Assembly: GCA_030603595.1 (NCBI GenBank)
Contig: JAUVXL010000004.1
Coordinates: 1-46,059 of the forward strand
Direction: 5' to 3'
DNA: 46,059 nucleotides
Source of the DNA: Sedimentisphaerales bacterium
GTDB lineage: Bacteria; Planctomycetota; Phycisphaerae; Sedimentisphaerales; Anaerobacaceae
The stretch's first letter is position 1; each line of letters starts with the position of its first letter. A program made the translations under genes and the position numbers. Shown piece after piece: positions 1 through 46,059 of this stretch. Under the pieces are notes generated by a model, which saw only the letters and a list, made by a program, of their open reading frames with translations, made no database searches and had not been told where the DNA came from.

Positions 1-128
1 TTTCCGCACTTTCGTTTTACCATATCTGGCTTCGGCTGGGGGGTGTTTGAAAAGACTAAAACAGCTTCGCCGAAGTCGCAGACGCGCCTCGGCGGGGCGA
101 TTCCTTCTGTTGTTACCCACAAATTATT

Positions 129-555
129 TCAGAGAGCCAAATTTATTAACGTCCCAACAATGCCTGTCAAAAGCCAGCGACGTACATAGCTGAACATATT
201 CTTGCTCGCGCGGATCAGATAATCGGCCGCCCTTCCATATCCCTTGTCCAACAGTTTTTTTATCAGTTTGCGAATATCACATTCGGCAGCAGCAACAGCC
301 TGAGCCAGTGATGTCTTATCCGAATCTTCAACTTTCTCGAAATCTTCTTCAGGAAGTTCTATGCCGATCATGTTTTATTTTGCCTTGAACCATGTTCATG
401 CATATCCTCTCGTCAGCCAACCGAAGAATCAGGCCGACAAAGCCAGCTAAACCTTCGGTTTCGAACAGCTCTTTTGTCCGAAAAACCAACTCATCCAGAG
501 AAACTGCAATAAAGTTGGCAGCTTTCTTGCGGATTTGCCTGCAAAGTCTTTGAGT
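129..555 (-). pseudogene. Decayed transposase remnant (UPF0236/ISLre2-like)
   Basis: Two reading frames on the minus strand carry pieces of what looks like one transposase. From 555 to about 372 the frame reads a helical segment containing 'SLDELVFRTKELFETEG' and 'ICMNMVQGK', with no start codon. From 371 to 129 another frame, offset by one base, carries 'YLIRASKNMFSYVRRWLLTG', a pattern I associate with the later part of UPF0236/ISLre2-type transposases. The piece then ends in a short unrelated tail. The middle of the protein and the C-terminus are missing, so this is dead. Family assignment is from memory of the motif and is moderate; that it is a frameshifted, internally deleted gene is directly visible. 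Confidence 0.6.
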
Positions 556-619
556 TTAGCGCTTTAGGCCTCCGGCATAATATGGTACAATTCCGTGGCT
601 TTCATGGGGGATAGGGTAA

Positions 620-635
620 TCCCGGCGCGCCGGGA
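620..635. repeat. 16-bp perfect palindrome, copy 1
   Basis: TCCCGGCGCGCCGGGA is a perfect inverted repeat. It recurs identically at 26650-26665. Both copies lie in non-coding DNA close to the 5' or 3' end of a gene. Shorter relatives beginning 'ATCCCGGCGCCCC' are present at 13866 and 15308. Confidence 0.7.
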
Positions 636-822
636 ACCCGAGCACCGTGAGAGCGCCATACGGCATGGGTTGGTATCCTCTTTGGCGCCAACTCTTTACA
701 ATCATGCCGGCGGCTATAATGCGATAAACTCTCCGCCGAACTTGCAGACGCGCCTTTGGAGGGGCGGACCACGGCGGGCTGTTTTCACAAACAATCAACC
801 AACTTTATTGCAGTTGAACCAA

Positions 823-1758
823 ATGATTCTTATCCTCGGTGTTACGGCTTCCGGCAAAGGCAGGCTGGCCTTCGACCTTGCAGAGCACTTAGGTGCTGAG
901 ATTATCAGTATCGACTCGATGAAGGTCTATCGCAGAATGGACATCGGCACCGCCAAGCCGCCCGATGAGGCGCGCCGGCGAGTCAAGCATCATTTGATTG
1001 ATATAGTCGAGCCGAGCGATTCCTTCAGCGTGAGCGCCTTTCTCGACGCCGCCACGGACGCCATCGAGCAAATAGGAAATCGCAACAAGCCCGTCATCGG
1101 CGTCGGCGGAACAGCTTTGTACATAAAGGCCCTGCTGTACGGGCTCTTCGAGGGTCCGGGAACCGACGAGCAGATACGAAGCCGGCTCAAAGAGCAGGCC
1201 GAGGCAGAAGGCCTCGACCGGCTCCACCACCTATTGAAAGAAGTCGATCCGGAAGCCGCCGATAGAATTCATCCCAATGACGCCAAACGTATAATCCGGG
1301 CCTTGGAAGTCTATGAGATTACCGGCAAACCTATCTCAAGCTTTCAGCAGCAATGGGTTGAGAGAAGACAGAAGGCGAGTATCGAAAATGGAGTGCCGAA
1401 ACACGATTGGACGATAATCGGACTGCGGCGACAAAGAGAACAAGAGAGTAAAAGAATTAACGCAAGGGTAAAAAGGATGATCGCCGCCGGGCTTGTGGAC
1501 GAAGTCAAGGCCCTGCTGGCAGAGGACAAACCGTTGAGCCAACAAGCCCGCTGCGCCATAGGGTATGCCGAGATAATCGAGCACTTAGCCGGGCGAATCG
1601 ATTTGGATGAGGCCGTCGAAATGATAAAAAAGAAAACACGACGATTAGCAAAGGCCCAGCGAACTTGGTTCAAGACCTTCAAAAATGTCAACCGGCTCGA
1701 CATTGAAGACGAAGAGCCACCCGAAAAAACCCTCAGCCGCGCCAAGACCCTGCTGTAA
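823..1758 (+). CDS. miaA: tRNA dimethylallyltransferase MiaA
   Basis: Transfers a dimethylallyl group from DMAPP to N6 of A37 in tRNAs that read UNN codons; cytoplasmic. The 311-residue product has the usual MiaA length. It starts 'MILILGVTASGKG', continues with 'DSMKVYRRMDIGTAKP' (substrate-binding segment, about residues 39-54), then 'GVGGTALYIKALLYGLF' and ends near 'RRLAKAQRTWFK', all MiaA signatures. The frame is open further upstream to 595, but those residues are low-complexity translation of intergenic repeats, so the ATG at 823 immediately before the P-loop is preferred, although no strong ribosome-binding site is seen. Oddity: the P-loop is G-V-T-A-S-G-K-G, with Gly where Thr or Ser is standard. 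No neighbouring gene is co-directional. Confidence 0.93.
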   Translation: MILILGVTASGKGRLAFDLAEHLGAEIISIDSMKVYRRMDIGTAKPPDEARRRVKHHLIDIVEPSDSFSVSAFLDAATDAIEQIGNRNKPVIGVGGTALYIKALLYGLFEGPGTDEQIRSRLKEQAEAEGLDRLHHLLKEVDPEAADRIHPNDAKRIIRALEVYEITGKPISSFQQQWVERRQKASIENGVPKHDWTIIGLRRQREQESKRINARVKRMIAAGLVDEVKALLAEDKPLSQQARCAIGYAEIIEHLAGRIDLDEAVEMIKKKTRRLAKAQRTWFKTFKNVNRLDIEDEEPPEKTLSRAKTLL

Positions 1759-1835
1759 AACGCGCGATAACCGCCCAGCACGCGATGGTAATACAAGTAT
1801 GTCACTATTACTCTGTCAAGTATGATTCTGTGAAC

Positions 1836-2061
1836 TGTCATTGCGAGGCCTGAAAGGCCGTGGCAATCTCTGGTGGTCGAGTCCGCCTCAGGCGGAAGAT
1901 TGCCACGTCGGCCTTCGGCCTCCTCCTAAGAAAATGAACGGTTCTCTTAGCGCGAGGGGTAGGAGATTGCCACGTCGCTGCGTTCCTCGCAATGATGATT
2001 CGTTAGCGTTCATTTTCTTTTGCGTGCCTCCTGAGAATCCGGGTAGGTGCTCGCAATGACA
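1836..2061. repeat. Composite inverted-repeat element (TGTCATTGCGAG family)
   Basis: The 12-mer TGTCATTGCGAG at 1836-1847 is matched by its exact reverse complement CTCGCAATGACA at 2050-2061. Inside are further mirrored pieces: 'GTGGCAATCTC' near 1859, 'AGATTGCCACGTCG' near 1900 and near 1968, and 'CCTCGCAATGA' near 1984, so the unit appears to be several nested hairpin repeats. It fills the gap between the convergent miaA and ATP-cone genes. An in-frame ORF across it is an artefact of the repeat. Confidence 0.75.
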
Positions 2062-2112
2062 CCTGCTAATTCGATTTTGACAGACTACTATGCGGGAATC
2101 CAGAGATGCAAC

Positions 2113-2685
2113 TCAAACGGTCTGGAGTTGCTCCTGAGCCCGCAGGACGGCGGCGGCGTCGCCTAAAACGAGCTGCTTAACCAAACTGGCGGGGACCAGT
2201 GTCATGCCCATACGGAAGATCTTCTCTTCGACCATCGAAGCAATCGTCCGCGCAGTCTGTTGAGGGATGGCGTGCTTCGTCGCCAGGCCCTGCACTATTA
2301 CCGACTTGTCCCATCGGCATTTCCCGTCCAACTCCTCGCCCCGCGCAAGCAATTCCGCATCTGTTAGCTCTTGAACGTCAATCGAGGCAACCTGCACGCG
2401 AGAACGCTTGATTCGCCGCTCGAAATGGTATTCGTTCAGGGCAATAGCCGCTTCCTCGTGGCCTGTGGCGCTCAGCACGGCCTTGATCATGGAAAATATC
2501 TCGCTGCTCGTTACGTCCCGATGCTTCTGCTGATAGAGATAATAGGTCACCACCTCCGCAAGCTGCTCTGCGGCAAAAATGTCCGCCTCGCCTGCACTCC
2601 CAAGGGCGTTGCTGATGGTCCCCATCACTTTCGTGTGCAGGTATTCTTCGACGGCGCCGTCTTGTTTCTTAACCTTAAGCTGCAT
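2113..2685 (-). CDS. ATP-cone domain protein paired with NrdR
   Basis: A 190-residue cytoplasmic protein. Residues 1-90 resemble an ATP-cone (allosteric nucleotide-binding module of ribonucleotide reductases and NrdR): it opens with 'KVKKQDGAVEEYLHTKVMGTI' style residues and includes 'ALNEYHFERRIKRSR'. Residues 115-180 ('SVIVQGLATKHAIPQQTART', 'EEKIFRMGMTLVPASLVKQL') look like the second half of another ATP-cone. No zinc ribbon, no reductase domain. Its ATG follows the nrdR stop directly (TAGATG), so the two are almost certainly co-transcribed and translationally coupled. That suggests a nucleotide-sensing partner or regulator for NrdR or ribonucleotide reductase, which is inference. The exact role is unknown. 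Confidence 0.8.
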   Translation of the reverse strand: MQLKVKKQDGAVEEYLHTKVMGTISNALGSAGEADIFAAEQLAEVVTYYLYQQKHRDVTSSEIFSMIKAVLSATGHEEAAIALNEYHFERRIKRSRVQVASIDVQELTDAELLARGEELDGKCRWDKSVIVQGLATKHAIPQQTARTIASMVEEKIFRMGMTLVPASLVKQLVLGDAAAVLRAQEQLQTV

Positions 2686-3177
2686 CTACTCCTCGAAGAG
2701 TGTCGGCTGGCCCATAGGCTCGCCTTTGTCGATCACTTCGCTAACTTCTTTAATCAACTCGCCGGCATCTCTGAAATCGCGATAGACGCTCGCAAAACGA
2801 ATATAGGCCACTTTGTCCACCTTGCCGAGTTGCTCCATCACGCTTTCGCCGATGAAAGCCGATGTTACTTCTTTATCAAAACTCCTGAAAATCTTCTCTT
2901 CAACCTTGTCTGCTATCTGCTGAATCTGCTCTGCCGAGACCGGTCTTTTGTAACAAGCCTTCTGCGAGCCGACTATTATCTTGTCCCTGTCGTAAGGCAC
3001 GCGCGACCTGTCCTTCTTTACGACCCAGAGCTTGAAGCTCTCACCTATTTTCTCATAGGTTGTAAAGCGCCTCTTGCACGTCAGGCACTGTCGCCGGCGT
3101 CTGATTACTCTGCCGCCGTCGCTCGAACGCGAGTCAATTACTCTATCCCGGTCTTCCTTACAAAAGGGGCATTTCAT
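2686..3177 (-). CDS. nrdR: Transcriptional repressor NrdR
   Basis: NrdR represses ribonucleotide reductase genes in response to ATP/dATP levels. The 163-residue product has the two expected modules: an N-terminal zinc ribbon with Cys3, Cys6, Cys31 and Cys34 ('MKCPFC' and 'CLTCKRRFTTYE'), then an ATP-cone from about residue 49 to 139 ('VVKKDRSRVPYDRDKI', 'VAYIRFASVYRDF'). The ATG at 3177 is chosen because it precedes the first zinc-ribbon Cys and has GAGG six bases upstream; the frame is open to 3408 but that extension is unlike NrdR. A promoter is visible at 3296-3323. No ribonucleotide reductase gene is in the window, so its target is elsewhere. Confidence 0.95.
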   Translation of the reverse strand: MKCPFCKEDRDRVIDSRSSDGGRVIRRRRQCLTCKRRFTTYEKIGESFKLWVVKKDRSRVPYDRDKIIVGSQKACYKRPVSAEQIQQIADKVEEKIFRSFDKEVTSAFIGESVMEQLGKVDKVAYIRFASVYRDFRDAGELIKEVSEVIDKGEPMGQPTLFEE

Positions 3178-3295
3178 TTCGTACCTCGCATCTCGCCTGA
3201 TTTGCGGCATTCGGCCTTGGCCGCCATGCCCGGCAAATCGCGAGATATGCGCCTCGAAGCCTATCAAGAAAACACTACATCTGGATTCCACTGCT

Positions 3296-3323
3296 ATTCT
3301 AAGCTCAATATATAGTATGTCAA
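3296..3323 (-). promoter_or_regulatory. Sigma-70-type promoter of nrdR, with a possible NrdR-box core
   Basis: Reading leftward there is TTGACA (3323-3318), a 16-base spacer and TAGAAT (3301-3296), about 115 bases before the nrdR start. The spacer holds CTATATAT, which matches the centre of the palindromic NrdR box (ACACTATATATAGTGT), although the flanks match poorly. If real, NrdR would repress its own transcription. The promoter match is good; the operator is speculative. Confidence 0.55.
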
Positions 3324-3464
3324 AAAGAAATTCGGCCGACTGGCAAACAATACTGTCCGGACGTTGTGAGGTTTCGTTTTGCAGCCGCCCTAATTCGTGG
3401 CTGTACAAACACTAAGGACAATAGCTTAAGGAAAACTCACAGGCTTGACGCTCGGACAATTTCT

Positions 3465-3500
3465 AAAAAAAAACCTCTGCGCGCCCGAAACGCGCAGAGG
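3465..3500 (-). terminator. Rho-independent terminator
   Basis: On the minus strand CCTCTGCGCG, a 7-base loop and CGCGCAGAGG form a perfect 10-bp stem followed by nine T. This is a textbook intrinsic terminator. It ends leftward transcripts about 360 bases after the parvulin gene stop at 3859 and just before the nrdR promoter region. Confidence 0.93.
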
Positions 3501-3720
3501 CCAACTCGGAAAGAAACTTATATAGCCCCCTTAAAGGTCTCGGATAAGCTCTCCACACTATCGCCAAGACCCCCATTGTTTTCTCCTGCCTGGAAGGCTC
3601 GCTGTTCTTTTTTAACCTCACTTGGCAGGATTATACGGCTGAGCCACCTTCTGTTTTAGTCAGGCCGCCATTCGTACGGCTTTGGCTTTAGCCCACTTTA
3701 ATCGCCCAACCTCAAGTAAA
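3501..3720 (-). ncRNA. Candidate structured RNA ahead of the terminator
   Basis: Between the parvulin gene and the terminator, the minus strand has no plausible ORF but has paired segments. CCTGCC (near 3632-3627) can pair with GGCAGG (near 3589-3584). GGTCTTGG can pair, with one G-U, with CCGAGACC (stem ends near 3574 and 3536). The perfect terminator stem follows. The arrangement of two hairpins plus an intrinsic terminator is typical of a small RNA or a structured 3' UTR. I compared it by eye with SRP RNA, tmRNA, RNase P, 6S RNA and cobalamin riboswitch signatures and recognise none. The 5' boundary is approximate. Confidence 0.4.
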
Positions 3721-3858
3721 GTCTAATAGATAAACCGCCGTCGGGCAAATCGCGGGGAAGACTTTTTTCAAGGTTTTTCGACAGACCGATAAGGCCCACG
3801 ATCCGAAGTAAGCGCGCAGGACAAGCCGTATCGACGTAAAAACATTTTCTCAGACGCT

Positions 3859-4716
3859 CTATGCTTGCTCTATCTTGGCCTTGCTCTTGAGTGTATCGAT
3901 AAACTCATTTATGGCCTCTTCTTGAATCTGCCCTTGAAGAGTCTCGACTATCTGTGTGTTTACCTCTTTTAGTTCGGCGACGGCAGCCGGCTTTTTATCG
4001 TACACCTTGGCGATGTGAAATCCGAACCGCGTGCGGAAAATATCACTTACTTTGCCGACGCCTAAATTGAAAACGACGTCCTCGAACTCCTCCACCATCT
4101 GCCCCTTGGCGACGTTTCCGAGGTCGCCGCCACTGTCTGCGCAATCGGTGTGCTTGTCAACTACAACTTCGAAAGAGGCCCCGCCTTTCAACTCGGCGTA
4201 TGCTTCGCTTATGGCCTTGTGGGCGGCCTCTTCATCCGTTTGCCAGTTTACGTACTTGACTATGTGAGCGACCCTGGCCTGCTCGCCGTATTTGAACTGC
4301 TCCTTGTTGGCGTCATAGTATTCCTGGATTGCCTCCTTCGAGGGCTTGGGCAGATCCTTGCATACTTCCCCCATCTTTCGCTGAACGCGCAATTGCAGTT
4401 CGACATCCTCCTTGATCTTCGTGTCGTCCTCGACGCCAAAGTCTTTGTAGAGCTGCTCTTCGTCGGCATATTGCTCTTTGAGGTTGGCCATAGCCGAATC
4501 GATATCTTCCTTTGAAATCTCGGCGCCGTTCTCTCTGGCCTCCTGATTGATCAGGACCCTTTCAAGAACGTTCTCTTTCGACCAATCAAGCAATTGAGCC
4601 TCCCGCTCTTCTTTGCTTTGGTTGGTAAAGACGCGTTCATAATCCGACCTCAGACGCTCAACTTCCTGCTCTATGACAGAATCTTCTATTCTTTCATCAT
4701 TCACAATCAAAGCCAT
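3859..4716 (-). CDS. Parvulin-type peptidyl-prolyl isomerase, apparently without signal peptide
   Basis: Predicted PpiC/SurA-like isomerase of 285 residues. Residues 1-125 are a helical chaperone-like arm ('IEDSVIEQEVERLRSDYERVF'). Residues about 145-240 are the parvulin domain: 'ARVAHIVKYV', 'GGDLGNVAKGQMVEEFEDVV' and 'TRFGFHIAKVYDKKP', with the two conserved His regions present. The protein begins 'MALIVNDERIEDS' and has no hydrophobic signal or lipobox, so it is predicted cytoplasmic, unlike the lipoprotein paralogue at 13937-15118. It has its own promoter (4737-4766), and GAGG stands upstream of the ATG. It follows proB after 88 bases. Confidence 0.85.
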   Translation of the reverse strand: MALIVNDERIEDSVIEQEVERLRSDYERVFTNQSKEEREAQLLDWSKENVLERVLINQEARENGAEISKEDIDSAMANLKEQYADEEQLYKDFGVEDDTKIKEDVELQLRVQRKMGEVCKDLPKPSKEAIQEYYDANKEQFKYGEQARVAHIVKYVNWQTDEEAAHKAISEAYAELKGGASFEVVVDKHTDCADSGGDLGNVAKGQMVEEFEDVVFNLGVGKVSDIFRTRFGFHIAKVYDKKPAAVAELKEVNTQIVETLQGQIQEEAINEFIDTLKSKAKIEQA

Positions 4717-4736
4717 ATTTTACACCTCGTATTCGA

Positions 4737-4766
4737 ATTATAACTCGCAGCGACCCAGCTTGACAA
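4737..4766 (-). promoter_or_regulatory. Sigma-70-type promoter for the parvulin gene
   Basis: Reading leftward: TTGTCA (4766-4761), an 18-base spacer, and a consensus TATAAT (4742-4737). The expected start of transcription is about 15 bases before the ATG at 4716, giving a short leader. The match to consensus is strong. Confidence 0.7.
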
Positions 4767-4804
4767 GGCATTTTCACAATTCGTTTTTAGATTGGACTCA
4801 ATAA

Positions 4805-5905
4805 TCAATAATCAACTATCACGATGTCTTCGGGTATTGCGACTACGTCTCGGTGTTTTGGGCCGAGGATTTTTCTGATTTCCGAGCTGTGTTTGCCCGC
4901 CAGGGCCTTTAGCTGCGAGCTGCTTAGGTTTATTACGGCTTTTGCGTTTTCGTTGAGCATGACGACGTCGCCGGCCTCGAATGCGCCTTCGATTTTGGTT
5001 ACGCCGCTGGGCAGGAGGCTCTTGCGATTTCGCAGGGCCCGCATGGCGCCGGCGTCGATAGTAATAGTCCCGGCAGGGGCGCTGTTGAGAATCCACCTCG
5101 CGCGGTTGGAGAGCTTTCGTTTCGGCATGAAGACCGTCCCGATCTCTTCGCCGGCGATGATTCTCCCGATCACGTTCTTCAATCTGCCGTTGGCTAATAC
5201 GATGCGACATCCGGCGTTAGAGGCGATCTTCGCCGCTTCGAGTTTCGTTTTCATTCCGCCCGTGGCGAATTTACTCCCCTTGCCACCGGCGTTCTTGACC
5301 ATCTGCGGGGTTATCTCGAAGACAGCCGATATCGGCCTGGCGTCGGAATGCCTTTGCGGATTCTTATCGTAGAGCGCGTCGATATCGCTGAGCATAATCA
5401 GCAGGTCCGCATCGATCTTGCTGGCGACCAGGGCGCTGAGCTTATCGTTATCGCCGAAGGTCGTGCCGATCTCGTCTGTGCTGACGCTGTCGTTCTCATT
5501 GAGGACGGGGACAGTTTTCAGGTCGAGGAGGGTCTCGATGGAATTGCGAAGGTTCAGATAGGTCTTCCTGTGGTTGAGGACCTCTGCGGTTAGGAGGACC
5601 TGGGCGACGGTTACACCGTGGCGCAGGAAGGACTTTCGGTATTCCTGCATCAGCAGCGGCTGGCCGACGGCTGCGCAGGCCTGGCGCATCTTCATCCTTT
5701 TGATGCCGCCGGGGCGGTCCAGTTGGCCGGCGCCCATGCCGATAGCGCCGGAACTGACGATAACGACCTGCCTGCCCGCTTCGAGCAGCGAGCTTATCTG
5801 GGCGGCGACCCGGCGGACGTAAGCGGCGTCCACACACTCGTCTTTCGTCAGGACGCTCGTGCCGATCTTCACTACTATTCGCTTTGCCTTGGTAAAGTTA
5901 CGCAT
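4805..5905 (-). CDS. proB: Glutamate 5-kinase ProB with PUA domain
   Basis: Phosphorylates glutamate to gamma-glutamyl phosphate, the first step of proline synthesis; cytoplasmic. At 366 residues it has the full two-domain length. The amino-acid-kinase domain (about 1-255) shows 'VVKIGTSVLT', 'IVSSGAIGMGAGQLD', 'LNENDSVST', 'FGDNDKLSALVA' and 'GGMKTKLEAAKIA'. The PUA domain (about 275-355) shows 'GTITIDAGAMRAL' and 'ALAGKHSSEI'. The frame is open to 5944; the ATG at 5905 gives the usual short N-terminus before 'RIVVKIG', but the upstream start cannot be excluded. proA is not nearby. Confidence 0.95.
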   Translation of the reverse strand: MRNFTKAKRIVVKIGTSVLTKDECVDAAYVRRVAAQISSLLEAGRQVVIVSSGAIGMGAGQLDRPGGIKRMKMRQACAAVGQPLLMQEYRKSFLRHGVTVAQVLLTAEVLNHRKTYLNLRNSIETLLDLKTVPVLNENDSVSTDEIGTTFGDNDKLSALVASKIDADLLIMLSDIDALYDKNPQRHSDARPISAVFEITPQMVKNAGGKGSKFATGGMKTKLEAAKIASNAGCRIVLANGRLKNVIGRIIAGEEIGTVFMPKRKLSNRARWILNSAPAGTITIDAGAMRALRNRKSLLPSGVTKIEGAFEAGDVVMLNENAKAVINLSSSQLKALAGKHSSEIRKILGPKHRDVVAIPEDIVIVDY

Positions 5906-6798
5906 TGCAGGCCTACCATACCCAATTTGGAGCGCATTTTGCAACTCTTTTATCTTTATGTGGGATGTGGGATTTCGTATCTCGGATTGGGTTTGTTTTT
6001 TTGGGTTGAGCGGCGCGGAGTATTGGTGTAAACCTGTGTGGCGTAAGAGGTTGTGTTGGTTTTGGGGTTGAGGGATTTGGGTTTGTTTTGCATAATTAAG
6101 GCATGAATGCGTGGCAAGATAGGTAAGTCGGGCGGTTTAGGGGAGGCAGTGAGATGGGCATGTGTCATCCGGCGGGATGAAGTTTTGGGTTGGGTTGTTC
6201 CCGAAGGATCGGGACTTTCGCTTCGCTTCAGCATTGATCACATCCAATATTGTATAGATTCCAGTTTGGTGTATATTATACTATATTGCGAGTTGGATGT
6301 CAAGTTAATTCTCGTTTTAGTGACAGATATTGACACTGACACCCAAGGTGCAGAGGATGGATTAACCACGAATACCCAAGGCACAAGCACCCAAGGCACA
6401 AGTACCCAAAGCACAAGTTTGCACGAATTTGCACTAATTATTTTGTTGCCACAGAGGGGCACAGAGGGCACAGAGAGAAAAGGAGTTAAAGAGATTAACC
6501 ACGGATTTCTTAGACACGGATTAACACGGGATTGACACTGACTCGGTGGTTTTAAGGACGGAGAGTGGAAGACGGGATCGGGGTGTCAGGAGATCAGGAT
6601 GGGGTTAGGACGGATCCGTTCGGCAAGCTCAGGACAGGTTAATGGGAAAAAGCTGAAAAACGTGTGTCAATCCTTGGGGTTTCGGCTCCGACTCTGGAAG
6701 GTCGCGGCCGATACAGAAATTGCTCCTGGCCCCTTTTCCTCTCTAATGGCTGTTAGTGGCCGTCAATAATCTACCGACTTTTTCAGTCCGACGGTCGT
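5906..6798. other. Intergenic region with repeats, no gene seen
   Basis: About 890 bases between proB and the HD-domain remnant. It holds a GT-rich stretch (5990-6090), the 15-bp tandem repeat at 6373-6417, and 'CACAGAGGGGCACAGAGGGCA' type repeats near 6450-6475 with 'ATTAACCACGGATTTC' and 'CACGGATTAACACGG' near 6495-6530. Similar 'GATTAACACGG' sequence reappears at 18967, so this is dispersed repeat DNA. Open frames here are repeat translations. Confidence 0.6.
6373..6417 (+). repeat. 15-bp tandem repeat, three copies
   Basis: Three consecutive 15-mers: TACCCAAGGCACAAG, CACCCAAGGCACAAG and TACCCAAAGCACAAG. A single copy of the first unit occurs at about 18944 followed by 'TTTACACAGATTAACACGG', so the unit belongs to a dispersed family. 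Confidence 0.85.
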
Positions 6799-7101
6799 TT
6801 AGGAATTGACCTCTTCAAAAATCTGGTTCAGCTTACTGTTTATTGCCATCTCAACAAGGCGCTCGTAATACGGATAGTGGCCAATATCATGTAGGAGCGC
6901 CGAAAGCACCACAAGCTTGACCGACTGGTCCAGATGTTCGTCAAGATGCCGCCCATGAGGATTGCGCAGGACTCGTTCAAGATACTTCAATGCCAACTCA
7001 TATGTCCCTAGAGAATGCTCAAAACGAGTATGATTTGCTCCTGGAAAAACAAATATGGTCGGGCCTAATTGACGAAAGCGTAAGATTCCACGCAGGAGAC
7101 A
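6799..7101 (-). pseudogene. HD-domain phosphohydrolase remnant
   Basis: An open stretch of 101 codons on the minus strand, without a usable start upstream (TGA at 7104-7102), reads like the first part of an HD-superfamily (dGTPase/SAMHD1-like) protein: 'RFRQLG', 'FPGANHTRFEHSLGTYELA', then 'LSALLHDIGHYP', which supplies the H...HD metal-binding pattern. It stops after 'SKLNQIFEEVNS', so most of the catalytic domain and all of the C-terminus are missing. An ATG at 6996 could still drive a 65-residue peptide beginning after the first motif His, but function is unlikely. Confidence 0.7.
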
Positions 7102-7294
7102 TCACGAAGAATCTTCGGAGTTGCTTGCCGAAGTCAGCGCAGTTCGTGTACCTTTCCTCCAAGTTGTGAGACAGCGCACGGGGTAAAGGTGGGGGTTATT
7201 CGGATCGGGTGTAAGAGTGGTTTTGTTCTTATTATTATGGTAGCATGCGATTATTGGTTCAATTGGTCGTCATAGTTTGTTCGAGGAATGTCAA

Positions 7295-9016
7295 ATGAGA
7301 TTTATTGCCGTAGTACTGTTTCTGATCAACGTTTCGATAGTTAATGCGATGCCTGGATTTTTTAGTCGTGCCGAGGGAGACAATTCCGTGCAGTCGGCTG
7401 CGGAGAGGGGGGCAGGCGGGAATGGTTTGGGCGATATGCTCGCTCCTACTCCGCCTATGGGGTGGAATAGCTGGAACGCTTTTGCGGCTGATATCGATGA
7501 GCAGAAGATCAGGCAGATAGCGGATGCTATGGTGGATTCGGGGATGAGGGACGCGGGCTATACCTACCTCGTTCTGGACGACGGCTGGATGGCTAAGAAG
7601 CGGGATGCCGACGGGAATTTAGTGGCGGATCCCAATAAGTTTCCGAGCGGGATGAAGGCTATCGGGGATTACATTCACAGTAAGGGATTGAAGTACGGCA
7701 TTTACGAGGACCGCGGGCATTTGACGTGCCAGCAGCTTCCGGGCAGCTTCAAACACGAGCAGGCGGATATGAGCATCTTTGCATTGTGGGGGGTGGATTA
7801 TATCAAGATGGATAGCTGCTTTGCCGAGAACAACGGCCGATTGAGCACCGAGGATTATGCAATCTACAGGAATTGCATCACTAAGACGGGTCGGCCGATA
7901 GTTTTGAGTATATCCGATTTCGGCAACGGGGCGTGGGCGTGGGGCGGGAAAGAGACGGCGCAGTTGTGGCGGACTTCCGGCGATATATATCCGTGGATGG
8001 ATTCGGTTTACCATTCCGCCGAGACCTCGGCCGGCGATCGGTGCATACATCCGGGGTTTAACGGGCTGGGACAGTTCGCCGGGCCGGGGCACTGGAACGA
8101 TCCCGATATGCTGCAGGTCGGCAATCTGAAGAAGGATATCGAGAACAGGGCCCATTTCAGTCTTTGGTGTATTTTGGCGGCGCCGCTGATGGCGGGGAAT
8201 GATCTTAGGGAAATGTCCGAGGAAACAAGGAAGGTGCTGACCTCGCCGGAGGTTATCAAAGTGAATCAGGATCCGCGAGGCATCCAGGGATATAAAGTTT
8301 ACGACAGCGGCGATCATGAGGTATATAACAAGCCTTTGAATGACGGGACTACGGCTGTTCTGTTGCTCAATAAGGGCAGGGAGATTGGCGATATTACCGT
8401 TATGTGGGAAAGAATCGGGCTTGCGGGCCGGCAGAAGGTGCGGGATTTGTGGGCGCGGGAGGACTTGGGCTACCACGCAGATTCCTATACCGCGAAAAAT
8501 CTGCCTCGGCACGGGCATGTGCTGATTAAGGTAGGTTCGGGGGGGCGGTTGATTGCGGGGCCTGCGGCTGTGCCTGCGGAGAAGTATATGATTACGAAGG
8601 CCGGGGAAACGTTTTTGAGCGATTTGTATTATATCTGGAAGAATAGCAATGCTCCTGTTAGTGATAAGAATTACAACAATGACCCGATTGCGATTGGGGG
8701 GAGGACGTACAAGAAGGGGCTGGGGTGCAAGAGTAATTCGAGGATGATGTATAAGATCAACGGGCGGGCGCGGAGGTTCAGGGCTGTTGTCGGGCTGGAC
8801 GATTCGTATGGCGGGGAGGAAACGGGCAGATTTCGCATTCTTAATGAGGATTTCTTCGGCAACAAGGTGCTTTTTGACAGCGGCAGGATGAAGGCCGGGT
8901 CTGCGGGGAAGGGTGTTGATATCGACGTTAGCGATGTAAAGTGCCTGCTGCTGGTATTCGAGGGCAAGAATGTGGTCGGCAATTGGGCTGACGCTCGGGT
9001 GATTGCAGTAGATTGA
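7295..9016 (+). CDS. Secreted alpha-galactosidase (GH27) with C-terminal NPCBM domain
   Basis: Hydrolyses terminal alpha-galactosides; predicted exported. The 573-residue product has a signal peptide (about 1-18, 'MRFIAVVLFLINVSIVNA'), a GH27 barrel (about 50-330) and beta-sandwich. 'PPMGWNSWNAF' (54-63) and 'LVLDDGWM' are family hallmarks. Asp173 in 'YIKMDSC' is the expected nucleophile, Asp230 in 'RTSGDIYPW' the expected acid/base, and 'GPGHWNDPDML' is also present. Residues about 430-573 look like an NPCBM galactose-binding module. The ATG at 7295 is preferred over 7277 because GAGGA lies nine bases upstream and the signal peptide starts there. It stands alone, with repeats on both sides. 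Confidence 0.93.
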   Translation: MRFIAVVLFLINVSIVNAMPGFFSRAEGDNSVQSAAERGAGGNGLGDMLAPTPPMGWNSWNAFAADIDEQKIRQIADAMVDSGMRDAGYTYLVLDDGWMAKKRDADGNLVADPNKFPSGMKAIGDYIHSKGLKYGIYEDRGHLTCQQLPGSFKHEQADMSIFALWGVDYIKMDSCFAENNGRLSTEDYAIYRNCITKTGRPIVLSISDFGNGAWAWGGKETAQLWRTSGDIYPWMDSVYHSAETSAGDRCIHPGFNGLGQFAGPGHWNDPDMLQVGNLKKDIENRAHFSLWCILAAPLMAGNDLREMSEETRKVLTSPEVIKVNQDPRGIQGYKVYDSGDHEVYNKPLNDGTTAVLLLNKGREIGDITVMWERIGLAGRQKVRDLWAREDLGYHADSYTAKNLPRHGHVLIKVGSGGRLIAGPAAVPAEKYMITKAGETFLSDLYYIWKNSNAPVSDKNYNNDPIAIGGRTYKKGLGCKSNSRMMYKINGRARRFRAVVGLDDSYGGEETGRFRILNEDFFGNKVLFDSGRMKAGSAGKGVDIDVSDVKCLLLVFEGKNVVGNWADARVIAVD

Positions 9017-9305
9017 GATGGTCCGGCATGCCTGGTACGCTCGGCCCGAGTAGTCGAGCTTTGGGGGGGCACAAGTTGGGAAGTGAGGGGTTTTGATTGT
9101 TTTGGGAGAAGCGGGACTTGGGGTAGGTTGGGGTATTTGTTTGAGGGAGCAATGGTTGGTTTTGCGCGTTTTTTGGGGTGAAACCTGGTGAGATGCATGT
9201 TTTTCTTGAAATGTGCAATAAAGAATCGGTGCTCATGCGTCTTTATATATGAGACCTCAGCGTAATGTGAGAAGTAGCGAAGTATCTGTTGAGCAGGATG
9301 CAGAG

Positions 9306-9470
9306 ATGTTACGGAAAATAACAACCGGGTTTGCAGCGGCCGTCAGGCTGATAGCGGCGGAGAATCTCAAGGTCCTGCGCAGTCTTGTCAGGGATGTGAC
9401 CGGGTTGCTGTCGCGTCCGGGCCAAGTCCAAAGGAATGCAAGACTGCGTGGTGGGAAGAAGCTAACCTAA
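9306..9470 (+). CDS. Short hypothetical ORF before a terminator
   Basis: A 54-residue frame starting 'MLRKITTGFAAAVRLIAAEN' with CAGGA upstream; the frame is open further to 9249. The predicted peptide is basic and helical, and lacks a recognisable domain, a signal or cysteines. The reason to list it is that a strong rightward terminator lies 32 bases after its stop, so something is transcribed here. It could instead be the 3' part of the alpha-galactosidase transcript or a small RNA. Confidence 0.3.
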   Translation: MLRKITTGFAAAVRLIAAENLKVLRSLVRDVTGLLSRPGQVQRNARLRGGKKLT

Positions 9471-9501
9471 AACCAGGAAATGATAGCCTTCCTTAAGGTG
9501 A

Positions 9502-9541
9502 CTGGATGCGTATGCAGGCCTTACGCATCCAGTTTTTTTTT
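9502..9541 (+). terminator. Rho-independent terminator
   Basis: CTGGATGCGTA (9502-9512) pairs perfectly with TACGCATCCAG (9522-9532) around a 9-base loop and is followed by nine T. It ends rightward transcripts from the alpha-galactosidase gene or the short ORF at 9306-9470. Confidence 0.92.
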
Positions 9542-9579
9542 GGCCTGCATTTTTTATTAACCGCCGAGATCGCGGGTTT

Positions 9580-9829
9580 GGACACGGCCAAACAAGTTTG
9601 ACCGTGCCACCCCTGGCGGCGCGCTGGGATTGTGTATTGCGTGACAGTGCGGATGTTGGAAGGAGGGGGGCTGCGGGGCCGTTGAAAAACCCCATAGCAA
9701 TGACCGGCCAATGGCACAAAAGGTGGTTCTTGGTGTCCGGACACGGCCAAACAAGTTTGACCGTGCCACCCTTGGCGGCGCGCTGGGATTGTGTATTGCG
9801 TGGCAGTGCGGATGTTGGAAGGAGGAGGG
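9580..9829. repeat. Tandem pair of a 91-bp repeat with dispersed-repeat filler
   Basis: A 91-bp unit starting GGACACGGCCAAACAAG and ending near GGAAGGAGG occurs at 9580-9670 and again at 9739-9829 with about five differences. The sequence between and including the start of the second copy (9681-9773) is also found at 26253-26345 with only a few differences. ORFs over this region are repeat artefacts. Confidence 0.88.
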
Positions 9830-9832
9830 TGG

Positions 9833-10378
9833 CTACCAGCTTTCCGGGTAGCGAACGGACTTGGGATGGATGGTGAATTTCTGAGACAGCTTCTCTATCA
9901 GTGCATAGGTCCTTTTGATCTGATATTCGGTGGGCGGCGTGCCTCTTCCATCTGCTATGACGCAGATGCGTATGGTTTGGCTCGGGCTGTTCCATGCCCG
10001 GCTGGGTATGATGGGCCATTGTCTCTGCCATTTCGCAGTGGAGAGCACTTGTCCGTCGCCTGCTCCGGCTCCATTGCAGACGACGAAATGACAATTGAGG
10101 TCCTTCGCATTAGACAGGCCATATCGTGAGGCCAACTGCTCTATATTGCCAGCCGACGTGCTGCTGAAGTGCACCTCGACGCTCCGCCACCTCTCCGGCT
10201 GTTGAGCCACTCGAGAACGGAGAGCTTCGGCGATGGGGTCAAGGCCAATGTAGCTGGCAAGACTGAACGGGCCCGCCAGAGGGGGCCTGCCGCTGAGAAC
10301 CATCAGGATTATCGCGCCGGCTGTCATCGAGACAAGCAGGGCGACCAAGACCTTAACAACTCTGGGCTGATTCGACAT
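9833..10378 (-). CDS. Membrane-anchored N-acetylmuramoyl-L-alanine amidase-like protein, catalytic residues partly lost
   Basis: A 181-residue protein with one N-terminal membrane segment (about 8-29). The rest resembles the amidase_2/PGRP fold found in many planctomycete proteins: 'WRSVEVHFSSTSAGN' lines up with the usual 'IVIHHSAT' strand, and 'CHFVVCNGAGAGDGQV' with 'YHFVIGNGNGSGDG'. The later His normally found in 'GAHA' is replaced (here 'SRAW'), so zinc binding and activity may be lost. It may bind rather than cut peptidoglycan. A GTG start at 10411 is also possible; the ATG at 10378 gives a normal membrane anchor. It stands alone between repeats and the DUF4954 leader. Confidence 0.6.
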   Translation of the reverse strand: MSNQPRVVKVLVALLVSMTAGAIILMVLSGRPPLAGPFSLASYIGLDPIAEALRSRVAQQPERWRSVEVHFSSTSAGNIEQLASRYGLSNAKDLNCHFVVCNGAGAGDGQVLSTAKWQRQWPIIPSRAWNSPSQTIRICVIADGRGTPPTEYQIKRTYALIEKLSQKFTIHPKSVRYPESW

Positions 10379-10651
10379 AGTCCAATCCAGGCTAACGACA
10401 CAAGAACTCACGCTTAACTACTTTGGGAAAATGCAACGTAGTCATATTGTACACATCGGCACGTATTAGTAGGTTACTCCAAATTTTGCCGAAAATTTTT
10501 TGTTCATTCGGCCTTCATTAAAAAGGTCCGAGGCGGTTCTATGAAGATGCGAGAGGTTCTTAGAAGTGTTTCGGCCAACGCGGAGTTTTTTGGAATCGTG
10601 CAAGCGAAGTCTTCACAAATACGTTGTTATAAATGTGTTGATTTATGGGAC

Positions 10652-10712
10652 GCCGGCGAGTACACTGCCTCGGTCGGGTTCCGAGACGTTTGTTCTCGGT
10701 GGGGGCGCCGGC
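10652..10712 (+). promoter_or_regulatory. Structured leader with alternative hairpins upstream of the DUF4954 gene
   Basis: GCCGGCG (10652-10658) can pair with CGCCGGC (10706-10712). Within this outer stem CTCGG (10669-10673) can pair with CCGAG (10681-10685), or CCGAGA (10681-10686) can pair with TCTCGG (10694-10699). The two inner hairpins share bases and exclude each other, which is how many RNA switches work. It sits 41 bases before the start codon. No known riboswitch class is recognised. The region 10379-10651 shows no gene. Confidence 0.4.
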
Positions 10713-10753
10713 TGTAAGTCAATGGTCTTTTCAACCAGAAGCGAGGTGCAAGG

Positions 10754-12781
10754 ATGACGTCGGAATTTTGTGGCGACAGTGAACACAAGCAAGAGCGTTT
10801 TCGTACACGTCGGTTGTCGGCAGAGGAGATTTCTCGACTGCAGGGCCAAGGGTGTAGCTGTGACGACTGGTCGCAGGTCGAGGTTGGCGAGGGATTCGAG
10901 GCGGCAGCGGTGCGGGCGACGCATTTTAGCGGACGCGTTAGGCTTGGCGCGTTCAACAAGCGCATAGCTCTCCGGGGCGGCATCGAAAGGCCAGCGGGCA
11001 TCAGCGATGCAACGATTCACAACTGCACAATCGGTGACAACGTCTATATCGACCGGATCGGGAACTGCATCGCCAACTACGTTATCGAAAGCGACGTTAT
11101 AATCGAAAACGTGGATCTGCTTGCCGTCGAGGGGGAAAGCTCGTTCGGCAACGGGACGGAGGTTGCCGTTGTCAACGAGGCGGGGGGCAGGGAAATACCG
11201 ATTTACGACCGTCTTTCGGCCCATACGGCCTATATTCTGGCGTTTTATCGCCATCGCCCGCAAGTAATCAAGCGCCTCAAGGCGATGATCGGCGAATATA
11301 CCGCCTCGATAACCTCTTCCACAGGGCGTATTTGCGTGGGCAGCAGGCTGAGCAACTGCCGAATCATCAAGAATCTCAGGGTCGGCCCGGCCGCCGTGAT
11401 CGAGGGGGTCAACCGGCTCGATAACGGCTCGATCAATAGCTGCGCCGAAGATCCGGTCTATATCGGACCGGGTGTTTTTGCCGAGGATTTCATCGTTTGC
11501 AGCGGTTCTAAGATCACCGACGGGACCATAATATCGGAATGTTTTGTCGGGCAGGGCGTCGAATTGTCCAAACATTACTCCGCGGAGAAATCGGTGTTTT
11601 TCGCGAACTGCGGGGGCTTCCACGGGGAGGCATGCGCGGTATTTGCCGGGCCATATACCGTTACCCATCACAAGTCCACGCTGCTGATCGCAGGGTTATT
11701 CTCCTTCCTTAACGCCGGCAGTGGAACCAACCAGAGCAACCATATGTACAAGCTGGGCCCGAACCACCAGGGGATTGTCGAACGGGGGTCCAAGACGGCC
11801 AGTGACTCGTATATGCTCTGGCCTGCGAAGGTCGGCCCGTTCACAGTCGTGATGGGCAGGCACTACAGGAATTCGGACACTTCCGAGATGCCTTTTTCAT
11901 ACCTGATCGAGCACGAAGACGAGAGTATTCTCGTGCCCGGTGTGAACCTGCGCAGTGTGGGAACGGTTCGAGATGCGCGGAAATGGCCGAGACGAGACAG
12001 ACGCAAGGATCCGAACAAGCTCGACCATATCAACTTCAAGCTTCTGAGCCCTTATACGATTCAAAAGATGCTCAGCGGAAGCTGCCTGCTCAGAAATCTC
12101 AAGGCCACATCCGGGGAGAACACCGATTACTTCACCTACAACAATGTCAAGATTGCGAAATCGTCGCTTGAAGGAGGCATTAAGTTCTATGGAATCGGGA
12201 CGGATAAGTTTCTCGGTAATTGTCTGCTCAAGCGTCTGGAGGGCAAGCAGTTAGGGAGCGTTGAGGAGTTTCGCTCGGCGCTGGCGCCTGAAAGCGGGAT
12301 AGGGGCCGGCAAATGGATAGACCTGGCCGGGCTGCTTGCGCCGCAGGAGGTCGTTGAGAAGCTGCTCGGAGCAATCGAAAGCGGCGTCGTCGCCACGCTG
12401 GATCAGGTGGCCGAGGCGTTTCGGTCCATCCACGAGGATTACACTTCGTATGAATGGACCTGGGCCACAGGCGTGCTGCAGCAGCGGCTCGGCAGGACAG
12501 TGGACCATGTCAGCCCGGATGATGTTATTGAACTGGTCAAGATATGGAAGTCGGCGGTGGTCGAGTTGGACCAAATGCTCCGTGCCGATGCGAAAAGGGA
12601 ATTCGCCGCGCCCGCCCAGATCGGATTCGGAGTCGATGGGGATAATGCAAGCAGAAAGGCCGACTTCGAGCAGGTCAGGGGCGCATTCGAAGAAAACAGC
12701 TTCGTGCGTGAAATCGAAGGGCATATAGCCCGCAAGACCGCGCTTGCGGAGGAGTTGATCGCAAGGCTTGAAAAAATCTAG
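10754..12781 (+). CDS. DUF4954 family protein (left-handed beta-helix, acyl/nucleotidyltransferase-like)
   Basis: A 675-residue cytoplasmic protein matching DUF4954 in style. Residues about 70-330 are rich in hexapeptide-like turns ('IHNCTIGDNVYIDRIGNCIA', 'ISECFVGQGVELS') that would form a left-handed beta-helix, as in sugar-phosphate acyl- and nucleotidyltransferases. A central segment has 'GLFSFLNAGSGTNQSNHMYK' and 'GPNHQGIVERGSK'. The C-terminal 150 residues are helical. No signal peptide. ATG 10754 has GAGG upstream. The next gene in the same direction is nagB, so a role in amino-sugar metabolism is plausible. The biochemical function is not established to my knowledge. Confidence 0.8.
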   Translation: MTSEFCGDSEHKQERFRTRRLSAEEISRLQGQGCSCDDWSQVEVGEGFEAAAVRATHFSGRVRLGAFNKRIALRGGIERPAGISDATIHNCTIGDNVYIDRIGNCIANYVIESDVIIENVDLLAVEGESSFGNGTEVAVVNEAGGREIPIYDRLSAHTAYILAFYRHRPQVIKRLKAMIGEYTASITSSTGRICVGSRLSNCRIIKNLRVGPAAVIEGVNRLDNGSINSCAEDPVYIGPGVFAEDFIVCSGSKITDGTIISECFVGQGVELSKHYSAEKSVFFANCGGFHGEACAVFAGPYTVTHHKSTLLIAGLFSFLNAGSGTNQSNHMYKLGPNHQGIVERGSKTASDSYMLWPAKVGPFTVVMGRHYRNSDTSEMPFSYLIEHEDESILVPGVNLRSVGTVRDARKWPRRDRRKDPNKLDHINFKLLSPYTIQKMLSGSCLLRNLKATSGENTDYFTYNNVKIAKSSLEGGIKFYGIGTDKFLGNCLLKRLEGKQLGSVEEFRSALAPESGIGAGKWIDLAGLLAPQEVVEKLLGAIESGVVATLDQVAEAFRSIHEDYTSYEWTWATGVLQQRLGRTVDHVSPDDVIELVKIWKSAVVELDQMLRADAKREFAAPAQIGFGVDGDNASRKADFEQVRGAFEENSFVREIEGHIARKTALAEELIARLEKI

Positions 12782-12857
12782 CCCCCCAGCACGGCACAAA
12801 AAAGGGGGATTTGCAAAAAAAGCCAAATTACCATTTGCTCCGGCAGCCGGAACTCAG

Positions 12858-12895
12858 TTAAATAGTTCCGGCTTTCCGCAACAGGTACTAAATAG
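12858..12895. repeat. Short relative of the 21233-21365 inverted-repeat element
   Basis: TTTCCGCAACAGGTACTAA (from 12873) matches the right end of the element at 21343-21365 with only two differences over 23 bp. The piece is bracketed by TTAAATAG (12858-12865) and CTAAATAG (12888-12895). It looks like an internally deleted copy. A 9-bp hairpin GCCGGAACT/AGTTCCGGC (12846-12872) overlaps its left side. Confidence 0.6.
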
Positions 12896-12984
12896 GCTCA
12901 TGGGGCTTGATTCCGTGCTTTGATCTGCAATTTTATGCGGTGCAAGCCTGAAATGTTAACCGTTTCTATAGGAGAATTGTGCAA

Positions 12985-13797
12985 ATGAGAGTCATAATTG
13001 AACCGGACTATGAAACAGCAGCGAAATGGACTGCCGGCTACATTGTCAAGAAGATAGACGAATCCGGCGCAATCGCCGACAATCCGTTTGTTCTGGGCCT
13101 GCCGACGGGTTCTTCGCCGATTGGCGTATATGACGAATTGGCGGCGCTTCACAAGGCCGGGAAGGTTTCGTTCAAAAACGTAGTAACCTTCAATATGGAC
13201 GAATATGTGAATCTGCCCGAGGACCACCCCGAAAGCTACCATTCGTTCATGGATAAATACCTGTTCAGCCATGTGGATATCCCGAAGGAAAACATCAATA
13301 TCCTCAACGGCAACGCACCGGACCTCGAAGCCGAATGCGCCCGGTATGAAGAAAAGATGCGCAGCGTCGGCGGCGTGAAGCTCTTCCTCGGCGGGATAGG
13401 CCCCGACGGGCATATAGCTTTCAACGAGCCGGCTTCGTCGTTATCGTCGAGAACCCGCGTTAAGACGCTGACTTACGATACTATAGTGGCCAATTCGCGA
13501 TTTTTTGACAACGACGCTAATAAAGTCCCGAAAACCGCCCTGACCGTCGGTGTTGGGACGGTTATGGATGCCGAAGAGGTTATCATTATCGTGAACGGCC
13601 ACAATAAAGCTCGGGCGCTTCATCACGCTATTGAAGAAGGCGTCAATCAGATGTGGACCATCAGCGGCCTGCAGATGCACCGCAACGGCATCATTGTCTG
13701 CGACGATGAAGCAACGGCGGAGTTGAAGGTCGGAACGGTGAACTACTTCAAGGACATAGAGTCAGCGAATCTCGACCCCGGCAGTCTGCTGAAATAG
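12985..13797 (+). CDS. nagB: Glucosamine-6-phosphate deaminase NagB
   Basis: Converts glucosamine 6-phosphate to fructose 6-phosphate and ammonia; cytoplasmic. The 270-residue product matches NagB in length and motif positions: '[13 protein letters not shown]' (37-49), '[10 protein letters not shown]' with Asp72, and '[14 protein letters not shown]' with Asp141, His143 and Glu148, the same numbers as in the E. coli enzyme. The ATG at 12985 has GGAG ten bases upstream; a GTG at 12979 is in frame but is too close to it. The gene follows the DUF4954 gene after about 200 bases and may share its transcript. Confidence 0.96.
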
Positions 13798-13865
13798 GCC
13801 GACCCCGCCTCGGCGGGCCGGTATAACATCCAACCATCACAAGCGCCGACCGTAAGGGATGGGTG

Positions 13866-13910
13866 CATCCCGGCGCCCCGTAAGGGGCAGGCTTACGCTT
13901 GGGGCTTGTT
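13866..13910. repeat. Dispersed repeat, also at 15308-15350
   Basis: 'ATCCCGGCGCCCC', a short variable part, then 'GGGCAGGCTTACGCTTGGGGC' type sequence is repeated at 15308-15350 with the ending 'ACAGGCTTACACTTTGGGC'. Both copies lie in intergenic DNA flanking the lipoprotein isomerase gene. The first could form a GCCCCGTAAGGGGC hairpin between the convergent nagB and isomerase genes. Confidence 0.6.
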
Positions 13911-13936
13911 GGTTTGTCCTATCCGTTTGCAGTGCT

Positions 13937-15118
13937 CTATTTGGGAGCAACGCCGGGAGCGCTTGGCGCGCCTGGGACGCGAGACGGCGCGGCGGGCTTG
14001 GGCTCCATGCCGGGTGCATAGACGATTTTTGCACCGGTCTTGAGCTTTTCGACGTACTTAACGGCCAAATCTCTCAGCTTTCTCTGGCCCTGCTCGGCCA
14101 TGATGCCAGCTTTGGCCTCTTCAAATGAGGTAGTGCTTGCCTCCTTGCGGTCTGTGACCTTTATGATGTGGAATCCGTATTGCGTTTCCACTATGTTGCT
14201 GACCTTGCCGACCTTCAACTCGAATGCGGCCTTATCAAATGGCGGGACCATCTTGCCCCTGCCGAAGAAGCTCAGGTCGCCGCCTCGCGGCGCCGAGGAC
14301 GGGTCCTGGGAGTGGGCCTTGGCCAGAGCGGCGAAATCGGCGCCTTCATTGATTTGCTTCAAGAGGTCCTCGGCTTTTGCCCTTGCGAGGGCCTTGACCT
14401 GATTCGGATCGGAGTTGGGGTCCGTCAGGTCGGTCTTTATCAGGATATGGCTGGCCCTGGTTTGCTCTGGGATATCGTACTTGGCCTTATTCTTCTCGTA
14501 ATATGCCTTGGCGTCGGCTTCGGTAAAACTCGCCTCATCGGGAAATTCTTTGGCCATTAGTTTCTGCTGACCGAGCACTGTTCGAATCTGGGTCTTCAAC
14601 TGCTCGAAGTCATAGCCGTAAGTCTCCATCTTCGCCTTGAACTGGTCGAAAGTAGCCGGGGGCTTTTGCCGTGAAGCCACTTTCATAATTTCATCTGTGA
14701 TATCCTGCTCGGTAACCACTATGCCGGCGATCTTCACTTTTTCATTTAGAAGTTCCATGCTGATCATTTCCTGGAGCGCCTGCTGTCTGTAGAGTGTCTT
14801 CTGCTGCTCGAGAAATGCCGGCGGCAGGTTGGCAGCCTGCTTGATCAGTCGCTCGAGGTGGGGCTTGATGAGGTCGTCCAATTGCTTCTGAGTTATTTCG
14901 GCGCCGTTGACCGTAACCAAGACGGCGTCAGGGGACTTGGTGGTGGTGGGAACCGGCTCGACGTCGGTCTTAACAGGTTCGACGTTGACCTTATCCGGCG
15001 CCGGGGCGGGCTTGTTGGCGTCGGGGCCGGCAGTTTCCTTCGGCTTGCAGCTTGCCAGGCTCAAAACCGTAAATACCAACGCAACCAGCATCAATGCTCT
15101 AATTAAACGAGTTTTCAT
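13937..15118 (-). CDS. Lipoprotein peptidyl-prolyl isomerase (PpiC/SurA/PrsA-like)
   Basis: Predicted envelope folding factor of 393 residues. The N-terminus is a lipoprotein signal with lipobox 'LASC' (Cys at about residue 24), followed by a Pro/Thr-rich linker. A SurA-N-like helical region (about 65-190) precedes the parvulin domain (about 215-320): 'TRASHILIKTDLTDP', 'RGGDLSFFGRGKMVPPFDKA' and 'TQYGFHIIKVTDRKEA'. The C-terminus is Pro/Ala-rich. ATG 15118 is chosen because AGGA lies eight bases upstream and the signal peptide starts there. A promoter is visible at 15179-15207. It could help fold the many exported enzymes encoded nearby. Confidence 0.92.
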   Translation of the reverse strand: MKTRLIRALMLVALVFTVLSLASCKPKETAGPDANKPAPAPDKVNVEPVKTDVEPVPTTTKSPDAVLVTVNGAEITQKQLDDLIKPHLERLIKQAANLPPAFLEQQKTLYRQQALQEMISMELLNEKVKIAGIVVTEQDITDEIMKVASRQKPPATFDQFKAKMETYGYDFEQLKTQIRTVLGQQKLMAKEFPDEASFTEADAKAYYEKNKAKYDIPEQTRASHILIKTDLTDPNSDPNQVKALARAKAEDLLKQINEGADFAALAKAHSQDPSSAPRGGDLSFFGRGKMVPPFDKAAFELKVGKVSNIVETQYGFHIIKVTDRKEASTTSFEEAKAGIMAEQGQRKLRDLAVKYVEKLKTGAKIVYAPGMEPKPAAPSRVPGAPSAPGVAPK

Positions 15119-15152
15119 AATATTCGTCCTTTCGCAGGTGCAAAACAAGAAA

Positions 15153-15168
15153 GCCCTTCATTAAGGGC
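15153..15168 (-). other. Small hairpin at the start of the isomerase leader
   Basis: GCCCTT, a 4-base loop and AAGGGC form a stem just downstream of the predicted transcription start, followed on the minus strand by a T-rich stretch (TTTCTTGTTTT). It could be a weak attenuator or a 5' stabilising hairpin. The T-run is interrupted, so a terminator call would be weak. Confidence 0.35.
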
Positions 15169-15178
15169 AGACGGCCCT

Positions 15179-15207
15179 ATTATTCAAGTGCGGGAGCCGT
15201 TTGTCAA
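15179..15207 (-). promoter_or_regulatory. Sigma-70-type promoter of the lipoprotein isomerase gene
   Basis: Reading leftward: TTGACA (15207-15202), 17-base spacer, AATAAT (15184-15179). The -35 is consensus and the -10 differs by one base. The predicted start lies about 55 bases before the ATG at 15118. Confidence 0.7.
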
Positions 15208-15431
15208 GCTATTTACGACTTTTCCGCGGCAGGGGTGCATGTGCTACGGATGCGGGGCCGTACAAGCCTCGACCGTACAGGAAGGGGGTTTCCCGGTCAG
15301 GGTGTTTATCCCGGCGCCCCTGGGGGACAGGCTTACACTTTGGGCTTGTAATAGTTTTGATCTTTAGTTTGGATGAGCAGCCGCAAAGTGGTAGAATAGC
15401 GGCTAATTTGGTATGTTGCAGGAGATTTTTT

Positions 15432-16721
15432 ATGGGCGCCGATTCCGGCGACAAGACGGCTCAGACGGGCAGGCAGCGGGTGCTAAAGGCCATTAACCAC
15501 GAGGCGGCGGACCGCGTTGCGGTGGATTTGGGCGGAACGCCTTGCTCGGGGGCACATGTCAGCGTAATCGCGAATCTGCGCAGGGCGCTCGGCCTGGATA
15601 AGGCCGATGAGCCGGTGAAGGTCGTCGAACCTTATCAGATGTTGGGCGAAATGGCGTCCGATTTGCGAGCGGCGCTGGGTATCGATGTGGTCAACCTGCC
15701 CAGCGCCAAGACGATGTTCGGTTTCGCCAATTCCGACTGGAAGCCGTGGCGAACGTTTGACGGGACCGACTGCCTCGTGGCGGGCGATTTCAATACGGAG
15801 CCGGAACCCAACGGCGATATCCTTATGTACCCTGAAGGTGATAAGTCGGCTCCGGCTTCGGGGCGAATGCCAAAAGGGGGGTATTATTTCGACTCGATCA
15901 TCCGCCAAAAGCCTATCGACGACGCCAGGCTCGACCCGGCGGACAATCTTGAGGAGTTTTCGCTGATCGGCGAGGATGATTTGGAGTATTATGAGCGGAC
16001 AGCGGCGGAGTTGTATGAGAATACTGATTTGGCTGTTGCGGCGGGTTTTGGCGGGATGGCCTTCGGCGATATTGCGCTGGTGCCGGCGCCCTGGCTCAAG
16101 GACCCCAAGGGAATCCGCGATATCGAGGAATGGTATATAAGCACGATCTCGCGCAGGCAGTACATAATGGACGTCTTCGCGGGGCAGGCTGAGATTGCGA
16201 TAAAGAACCTTGAGTGCATCTACCAGGCCGTCGGCGAGAAGATTCAAATACTGTTTATGGACGGGACGGACCTGGCGTCGCAGAACAGTCTGTTCTGCTC
16301 GCCGGATGCGTATAGAGAGCTGTATCTGCCGCATAGCAGAAGGCTCAACGACTGGATACACGCTCATACAAATTGGAAGACGATTAAGCATTGTTGCGGG
16401 GGCTGCGAACCGCTGATTGAGGGATTCATAGACGCCGGGTTCGACATTCTCAACCCGGTTCAGACTTCGGCTATGGGTATGGATCCGAAAAGGCTCGTTG
16501 AGAAATACGGGGGCAGGATAGTATTTTGGGGCGGCGGGGTGGATACGCAGCAGACTTTGCCGTTCGGGACGCCGGACGAGGTGCGTGCGCAGGTCGCCGA
16601 GCGAGTCGAGATATTCGGGCGAGCAAACGGCTTCGTCTTCAATCCAATCCACAACGTCCAGTGCAATACGCCCGTCGAGAACGTCCTGGCGATGTTCGAG
16701 GCGCTCGGAAGAAAGGTTTGA
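15432..16721 (+). CDS. URO-D superfamily protein, MtaA/MtbA-like methyltransferase
   Basis: A 429-residue cytoplasmic protein of the uroporphyrinogen-decarboxylase superfamily. Early it has 'RQRVLKAINHEAADRVAVDL', the usual opening. It carries the zinc-site pattern of corrinoid methyltransferases: His320 and Cys322 in 'KHCCGGCEP' and Cys411 in 'NVQCNTPVEN', rather than the residues of haem biosynthesis. It therefore probably moves methyl groups to or from a corrinoid protein or cofactor, substrate unknown. ATG 15432 has AGGAG eight bases upstream; the frame is open to 15201 but that part is repeat sequence. The GH2 gene starts 12 bases after its stop, so the two form an operon. Confidence 0.85.
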   Translation: MGADSGDKTAQTGRQRVLKAINHEAADRVAVDLGGTPCSGAHVSVIANLRRALGLDKADEPVKVVEPYQMLGEMASDLRAALGIDVVNLPSAKTMFGFANSDWKPWRTFDGTDCLVAGDFNTEPEPNGDILMYPEGDKSAPASGRMPKGGYYFDSIIRQKPIDDARLDPADNLEEFSLIGEDDLEYYERTAAELYENTDLAVAAGFGGMAFGDIALVPAPWLKDPKGIRDIEEWYISTISRRQYIMDVFAGQAEIAIKNLECIYQAVGEKIQILFMDGTDLASQNSLFCSPDAYRELYLPHSRRLNDWIHAHTNWKTIKHCCGGCEPLIEGFIDAGFDILNPVQTSAMGMDPKRLVEKYGGRIVFWGGGVDTQQTLPFGTPDEVRAQVAERVEIFGRANGFVFNPIHNVQCNTPVENVLAMFEALGRKV

Positions 16722-16733
16722 AAAGGAGAAATA

Positions 16734-18881
16734 ATGAGCAAATCAATGAGATCACACCAAATAACCGGCATTTCACTGTTAGCCGTCGTTACAATATTGG
16801 TCGGCTGCGCTTCGACTTGTTTCGCAGCCAAGGCCGGGCCGAGGAAGGTTGTCAGCTTGAACGGCAAGTGGGAAATCGAGCAGGGCGGTATGGATTCGGT
16901 CCCAGAGCAATTCGGGCATAAGGTCCCTGTCCCGGGGTTGGCGGATATGGCTGAGCCGGCTTTTGCTGAGGTGGGCAAGAAAAGCGAAAAGCGCGAGGCT
17001 TTCTGGTATCGCCGGACGTTCAAGGTCAAGGGCAAGATACCCGCGGTCGCCATCCTGAAGATTCATAAGGCCAAGTACGGCACGAAGGTATGGCTCAACG
17101 GCGAGGTCGTCGGAGAGCACCTTCCCTGCTTCACGCCCGCCTTGCTGGATGTGAAGGGGCTACTCAAAGGCAACGGCGAGGAAAATGAGCTTGTTATACG
17201 TCTCGGGGCCAATCGGGAATCTGTCCCGGAGGGGCAGCCAGCCGGGTGGGACTTCGAGAAATACAAGTACATCCCCGGAATCTACGATTCGGTCGAGTTG
17301 ATCCTCACCGGCAAGCCCTATATTGTAAACGTCCAAACAGTCCCGGATATCTCGGCCGGAAAGGTGAGAGTCGTTACTGAGATGCAATGGTCCGGCAAGT
17401 CAGGGCGGGGTTCTGTGACTTATGAGGTCGTCGAGGCCAAAACGGGCAAATCCGTCGGTGCGGTGAAGGCCTCGGGCATACCGTCCAAGGCCAATGAGAA
17501 AACCTTGCTCGATGTCGTTATTCCTATAGAGAATTGCCGGCTGTGGTCGCCGGAGGATCCTTTCCTGTATGAGCTAAAGGTCAATACCGGCGGCGATGCG
17601 GTGAAAGTCCGCTTCGGGATGCGGTCGTTTCGATTCGACCCCAAGACTAGGCGGGCTATTCTCAACGGCAAGCCCTACTATATGCGGGGGACGAATGTCT
17701 GCGTGTATCGCTTCTTCGAGGACGATGAGCGGGGCGATAAGCCGTGGGATAAGAAGTGGGTGCGAAGGCTGCATCGCAAGTTCAAGAGCATGCACTGGAA
17801 CTCGATTCGCTACTGCATAGGCTTTCCGCCGGAGCTTTGGTATGAAATCGCGGACGAGGAGGGATTCTTGATTCAGGATGAGTTTCCCATCTGGCTGTTG
17901 GGCAAGGCGCCGGAGAATCCGAAGGCCGAAAGAATTATTCCCGAATACACCGAATGGATGCGCGAGCGATGGAACCATGCCTGCGTCGTGATCTGGGACG
18001 GGCAAAACGAGAGCATCACCAAGGAAACGGGCAAGGCCATCGGAGCGGTTCGGCATCTGGACTTATCCGGTCGTGCGTGGGAGAACGGGTGGGCCGAGCC
18101 GCAGAACCCGACCGACTTCGTCGAGGCACATCCTTATCTGTTCATCAAGGGCTGGCAGGGCAAAGAGTCGTTTCGTCTAAGAGATATGGCAAAGGTCTCG
18201 GGCGCACCTTATCTGCGCGACGCACAAAAGAAACTCGGCGTTCCCGTTGTTATCAACGAATACGCCTGGCTGTGGCTCACCCGCGAAGGCGAGCCAACCT
18301 GCCTGACCGACAAAGTCTATAACAGCTTGCTGGGGGCGGATTCGACCATAGAGCAGCGGCGTGAACTTTACGCCAAATACCTCGCGGCGCTGAGTGAGTT
18401 CTGGCGGTGCCACCGTGAGTGTGCGGGGGTATTGCACTTTTGCGGATTGACCTATTCGCGGCCGGGCGATAAGCCCAGGCCCGAGGGCGGGGCAACGAGC
18501 GACCACTTCGTCGATCTCAAGAAGCTGAAGTTCGAGCCTAATTTCGAGAAGTATGTCCGCGACGCCTTCTCGCCGGTCGGGGTTATGGTCGATTTCTGGG
18601 ATGAGGAGATTGCCCCATCGGCCCAGAGGTGGCTTAACATCTTTGTTATCAACGACTTGTATGAAGACTGGAGAGGAACGGTTGAACTGCGAATTGTCCT
18701 CGGCAAGAAGGTTATTTCCAAACAGTCGAAACCCTGCACAGTGGAGGGGCTGGGCCGGGAGATACTGACTTTCGACGAGAAATTCCCGGCCGAGATCGGC
18801 AAATACCGACTCGAAGCGCAGTTGGTCTCGAAGGCTGGCAAGGGCGCGACGAGTTTCAGAGAATTCGAGATTGCTCAATAG
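16734..18881 (+). CDS. Exported glycoside hydrolase family 2 protein
   Basis: A 715-residue enzyme with the GH2 plan: signal with a possible lipobox 'LVGC' (about 20-23), N-terminal sugar-binding jelly roll (about 35-190, 'VVSLNGKWEIEQGG', 'FWYRRTFKV'), an immunoglobulin-like domain (about 195-310), then a TIM barrel. Glu426 in 'WDGQNES' is the expected acid/base and Glu509 in 'VVINEYAW' the expected nucleophile. The family includes beta-galactosidases, beta-glucuronidases and beta-mannosidases; the substrate cannot be read from sequence. ATG has AGGAG six bases upstream. It is coupled to the methyltransferase-like gene ahead and leads towards the sulfatase. Confidence 0.9.
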   Translation: MSKSMRSHQITGISLLAVVTILVGCASTCFAAKAGPRKVVSLNGKWEIEQGGMDSVPEQFGHKVPVPGLADMAEPAFAEVGKKSEKREAFWYRRTFKVKGKIPAVAILKIHKAKYGTKVWLNGEVVGEHLPCFTPALLDVKGLLKGNGEENELVIRLGANRESVPEGQPAGWDFEKYKYIPGIYDSVELILTGKPYIVNVQTVPDISAGKVRVVTEMQWSGKSGRGSVTYEVVEAKTGKSVGAVKASGIPSKANEKTLLDVVIPIENCRLWSPEDPFLYELKVNTGGDAVKVRFGMRSFRFDPKTRRAILNGKPYYMRGTNVCVYRFFEDDERGDKPWDKKWVRRLHRKFKSMHWNSIRYCIGFPPELWYEIADEEGFLIQDEFPIWLLGKAPENPKAERIIPEYTEWMRERWNHACVVIWDGQNESITKETGKAIGAVRHLDLSGRAWENGWAEPQNPTDFVEAHPYLFIKGWQGKESFRLRDMAKVSGAPYLRDAQKKLGVPVVINEYAWLWLTREGEPTCLTDKVYNSLLGADSTIEQRRELYAKYLAALSEFWRCHRECAGVLHFCGLTYSRPGDKPRPEGGATSDHFVDLKKLKFEPNFEKYVRDAFSPVGVMVDFWDEEIAPSAQRWLNIFVINDLYEDWRGTVELRIVLGKKVISKQSKPCTVEGLGREILTFDEKFPAEIGKYRLEAQLVSKAGKGATSFREFEIAQ

Positions 18882-19002
18882 TATCTTTGGCTAATAGGAG
18901 GCTAATGAACTCAAACTGGCCGATTCTGTTTTCTTGATACGGCTACCCAAGGCACAAGTTTACACAGATTAACACGGTTTTTCATATACTTGGATTCCTG
19001 CT

Positions 19003-19140
19003 TGCGCAGGGCAGGTGTTTAGCCTGGGAACTGATTTTACGGGCGTGGTGGCAGGACGCGGGCTGGAAGCCCGCGATACGCGCGGGCGAGACGCCCGCGA
19101 CACGGTGCTGTTTTGCACGGCTAAACACGTACTGCGCAGG
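19003..19140. mobile_element. 122-bp MITE-like element with 8-bp target-site duplication
   Basis: The element 19011-19132 has 14-bp imperfect terminal inverted repeats: GCAGGTGTTTAGCC at the left, and GGCTAAACACGTAC at the right (12 of 14 match). It is bracketed by identical TGCGCAGG octamers (19003-19010 and 19133-19140). Removing the element and one octamer restores 'GGATTCCTGCTTGCGCAGG' running into 'AATGAC', the same kind of hairpin repeat seen intact at 21310-21333. The interior is GC-rich with further hairpins ('GCGGGCTGGAAGCCCGC'). There is no transposase, so it is non-autonomous. Confidence 0.8.
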
Positions 19141-19260
19141 AATGACAGATAGTCTTATCCTGTTGTCAGAATTGTAGTTACATTAGAATCTCAGCAAAAA
19201 GCAGTCAGTTTGAGTAATGAAGAATTATCGCTGTTGCTGTATTTAGAAGAAAATAGAGGC

Positions 19261-21210
19261 ATGGAGGACCGAGAAGTGGAATGTGTTTCAGGAACGCGTC
19301 GCGATTTTTTAAGGGCCTCCGGGCTTTACGCCTCAACATTCGTTGTTTCCGGCTGTGCATCGACACTCAGACGAGCGGGCGATATAGAGTTGCGTGACAG
19401 GCCCAATATTCTCTGGATAACGTGCGAAGACGTAAGCCCTCAGTATCTCGGCTGCTACGGCGACGACTACGCCACGACGCCGAATCTGGATAAATTCGCT
19501 GCCCAAGCGATGCGATACACCAATGCGTTCGCCACGGCGCCGGTTTGCGCGCCTTCGCGGTCGTGCCTGGTTACGGGCGTCTATGCGACTTCGACGGGGA
19601 CGCAGCATTTGCGTTCGGACGTCAAGCTGCCTCGCGGGATCAAGTGCTTCCCGCAACTGCTGCGCGAGGCCGGGTATTACTGCTCCAACAATTACAAGAA
19701 GGACTACAACTTCAAAGACGTCGGCGTCTGGGACGAGTCGAGCCCCGATGCTCACTGGCGGAATCGTAAGACGGGTCAGCCGTTCTTCAGCGTCTTCAAT
19801 TTTATGTCCACGCATCAGGGGCAGATCAACGGCTCGGACGAATTGTTCTTCGAGACATACAGATCGAAACTCAAGGGCGAAGAGCTTCACGATGGCGACA
19901 AGATAATCCTGCCTCCCTACTATCCCGACACGCCTTTCGTGCGAAAGATATGGGCGCGGTATTATGATCTGATTAGTTTTATGGATAAGCAGACGGCCGA
20001 TTTGCTCGCCGAGCTTGAGGCCGACGGCCTGGCGGATGAGACGATAGTATTCTTCTTCTCCGACCACGGCATGGGGCTGCCCCGTTTCAAGCGGACGCTG
20101 TACGACTCCGGGCTACACGTCCCTCTAATGGTACATTTCCCGGCGAAGCACCGGCAGTTGAGTCCACAGGCGGGCGGCAGTGAGATAGAAAGGCTGGTCA
20201 GCTTTGTCGATTTTGCTCCGACGGTTTTGAACCTGCTGGATTTGCCCATCCCTGATTATATGCAGGGCACGCCGTTTCTGGGCCCGCGCTCGTCGGCAGT
20301 GCGCAAGTATATCTTCGGCGCATCAAGCCGGGTCGATGAGGTCTATGAGCTGCAGCGGTGCGTCCGTGGCAGGCGATACAAATACATCCGCAATTTTATG
20401 CCGCACCTGCCCTACATTCAGGCGAGCGAATACCCGGACCGCGCCGAGATTATGCAGGAGCTTCGCCGGGCGGTTGCCGAGGACGAGCTCCCAGACGTGC
20501 AGAGATTCTGGTGGCTGCCTGGAAAGCCTGTCGAGGAGTTCTACGATACGCAGGCCGACCCGCACGAGATAAACAACCTTGCCGGTTCGTCCGCCCATAA
20601 GAGCATTATTGACAAAATGAGGAGAATCCTGCGGGGGTGGATTCTGGAGACTCGCGATACCGGTTTTATGCCCGAAGCTGAGATGCACATTCGCGCCAAA
20701 GGCTCGACTCCGCACCAGATTACGGCTAAGCCGAGGGAATATCCGCTCAGGCATGTGTTCGCGGCGGCCGAGCTTGTAGGGGCGTCGGAGGAGAAGCTGC
20801 CGGGGATGGTCGAGTGCCTGAATAACAGCGACAGTGCGGTTAGATACTGGGGTGTTGTTGCGTTGGGTGCGCTTGGCGATAAGGCGAAGAAAGCCGCCGA
20901 TGCGCTTACCGCAGCGCTGGGCGACCGGAGCCCGAACGTTCGCTTCGCCGCCGCGGGGGTCCTGTGCAACCTTGGGCGATGTGAAGATGCTGTTGGGGTT
21001 TTGGCCAAGGGGCTGCGGAACGGTCGCGAGACGGTTGTGCTGCACGCGGCGCGGGAGATTTACGGCATCGGCTCTGAGGCGTGCGGGATTGTCCCGCAGA
21101 TAAAACAGGCGCGGGCGGAATGTAAGAATCCCGACGGCAGCTACAAGAACAATAACCATGCAATGTTTATCGACTGGGCGCTTAAATACGCCCTGGCCAA
21201 CTGCAAATAA
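19261..21210 (+). CDS. Exported sulfatase (family S1) with C-terminal HEAT repeats
   Basis: Removes sulfate esters, probably from a polysaccharide. From ATG 19261 the product is 649 residues: a Tat-type signal 'RRDFLRAS' (13-20), then the alkaline-phosphatase-like fold with metal-binding 'WITCEDVSP', the formylglycine site Cys96 in 'CAPSR', 'FFSDHGMGLP', and a C-terminal part of about 110 residues built of HEAT-like helices ('SAVRYWGVVALGALGDKAKK', 'SPNVRFAAAGVLCNLG'). Activation needs a formylglycine-generating enzyme, which is not in the window. The start is uncertain: a TTG at 19210 is in frame and adds 17 residues, and neither site has a good ribosome-binding sequence. The MITE lies just upstream. 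Confidence 0.9.
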   Translation: MEDREVECVSGTRRDFLRASGLYASTFVVSGCASTLRRAGDIELRDRPNILWITCEDVSPQYLGCYGDDYATTPNLDKFAAQAMRYTNAFATAPVCAPSRSCLVTGVYATSTGTQHLRSDVKLPRGIKCFPQLLREAGYYCSNNYKKDYNFKDVGVWDESSPDAHWRNRKTGQPFFSVFNFMSTHQGQINGSDELFFETYRSKLKGEELHDGDKIILPPYYPDTPFVRKIWARYYDLISFMDKQTADLLAELEADGLADETIVFFFSDHGMGLPRFKRTLYDSGLHVPLMVHFPAKHRQLSPQAGGSEIERLVSFVDFAPTVLNLLDLPIPDYMQGTPFLGPRSSAVRKYIFGASSRVDEVYELQRCVRGRRYKYIRNFMPHLPYIQASEYPDRAEIMQELRRAVAEDELPDVQRFWWLPGKPVEEFYDTQADPHEINNLAGSSAHKSIIDKMRRILRGWILETRDTGFMPEAEMHIRAKGSTPHQITAKPREYPLRHVFAAAELVGASEEKLPGMVECLNNSDSAVRYWGVVALGALGDKAKKAADALTAALGDRSPNVRFAAAGVLCNLGRCEDAVGVLAKGLRNGRETVVLHAAREIYGIGSEACGIVPQIKQARAECKNPDGSYKNNNHAMFIDWALKYALANCK

Positions 21211-21232
21211 TAAATCGGCGATGTTTGATTGG

Positions 21233-21365
21233 CTAATTAGTTCCTGTTGCGGAAAGCAAAAATCGCCAATGTCACCCCTGCGAAAGCAGGGGTCTATGGC
21301 TTGGAAACTGGATTCCTGCTTTCGCAGGAATGACAAATACTGTTTCCGCAACAGGTTCTAATTAG
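21233..21365. mobile_element. 133-bp inverted-repeat (MITE-like) element
   Basis: The two ends (21233-21255 and 21343-21365) are reverse complements over 23 bp with two mismatches, built around CTGTTGCGGAAA and TTTCCGCAACAG. The outermost 8 bp, CTAATTAG, is identical at both ends and could be a target duplication; it is also palindromic. The middle carries hairpin repeats 'CCCCTGCGAAAGCAGGGG' and 'ATTCCTGCTTTCGCAGGAAT'. There is no transposase. A shortened relative is at 12858-12895. Confidence 0.75.
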
Positions 21366-21394
21366 CGTTAAGAACATTTTTGGAGATAGCGACT

Positions 21395-22648
21395 ATGAGT
21401 AAGAGAACCGTATCGGCAGTATCGTTTCTATTTGCGATTGCATTATTCGTGCCTTGTGGTGCGGCGGAATCGGGCAGCTACATTAGGAGCATTCGTGAAT
21501 TCGGGGTGCTGCCGACTAATAGTGCTGCGATTAATGCTGCGAATCTGCAAAAGGCGATTGACCGGGCGCATCGGCGCGGTGCGGCCCTGTTCGTCGAGCC
21601 ATCGGAGGAGCCGTACCCTGTGGCCGGTGGGATAACCCTGCGGGCGAACGTCTCGTTGATCGGGGTGCACGGGCCGGTGGGGCGGGGGACCAGCCATCCT
21701 GAGAAAGCCCAGCCGGTCGGCAGTGTCTTTGCTATCGAGGATAAGGAAAAACCGTTCATCACGGTCGAGCATTCCACGCAGATTCGGGGGATTCAGTTCT
21801 GGTATCCCAAGCAAGCGCTCAGGGACCCGGCCAAGATTATCGAGTACCCGGCGACGATCCAGGCATCGCAAAGGAAAGGCGCCCAGGGGGTTACTCTGTC
21901 TTGCCTTACGTTTTACGGCGAGTTCCTGGCGATGGATTTCAAGGCCCGCCGCCGGGCCATCGTCGAGCAGATTCTGTTCGAGCACTGCTACGGGTATCCT
22001 CTCAGTGGGGAGTTCATCCGTATTGACTATTGCTATGATATTCCTCGGATTCTGCACTGCCATGTGAATCCGTCGAATCTTCGGCTGTTCAAAGGGGGAT
22101 ACAGCCGGGCCGTGGTCGATTCGGTGGTCGCGCGAAAGACGTTCACTTACCGAATCGACCATACCGACAACGCTCAGTTGATGGACCTGTTCACGTTCGG
22201 AGCGTACGGCGGGATTTATTTAGGGCCCGCCACCTACGGGCAATTGACGAATTTCAATCTCGACTGCGTTACCGTGGGGATCCATAAGCTCGGCGACAAC
22301 ACCTTCAACCGCAACTGGCAGATCGCCCAAGGCTCGATAATCGCCAACACCGGAGAGAGCGTCGAGGAGATTCATCCCATCATCATCGAGGGCAAAGGCC
22401 ATACGGCCATGACCAATGTCGAATCCTTTTCCGGAGGCAACGGCGCGTTGACGACGCTCAATAAGTCGCAGGACTATATGCTCGTTCGCGGCAGCGAGAA
22501 GCTTACAATCACTATGACCGGCGCGCGAATGCGAAACTACGTCGCCGACGAGCCGATTACTATCGAGAACCCGAACGCTGTCATTCAGGTGTTCGGATGC
22601 ATCGACAAAAACGAGGAGCCCTTCGAGTACAGAACGAAGAGGCCGTAA
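21395..22648 (+). CDS. Exported right-handed beta-helix protein, pectate-lyase superfamily-like
   Basis: A 417-residue protein with a signal peptide (about 1-24, ending 'VPCGAAESG'). The mature start 'SIREFGVLPTNSAAINAANL' followed by 'KAIDRAHRRGAALFVEP' is typical of the pectate-lyase/GH55-type helix opening, in which an index of positions is followed by a parallel beta-helix. The rest has evenly spaced short strands. I do not see a catalytic signature that fixes the reaction; it could be a lyase, a hydrolase or a binding protein. GGAG lies nine bases before the ATG at 21395. It is followed after 34 bases by the beta-propeller gene. Confidence 0.75.
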   Translation: MSKRTVSAVSFLFAIALFVPCGAAESGSYIRSIREFGVLPTNSAAINAANLQKAIDRAHRRGAALFVEPSEEPYPVAGGITLRANVSLIGVHGPVGRGTSHPEKAQPVGSVFAIEDKEKPFITVEHSTQIRGIQFWYPKQALRDPAKIIEYPATIQASQRKGAQGVTLSCLTFYGEFLAMDFKARRRAIVEQILFEHCYGYPLSGEFIRIDYCYDIPRILHCHVNPSNLRLFKGGYSRAVVDSVVARKTFTYRIDHTDNAQLMDLFTFGAYGGIYLGPATYGQLTNFNLDCVTVGIHKLGDNTFNRNWQIAQGSIIANTGESVEEIHPIIIEGKGHTAMTNVESFSGGNGALTTLNKSQDYMLVRGSEKLTITMTGARMRNYVADEPITIENPNAVIQVFGCIDKNEEPFEYRTKRP

Positions 22649-22682
22649 CCACTGCACGGGTCGGCGGATGAAAGGATAACGC

Positions 22683-23987
22683 TTGATAACACATTTCGCA
22701 AACAGACGGTTCGTGATTATTCTCGGTCTGCTCCTGACGATTCCCGCGTTCTGTCGGGACTGGCCGCAATGGCGCGGGCCTTTCTTCAACGGCTCTACGG
22801 ATGAAAAGGATTTGCCCTCCTCCTGGAGCGCAACGGAGAACACCAAGTGGGTCAGCCCCCTGCCCGGGCCAAGCGGAGCAACGGCGGCTGTCTCGAACGG
22901 CAGGGTGTTCGTGACCTCTATGGTCAAGGGGTCCAAAGAATATGTCGCCCTTTGCTTCGATGAGGAAACAGGCAAGCAGTTATGGCGAAAAGACGTCGGC
23001 TCCGATTCGCGCAGGCTCCCACGCAACAACCTGTGCTCGCCCTCGCCGGTCGCCGACGGCAAAAATGTTTATTTCCTCTACGGCAACGGTCCGCTCGTCG
23101 CTTTTGATTTCGAGGGCAACGAATTGTGGTCGCGAGATATCGAAAAGGAGTACGGCAATTTGGCTCTCCAGTTCGGCTATAGTAACAGTCCTCTGCTCTA
23201 CGCCGGCAAGCTGTATATTCTCGTGATCCGTCGCGACAGGCCCTACCGCCGACCCGAAGCCGACGGGCCGCTGGATTCGTTCATAATGGCGCTGGACCCG
23301 AAGAGCGGGCGAACCATCTGGAAACAGCAGCGAAAGACGGATGCCTTCGACGAGGGCATGGAGGCCTACGGTACGACGATTCCATTCGTTCACAACGGCA
23401 AGGTCGAACTGCTCAATACCGGCGGCGACTTCGTAACCGCTCACGACCCGATTGGCGGAACCGAACTCTGGCGATTCGAGTACTGGACGCGAAAGGTAAG
23501 GGACACGCGCATAATCCCGTCGCTGGTTGCCGGTGAAGGCATTATTTTCGGCGTGAAACACAAGCATAAAGGCCTCTTCGCGCTCCAGCCGCCCGACGAC
23601 GACAACCCGGCTAAAATACTCTGGGAATTCGATTACGCGGCGCCAGACGCCAGCACCCCGCTGTTCTACAAGGGCAGGCTGTATGTGCTTGACGGGATGA
23701 GGCGTGGTAAGGTTGTGACGTGCTTTGACCCGAAAACGGGCAGGCAATTCTGGCAGGGCAAACTCGGCGGGCGCGGGCCCTGGCGGGCCTCGCTGACGGC
23801 AAGCGACGGAAAGCTGTACTGCATCTGCGAGACCGGCGAGATCGTGGTACTAAGGGCCGGCGGAGACAAGTTCGAGGTCCTTTTCCAGACCAAGACCGCC
23901 GAGACGCCCATCCAATCCTCAATTTCGATCGCCAACGGTCGCCTGTTCATCCGCACGGCGGAGAATCTGTACTGCATCGGCAAATAG
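22683..23987 (+). CDS. Exported PQQ-type beta-propeller protein (BamB-like fold)
   Basis: A 434-residue protein with a signal peptide ('RRFVIILGLLLTIPAFC', about 8-25) and then a mature start 'DWPQWRGPFFNGS', the opening found on many planctomycete PQQ-repeat proteins. Repeating 'GRVFVTSM', 'GKLYILVI', 'GRLYVLDG' and 'GKLYCICE' strands spaced 50-70 residues apart indicate a seven- or eight-bladed propeller. No PQQ-dehydrogenase active site is visible. The start is TTG at 22683: AAAGGA lies six bases before it and there is no suitable ATG before the signal peptide. It lies between the beta-helix gene and the epimerase gene, 34 and 20 bases away, as part of one operon. Confidence 0.82.
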   Translation: MITHFANRRFVIILGLLLTIPAFCRDWPQWRGPFFNGSTDEKDLPSSWSATENTKWVSPLPGPSGATAAVSNGRVFVTSMVKGSKEYVALCFDEETGKQLWRKDVGSDSRRLPRNNLCSPSPVADGKNVYFLYGNGPLVAFDFEGNELWSRDIEKEYGNLALQFGYSNSPLLYAGKLYILVIRRDRPYRRPEADGPLDSFIMALDPKSGRTIWKQQRKTDAFDEGMEAYGTTIPFVHNGKVELLNTGGDFVTAHDPIGGTELWRFEYWTRKVRDTRIIPSLVAGEGIIFGVKHKHKGLFALQPPDDDNPAKILWEFDYAAPDASTPLFYKGRLYVLDGMRRGKVVTCFDPKTGRQFWQGKLGGRGPWRASLTASDGKLYCICETGEIVVLRAGGDKFEVLFQTKTAETPIQSSISIANGRLFIRTAENLYCIGK

Positions 23988-24007
23988 AGCAGAAAGGAAC
24001 AAAGCAA

Positions 24008-25156
24008 ATGATACGATCCATTCACAGTGTAATCATCATCGCGTCCCTGCTCGTCTGCCTGCCCAGCCGCTCCGCCGGGCAAGCGTTGCAGACGAGCAGG
24101 CCGGGAAAAGCGACCCTCGTCAAGTCGGTTGTCGGCAGAATGCCCGACGGAACCGAGGTCCACGAATATACGCTGACCAACGCTAACGGGCTCGAAGCGA
24201 AGGTGCTGACTTACGGAGCGATGCTTACGACGGTTAAGGTGCCGGACAGGGAGGGCAACTTCGAGAGCGTTACGCTTTATCTGGATTCGTTTGACGATTA
24301 TCTCAGGGGGCATCCGCTATTTGGCTCGGTCGTGGGGCGATTCGCCAACCGGATCGCAGGGGCTGCGTTCGAAATTGACGGCGTTACTTATAAGGTCACG
24401 CCGAATGCGGGGGCAAACCATATTCACGGTGGGCGGGAAGGATTCCATAAGAAGGTGTGGCAGGCCGTCTCTTTCCAAAGGAACGGCGCAGCAAGCGTTA
24501 GCCTCCGGCATATCAGCCCGGACGGAGACGAAGGTTATCCAGGCAAGCTCGATGTTACTGTTACCTACGTTCTAACCAACCACGATACGCTGATGATAGA
24601 ATACCGGGCCAAGACCGACAAGGCGACGGTTGTAAATCTGACGAATCATGCCTATTGGAATCTCGGCGGGGCAGGCTCGGGTGACGTTCTCAATCATATC
24701 CTGACGCTCGATGCCGAGAGCTATCTGCCATCCGATCAGCGCAAGATCCCCACCGGCGAAATAAAGCCCGTCAAGGGCACCGTTATGGACTTCACCAAAC
24801 CTGAGACAATCGGCTCGCGCATCAAGCAGGTTGACGGCGAGAACTACGACCATTGCTATGTTTTGAAACAAAATGAGAGTGGAAGCCCCAGGCTTTTCGC
24901 CCGTGTTGTGGAGCCCAAGAGCGGGCGAGTTATGGAGGTCTTCACGACTCAGCCGGGCGTGCAACTCTACACCGCCAAGCATCTAAACAGCAAGCTCAAG
25001 ACCAGCCGATTCGCCTACGGCCCCTATCACGGCCTGTGCCTCGAAACCCAGCACTATCCCGATTCCCCCAACAAGCCAAACTTCCCATCAACCATCCTCC
25101 GTCCGGGAGAGACTTTCAAACAAACCACAATCCACAAGTTCAGCGTTCAGAAGTGA
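24008..25156 (+). CDS. galM: Exported aldose 1-epimerase (galactose mutarotase)
   Basis: Interconverts alpha and beta anomers of free sugars such as galactose. The 382-residue protein has a signal peptide (about 1-25, 'IASLLVCLPSRSAGQA'), unlike cytoplasmic GalM. Family motifs: 'LTYGAMLTTVKVPDREGN', 'FGSVVGRFANRIAGA', His214 in 'NLTNHAYWNLGG' (acid) and Glu346 in 'CLETQHYPDSPN' (base). AAGGA lies before the ATG. Being last in the rightward block, it would act on sugars set free by the glycosidases outside the cytoplasm. That fits with the exported alpha-galactosidase at 7295 but the link is inference. Confidence 0.93.
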   Translation: MIRSIHSVIIIASLLVCLPSRSAGQALQTSRPGKATLVKSVVGRMPDGTEVHEYTLTNANGLEAKVLTYGAMLTTVKVPDREGNFESVTLYLDSFDDYLRGHPLFGSVVGRFANRIAGAAFEIDGVTYKVTPNAGANHIHGGREGFHKKVWQAVSFQRNGAASVSLRHISPDGDEGYPGKLDVTVTYVLTNHDTLMIEYRAKTDKATVVNLTNHAYWNLGGAGSGDVLNHILTLDAESYLPSDQRKIPTGEIKPVKGTVMDFTKPETIGSRIKQVDGENYDHCYVLKQNESGSPRLFARVVEPKSGRVMEVFTTQPGVQLYTAKHLNSKLKTSRFAYGPYHGLCLETQHYPDSPNKPNFPSTILRPGETFKQTTIHKFSVQK

Positions 25157-25188
25157 TACTCACACTATCTGGGTGGGCAGAATCATTC

Positions 25189-26190
25189 CTATCCGCCCCA
25201 GGGGCGCGAGCGGTTTTGGGCCTTGGCGATGGCGTTTTTGGCGATGATGGTGTTTTCTATTACCTGGAAATCGAGCATTCCTACGCAGGCGAAGTCGGCG
25301 CCGCTCTCGAATGCGTATTTGAAGCCTTCTCCGGGGTGGATTGCGCCGGCGGCTAAGACTTTGTATGCGATCCAGGGCTTCTTGACCTTCTTCATAAACT
25401 CGATAGTCTTCTCGGCCTGGGTGCACCACATATTGTCGTGGCCCGGCAGGCCTCCGTCGGGCGGTCTTTCGTCTTTCGGAGTGGCGGTCCAGTAGTTGTC
25501 GTTGTGCAGCGTCTTCATGTAGAAATCGACCGGCACACCGGCCTTTTCCATTTCGATCGGCACGGCTATATCGTGGCAGGCGACGCCCGCGACCATCCCG
25601 TTTTCCTTGATAAGATCCACCGCCTTGGCGAGCAGGTCCACTCGCCCGTGCCTGGCCCACAAATCGCCCATCTGGCCCTGAATAAAGGCGCCGTCGGCGC
25701 CGTTGTCGGCGGCTATCTTGATTTTGCTGAAATCGTTCGCCTGCGGGAAGCACTGGGCGAGCCATTGTATCTGTCCGCCTCGCTGGTCGCGATACTTCTC
25801 GATGACCCGCAGCGTCGGGTCGTTGCCGCTTGCGTACGGGCTGTTGACGGTCGAAACCATCGTATTTATGCCGTTTTCCTCGCACAACTCCCAGGTCTCC
25901 ATAATCTTCTCGTCGGTGAAGTAGTTGCGAAGCAGTTCCGAGACGTAGATCAGGTCTCTGGCGTGTGCGAAGCCGTTTAGAAGGTTCCCGCCGCAGATAA
26001 TCCTGCTGATTTCGAGCTTTCCGATTCGCCCTGTAGGTAGATTTTGGTCCGATGTCTGCAGATCGGCCCGATTCGCTTTCGCCGTCTCTTTGGCGAGCAG
26101 AATCTTCTCCTCCAGGCACAAACCCAATGCCGCGCCCGAAACGATGGCGGATTTCTCCAGGAAATTGCGTCGGGTCATCTTCTCTGACAT
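25189..26190 (-). CDS. Tat-exported TIM-barrel protein, aldo/keto reductase-related
   Basis: A 333-residue protein with a clear Tat signal ('MTRRNFLEKSAIVSGAALG'). After it comes 'GRIGKLEISRIICGGNLLNG', similar to the beta-1 segment of aldo/keto reductases, and alternating strands and helices fit a TIM barrel ('ENGINTMVST', 'ADNGADGAFIQGQMGDLW', 'ESGADFACVGMLDFQVI'). The classic Asp-Tyr-Lys-His reductase tetrad is not obvious, so the reaction is unknown. ATG 26190 has AGGA seven bases upstream; the frame extends to 26322 only through a repeat. It is convergent with galM, 32 bases away. Confidence 0.72.
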   Translation of the reverse strand: MSEKMTRRNFLEKSAIVSGAALGLCLEEKILLAKETAKANRADLQTSDQNLPTGRIGKLEISRIICGGNLLNGFAHARDLIYVSELLRNYFTDEKIMETWELCEENGINTMVSTVNSPYASGNDPTLRVIEKYRDQRGGQIQWLAQCFPQANDFSKIKIAADNGADGAFIQGQMGDLWARHGRVDLLAKAVDLIKENGMVAGVACHDIAVPIEMEKAGVPVDFYMKTLHNDNYWTATPKDERPPDGGLPGHDNMWCTQAEKTIEFMKKVKKPWIAYKVLAAGAIHPGEGFKYAFESGADFACVGMLDFQVIENTIIAKNAIAKAQNRSRPWGG

Positions 26191-26244
26191 GATTGGTCCT
26201 GCCTGATTTAAGCATAAAGCGTGCCTATAGCGAACATTGCCATT

Positions 26245-26378
26245 ATGGGGCTGTTGAAAAACCCCATAGCAATGACCGGCCAATGGCACAAAAGGCGATT
26301 CTCGGTGTCTGAACACGGCCAAACAAGTTTGACCGTGCCACCCTTTGTGGTGAATTTGAACTTTCTCAACGGCCCCAT
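26245..26378. mobile_element. 134-bp inverted-repeat (MITE-like) element
   Basis: ATGGGGCTGTTGAAAAA (26245-26261) and the reverse complement of 26362-26378 (ATGGGGCCGTTGAGAAA) match at 15 of 17 positions. The interior 26253-26345 is the same repeat found at 9681-9773. At 9673 the left end is also recognisable (GCGGGGCCGTTGAAAAAC), but the right end there differs. It lies directly upstream of the Tat TIM-barrel gene and creates a false N-terminal extension of it. Confidence 0.7.
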
Positions 26379-26478
26379 TATACGCGCTTTTTGAGCGGAA
26401 AAATCGAACGAAGGCGGGCGATACCGCTGGCGTGGTGGGTGGAGGCGCTGTTTGTTCAGGAGTCGGCGATTTGCTCGC

Positions 26479-26616
26479 CTATTCCTTTTCCACTATCTCA
26501 AGCGCCTTATCGCCGATGAACTGAACGTCATCTTTCACTCCCTCGGCGGTATGGCAGCCGAATAGAGAGAACACAATGCCAATCAGTGCAATTAGCAGAA
26601 GGCCTTTTCTAATCAT
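26479..26616 (-). CDS. Small entericidin-like lipoprotein
   Basis: A 45-residue protein: lipoprotein signal 'MIRKGLLLIALIGIVFSLFG' and lipobox ending at Cys21, then a mature part of only 25 residues, 'CHTAEGVKDDVQFIGDKALE' and five more. Size and the 'C-x-T-x-x-G-x-x-x-D-x' start resemble the entericidin A/B family of small membrane lipoproteins. AGGAG lies nine bases before the ATG, which supports real translation. It lies 56 bases after the mltA stop in the same direction and may share its transcript. Confidence 0.75.
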   Translation of the reverse strand: MIRKGLLLIALIGIVFSLFGCHTAEGVKDDVQFIGDKALEIVEKE

Positions 26617-26649
26617 GTTCAAGACTCCTGATAAACCCGTTCAAAGCCG

Positions 26650-26665
26650 TCCCGGCGCGCCGGGA
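26650..26665. repeat. 16-bp perfect palindrome, copy 2
   Basis: Identical to 620-635 (TCCCGGCGCGCCGGGA). It sits between the mltA stop and the entericidin-like gene and could form a hairpin, but without a T-run. Confidence 0.7.
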
Positions 26666-26672
26666 TCGGCCC

Positions 26673-27860
26673 CTACTTGACAAATAAATAATACAACTGC
26701 CCCTCCTGATAGGTCTGCCCGGCGAGTTGGCCGGCCGTATCGCCTACGCCCATATAGACGTCGCATCGGCCCGGGGCGCGTATGGCCCCGCCGGTATCCT
26801 GGTCCAGCACGAACCCGCTATAGGGCTGAATAGCGGGCTGGCCCCCCACGAGTTGCGGCAAGGTCGTTGAGATAAGGCCCAACGCCGCACGCGGGAAAAT
26901 CGATTTGTCCGTGGCGATCGTGCGCATCGGCGTAACCTCCTCGTTGAGGCTGCCTCGCGGCTCGCCGTCTTCGTTTCTGAAGAACACAAATCGCGGATTG
27001 CGCCGAACGTACGTATCGATCTGATCGGGATTGGCCTTGAAGTATTCGATCATCGCCGAGAGGCTGAGCTGGTCCGAGCCGATTACGCCATCCTTGACCA
27101 TTTGCTGCCCTACGCTGCGATATTCGTGCCCGTTGTTGGCGGCGTATCCGACCGTTGTTAGCTGCCCGTCGGGCAGGCGGGCCTTGGCCGAGCCTTGAAC
27201 GTGGGTGATATACGCCTCGAAGGCGTCACCCAGCCAGATTAGCTCCTTGCCCCGCAGCATCCTTGCGGCCTCTATCACGGCCCGCTGTGGGTAGGGTATT
27301 ACCTGGCCGTCGGACGTGCGCCGCCCGAGTATCTCGCCGTTGGGTCCTTTCACCAGGTCGTCGGGCTGCTCGTACAGCGGATATTTGAACTTCGCAGAGC
27401 GCTCCGTCGAACCATCGAATATAGGCGTATAGTATCCCGTAAAGAGCACTGTTCCATGATCGTCGCAGCCGATGGAGATATAGACGTCGAAATTCTCCCG
27501 AATGGCCTGATTCAACTGTCCGCCTTGAAGGCCCGATTCCAGCAGTTCCAGGAAGGCCTCCAGGCTCTCGACGGTGCGGGTGTGGGTAATATCGCCTGAA
27601 GGGAAGAATCCCCGGCTCGAAGGCTTGCTCAGATAGCTCAGGCTGTTGGCGATGGATTCGCGCAGGTCCCGCAAATCGGTGCACGCCGCCGTGAAATCCG
27701 GTATCTGGGCCGGGTCGGTTATCTTTCGCAATGCGTGCATGCCCGGCGGCAGGGGGCGGCCGTAAGCCGGTCCGCCTTGGGCGGACTCAGGCTGCGTTTT
27801 GCACCCCAAAAAGAACATCCAGACTAAAAGGAACGCTGAGAGGAGGGTCTTTCTTAACAT
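26673..27860 (-). CDS. mltA: Membrane-bound lytic murein transglycosylase A (MltA)
   Basis: Cleaves peptidoglycan glycan strands with formation of 1,6-anhydro-MurNAc, at the outer membrane. The 395-residue product begins with a lipoprotein signal and lipobox 'FLGC' (Cys20). The MltA domain is marked by 'FTGYYTPIFDGS' (about 160-171), 'EAYITHVQGSAKARLPDG' and the C-terminal 3D region 'DTGGAIRAPGRCDVYMGVG' (from about residue 355), which holds the catalytic Asp region. Length is slightly above E. coli MltA (365). The entericidin-like lipoprotein gene follows. Confidence 0.95.
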   Translation of the reverse strand: MLRKTLLSAFLLVWMFFLGCKTQPESAQGGPAYGRPLPPGMHALRKITDPAQIPDFTAACTDLRDLRESIANSLSYLSKPSSRGFFPSGDITHTRTVESLEAFLELLESGLQGGQLNQAIRENFDVYISIGCDDHGTVLFTGYYTPIFDGSTERSAKFKYPLYEQPDDLVKGPNGEILGRRTSDGQVIPYPQRAVIEAARMLRGKELIWLGDAFEAYITHVQGSAKARLPDGQLTTVGYAANNGHEYRSVGQQMVKDGVIGSDQLSLSAMIEYFKANPDQIDTYVRRNPRFVFFRNEDGEPRGSLNEEVTPMRTIATDKSIFPRAALGLISTTLPQLVGGQPAIQPYSGFVLDQDTGGAIRAPGRCDVYMGVGDTAGQLAGQTYQEGQLYYLFVK

Positions 27861-28039
27861 TTTTCGAAACTCCGAGTTTTTCTTGACGCGGTCTTATTCC
27901 TTCAAGGGCAGTCTCGACCCGCCTGCGGCGGGCTTCTCTATACTATTACTCGGCTTTTCGACGTTTTTGTCAACAATATTTCAAAACAACTTTTCCAAAG
28001 TCTTCCCAAACCTTCGCAGTCCAATTCCCCGTATCTTAT

Positions 28040-28201
28040 TCAATTCCTCATGGATGCTGCCACTTTTTTGTAGGCCAGGCTGCCAAGTGTATCAATCGGG
28101 CCATCGAAGCCCGGCCCACCGGCGGCAACATAGCCGTGACTTGCTCCTGTTTTATCCAGGCTGACCCAGAATGAATAAGGGCTGGTTATTGATAGGCTCA
28201 T
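28040..28201 (-). CDS. Hypothetical 53-residue protein with strong ribosome-binding site
   Basis: Starts 'MSLSITSPYSFWVSLDKTG', continues 'ASHGYVAAGGPGFDGPID' and ends 'KKVAASMRN'. GGAGG at 28213-28209 lies seven bases before the ATG, the best Shine-Dalgarno in the neighbourhood. No signal peptide, membrane segment or known domain. It lies between the sulfatase stop (28308) and mltA start (27860) in the same direction, so it could be the last gene of the sulfatase operon. It may also be chance, given its size. Confidence 0.45.
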   Translation of the reverse strand: MSLSITSPYSFWVSLDKTGASHGYVAAGGPGFDGPIDTLGSLAYKKVAASMRN

Positions 28202-28307
28202 TTTTTGGCCTCCGGAAGTTCAAATATATCAGGCATACCGAGAATCAAGCATAGCATGTGGTTAGCTCGAAAACAACATTGTTCGAATGCGTTCGGCATT
28301 GCGGTTG

Positions 28308-29789
28308 TTATGGCGGGAATTCCAATCCTATGAATTCCTCGTCGCCGGTTCGGCGCATCCAGCTTATTATATCACGCGTAAGCTCGTGGCGAATGCTGGG
28401 GTGCTGAGACGATTGGGCGAGATTCTTCATCTCGTATGGGTCCCGCGAAAGGTCGAAAAGCTGGACGAGTTGCGCAGTTGACTGAGTGATTTTAAGAAAA
28501 ACGGCTTTATACTGCCGGGTACGCACGGCCCGCCACGGCGCTCTGGCGAAGAGGCCGGGGTCATAATCCCGGCAGCCGAGCTTTGGGCATTCCATGAACA
28601 CTGCCTGGCGTCGAGGAAAGCGTGCTGCTTTTCTCAGCCAGCCTGCGAAGCTGACGCCGTCAACGGCAGGGGCATCGAGTTCCATAAGCCCCAGAACAGT
28701 GGGGACAACATCCACGAGGCTGACTATTTCGCCGCACACTCGATTGGCGCTTATCTTCTCAGGATAGCGAATCAGCAGCGGCACTTTGCTGCTCTCCTCC
28801 TGGGGACGCCGCTTATAGTGCTGGCCGTGGGAGAGCATCATGTCACCGTGGTCGGCTGTAAATACCACGATAGTATGGCGCCGGAGTCCGAGGTCATCCA
28901 GCGTGCTCAACAGGCGACCAAGGTTCCAATCGAGGTTTTCGATCATGGCGTAGTAATGGCAGAGGTCTCTGCGCGCCTGCTCTTGAAATGCAGGCGGAAC
29001 ATTCGGCCTCAGCCGAACATCCTCAGGTTTATGCCGCGCCAGATCCTCGGGTTTGACATCTTCGAGCGGAAAATGCGGAGGGCCCCATGAGAGGTCGAGG
29101 TGCCATGGCGCTGCGGCGTTTTTCTTTATGAATTTTATGGCCAGATCTGTTTGAGCGTCCGGCTCGTACAGGCCCTGCGGGATGGAGATCTTATCGCCGG
29201 TGTCGGTGCAATAGCTTGATTGGAAGTACTTGTGTCCGTGCTCAAAACCCGCCCAATACTTAAAACCCCTGTGGTGCTCGGGCGGCACGCAGGCGTACTC
29301 TGATAACCGCGGCGGGTCGAAATTGCCGTGAAGATGCCACTTGCCGATATGTCCGGTCCTATAGCCGGCTTCGGCGGTGATCTCTGCAATACACCGGACA
29401 TCTTCTCTCAGGTGCATGTTGTTGTTTGATACTCCGGCATTGTGAGGGTAGAGGCCGGTCATTAGTGAGCTGCGAGCGGGCGAGCACAACGGCGAGGGCG
29501 TGTACATACGGCTGAACCGAACGCCTTCGGCAGCCAGCCGGTCCATATTTGGTGTAGCCAGATTCGGGTCGCCGCTGCAGGACATTGCCATTTCACGCAT
29601 CTGGTCTGCATAAACAAAAAGCAGGTTGGGATGCTCGGCGGCTCCGACGGCTCTCGCAGTTCCACCATGACAACCATATCCCCAGCCCAGCGTGCCGCCC
29701 GCAATGACGCCGGCGGCGCCTTTCACAAAACCGCGGCGGCCTAATACCGAATGATTCTTGGCGGATTGAAGCGTTTCACTATCTGACAT
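28308..29789 (-). CDS. Tat-exported sulfatase (family S1)
   Basis: Arylsulfatase-type enzyme of 493 residues. Tat signal 'GRRGFVKGAAGVIAGG' (17-32), then 'HPNLLFVYADQMR' (metal site), formylglycine site Cys102 in 'LCSPARSSLMTGLYPH', 'GYRTGHIGKWHLHG', 'VVFTADHGDMMLSHGQ' and 'YKRRPQEESSKVPLLIRYPE'. All core residues of an active sulfatase appear present. It differs from the sulfatase at 19261 in lacking HEAT repeats and in subfamily. It is the last clear member of the leftward four-gene operon, 48 bases after the propeller gene. The substrate is unknown. Confidence 0.94.
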   Translation of the reverse strand: MSDSETLQSAKNHSVLGRRGFVKGAAGVIAGGTLGWGYGCHGGTARAVGAAEHPNLLFVYADQMREMAMSCSGDPNLATPNMDRLAAEGVRFSRMYTPSPLCSPARSSLMTGLYPHNAGVSNNNMHLREDVRCIAEITAEAGYRTGHIGKWHLHGNFDPPRLSEYACVPPEHHRGFKYWAGFEHGHKYFQSSYCTDTGDKISIPQGLYEPDAQTDLAIKFIKKNAAAPWHLDLSWGPPHFPLEDVKPEDLARHKPEDVRLRPNVPPAFQEQARRDLCHYYAMIENLDWNLGRLLSTLDDLGLRRHTIVVFTADHGDMMLSHGQHYKRRPQEESSKVPLLIRYPEKISANRVCGEIVSLVDVVPTVLGLMELDAPAVDGVSFAGWLRKAARFPRRQAVFMECPKLGCRDYDPGLFARAPWRAVRTRQYKAVFLKITQSTAQLVQLFDLSRDPYEMKNLAQSSQHPSIRHELTRDIISWMRRTGDEEFIGLEFPP

Positions 29790-29837
29790 TGATAGCCTCT
29801 AAGAAAATGATATATGCCTTAACACTTGGTGGTCGGC

Positions 29838-31445
29838 TCACTTGCTTGCGGTCCTTCTGAACTGGAATGCGTACAAATCTGCGTCCCGCATTACGAAGCG
29901 CAGCCGAATTGGTTTCCCGGCCAGTTCGCCGATCATGCTTTCGCCGTTCCACTTAACGACACGGTTGATTTCATTGGCCGTGTAGATCTCGTCGCAGTCA
30001 TCCAGCAAGTAACCGGATATCGGCTTGCTGTCCTTATCGAGGATCTCCACGCGAACCTGGCCGATTGCGGATGTATCGACGTTCAGGGCCAACTCCTGGC
30101 CCTCGAAAGTCATAACCGGAGTGAGGAACTCTCCGCCGGAATATTCGGCTCGCACCGATACGAACCCATCTCGGCGGATGATCAAACGACCTATGCCATC
30201 GGCTTCTATGTTCGGGGCTCCTCCGATGCGCCGCAATATGCGTTTATTGCGCTGACGGTGCTGGTCTTCTCTGTCCCATCCATGCAGCATGTTGCTGCCG
30301 CAGTAATACATGAAAAGCTCATCCTCGCTGCCGCCGGGCACGACCCCGTAGGCCATGTATATGCTTCTCGAATCCCATTCGTCCTTTATGCCAAGGGGCA
30401 CGAAGGCACGGCGGTCGTATCTTTGCCAGGTGATTCCATCTCTGCTCGCGGCAAACCGCCCATCGACCGAGCCGGCGTTCACGGGCCGGCCCCCCTTGCG
30501 AAAATCCGTCAGAAACGTGCCGTAGTGAAAGTATTCGGACGGGAACATATAATATGCATCCTGCGCCCAGGGATACTTGACGGTTCCGTTCGTGTAAAAG
30601 TCCGCAACCTGGATTTTTGCCTTCTGGACCGGGTCATAATACTCCGGGTCCTGTTCGTCAAATCTCAGAACCGGCGGGCAGTCGTCAACGTCGGGGAAAT
30701 GGGACAAGTTCTCGGATTCGGCCCTGGCGACACTGCGACCCTGCGAGGCTATCGGACGAAGGTTGCGTCTGACATAAGCGACGTACCTGCCGACTCGCTC
30801 ATCCCAGAAAATTACATTCTGCGAATCAAGATGATGTCGCTCGCTGCGGAATTTCATAATATTACTATGCGTCAATTCCCAGTGTATTCCGTCGGCGGAG
30901 GAGAATATCTGAAGTGTTTTACCGAGTTCTGCGGGATTCGATACAAGGCGGAACCGCTCGTTCGGCTGCGCGTGTGGGTCCAGAAACACCATACAGCCGT
31001 GAGTCGCCCCCTTGATCCCGCCGAATCCGTGACCGAGGACAATATTGTTCTTGCGCGTTCCGTAGATCTCAACCAGCCCAAGATTGGGCTTCTCCCAGTC
31101 AATTCCGTCTGCCGACCGCGCGTATGCTATGCTCCTCACCGTCACTGCATTGCTGTCGGCTTTGCCGTAAACCGTGTACCACATACGATAGACGCCGCCT
31201 TCATACAGTACCGAATGGTATTGCCCCAGCCTCTCTTCCCACGGGTACTCGCACTTGACCACGACCTGCCCTGTCTTGTGCGGCCTGTGGACAACCAATT
31301 CAACGCCGCGCGGCTCTTCGATAAAACGCCCGTCAATAAAGACCTGACGGCTATCGCCGATGGGCAGTGCAGCCTTCGCGCCGGACGCCGTAAGCCAGAG
31401 TACGGTTAAGATCAGAATTCTCAGGTCAATGTGTAGCTTCACCAT
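29838..31445 (-). CDS. Exported five-bladed beta-propeller protein, GH43/GH32-like (copy 1)
   Basis: A 535-residue protein with a signal peptide (about 1-25, 'ILTVLWLTASGAKA'). Motifs 'SADGIDWEKPNLGLVE', 'LDSQNVIFWDERVGRYVAYV' and 'AASRDGITWQRYD' recur as blade strands, as in GH32/GH43-type propellers. The last 120 residues form a beta-sandwich ending 'AGKPIRLRFVMRDADLYAF'. The paralogue at 32419-33846 shares these features. Catalytic acids of GH43 or GH32 cannot be assigned confidently. ATG 31445 has AGGA eight bases upstream; it overlaps the stop of the preceding gene by 20 bases, indicating tight coupling. Confidence 0.8.
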   Translation of the reverse strand: MVKLHIDLRILILTVLWLTASGAKAALPIGDSRQVFIDGRFIEEPRGVELVVHRPHKTGQVVVKCEYPWEERLGQYHSVLYEGGVYRMWYTVYGKADSNAVTVRSIAYARSADGIDWEKPNLGLVEIYGTRKNNIVLGHGFGGIKGATHGCMVFLDPHAQPNERFRLVSNPAELGKTLQIFSSADGIHWELTHSNIMKFRSERHHLDSQNVIFWDERVGRYVAYVRRNLRPIASQGRSVARAESENLSHFPDVDDCPPVLRFDEQDPEYYDPVQKAKIQVADFYTNGTVKYPWAQDAYYMFPSEYFHYGTFLTDFRKGGRPVNAGSVDGRFAASRDGITWQRYDRRAFVPLGIKDEWDSRSIYMAYGVVPGGSEDELFMYYCGSNMLHGWDREDQHRQRNKRILRRIGGAPNIEADGIGRLIIRRDGFVSVRAEYSGGEFLTPVMTFEGQELALNVDTSAIGQVRVEILDKDSKPISGYLLDDCDEIYTANEINRVVKWNGESMIGELAGKPIRLRFVMRDADLYAFQFRRTASK

Positions 31446-32388
31446 CTGCCTTGTCCTTACATTTTTCCAGGTACTGCCTTGCACGATTAATCTCTTTGGT
31501 GACCTCCGCCGCCGTTGGCATAATCGGTATTCCACGGGGAACCGGATGCATGAAAACCTCGGTCCAACCTTTGTAGTTGATTTTCCTCAGTGAGGCGATA
31601 ATGGGGGCAAAATCGAGCCTGCCGCGTCCGGGCATCTGGAGCAATTCCTGTTCCTTGGGCAGCTTTCTATGGCAGCCCATCCCATACTGCCAGGCATAGA
31701 AGTGCACGAGATTCTTGCCCAGATCGCCGATCAAGTTCGCAATTAACCCCGAATCTTGCGGCAAATGATATGGAGCCAGCGCGATGCCGAGATGCCTGGA
31801 TGCGTTAAGCTCGGCGAACCATCTAATTGAGTCCGGCGAGTGAATAAGGCTGCTGCTGTGGTTTTCTATGCCAATGGTGACACCGATTTCTTCAGCAGCG
31901 GCGACATGGGGCTTGATTTTCTCAATGAACTGTCTGATAGCGGCCTTTAGAGCGTCGCCTTTGAGGTCTCTCGGGCCTCGGCTGCCGCAGATGATCATTG
32001 AGCCGCCAAATCTTTTAGCCACCTTCATTTCAGCCTGCAAATCGAACGGCCCCAGGTCGAAATGTGTTAGAATACCAAGTTTGACCTTATGCTGTTTCAG
32101 CATCGCGGCGAATTTCTGATGCCCGATTGCCTCGATCTGCTCTCTATGGTTGGCGTGTCGTTCAGGCCATATATCTATCTCCCCGGCGCCGGTTTTTTGA
32201 ATCTCTCCAAGAACATCGGCAAGAGGCAATCGGCCGTACATGCTCGATGCGACAATATATTTCAACCGAAAAGGATTGTCTCTGCCTCGAAGCAATGCCG
32301 GTGCCAGGCCAACCGCAGCCGAAGCGGCCACAAGACCGAGAAATTCACGGCGGTTCGTTCTTTGGCAATCCACTTTATATTCGCCCAT
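31426..32388 (-). CDS. Tat-exported sugar phosphate isomerase/epimerase-like TIM-barrel protein
   Basis: A 320-residue protein of the xylose-isomerase-like/AP-endonuclease-2 family. Tat signal 'NRREFLGLVAASAAVG' (12-27). Barrel strands with 'AGEIDIWPERHANHREQIEA', 'GVTIGIENHSSS' (metal-binding Glu and His), 'HLGIALAPYHLPQ' and 'INYKGWTEVFMHPVP' match the family. In cytoplasmic members these enzymes isomerise or epimerise sugars with a divalent metal; exported copies are common in planctomycetes and poorly characterised. It lies third from the end of the operon, 30 bases after the second propeller gene. Confidence 0.85.
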   Translation of the reverse strand: MGEYKVDCQRTNRREFLGLVAASAAVGLAPALLRGRDNPFRLKYIVASSMYGRLPLADVLGEIQKTGAGEIDIWPERHANHREQIEAIGHQKFAAMLKQHKVKLGILTHFDLGPFDLQAEMKVAKRFGGSMIICGSRGPRDLKGDALKAAIRQFIEKIKPHVAAAEEIGVTIGIENHSSSLIHSPDSIRWFAELNASRHLGIALAPYHLPQDSGLIANLIGDLGKNLVHFYAWQYGMGCHRKLPKEQELLQMPGRGRLDFAPIIASLRKINYKGWTEVFMHPVPRGIPIMPTAAEVTKEINRARQYLEKCKDKADGEATH

Positions 32389-32418
32389 TCAAAGCTAAGG
32401 AGTATGGTTAGAGTCAGT

Positions 32419-33846
32419 CTAATGAGGCTTGTCTCGAAAGCCAAGGGCAAAAACATCCGCATCCGTCAGGACAAATCTCAGACGAATTGGCTTACCCGCC
32501 AGATTGCCCACATCGGATCCATTCCACTGCACCACCCGTTCAATCTGGTCTCCATAAATCTCCCTACATTCGGATAGAGCATATCCTTCAACCGCCCTGC
32601 CGCTGCTGTCCTGAATCTCGACTCTCAAAGAGCCGGCTGCCGAAGTGGAGAAGTTCACCATTAGACAGTTTCCCTCGAATACAAGAGGCTTAGTTATCAT
32701 TTCACCGCCCTGAAAGGACGCGTGGAGCGAGACAAACCCGTCAATTCGATAAGTGTATCTCCTGGTGCTTGCACCCTGCCCTTCGTAATAGCCTTCATTG
32801 CTGTATATTGACAGTTCCTTGCCCCCGCCGGGCAGTTTTGACTGGGTTTCAACCATGCCGAGCCAAATATAATTGCTCCTGTTCTGCCATTTGCTCCTGT
32901 TGAGTCCCGGCCGGAGTACAGCCTCTTCCCATCGATGAAACTTCAGTCCGTCCCGGCTGCTCATAAACAGCCCTTCAGTCAATGAGCCCCGCTGTGGAAT
33001 ATACCGGGTCGGAAACCCAATAAAGATGTGCCCGGATCGATAGTAGGGCTGTATCTGGTTTGTATAGAGATGTTCTTTTGGAGCATCGCCATAGCTCAGC
33101 CATATAGGTTTTTTCCAGGACTTGAAGTCCTGTGAAGTTGATGTCTTGATAGCCCGAACACCGTCTCGAAAGTCACGAAAGTAGCATCGATACTCACTGC
33201 GCAGCGAATCCCAGAAGGCCAGGTTCTGAGAATCGAAGGCTCCTTCTGTGATGATTGGTCCCTGCTGCATCAACTTCCAGCGAATCCCGTCCGGGCTCTG
33301 AAAGGCAAATAGCTTTTGATTATCTTCACCCTCCCCTCTGGCGACTGCCTTGTACAATGACTTTGCCTGGCGCTTGGGATTGGAATCTTTGAACGGTGTG
33401 AAATTGTGTGTTCCGAATCCCTCCAAGAGAATGTTATTGTCCTTGGATCCTTCAAATTCAACTAATCCTAAATTGGGTCGTTCCCAGTGGATGCCGTCCC
33501 GACTCTCGGCATAGCAGACTACGGCTGGATGCAACTGCTTTTGAGTCTTGTCATCGTGGTTCCATCCGCGATAGTACATCCGGCAGATCTCGCCGTCCTG
33601 GAATATCGTGTGGTAGCCGCTCGTATTTCCTTCCCAAGGCTTGTCATGCGTCAGAGCCACCTCTTGAACAGTCGGGCTGTGCAGACGCAGCTCAATGGCC
33701 CCGTTCATCCGGTCGATTAGATAGTCGTCAACAAGCAACTCCCATCGGTCATTGATCTCAACAAATTCCTCTGCGCGCCCGATAGAAAGGACACTCAAAA
33801 CCAGCAATAAGACTAAAACGGGTCCGTCCAAGATATTCTTCATCAT
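32419..33846 (-). CDS. Exported five-bladed beta-propeller protein, GH43/GH32-like (copy 2)
   Basis: A 475-residue protein with a signal peptide (about 1-25, 'LVLLLVLSVLSIGRAEE'). It shares with the protein at 29838-31445 the blade motif 'DGIHWERPNLGLVE', 'FDSQNLAFWDSLRSEY' and the C-terminal 'AGKPIRLRFVLTDADVFAL'. The similarity runs the full length, so the two are paralogues inside one operon. The ATG at 33846 has AGGAG six bases upstream and is the first gene of the leftward operon. A glycosidase or glycan-binding role is likely from context; no reaction can be stated. Confidence 0.8.
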   Translation of the reverse strand: MMKNILDGPVLVLLLVLSVLSIGRAEEFVEINDRWELLVDDYLIDRMNGAIELRLHSPTVQEVALTHDKPWEGNTSGYHTIFQDGEICRMYYRGWNHDDKTQKQLHPAVVCYAESRDGIHWERPNLGLVEFEGSKDNNILLEGFGTHNFTPFKDSNPKRQAKSLYKAVARGEGEDNQKLFAFQSPDGIRWKLMQQGPIITEGAFDSQNLAFWDSLRSEYRCYFRDFRDGVRAIKTSTSQDFKSWKKPIWLSYGDAPKEHLYTNQIQPYYRSGHIFIGFPTRYIPQRGSLTEGLFMSSRDGLKFHRWEEAVLRPGLNRSKWQNRSNYIWLGMVETQSKLPGGGKELSIYSNEGYYEGQGASTRRYTYRIDGFVSLHASFQGGEMITKPLVFEGNCLMVNFSTSAAGSLRVEIQDSSGRAVEGYALSECREIYGDQIERVVQWNGSDVGNLAGKPIRLRFVLTDADVFALGFRDKPH

Positions 33847-34037
33847 CAGTTTCTCCTAATCTATGCCACGCTTCACAAGACTCTTGCTTTATGCTATTCG
33901 CTCGGCTTATATGCCTCGCAACGAAACTACAACTCTGCTAGCCTGTCTTCCATCATTGTAACAACTCTTTTGTTAATCTCCAGCCCATCTAAGCATATTG
34001 ACAGGCGGCCATGAGGCGAGATATAATCATGCCATAA

Positions 34038-34229
34038 GAAGGGGTGGCTCATGAACTAAACGAACCGCTGGGAAATATTCTCGGATTTGCACGGTTGAAC
34101 CAGGTTTTGGTGAATCTTGTTGTCAATGCCTTGCAGTCAATGCCGGGAACAGGCAAGATCACGGTTCGGACACGATTTTGCGACGACAACGTTTATCTGG
34201 TTGTTGAGGATACGGAGGAAAACGCTTGA
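34038..34229 (+). pseudogene. Collapsed histidine-kinase remnant
   Basis: The reading frame goes from an H-box, 'AHELNEPLGNILGFARL', straight into an N-box, 'NQVLVNLVVNALQSMPGTGK', and then 'ITVRTRFCDDNVYLVVED'. In an intact kinase these are separated by roughly 100 residues, so the gene has lost the dimerisation helix and start of the ATPase domain by an in-frame deletion, as well as the sensor part and the G-boxes. A TAA precedes the frame at 34035. Not expected to be functional. Confidence 0.75.
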
Positions 34230-34816
34230 TATGTCATCTTTCATGTCGAATTCACCACGAAGTTCACGAAGTTAAAGTTAAAGAACCAAATATCTTTTCG
34301 TGTTCTTCATACACTTCGTGGTTAACAATATACTTTTTCCCACCTTAACAATATAGATCGTCTATCTTGCATACGTTAGCTTTACTTGGCACACTCATCT
34401 TGAATTCTCAACACTGGGCAAATCCTCCCCGGTGGTTCAAAATACCCCGCCGGTTTCTCGTGCCCCGCTCAGACGCGGCGACGCCACGAGGCAACCTCAA
34501 CGAAAAACCTATTTCGCGGAAAGCCTTCATTTTCTCCCAATTAGGCAGCCATTTTCTTCCGGCATCCGCCGCCTAAACGCATGGAAGATTTTGTTCTTCT
34601 GCGTTGTGCAACGGCTGGCATGGTTTTTGCGCGTATGCGGGTTGTAAGACGGCAGATTTTATACCCTTTAGGGTAATAAATTCCCGCGACTGGGATTGTA
34701 AGTTATTGCTCTAAAGTTGCTTACCCGCGAGCGAACGGGAAATTTCAACTGGGAGCACTGTAGAAGCGTACCGCTCTAAGCTCAATTCTCGTAGAATCGC
34801 TATGGGATAGTCGCTA
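34230..34816. other. Intergenic region with one inverted repeat, no gene seen
   Basis: Nearly 590 bases. ACCACGAAG (34254-34262) and CTTCGTGGT (34314-34322) form the ends of a 69-bp inverted repeat of the common 'CACGAAGTTCACGAAG' type. The rest includes a TACCCTTTAGGGTA palindrome near 34659. Short ORFs (for example 34367-34576) have no recognisable content. Confidence 0.5.
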
Positions 34817-36049
34817 TTATAACCCTCTTATTCCGACTAACTCGCCTGAGATCAGTTTCAGGCCGGGAGGAACCCCTATTAGCACGGCACGCCCCCACTG
34901 AGGGATGGTAGGATTTATCCACAACCGCTCCGGGATTCGTTCAACAACCGGTGAAACGTAGGTTACTCGGGACTTTGCTATCTGAGCCGGCTCAGCGTTC
35001 CTGACAATTTTCACTGCCGTTCCTTCTCGCACCCGGCCCAATTGCCTTTCATTGACATATACAATAATATCGCTGGGCTCGGTTTGCGCCACCGCGAATA
35101 TTGGCTCTCCCGGGCTGACGACCTCGCCGGCCCTTCGCAGGACATTTTCTCCCGGCCTGCGCAAATCCACCTCGTTCGAATTCCCCGGAATCGGGATGAT
35201 AACGCCATCGATTGGGGACTTCAATTCCAGGGATTCTCGCTCTTCCAACGACGCGAGCTGCGCCAAAAGCACGTCCTTCTCACGCTCCAATACCTCCGTT
35301 TGTTTAGTTATGATTCCCTCGACGTCTTGGTCGGATGTCCCGAGATGGGGCTCGTGTTTGCCTTTGAATTCCGACTCGCGCGCTATCGAAGCTTTTACTT
35401 CACGCTGCAATCTTTCCCGAGCGCGTTTGTTGTGTTCAATTGTTTTTGCGATCGTGGCTTGCTGAGCCTTCAACAACTGCAAGTCATAGACAGCAACATC
35501 ATTCCCATCACTCAAACTTCCCCCAACGATGAATCTCTTGATGGCAACGTCCAGCTCATCGGCCAAGGCTTGATCGGTCTCAATCTCGGTGGTCAATTCC
35601 AGGACGCGGAGTTCGGCACCGCTTGCATCTGTTGCGAATGACCTCCCGTCGGCAACCCATTCGGTCTTGTCGCTGTCCACCTGGGCCACATACTCAGCCC
35701 TCGCCGCCTTCGATTCAGCAGCGATCTGTGCTATACTCGCTTGAAGCGCGGCCAGTTTGGCCTCTAACTCGGCTTTCGTCGGCTCGTCAGGAAGAAGCCC
35801 GTTAACGACCGCCAAGACCTGCCCCTTGCCGACCCTGTCGAACAATTCGACGGAAACACTTTCAAGCCGACCGGTACAGGTCGCGGCAATCTGATGGACC
35901 TGGCCCTGAGCAACACCCGCTACTTCATAACGTCTCGTTCGATGGGCGAAAAGTGCGACTACAATCAGCGCTGTGCCCAGCCATACCACGATAGGTACGA
36001 AGTGTACACGCATGCTACTAAGATAATTTCTGGAGCTTATTGTTTTCAT
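34817..36049 (-). CDS. HlyD-type membrane fusion protein
   Basis: A 410-residue periplasmic adaptor: one N-terminal membrane segment (about 17-35), a lipoyl-like half-motif ('GVAQGQVHQIAATCTGRLES', about 45-65), a long coiled-coil hairpin (about 85-245), then the second lipoyl half ('ELKSPIDGVIIPIPG') and a beta-barrel region ('VYVNERQLGRVREGTAVKIV'). Such proteins bridge inner-membrane transporters and outer-membrane channels. No ABC, RND or MFS partner is adjacent. It starts 22 bases after the secretin stop, with the same orientation, so both are probably in one operon. The ribosome-binding site is weak (AGG next to the ATG). Confidence 0.85.
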   Translation of the reverse strand: MKTISSRNYLSSMRVHFVPIVVWLGTALIVVALFAHRTRRYEVAGVAQGQVHQIAATCTGRLESVSVELFDRVGKGQVLAVVNGLLPDEPTKAELEAKLAALQASIAQIAAESKAARAEYVAQVDSDKTEWVADGRSFATDASGAELRVLELTTEIETDQALADELDVAIKRFIVGGSLSDGNDVAVYDLQLLKAQQATIAKTIEHNKRARERLQREVKASIARESEFKGKHEPHLGTSDQDVEGIITKQTEVLEREKDVLLAQLASLEERESLELKSPIDGVIIPIPGNSNEVDLRRPGENVLRRAGEVVSPGEPIFAVAQTEPSDIIVYVNERQLGRVREGTAVKIVRNAEPAQIAKSRVTYVSPVVERIPERLWINPTIPQWGRAVLIGVPPGLKLISGELVGIRGL

Positions 36050-36071
36050 ACCTGGCTCAACGAATCCGGTC

Positions 36072-38192
36072 TTACTGTGAATACATTTCTATCATCCTGG
36101 CCATCTCCCGGGCCTTTGCCTGGTCGGGCCTGATATCCAAAGAGATCCGCCACTGCTCAATCGCCTTACCGGCAAGATCCGGGTCGCTGTCGCTGCGTGC
36201 TTTGACCATAAGGGCAACGCCCAGGCCCCTGTGAGCCTCCCAGTCGGCGGCATTCAGATCGACAGCCGCAGCGTAATTCTGTATCGCACGCTCAACATTT
36301 CCAAGCTTCAGATTGCAGTACCCAAGGTACTGATGCGCCCTGCCGTTTCCCTGCTTGCGGGCAATCAGGTATTCCAGCATCTCCTTGGCCAACTGAAAAC
36401 GACCCGCCTTCAAGTGCCCGTAAGCCACTTTCAGCATAAGCTTGGGATTTGATTCTCCGATCTGCAGATCGTTGTCGTGTGATTCGAAGAGTTGCCCATT
36501 ATCATCTTTTTTCTGCGGCTTGCGAACCTCGCGAAATGCCTTTGGAATACCATTCTTGCCGTATTCGCTCAATTTCGCCGGCACAGCCTCAGTGAGATTG
36601 ATAATCCTGGGAGTTATCAATATGACCAGTTCGTTGATGGACACCGATTCGGTTTTAGACCTGAACAGATTGCCCAAGAGAGGTATATCGCCGAGCAGAG
36701 GCACCTTGGAAATAGTCTTCGACGTCTCCCTCTTTCGCATGCCGCCTATCGCGATGGTCTGGCCGTTCCTAACCAGCGCCACAGTATCAGTCCGTCGCAC
36801 GTCAACAGTAGGCATGCCTAATGCGTTCTGGTACACATCCCGACCATAGTCGTCCTTGCGTGTCAAGACACTTACCGCATTCTGGCTTACCAGCATCCCG
36901 AATTCAGGCACGATATGCAGCTTTATCATTCCGTCCTCTGCGATCTGCGGCGTGACCTCGAGTTGAACGCCGACGTTTTTGAACGCCGTGTACGTCATAG
37001 GGTCTTCTCTGGACACTTGCAGCAGTTCTCTGTAGGGAACCTGGCGCACTGTCCCAAAGTTGGCCGTTTCGTTGTCAAGGACCAGAATACGAGGATTCGC
37101 AAGAACCTTGTACTCAACCTCCTTCTTCAGCATATTCAAGGCGAATTCCAAGTCAATTGCGTCGTTTAGAAGGCTGAAACTCAAAGTGCCGCCCCGCACG
37201 CGGTTGAATGAACCGCCAACATAGGGCTTGCCCCCAGTCGGCCTGTTGTATTGGCTACTGTAACTAAGCGGGATCTGGTCATAGGAAGTTTCAGTCGTTG
37301 TAATATCAGGCATTACTTCTGTAGTTGCCTCCGTTCTGGACATACCCTCCTCATAGTTCATCTCCTCATTATAACTAATAGCGCCACCATTATCGACACC
37401 ATGCCTGGCAGTATCCTGATAACCAAGCGTGTCGTCGTCTCTCGTTCCTGTAGTCGTGACCGTATAGCCCGGAGTCACGGTTTCTAACACCGATGTAGGA
37501 TGGCCCAGGTTGCTCGCTCCGGTAGTCTCCAGAGGGATGTTCGCGGCATACAATGCAGAACTCAGATTGAAGCCCTCATGCGTAGTAATCTCGTAGATTT
37601 TCACCTCCACCAGCACTTGCTGTCTCTGCCGATTCAACTCTGCGACAAATTTATCTACGCCTCTGATTTTATACTCCGTATCCGTGACCACAATATGGCT
37701 CGTTGCCCTGTCAACCCCCACGCTGCCATTATTCGAGACGAATTCTCGCAAAGACGTAGCTACATCGTTGGCGTCCGCGTAAATGATTCGATACACCTTC
37801 GAGACAAGCTCTTCTTTGGCGAGTGTGATCTCCGACATCGGGACCACCCTGATCATATTGTCCGTAGCTACGAATGTATAACCGAGCGCCGTAAGAATAT
37901 TCGTCAGCGCTTCTTCCAAAGGCACATCCATTAGTTCCACGGTTATGTTGCCCGTAACCTGAGGGCTTGTGAAAATGTTGACCTTCGTCATCTTAGCCAA
38001 ATCCTTCAGCACCTTGTCGATGGACTCGTCCGTCCAGGCGCCCGTAATCTTTGTCGCCAGCGCCGCTTGAGCCTTCTTCACACCGTAGATGGGGCCATCA
38101 TAGGCAAAGACCGCTACCGGCGGGATCAACAATGAGATTGCCAAAAACATCAGAATTGCGACCCGACAGTATTTCTTGCTCGTCTTATTCAT
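36072..38192 (-). CDS. Secretin-family outer-membrane protein with C-terminal TPR repeats
   Basis: A 706-residue protein of the type II/III secretion and PilQ secretin family. Signal peptide (about 1-30), an STN/N0-like domain (about 45-115, 'VTGNITVELMDVPLEEALTN'), an N1-like domain (about 125-195), a Thr/Gly-rich insert (about 225-320), then the secretin core (about 325-545) with 'VLANPRILVLDNETANF', 'VGVQLEVTPQI' and 'SKVPLLGDIPLLGNLF'. Residues about 580-700 are TPR helices ('GRAHQYLGYCNLKLGNVERA'). No other secretion-system gene (ATPase, pseudopilin, inner-membrane protein) is in the window. It leads an operon with the HlyD gene. AAGG precedes the ATG. Confidence 0.92.
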   Translation of the reverse strand: MNKTSKKYCRVAILMFLAISLLIPPVAVFAYDGPIYGVKKAQAALATKITGAWTDESIDKVLKDLAKMTKVNIFTSPQVTGNITVELMDVPLEEALTNILTALGYTFVATDNMIRVVPMSEITLAKEELVSKVYRIIYADANDVATSLREFVSNNGSVGVDRATSHIVVTDTEYKIRGVDKFVAELNRQRQQVLVEVKIYEITTHEGFNLSSALYAANIPLETTGASNLGHPTSVLETVTPGYTVTTTGTRDDDTLGYQDTARHGVDNGGAISYNEEMNYEEGMSRTEATTEVMPDITTTETSYDQIPLSYSSQYNRPTGGKPYVGGSFNRVRGGTLSFSLLNDAIDLEFALNMLKKEVEYKVLANPRILVLDNETANFGTVRQVPYRELLQVSREDPMTYTAFKNVGVQLEVTPQIAEDGMIKLHIVPEFGMLVSQNAVSVLTRKDDYGRDVYQNALGMPTVDVRRTDTVALVRNGQTIAIGGMRKRETSKTISKVPLLGDIPLLGNLFRSKTESVSINELVILITPRIINLTEAVPAKLSEYGKNGIPKAFREVRKPQKKDDNGQLFESHDNDLQIGESNPKLMLKVAYGHLKAGRFQLAKEMLEYLIARKQGNGRAHQYLGYCNLKLGNVERAIQNYAAAVDLNAADWEAHRGLGVALMVKARSDSDPDLAGKAIEQWRISLDIRPDQAKAREMARMIEMYSQ

Positions 38193-38580
38193 AACACCTT
38201 CCTACCTGCCTCAAGACTTGTTAGATACATACAAGGCGATACTTGAATAACTCATGACGACCCGCAAGAGTATGGTCTGCCAATTCGATTGACTTGTCCT
38301 TCCTGGCAGTCCCTGTATCGCGTATCGAGTTAACACAGCCGCTATTTTGATGGGGAGCCTGTCCCGTTGCTCTCATTTCTTCCTACTTGCATAGCACCTT
38401 CGTTTCTGACTGAATACAAAACAGCCAATCAACAAACATTATTATAACAGAAACAGTTGCCGACAAAAATCGGGGCAGGTATGACTTACGTATAAGGCTA
38501 TCCCCCACGGCTTTGGGGCTGCGCGAGATCAATCTCTATATGAGGTTGGAGGGTATGCGGGCGTGCTTGACAATGAACTG
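38193..38580. other. Intergenic region upstream of the secretin gene
   Basis: About 390 bases between the response-regulator stop and the secretin start. It should hold the secretin promoter, but I see no convincing -35/-10 pair and no convincing ORF. A weak hairpin, CCCCCACGGCTTTGGGG, lies at about 38502-38518 after the response-regulator gene. Confidence 0.5.
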
Positions 38581-39279
38581 TCAGGCAGTTTCGCTGTTCA
38601 CCCATAGAGCGGCGCGTACAATCAGTTCATTGTAGGTTTCCACTCCCAGTTTCACCTTGATGCGGGACAGGTGCGTCTCAATCGTCTTGATGCTTAAGTA
38701 CAGCTCATCGGCTATCTGTCGCGTCGTGCGCGCCCGACCCAACAAACTGAAAACCTCCAATTCACGATTGCTCAGAGACGCGGCCGGGGAAGAAACTCCA
38801 TCTCGTCCCTCTCGCTTAATTCTCCGCAATATCTCGGAGGATACACTTTCGCTGACATAAACGCCACCGGCCAAGGCCTTTCGGATCGCTTGCAGAAGGT
38901 TCTCGGACGATTCGTTCTTCATTACGTATCCGTTTGCGCCTGCGTGGAGCGCTCGCTCGGCATACAGTAATTCATCATGCATCGAGAGAACCAGTATAGG
39001 CAGCTTGTTGTGTTGGCTTCTCAAGCTCTTCGTGAGTTCGATGCCGTCGCAGCCCCGCAGCGAGATATCCACCATAACCAAATCCGGGTGGATTTTGGCA
39101 ACGGTCTTAATCGCATCGACCGCATTGTCGGTTTCGCCGCAGATCATGAGGTCGCCCTTAGCCTTCTTGCCGATTAGTCGTGCGAGCCCGTCGCGCACAA
39201 TCGGGTGGTCGTCAACGATGAAAATCCTTGCTCTATTCCGGTTGCCTTCTTGGGCCTGCGTCTCTTTCTTTTCATTCAT
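38581..39279 (-). CDS. NarL/FixJ-family response regulator
   Basis: A 232-residue two-component regulator. The receiver domain (about 16-135) has Asp23 and Asp24 in 'IVDDHPIVRDGLARL', phospho-acceptor Asp71 in 'VMVDISLRGCDG', Ser/Thr-type switch 'VLSMHDE', and Lys in 'YVMKNESSE'. The LuxR-type helix-turn-helix (about 165-225) has 'LSNRELEVFSLLGRARTTRQ' and 'LYLSIKTIETHLSRIKVKLG'. ATG 39279 has GAGG six bases upstream; an ATG at 39291 is also in frame. It begins directly after the kinase gene stop, so the pair is co-transcribed. The secretin-HlyD genes downstream are a plausible target. Confidence 0.94.
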   Translation of the reverse strand: MNEKKETQAQEGNRNRARIFIVDDHPIVRDGLARLIGKKAKGDLMICGETDNAVDAIKTVAKIHPDLVMVDISLRGCDGIELTKSLRSQHNKLPILVLSMHDELLYAERALHAGANGYVMKNESSENLLQAIRKALAGGVYVSESVSSEILRRIKREGRDGVSSPAASLSNRELEVFSLLGRARTTRQIADELYLSIKTIETHLSRIKVKLGVETYNELIVRAALWVNSETA

Positions 39280-39292
39280 TGCCGACCTCATT

Positions 39293-40249
39293 CTACGACT
39301 TATCCGATTCTTGAAATGAGCAACTTACAATAGTGCCCTTTCCGGCATCACTCTTAACGTCCACAACTGCGCCTATCGCCTTGCCGCGAAAATGAATAGT
39401 CTGGAGTCCCATCCCGGCAGCCGCCTTCTCAGGAGAGAACCCGGAGCCGTCATCCTTTACCGTTAACACAATCGTATCTCCCGAACGATTCAAGCCAATG
39501 TGTATGTGTTTGGCGCCGCTGTGTTTAACGGCGTTGTTCACCGCCTCTTGGGCAATGCGATACAGATGCAATGCAACCTGGCGGTTAGAGACGGTAACAG
39601 GCTCGTTACACTCGAAAACAACCGACGTGCTGAATAGGTGGGCTGTAGTGGATGCCAGCCTTTCCAAGGCCGGGGCAAGGCCGATATTGTCCAAATCCGT
39701 GGGATAAAGACCTTTAGCCAAATCACGTATCCAACTCGTCAATCGTCTGAGGTGTTCTGAAATCTCATGTGCGCCATCCACGCAAGGAGATGCAGCTTCA
39801 GCCAGGTTCTCCGCCAGCGTATCAGAGAAGTAAGTCAGGCCGGTCAATTGCTGTAGCAAACCATCGTGCAAATCCCTGCCAATGTTGCCCTGGACCGTAT
39901 CGTTGATCCTCAGAACCTCCTCATTTGCTCTCCTTAGCTCGGCAGTGCGCTGCTCCAACCCGGCACGCGCTTCTTCGAGCGACTCCTTAGTCTTCTTGTG
40001 CTCGGCAACCTCTCTCTGTAAACTTTCGTTCTCTCGTTTCTGAATTCTATAGAAAAGCCCGCCTGCTATACTGAATAACAGAAGCGCCACACCTGCCGCA
40101 CTTAAGCTTCTTAGCGAGTATGCCCAAACACATGCGGACGTCAAAACCACCAGGCTAAATACTACTGCAAAAACCTTGTTTCTCCGAGCCGACAGCTTTA
40201 CTGATCCGAGCGTGGGTCGTTCTTTTCTATTGTTCTTTATGTGCGCCAT
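39293..40249 (-). CDS. Sensor histidine kinase (HisKA_3, NarX/DegS type)
   Basis: A 318-residue kinase with two close N-terminal membrane helices (about 27-45 and 51-67) and almost no extracytoplasmic loop, so it probably senses within the membrane or through a partner. A coiled coil (about 70-118) leads to the HisKA_3 dimerisation domain with phospho-acceptor His128 in 'GRDLHDGLLQQLTGL'. The ATPase domain (about 220-315) has N-box 'QEAVNNAVKHSGA', G1 'DDGSGF' and G2 'GMGLQTI'. GAGG lies eight bases before the ATG. Its partner regulator follows immediately. Confidence 0.93.
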   Translation of the reverse strand: MAHIKNNRKERPTLGSVKLSARRNKVFAVVFSLVVLTSACVWAYSLRSLSAAGVALLLFSIAGGLFYRIQKRENESLQREVAEHKKTKESLEEARAGLEQRTAELRRANEEVLRINDTVQGNIGRDLHDGLLQQLTGLTYFSDTLAENLAEAASPCVDGAHEISEHLRRLTSWIRDLAKGLYPTDLDNIGLAPALERLASTTAHLFSTSVVFECNEPVTVSNRQVALHLYRIAQEAVNNAVKHSGAKHIHIGLNRSGDTIVLTVKDDGSGFSPEKAAAGMGLQTIHFRGKAIGAVVDVKSDAGKGTIVSCSFQESDKS

Positions 40250-40342
40250 TTATCTTGCCTCGCGGTAGGACACGATTATTGCAGCCCGATCAATCATAAA
40301 ACCATGTTACGCAACTTCTTATCTCACAGGCACTTAAAGAAT

Positions 40343-40416
40343 TACGCCCGGCAGGACTCGAACCTGCGACCCCCGGTTTAGGAAACCGATGCTCTATCCT
40401 GCTGAGCTACGGGCGC
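40343..40416 (-). tRNA. tRNA-Arg (anticodon CCT)
   Basis: A 74-nt cloverleaf on the minus strand. The acceptor stem GCGCCCG pairs with CGGGCGT, with a G-U at position 1:72. The D-arm 'TAGCTCAGCAGGATAGAGCA', anticodon loop TTCCTAA (CCT, reading AGG) and T-loop 'GGTTCGAGTCC' are all standard. The 3' CCA is not encoded. Confidence 0.93.
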
Positions 40417-40600
40417 GATTAGCGTGGACCGTGCCAATCTAACATTCTCCCATAACGCTTGTCAACGTTTTTACGAGGCGTTTGCCTTACACGGAAGCTT
40501 GCCTATAATCATCTTGCATCATCGGCTCAAAGCATGTAAAGTCAGCGAAAATTCGCTCGAATGTGTCATGCTTCTGGAAAATACTGTGAAATAGACATCT

Positions 40601-40688
<88 letters not shown>

Positions 40689-40730
40689 TTATTTTTGCAG
40701 AAGCCTTTTTATAAGGAACAGGACTCTCTA

Positions 40731-42500
40731 ATGCCCCTTTCAACGTCTGTGACCGGCGCACTGATTAAGCAATGGACTGTTAAGCCTGCGGACGAACGGG
40801 CCGCGCAGCTTGCAAAGTCGCTAAATACCTCATCCCTGCTGGCTCAGGTCCTTATCAATCGCGGAATAACCGATGCCCGCGCCGGCGGCGCCTTTCTCAG
40901 GCCCAAGTTGACCGAGCTAATCGATCCCGAGCAAATGCCCGGAGTGCTGCTGGCGGTGCAAAGAGTCGCCCAGGCCCTACAAAGCAAGCAGAAGATCACG
41001 ATTTACGGCGACTATGATGTGGACGGCATCACGGGCGTCTCGATTCTCTGGCAGCTCCTGCGGCTCCTGGGCGCCGATGTTGACTATTACATTCCGCACC
41101 GCATCGACGAAGGCTACGGCCTCAACGCCGACGCTATAACTACGCTGGCGAAAGCCGGCAGCGAACTGCTGATAACCGTCGATTGCGGCGTTACAGCATT
41201 CAAATCAGCCGAACTCGCCGCCCGGCTTGGCCTCGACCTGATAATCACCGATCATCACCAGATGCCCTCTCAGGCCGAACCCGCGCTGCCCAAGGCTGTC
41301 GCCGTCGTGCATCCCGCCCTGGAGCAAGACTATCCCAACCAGGACTCGGCCGGGGCTATGGTCGCCTTCAAATTAGCCTGGGCTATCGCCAAGGAGCTAA
41401 GTCCCGGCCAAAAGCTCGACCCGGAACTGCGAGAGTTCATGCTCAACGCAACGAGCCTTGCAGCTATGGGCACAATCGCCGACATCGTCGATCTGCGAGG
41501 CGAGAACCGCGTGCTGACAAGCTACGGACTAAAGGCCCTGCCCCAATGCAAGCTCTCCGGCGTCGAAGCCTTGATTGAGTCGGCCGGGCTGACCGGCAAA
41601 GGGCTCGACAGCTTCGACATCGGTTTTCGGCTCGCCCCAATGCTCAACGCCGCCGGCCGAATGGGACATGCGAGATTGGCCGTCGAGCTGCTCACAAGCG
41701 ACAGCTCAATCCGCTCGATGCAGATAGCCGAGTATCTAAAAGAGCAAAACAACCAACGCCAGCAACTCCAGCGAAAGATATTCAAGCAGGCCTGCAAAAT
41801 GATAATCGAGCAGGGGGCCAACCATCCCGACCGCAAGAGCATCGTACTGGCCAACGAGAATTGGCATACCGGAGTTATCGGCATCGTCGCTTCGAGAATA
41901 GTGGACAAGTTCTATCGGCCCACGATTATGATCAACGCCGCATCCGACAACGGCCTGGCCCAGGGCTCGGCAAGGTCAATCCCGGGCTTTTGCCTGCTAA
42001 CCGCCATCGAGGCCTGCTCCGACCATCTCAACACCTTCGGAGGCCACGAAATGGCCGCCGGCATAACGATCGAGTCGGAGAAAATAGATCGCTTCGCCGC
42101 CGACTTCGAGCAATATGCAAAAGAGAATCTCGATGAAGCCGACGTCGCCGCCAAGCTCCACATCGACGCTGAGGCCTCCCTCGGCGAATTCAACATGGAG
42201 ATGGTCGGCGAGTTGCAGATGCTCGGCCCGTTCGGCCAGGGCAACCCCGAACCGGCCTTCGCCACAAGAGGCGTCCGCCTCGCCGGCCCGCCAAGAAGGG
42301 TAGGCGCAGCCGGCGACCACCTCCAGCTTACCATAACCGACGGAGTCGTCGCAGTCCGCTGCATAGGCTTCAGAATGGGAAAATTAGAAAAGAAACTCCT
42401 CGAACGTGAATTCTTCGACGTGGCCTACCAGCCCCAAATCAACACATACAAGGCCAACACCAACGTCCAATTCGTCCTCGCAGACGTACAATTCGATTAA
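40731..42500 (+). CDS. recJ: Single-stranded-DNA-specific exonuclease RecJ
   Basis: 5'-3' exonuclease for recombination and mismatch repair; cytoplasmic. The 589-residue product has all RecJ landmarks: 'IYGDYDVDGITGVSILWQLL' (motif I, about residues 88-107), 'LLITVDCGVTA', 'IITDHHQMP' (the DHH signature), 'ATSLAAMGTIADIVDL', 'LAPMLNAAGRMGHA', the DHHA1 'SIPGFCLLTAIEA' and 'FGGHEMAAGITI', and the C-terminal OB domain ('LGPFGQGNPEPAF'). ATG 40731 has AGGA seven bases upstream. The frame is open back to 40644, but that part is tRNA-Ser sequence. It could be co-transcribed with the tRNA. Confidence 0.97.
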   Translation: MPLSTSVTGALIKQWTVKPADERAAQLAKSLNTSSLLAQVLINRGITDARAGGAFLRPKLTELIDPEQMPGVLLAVQRVAQALQSKQKITIYGDYDVDGITGVSILWQLLRLLGADVDYYIPHRIDEGYGLNADAITTLAKAGSELLITVDCGVTAFKSAELAARLGLDLIITDHHQMPSQAEPALPKAVAVVHPALEQDYPNQDSAGAMVAFKLAWAIAKELSPGQKLDPELREFMLNATSLAAMGTIADIVDLRGENRVLTSYGLKALPQCKLSGVEALIESAGLTGKGLDSFDIGFRLAPMLNAAGRMGHARLAVELLTSDSSIRSMQIAEYLKEQNNQRQQLQRKIFKQACKMIIEQGANHPDRKSIVLANENWHTGVIGIVASRIVDKFYRPTIMINAASDNGLAQGSARSIPGFCLLTAIEACSDHLNTFGGHEMAAGITIESEKIDRFAADFEQYAKENLDEADVAAKLHIDAEASLGEFNMEMVGELQMLGPFGQGNPEPAFATRGVRLAGPPRRVGAAGDHLQLTITDGVVAVRCIGFRMGKLEKKLLEREFFDVAYQPQINTYKANTNVQFVLADVQFD

Positions 42501-43281
42501 CACAGGAACTGTTATTAGTAGTAGGATTGTAAACAGATAGTAGTCAGCGCCGACATCTTTGGCCTGAGCAAATTCAATAGTGACAACACCGTGATGCCCA
42601 CTGCTCGGCCCCGCTGAAAATGGAGGGTCCCGCCCGTCATTTCCCATTCGCCCAACGTTTTCGTCGAATTGTGCGTTTTTGGCAGGTAACTGTTGCGCGG
42701 GGCCCTCAGAGGCGATTTGAGGCCGGGGCGCATCAGACGAGCGCAAAGCCCTATAGAATAGGCAGTTACCGTCGGTTCCGCACTTGAACGTCCTCCTAAC
42801 CATTGGCTAATTGCCCCCTCGCCCACATTTCTGCGGTGAATTTACGCAGTTATCGGCCAAAATTTCCTTGCCAACAGGCAGGCTAAAAAGGTAAAATACA
42901 CTTGGTGTGGTCGGTCTGCTCTGGGGCTTAGCACCACGATCTTGCCGGAGCAGTGCCTGTGGTCTGAACGTGGGTGTTCATGATCTGAGAATGATTGATG
43001 GTTGAGAAGGGGTGGCGGGTGGAAAGTCATCCTTGCTCGTGATGGTGAACGTGGGTTACTGTGCAGGAAGGAGGTCGGCTCATGTTCTGGCAGCATCATC
43101 TTTTTTAATCACGCTTTTGCAGAGCGGGCGCAAGGCCATTCTCGAAGCCCAATTCTGCTTTGATGAATCCCTTTGCCGACAAACGCTTTGAGTAGTAAGG
43201 CAGGTCTTGAAGCCTGCCGATAGACGAGTGGAAGTCAGTAGAGTTAAGCTGTATAGCGACTGATAGAAATGAGGAAGTATC
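42501..43281. other. Intergenic region, no gene recognised
   Basis: About 780 bases between recJ and the large secreted protein. CTGCTCTGG (about 42919) can pair, with one G-U, with CCGGAGCAG (about 42947) as a 9-bp hairpin, and GGTAACTG (about 42683) is inverted as CAGTTACC (about 42763). An 8-codon frame starting at 43082 follows a perfect AGGAGG, but is probably accidental. Longer ORFs here lack any recognisable protein feature. Confidence 0.45.
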
Positions 43282-46059
43282 ATGAGAAATCGAGCAATGT
43301 GGTTAGCAGCAGTTTTGTTTATAGGACTCCTGGGATTCGGCGAAAGCCACGCAGCGCCGGGCGATAATCTGCTGACCAACGGCGGGTTTGAGACCGGCAA
43401 CGACGCTGGCTGGGGTGGTTATGGCGACCATACCCGAGCAGTTGTTCAGGAATTGGTTGACGCGGCGGTTGCCGAAGGGCCGATGGAGGGAGACTATTGT
43501 CTGTATGTTACAGTTCCCACGGCCGGCGCCAATCACTGGGATGCCGGCATACAAGTGTGGCAGGGGCAGACTTTCGAAGCGGGCAAGCATTATACTCTCT
43601 CTGCCTTTTTCAAATCGAAGTCGGGTCCGCTGCAGATTAATTTCAAGGTGGAACTGGGGCAAGATCCATACACGGCGTATGCTGAGCAGATGATGACCAT
43701 CACGGAAGAATGGGCCGAGTATAGCGTTACAACTTCTGTTTTTAGTGCGGATGTGACTCCGTCGTCGCTCACTTGGCACATAGCTGCTCAAGCCGGTGAG
43801 TTTTGGGTAGATGCCGTAAGATGGTACGAGGGCGACTATGTGCCGCCGGATTTCGAGCCCCAAAAGAAAGCTACTAAGCCCATCCCTGCAAACGGTAGTT
43901 GTGTTCCTCCGGAAGGCTGGGAAGACAATGTCTATATGATACTTGATTACACGCCGGGAGACGGTGCAATCACCCATACGGGCTATTTCAGCGACGTTGA
44001 GCAGGATGTGATCAATCGTGACGGAGCCCATTCGTTGGGCAGTACTCCGCCTTGGCCTTCAGTGAGCGACCATGCGTTTGTAGTGGGCTATGACGATCCT
44101 GCGATTGTCGAATATGCCAGGGCGCCGCTTGTTCAGGGCACGACTTACTACTGGGCAATCGATGAGTTTAACGGCACAGAAACGTATCCGGGCGACGTCT
44201 GGAGATGGACGGTTATGCCGCAACAGGCCTGGGGGCCGGACCCGTACGACGGGGAAGGCTTGGTTTTCACAGCGGGGACTATGACCTGGAACCTCGGCAA
44301 CCTCGACCCGACAGGCTTAACACTGACCTACGATGTTTACTTCGGAACAGATCAGACCGCCGTGGAAAATGCCGCTACCGATTCACCGGAATACGTGGCC
44401 AATGTTGACACGGAAGTCTATGATTATAACGATCTTGATCCTGAGACAGAGTATTTCTGGCGGGTTGATACGAGCCTGGCTTTAACTCGTCCTCCGTTCA
44501 CCCCTGCTATTACCCCAGGTGACGTCTGGAGCTTTACTACGGCGCCTGTAGGCACGGGGAGCATTCTTTACGAATCGTGGCTGAATATCGGCGGCGGTGA
44601 TATCGACGCTCTGAGGAACGAACCGAACTATCCGGACAGACCCGATACCAGTGAGCTTCGGACCTTGTTTGAGGGGCCGTCATTCGGCGACGCGCAGGAA
44701 AACTTCGGCGCTCGTCTTCACGGCTGGCTGGTTGTCGGACAAACGGGCGACTATACGTTCTGGATCGTGGCCGACGACCTCGCCGAACTGTGGCTCAGCA
44801 CGGATATTAGTCCGTCCAACGCAGTTCTGGTTTCGCAGTGCACCAGTTGGTCTGGCGCTCGCGAGTTTGACAATCCTAATGTTATCCCTTCGGATCCGAT
44901 TCATCTTGAGGGCGGTCGGCAGTACTACATCTCCGGCCTGATGGTGGAAGGCGTGCAAGGCGACCATGTCTCTGCGGCGTGGCAGGGCCCGGATACGGGC
45001 GGGCTTCGGCAAGTTATCCCCGGCAAGCATCTCAAGCCGTTTGTACCGGTAATTGCCAAGAATCCCGATCCGGCCGACAACAGTGCCGATGCGCCTCTCA
45101 CTGTAACGCTTAAGTGGGATGCAGGAACCGATGAGGGTACGGGCAGTCCTTACACCACGCAGCACGTCTATGTCGGCAGCGACCCGGCCGCAGTGGCCAC
45201 CGCCACTACCGCATCGCCGGAGTATATGGGCGCTCCGACCGGCTTGAACGAGTACGGTACTTTGAGCCTGAACTACTACGAGCAGGTCTATTGGCGGGTT
45301 GACGGCGAACTGGCCGCTTCCGGTACGGTGTCGTATTCCGGCGCTGTCTGGACCTTCACGACTCTAATCAATCCTGCATGGGCCGGCAATCCCGACCCGC
45401 ACGACGGAGCGACAGATATCGACCGCAATACTTCGCTTTCCTGGACGCCCGGCGTTGGCGCAACGGCGCACTCTGTCTATTTGGGCGCCGACGACCCGGC
45501 CAATATGGTTCTTCAACCATCACAGCCTCAGGGGCCGAGCAGCTATGATCCCGGTCTTCTTGCTCTCGGCACGACGTACTACTGGCGCGTTGTAGAGTCG
45601 CCGGGTATGGGTGAAGGGCTGACATGGCAATTCACCACGTCCAACTATCTTGTTTTGGACGATATGGAGAGCTACACTCCCTGGACCGTCGCCGGCGACA
45701 ACATATTCGAAGCCTGGCGCGACGGCTTCGGCAACTGCGAACCGTTCAACGGCAACAATACCGGTTCGGTATTGACCGAGAATGCCAGCCCGGTCCTCGG
45801 CGGCATCCAGTCGATGAAGTATGACTTCGACAACGACGGTACGGTCTATAGCCCCTGTTCTATGGCCCAGGAGAGCGGGCATCTGATGTACTCTCGGATT
45901 GAGGCTCAGACAGCCACTCTGCCCTCCGGCATAGGTTCGGACTGGACAATCGGCGGCGTGAAGGCCCTTTACGTCCCGTTCGCAGGCCAGGCAGGCAACG
46001 CGACGACCGAGCCGCTCTGGGTGCAACTGCAGGACGGAACTAATGGCTATGGCGAAAAG
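43282..46059 (+). CDS. Very large secreted multi-domain carbohydrate-binding protein (3' end beyond window)
   Basis: 926 codons are open to the end of the window. Signal peptide (about 1-25, 'LAAVLFIGLLGFGESHA'), then a CBM4/9-like module (about 29-190, 'NLLTNGGFETGNDAGWGGYG', 'FWVDAVRWYEG'). Fibronectin-III-like modules follow at about 195-315 and 317-424, each ending in 'YYWAIDEF' or 'YFWRVDTS' plus 'DVWxxTT/V'. A PA14-like domain is at about 425-590 ('GDYTFWIVADDLAELWLS'), then two more FN3-like modules (to about 790, 'TTYYWRVVESP'), and the start of a jelly-roll domain ('LVLDDMESYTPW'). GAGG lies seven bases before ATG 43282. Probably a surface adhesin or glycan-binding or -degrading protein; the C-terminus would decide. 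Confidence 0.88.
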   Translation, partial: MRNRAMWLAAVLFIGLLGFGESHAAPGDNLLTNGGFETGNDAGWGGYGDHTRAVVQELVDAAVAEGPMEGDYCLYVTVPTAGANHWDAGIQVWQGQTFEAGKHYTLSAFFKSKSGPLQINFKVELGQDPYTAYAEQMMTITEEWAEYSVTTSVFSADVTPSSLTWHIAAQAGEFWVDAVRWYEGDYVPPDFEPQKKATKPIPANGSCVPPEGWEDNVYMILDYTPGDGAITHTGYFSDVEQDVINRDGAHSLGSTPPWPSVSDHAFVVGYDDPAIVEYARAPLVQGTTYYWAIDEFNGTETYPGDVWRWTVMPQQAWGPDPYDGEGLVFTAGTMTWNLGNLDPTGLTLTYDVYFGTDQTAVENAATDSPEYVANVDTEVYDYNDLDPETEYFWRVDTSLALTRPPFTPAITPGDVWSFTTAPVGTGSILYESWLNIGGGDIDALRNEPNYPDRPDTSELRTLFEGPSFGDAQENFGARLHGWLVVGQTGDYTFWIVADDLAELWLSTDISPSNAVLVSQCTSWSGAREFDNPNVIPSDPIHLEGGRQYYISGLMVEGVQGDHVSAAWQGPDTGGLRQVIPGKHLKPFVPVIAKNPDPADNSADAPLTVTLKWDAGTDEGTGSPYTTQHVYVGSDPAAVATATTASPEYMGAPTGLNEYGTLSLNYYEQVYWRVDGELAASGTVSYSGAVWTFTTLINPAWAGNPDPHDGATDIDRNTSLSWTPGVGATAHSVYLGADDPANMVLQPSQPQGPSSYDPGLLALGTTYYWRVVESPGMGEGLTWQFTTSNYLVLDDMESYTPWTVAGDNIFEAWRDGFGNCEPFNGNNTGSVLTENASPVLGGIQSMKYDFDNDGTVYSPCSMAQESGHLMYSRIEAQTATLPSGIGSDWTIGGVKALYVPFAGQAGNATTEPLWVQLQDGTNGYGEK

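Follow-up and report, generated by a model that had tools for sequence, protein, structure and literature searches.

The window, that is, the whole stretch of DNA analyzed here (46,059 nucleotides), is the entire contig C304 of a 4.30-Mb metagenome-assembled genome (MAG) of 361 contigs. Between a gene for a glycoside hydrolase of family 2 (GH2) and a sulfatase gene it carries two miniature elements, one within the other, which we call MITE-A (inner) and MITE-B (outer). The closest named relatives of the GH2 protein are mostly Planctomycetota, including MAGs of Phycisphaerae and Sedimentisphaerales. Taking the ATG at 19261 as the start of the sulfatase, the spacer between both genes measures 379 bp. 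At the gathering threshold, an Rfam scan of the window gave two tRNAs and nothing else. The features are the following:

16734-18881, + strand: upstream gene, GH2 (ORF list and domain search)
18904-18908, + strand: left 5-bp target duplication of MITE-B, AATGA (search for pairs of terminal inverted repeats, TIRs)
18909-19215, no strand assigned: MITE-B, outer miniature element with a REP hairpin, containing MITE-A (TIR-pair search)
18992-19010, + strand: left part of the interrupted REP hairpin, GGATTCCTGCTTGCGCAGG (read directly, own-genome comparison)
19003-19010, + strand: left copy of the 8-bp target duplication of MITE-A, TGCGCAGG (read directly)
19011-19132, no strand assigned: MITE-A, 122 bp, without genes (TIR pairs at 8 places in the same genome, and in 10 or more others)
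19011-19024, + strand: left TIR of MITE-A, GCAGGTGTTTAGCC, degraded, the family consensus being GTACGTGTTTAGCC (read directly, family comparison)
19058-19099, + strand: inner hairpin pair GCGGGCTGGAAGCCCGCG / GCGGGCGAGACGCCCGCG, a repeat found outside MITE-A too (L008, L010, L013-L015)
19119-19132, - strand: right TIR of MITE-A, exact GTACGTGTTTAGCC (read directly)
19133-19140, + strand: right copy of the 8-bp target duplication, TGCGCAGG (read directly)
19133-19146, + strand: right part of the interrupted REP hairpin, TGCGCAGGAATGAC (read directly, own-genome comparison)
19216-19220, + strand: right 5-bp target duplication of MITE-B, AATGA (TIR-pair search)
19261-21210, + strand: downstream gene, sulfatase (start ATG placed by comparison with relatives; the open reading frame as listed starts at 19210)
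21310-21334, + strand: intact REP hairpin GGATTCCTGCTTTCGCAGGAATGAC (read directly)

The original prediction described a 122-bp element with 14-bp TIRs matching at 12 of 14 positions and the same octamer on both sides, and all of this can be read directly in the window. The ends of MITE-A, GCAGGTGTTTAGCC and GGCTAAACACGTAC, are complementary at 12 of 14 positions, the left one having GCAG where the family has GTAC. The decamer GTGTTTAGCC occurs exactly twice in the whole window, at both ends of MITE-A. When folded as single-stranded DNA, the unit forms one large multi-hairpin structure (z = -5.2 against shuffled sequences). A cluster with several copies of the GCGGGCGAGACGCCCGCG hairpin module, which is the core of MITE-A, was seen elsewhere (L019-L023, G000:C24:5774-6303).

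MITE-A splits the hairpin GGATTCCTGC..GCAGGAATGAC, and the removal of the element and one octamer gives GGATTCCTGCTTGCGCAGGAATGAC. That this operation rebuilds a hairpin repeat was also part of the prediction, and intact copies identical to the rebuilt hairpin (28 of 28 bases, adjoining ones included) recur across the genome, while the hairpin at 21310 is a close relative. The reading as a MITE-type insertion, with an 8-bp target duplication, into a pre-existing repeat is supported, and the repeat can now be named: the hairpin that was hit is the middle of MITE-B. Since this hairpin belongs to an element with its own inverted repeats and 5-bp duplication, we are dealing with two nested insertions between two genes. 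MITE-B ends in ACTCAAACTG..CAGTTTGAGT, with ACTCAAACTG as its TIR. Uninterrupted, it measures about 161 bp (L363 in the same genome and L368 in G001), and the copy in the window, without MITE-A and one octamer, 177 bp. There were 14 pairs of MITE-B TIRs in the loci examined, seven of them with a direct repeat of 5-6 bp. In another genome, G029, several MITE-A copies are found inside MITE-B (e.g. L177, L197 and L373).

The window contains other repeats as well. A third inverted-repeat unit is found at 21233-21366, with arms of about 24 nt that are 92% complementary (TTAGTTCCTGTTGCGGAAA ..), enclosing two REP hairpins in opposite orientation, among them the intact one at 21310. It is probably another family of miniature elements, and the MITE-A copies in L002 and L003 have flanks similar to it. 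Positions 9580-9829 and 26247-26350 hold near-identical repeats (91-104 nt, 92-97%) with the hairpin CACGGCCAAACAAGTTTGACCGTG. Finally, the inverted repeat at 1838-1870 and 1963-1995, with arms TCATTGCGAGGCCTGAAAGGCCGTGGCAATCTC / GAGATTGCCACGTCGCTGCGTTCCTCGCAATGA that are 79% complementary and 92 nt apart, looks like another dispersed palindromic repeat.

Homologous sites that lack the unit were found, so that one of the two results named as refuting the prediction is absent. In G001, which belongs to the same genus, the GH2-sulfatase junction has neither MITE-A nor MITE-B; its GH2 and sulfatase genes have 87% and 84% identity with those of the window, and there are only 45 bp between the aligned parts. 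The gap measurements gave a short distance for this genome too (L265), and the junction in G002 is likewise short. In 18 of the 19 relatives measured, fewer than 80 bp separate the GH2 stop from the sulfatase match, counted to where the match begins and not to the start codon. These were 19 of 23 loci with a sulfatase match, L270, L271, L316 and L324 being omitted for not being adjacent or being partial. The genome of the window also has two longer homologous units, L347 and L353, from which MITE-A is absent. Because the junctions of the relatives are short compared with the 379 bp of the window, it is most likely that both elements arrived after the split from G001, MITE-B first and MITE-A into MITE-B. 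Another locus, L333 (G001:C459), was considered as an empty site and rejected, as it has a MITE-B-like unit with a different insert of about 25 bp in the REP loop.

We identified 81 independent TIR pairs of the MITE-A family in at least 11 genomes, counting one pair per element end and requiring 38-bp flanks and a length of 80-340 bp. A previous list of 74 pairs was not used for counts, because it had overlapping alternatives (e.g. L104 with 294 bp, L096 with 183 bp and L101 with 120 bp). The elements are 97-316 bp long with 14-bp TIRs. Over 55 copies, positions 1-14 are almost invariant (at position 4, 75% have C and 23% have T) and conservation drops sharply past position 14. The interiors vary by genome and most are rich in hairpins. 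In the genome of the window, five copies (L001-L005) have the whole element in common, with 101 to 118 identical positions of 120-122, and L030, L035 and L037 match MITE-A at the ends only, with different interiors. Of the 89 genomes of the same GTDB family, 13 have the exact 14-bp end, against one match for the reversed control pattern. At the level of the order this end was present in 15 of 161 genomes, only two of them outside the family, one of these chance-like. L165 (G127) was rejected as a member, since it looks like a chance TIR match. The richest example is G029, with 89 ends at one mismatch or less and none for the control. Searches of plasmid and phage collections with MITE-A, and of viral contigs with an extended end pattern, gave no match.

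The flanking octamers agree at 8/8 positions in 42 of the 81 pairs, at 7/8 in 14, at 6/8 in 9 and at fewer in 16. As a control, the octamers one step further out never agreed at more than 5/8, and a duplication of 7 or 9 bp fits none of the 81 copies. Other copies with the same ends do have different flanking octamers, so that the other refuting result, a lack of further copies, is absent too. The statement of the prediction that the family was mobile fairly recently has to be divided. For the family, recent movement is well supported by the sequence comparison: 25 of 91 pairs of 142-bp copies are identical with duplications that differ between copies, G029 foremost, and identical copies occupy different sites within one genome. 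For the copy in the window the case appears only moderate, because its left end is degraded, it is about 84-97% alike to the other copies of its genome, and no transposase with these ends was found in the families searched.

In order to examine the target, we rebuilt it by joining the flanks with one octamer at the 65 sites with a duplication of at least 6/8, and asked for a dyad whose arms pair at 5 or more of 6 positions, with a loop of 3 or 4 nt between them. In 48 of the 65 rebuilt sites, the dyad axis is displaced by 2.5-3.5 bp from the duplication centre, to one side or the other. Bands of the same width at other offsets contained 0 to 2 of 65 sites. The criterion was satisfied by 453 of 14551 random windows of the same loci (3.1%) and by 334 of 13000 shuffled sites, with a binomial tail of about 5e-58 for the 65 sites against the random rate. 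A first test, built differently, agrees, with a stem score of 7 or more in 35 of 55 sites against 1.5% of 15496 windows. As counter-evidence, 17 of the 65 duplicated sites fail the dyad test. Taken together, the target appears to be a DNA hairpin of many unrelated sequences and not one sequence. From the position of the dyad it therefore appears that the duplication takes in some three bases of the loop together with five from one arm, which can be the arm on either side. This off-centre dyad is unusual, because a symmetric recognition of the eight duplicated bases would centre the axis.

An alternative is that the transposase, as with ISPsy8 or ISRm22, recognizes the REP sequence itself (CCTGC..GCAGG) rather than any hairpin. 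REP-specific insertion sequences are indeed known (accessible part of PMC1525189), and cores of the CCTGC or CCCGC type are present in 34 of the 65 duplicated sites, 27 of these REP-like targets having the dyad. Yet among the 31 sites without a REP core, 21 have a dyad that is perfect or nearly so, at the same offset (binomial tail 7e-25), and all 21 sequences are different, for example CATCGCAAAGCGATG, ACCGGCTTTGCCGGT, GGTGCGATAGCACC and GTGGGCTAAAGCCCAC. With these data, recognition of the REP sequence seems strongly disfavoured.

The pattern could also be the product of survivorship, if insertion was nearly random and only intergenic hairpins (terminators or REPs) tolerated it. The copy in the window is intergenic, and prokaryotic MITEs tend toward intergenic regions (accessible part of PMC10969869). 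However, tolerance cannot fix a dyad at 3 bp to either side of the duplication centre with next to nothing in the neighbouring bands, which makes this explanation very improbable. Equally improbable is stem-loop replacement as carried out by IS1272 (IS1182 family), where the element takes the place of an excised target hairpin. IS1272 also prefers hairpins without a sequence consensus (PMC5678879, PMC4923244, in their accessible parts). Besides, among the 16 of 81 pairs with no clear duplication, several of which are still in hairpins, five (L004, L103, L119, L191 and L201) have flanks that are complementary to each other for 6 nt or more, compared with 7.2% of random flank partners. In L004, for example, ATACCTGCGAA and AAAGCAGGTAT flank the element. 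Against it, the perfect duplication in 42 of 81 copies is something that IS1272 does not leave, so that replacement is refuted for the main set of copies, and no locus with the IS1182-type domain PF13751 had MITE-A ends in the 11 genomes searched. The non-duplicated copies may have inserted without making a duplication, undergone a deletion afterwards, or recombined with one another; the five with pairing flanks have the look of an element lodged between the two arms of one hairpin, or of a product of recombination between two. The hairpin-rich element and its REP surroundings would suit a REPIN-like element that a RAYT (Y1/HUH) enzyme moves as a single strand. This can practically be discarded, since 8-bp target duplications and long TIRs are DDE features, and no duplicated target would be expected from REPIN movement.

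Insertion into hairpins with duplication is hence the reading that we prefer. MITE-A is very probably a non-autonomous DNA transposon that would be moved in trans by a DDE-type transposase, because of the length of the duplication and the TIRs, with an 8-bp staggered cut and a choice of inverted-repeat DNA able to form hairpins or cruciforms. At the locus, the first event would have been the insertion of MITE-B between the GH2 and sulfatase genes, with a duplication of 5 bp, followed by that of MITE-A into the REP hairpin that MITE-B carries. One strand transfer would take place inside the loop of about 4 nt and the other about 5 bp into one arm. With transfers in loop and arm, the transposase probably sees an extruded or single-stranded hairpin, and an extruded cruciform or a single-stranded hairpin would be the simplest form of the target. 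This suggests that the missing enzyme reads the shape of DNA, judging from the rebuilt sites. Binding of the inverted repeat as double-stranded DNA would leave an identical sequence record. We also put forward, tentatively and as something that falls short of being probable, a broader proposal: an undescribed DDE lineage of Planctomycetota may integrate by shape into extruded hairpins, with strand transfers in the loop and 8 bp away in the arm giving the three loop and five arm bases, and its non-autonomous elements, which are arrays of hairpins, may land in mobile palindromes (REPs, other MITEs) and so build intergenic nests of repeats.

A transposase gene carrying MITE-A ends, which the prediction proposed to search for, did not appear among the IS66, IS1182-type and DDE_Tnp_1 loci examined. 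For IS66 (PF03050) we searched the genome of the window and then 13 genomes, with 24 loci containing the domain, and none had MITE-A ends within 2 mismatches except for a match at L144. This locus was rejected as a partner, as the 2-mismatch TIR nearby sits outside that IS. No locus with these ends was found for PF13751 (11 genomes, 7 rows of matches) nor for PF01609 (DDE_Tnp_1; 8 genomes, 30 rows), the TIR being looked for at 36 loci of both families together with up to 2 mismatches. The search covered these three families, in fragmented MAGs. We also looked on the inward side of unpaired TIRs (40 stretches plus earlier loci), and many had a more diverged partner 120-182 bp away. Twenty ORFs beside unpaired TIRs, chosen from 65, gave no transposase by Pfam and 9 of the 20 were without any Pfam family; further ORFs near TIRs were inspected by eye only. 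One of the proteins seen there (L407:337-3210, G000:C270) is large, with a hydrazine synthase alpha middle domain (PF18582, E 1.9e-24) and a discoidin-like domain; it is probably not hydrazine synthase itself.

As a first guess, possible rather than probable, the partner could be an enzyme like those of IS66/ISBst12. This comes from the 8-bp duplication and the ends starting with GTA, features of IS66/ISBst12 (in part from PMC12898284) that are both present in the MITE-A family, and from a partial match of the ends. Counted by hand, the IS66 end GTAAGCGTTCACCC of the same genome and the ISDge4 end GTAACTGCTCAGCA (accessible part of PMC12898284) match 10 and 9 of the 14 TIR positions. The single IS66 copy with clean ends and a duplication (L146) had no evident dyad in its target by eye, and G110 has MITE ends and no match to the IS66 domain.

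Most insertion sequences choose their targets by a short sequence or barely at all. Here we would have a family directed to hairpins, whose geometry can be read to half a base pair from genomes alone. This would give a handle on the existence of hairpins and cruciforms in living cells and on how transposases read the shape of DNA, it shows how nests of palindromic repeats could grow between bacterial genes, and it points to a possible enzyme for hairpin-directed integration.

In the openly licensed literature we found no MITE described that targets hairpins and makes 8-bp duplications, and the accessible part of a review of prokaryotic MITEs mentions no such family (PMC10969869). The known systems are compared here from what is accessible of each source. 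With IS66/ISBst12 the family has the 8-bp duplication in common, but none of the IS66 copies in the 13 genomes has the MITE ends. MITEAba12 is around 110 bp, has no genes, carries TIRs and is flanked by target duplications, presumably being moved by a resident IS (PMC6382973). MITE-A is similar in all of size, lack of genes, TIRs and duplications. However, the duplications of MITEAba12 are 9 bp long and AT-rich, and its partner is known to be ISAba12 (PMC6382973), whereas the MITE-A family has hairpin targets, 8-bp duplications and no partner in the families searched. Insertion sequences that target REPs belong to several families (ISRm22, ISPsy8, IS1397, ISKpn1 and IS621), and ISRm22, of the IS4 family, gives 6-bp direct repeats at the axis of the palindrome (PMC1525189). 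Insertion in REP palindromes is shared with them, but they are tied to REPs and the MITE-A family also uses many unrelated hairpins, with an 8-bp duplication and the axis 3 bp off centre; it is not confined to one REP family, as 31 of 65 sites have no REP core and 21 of these are hairpins. The closest parallel in target choice is IS1272 / TnSha1 of Staphylococcus (IS1182 family), which targets hairpin-forming inverted repeats of any sequence and deletes the hairpin in part or whole without target duplication (PMC5678879, PMC4923244). The MITE-A family likewise hits hairpins without a sequence consensus, but it is non-autonomous and leaves an exact 8-bp duplication at a fixed offset from the dyad.
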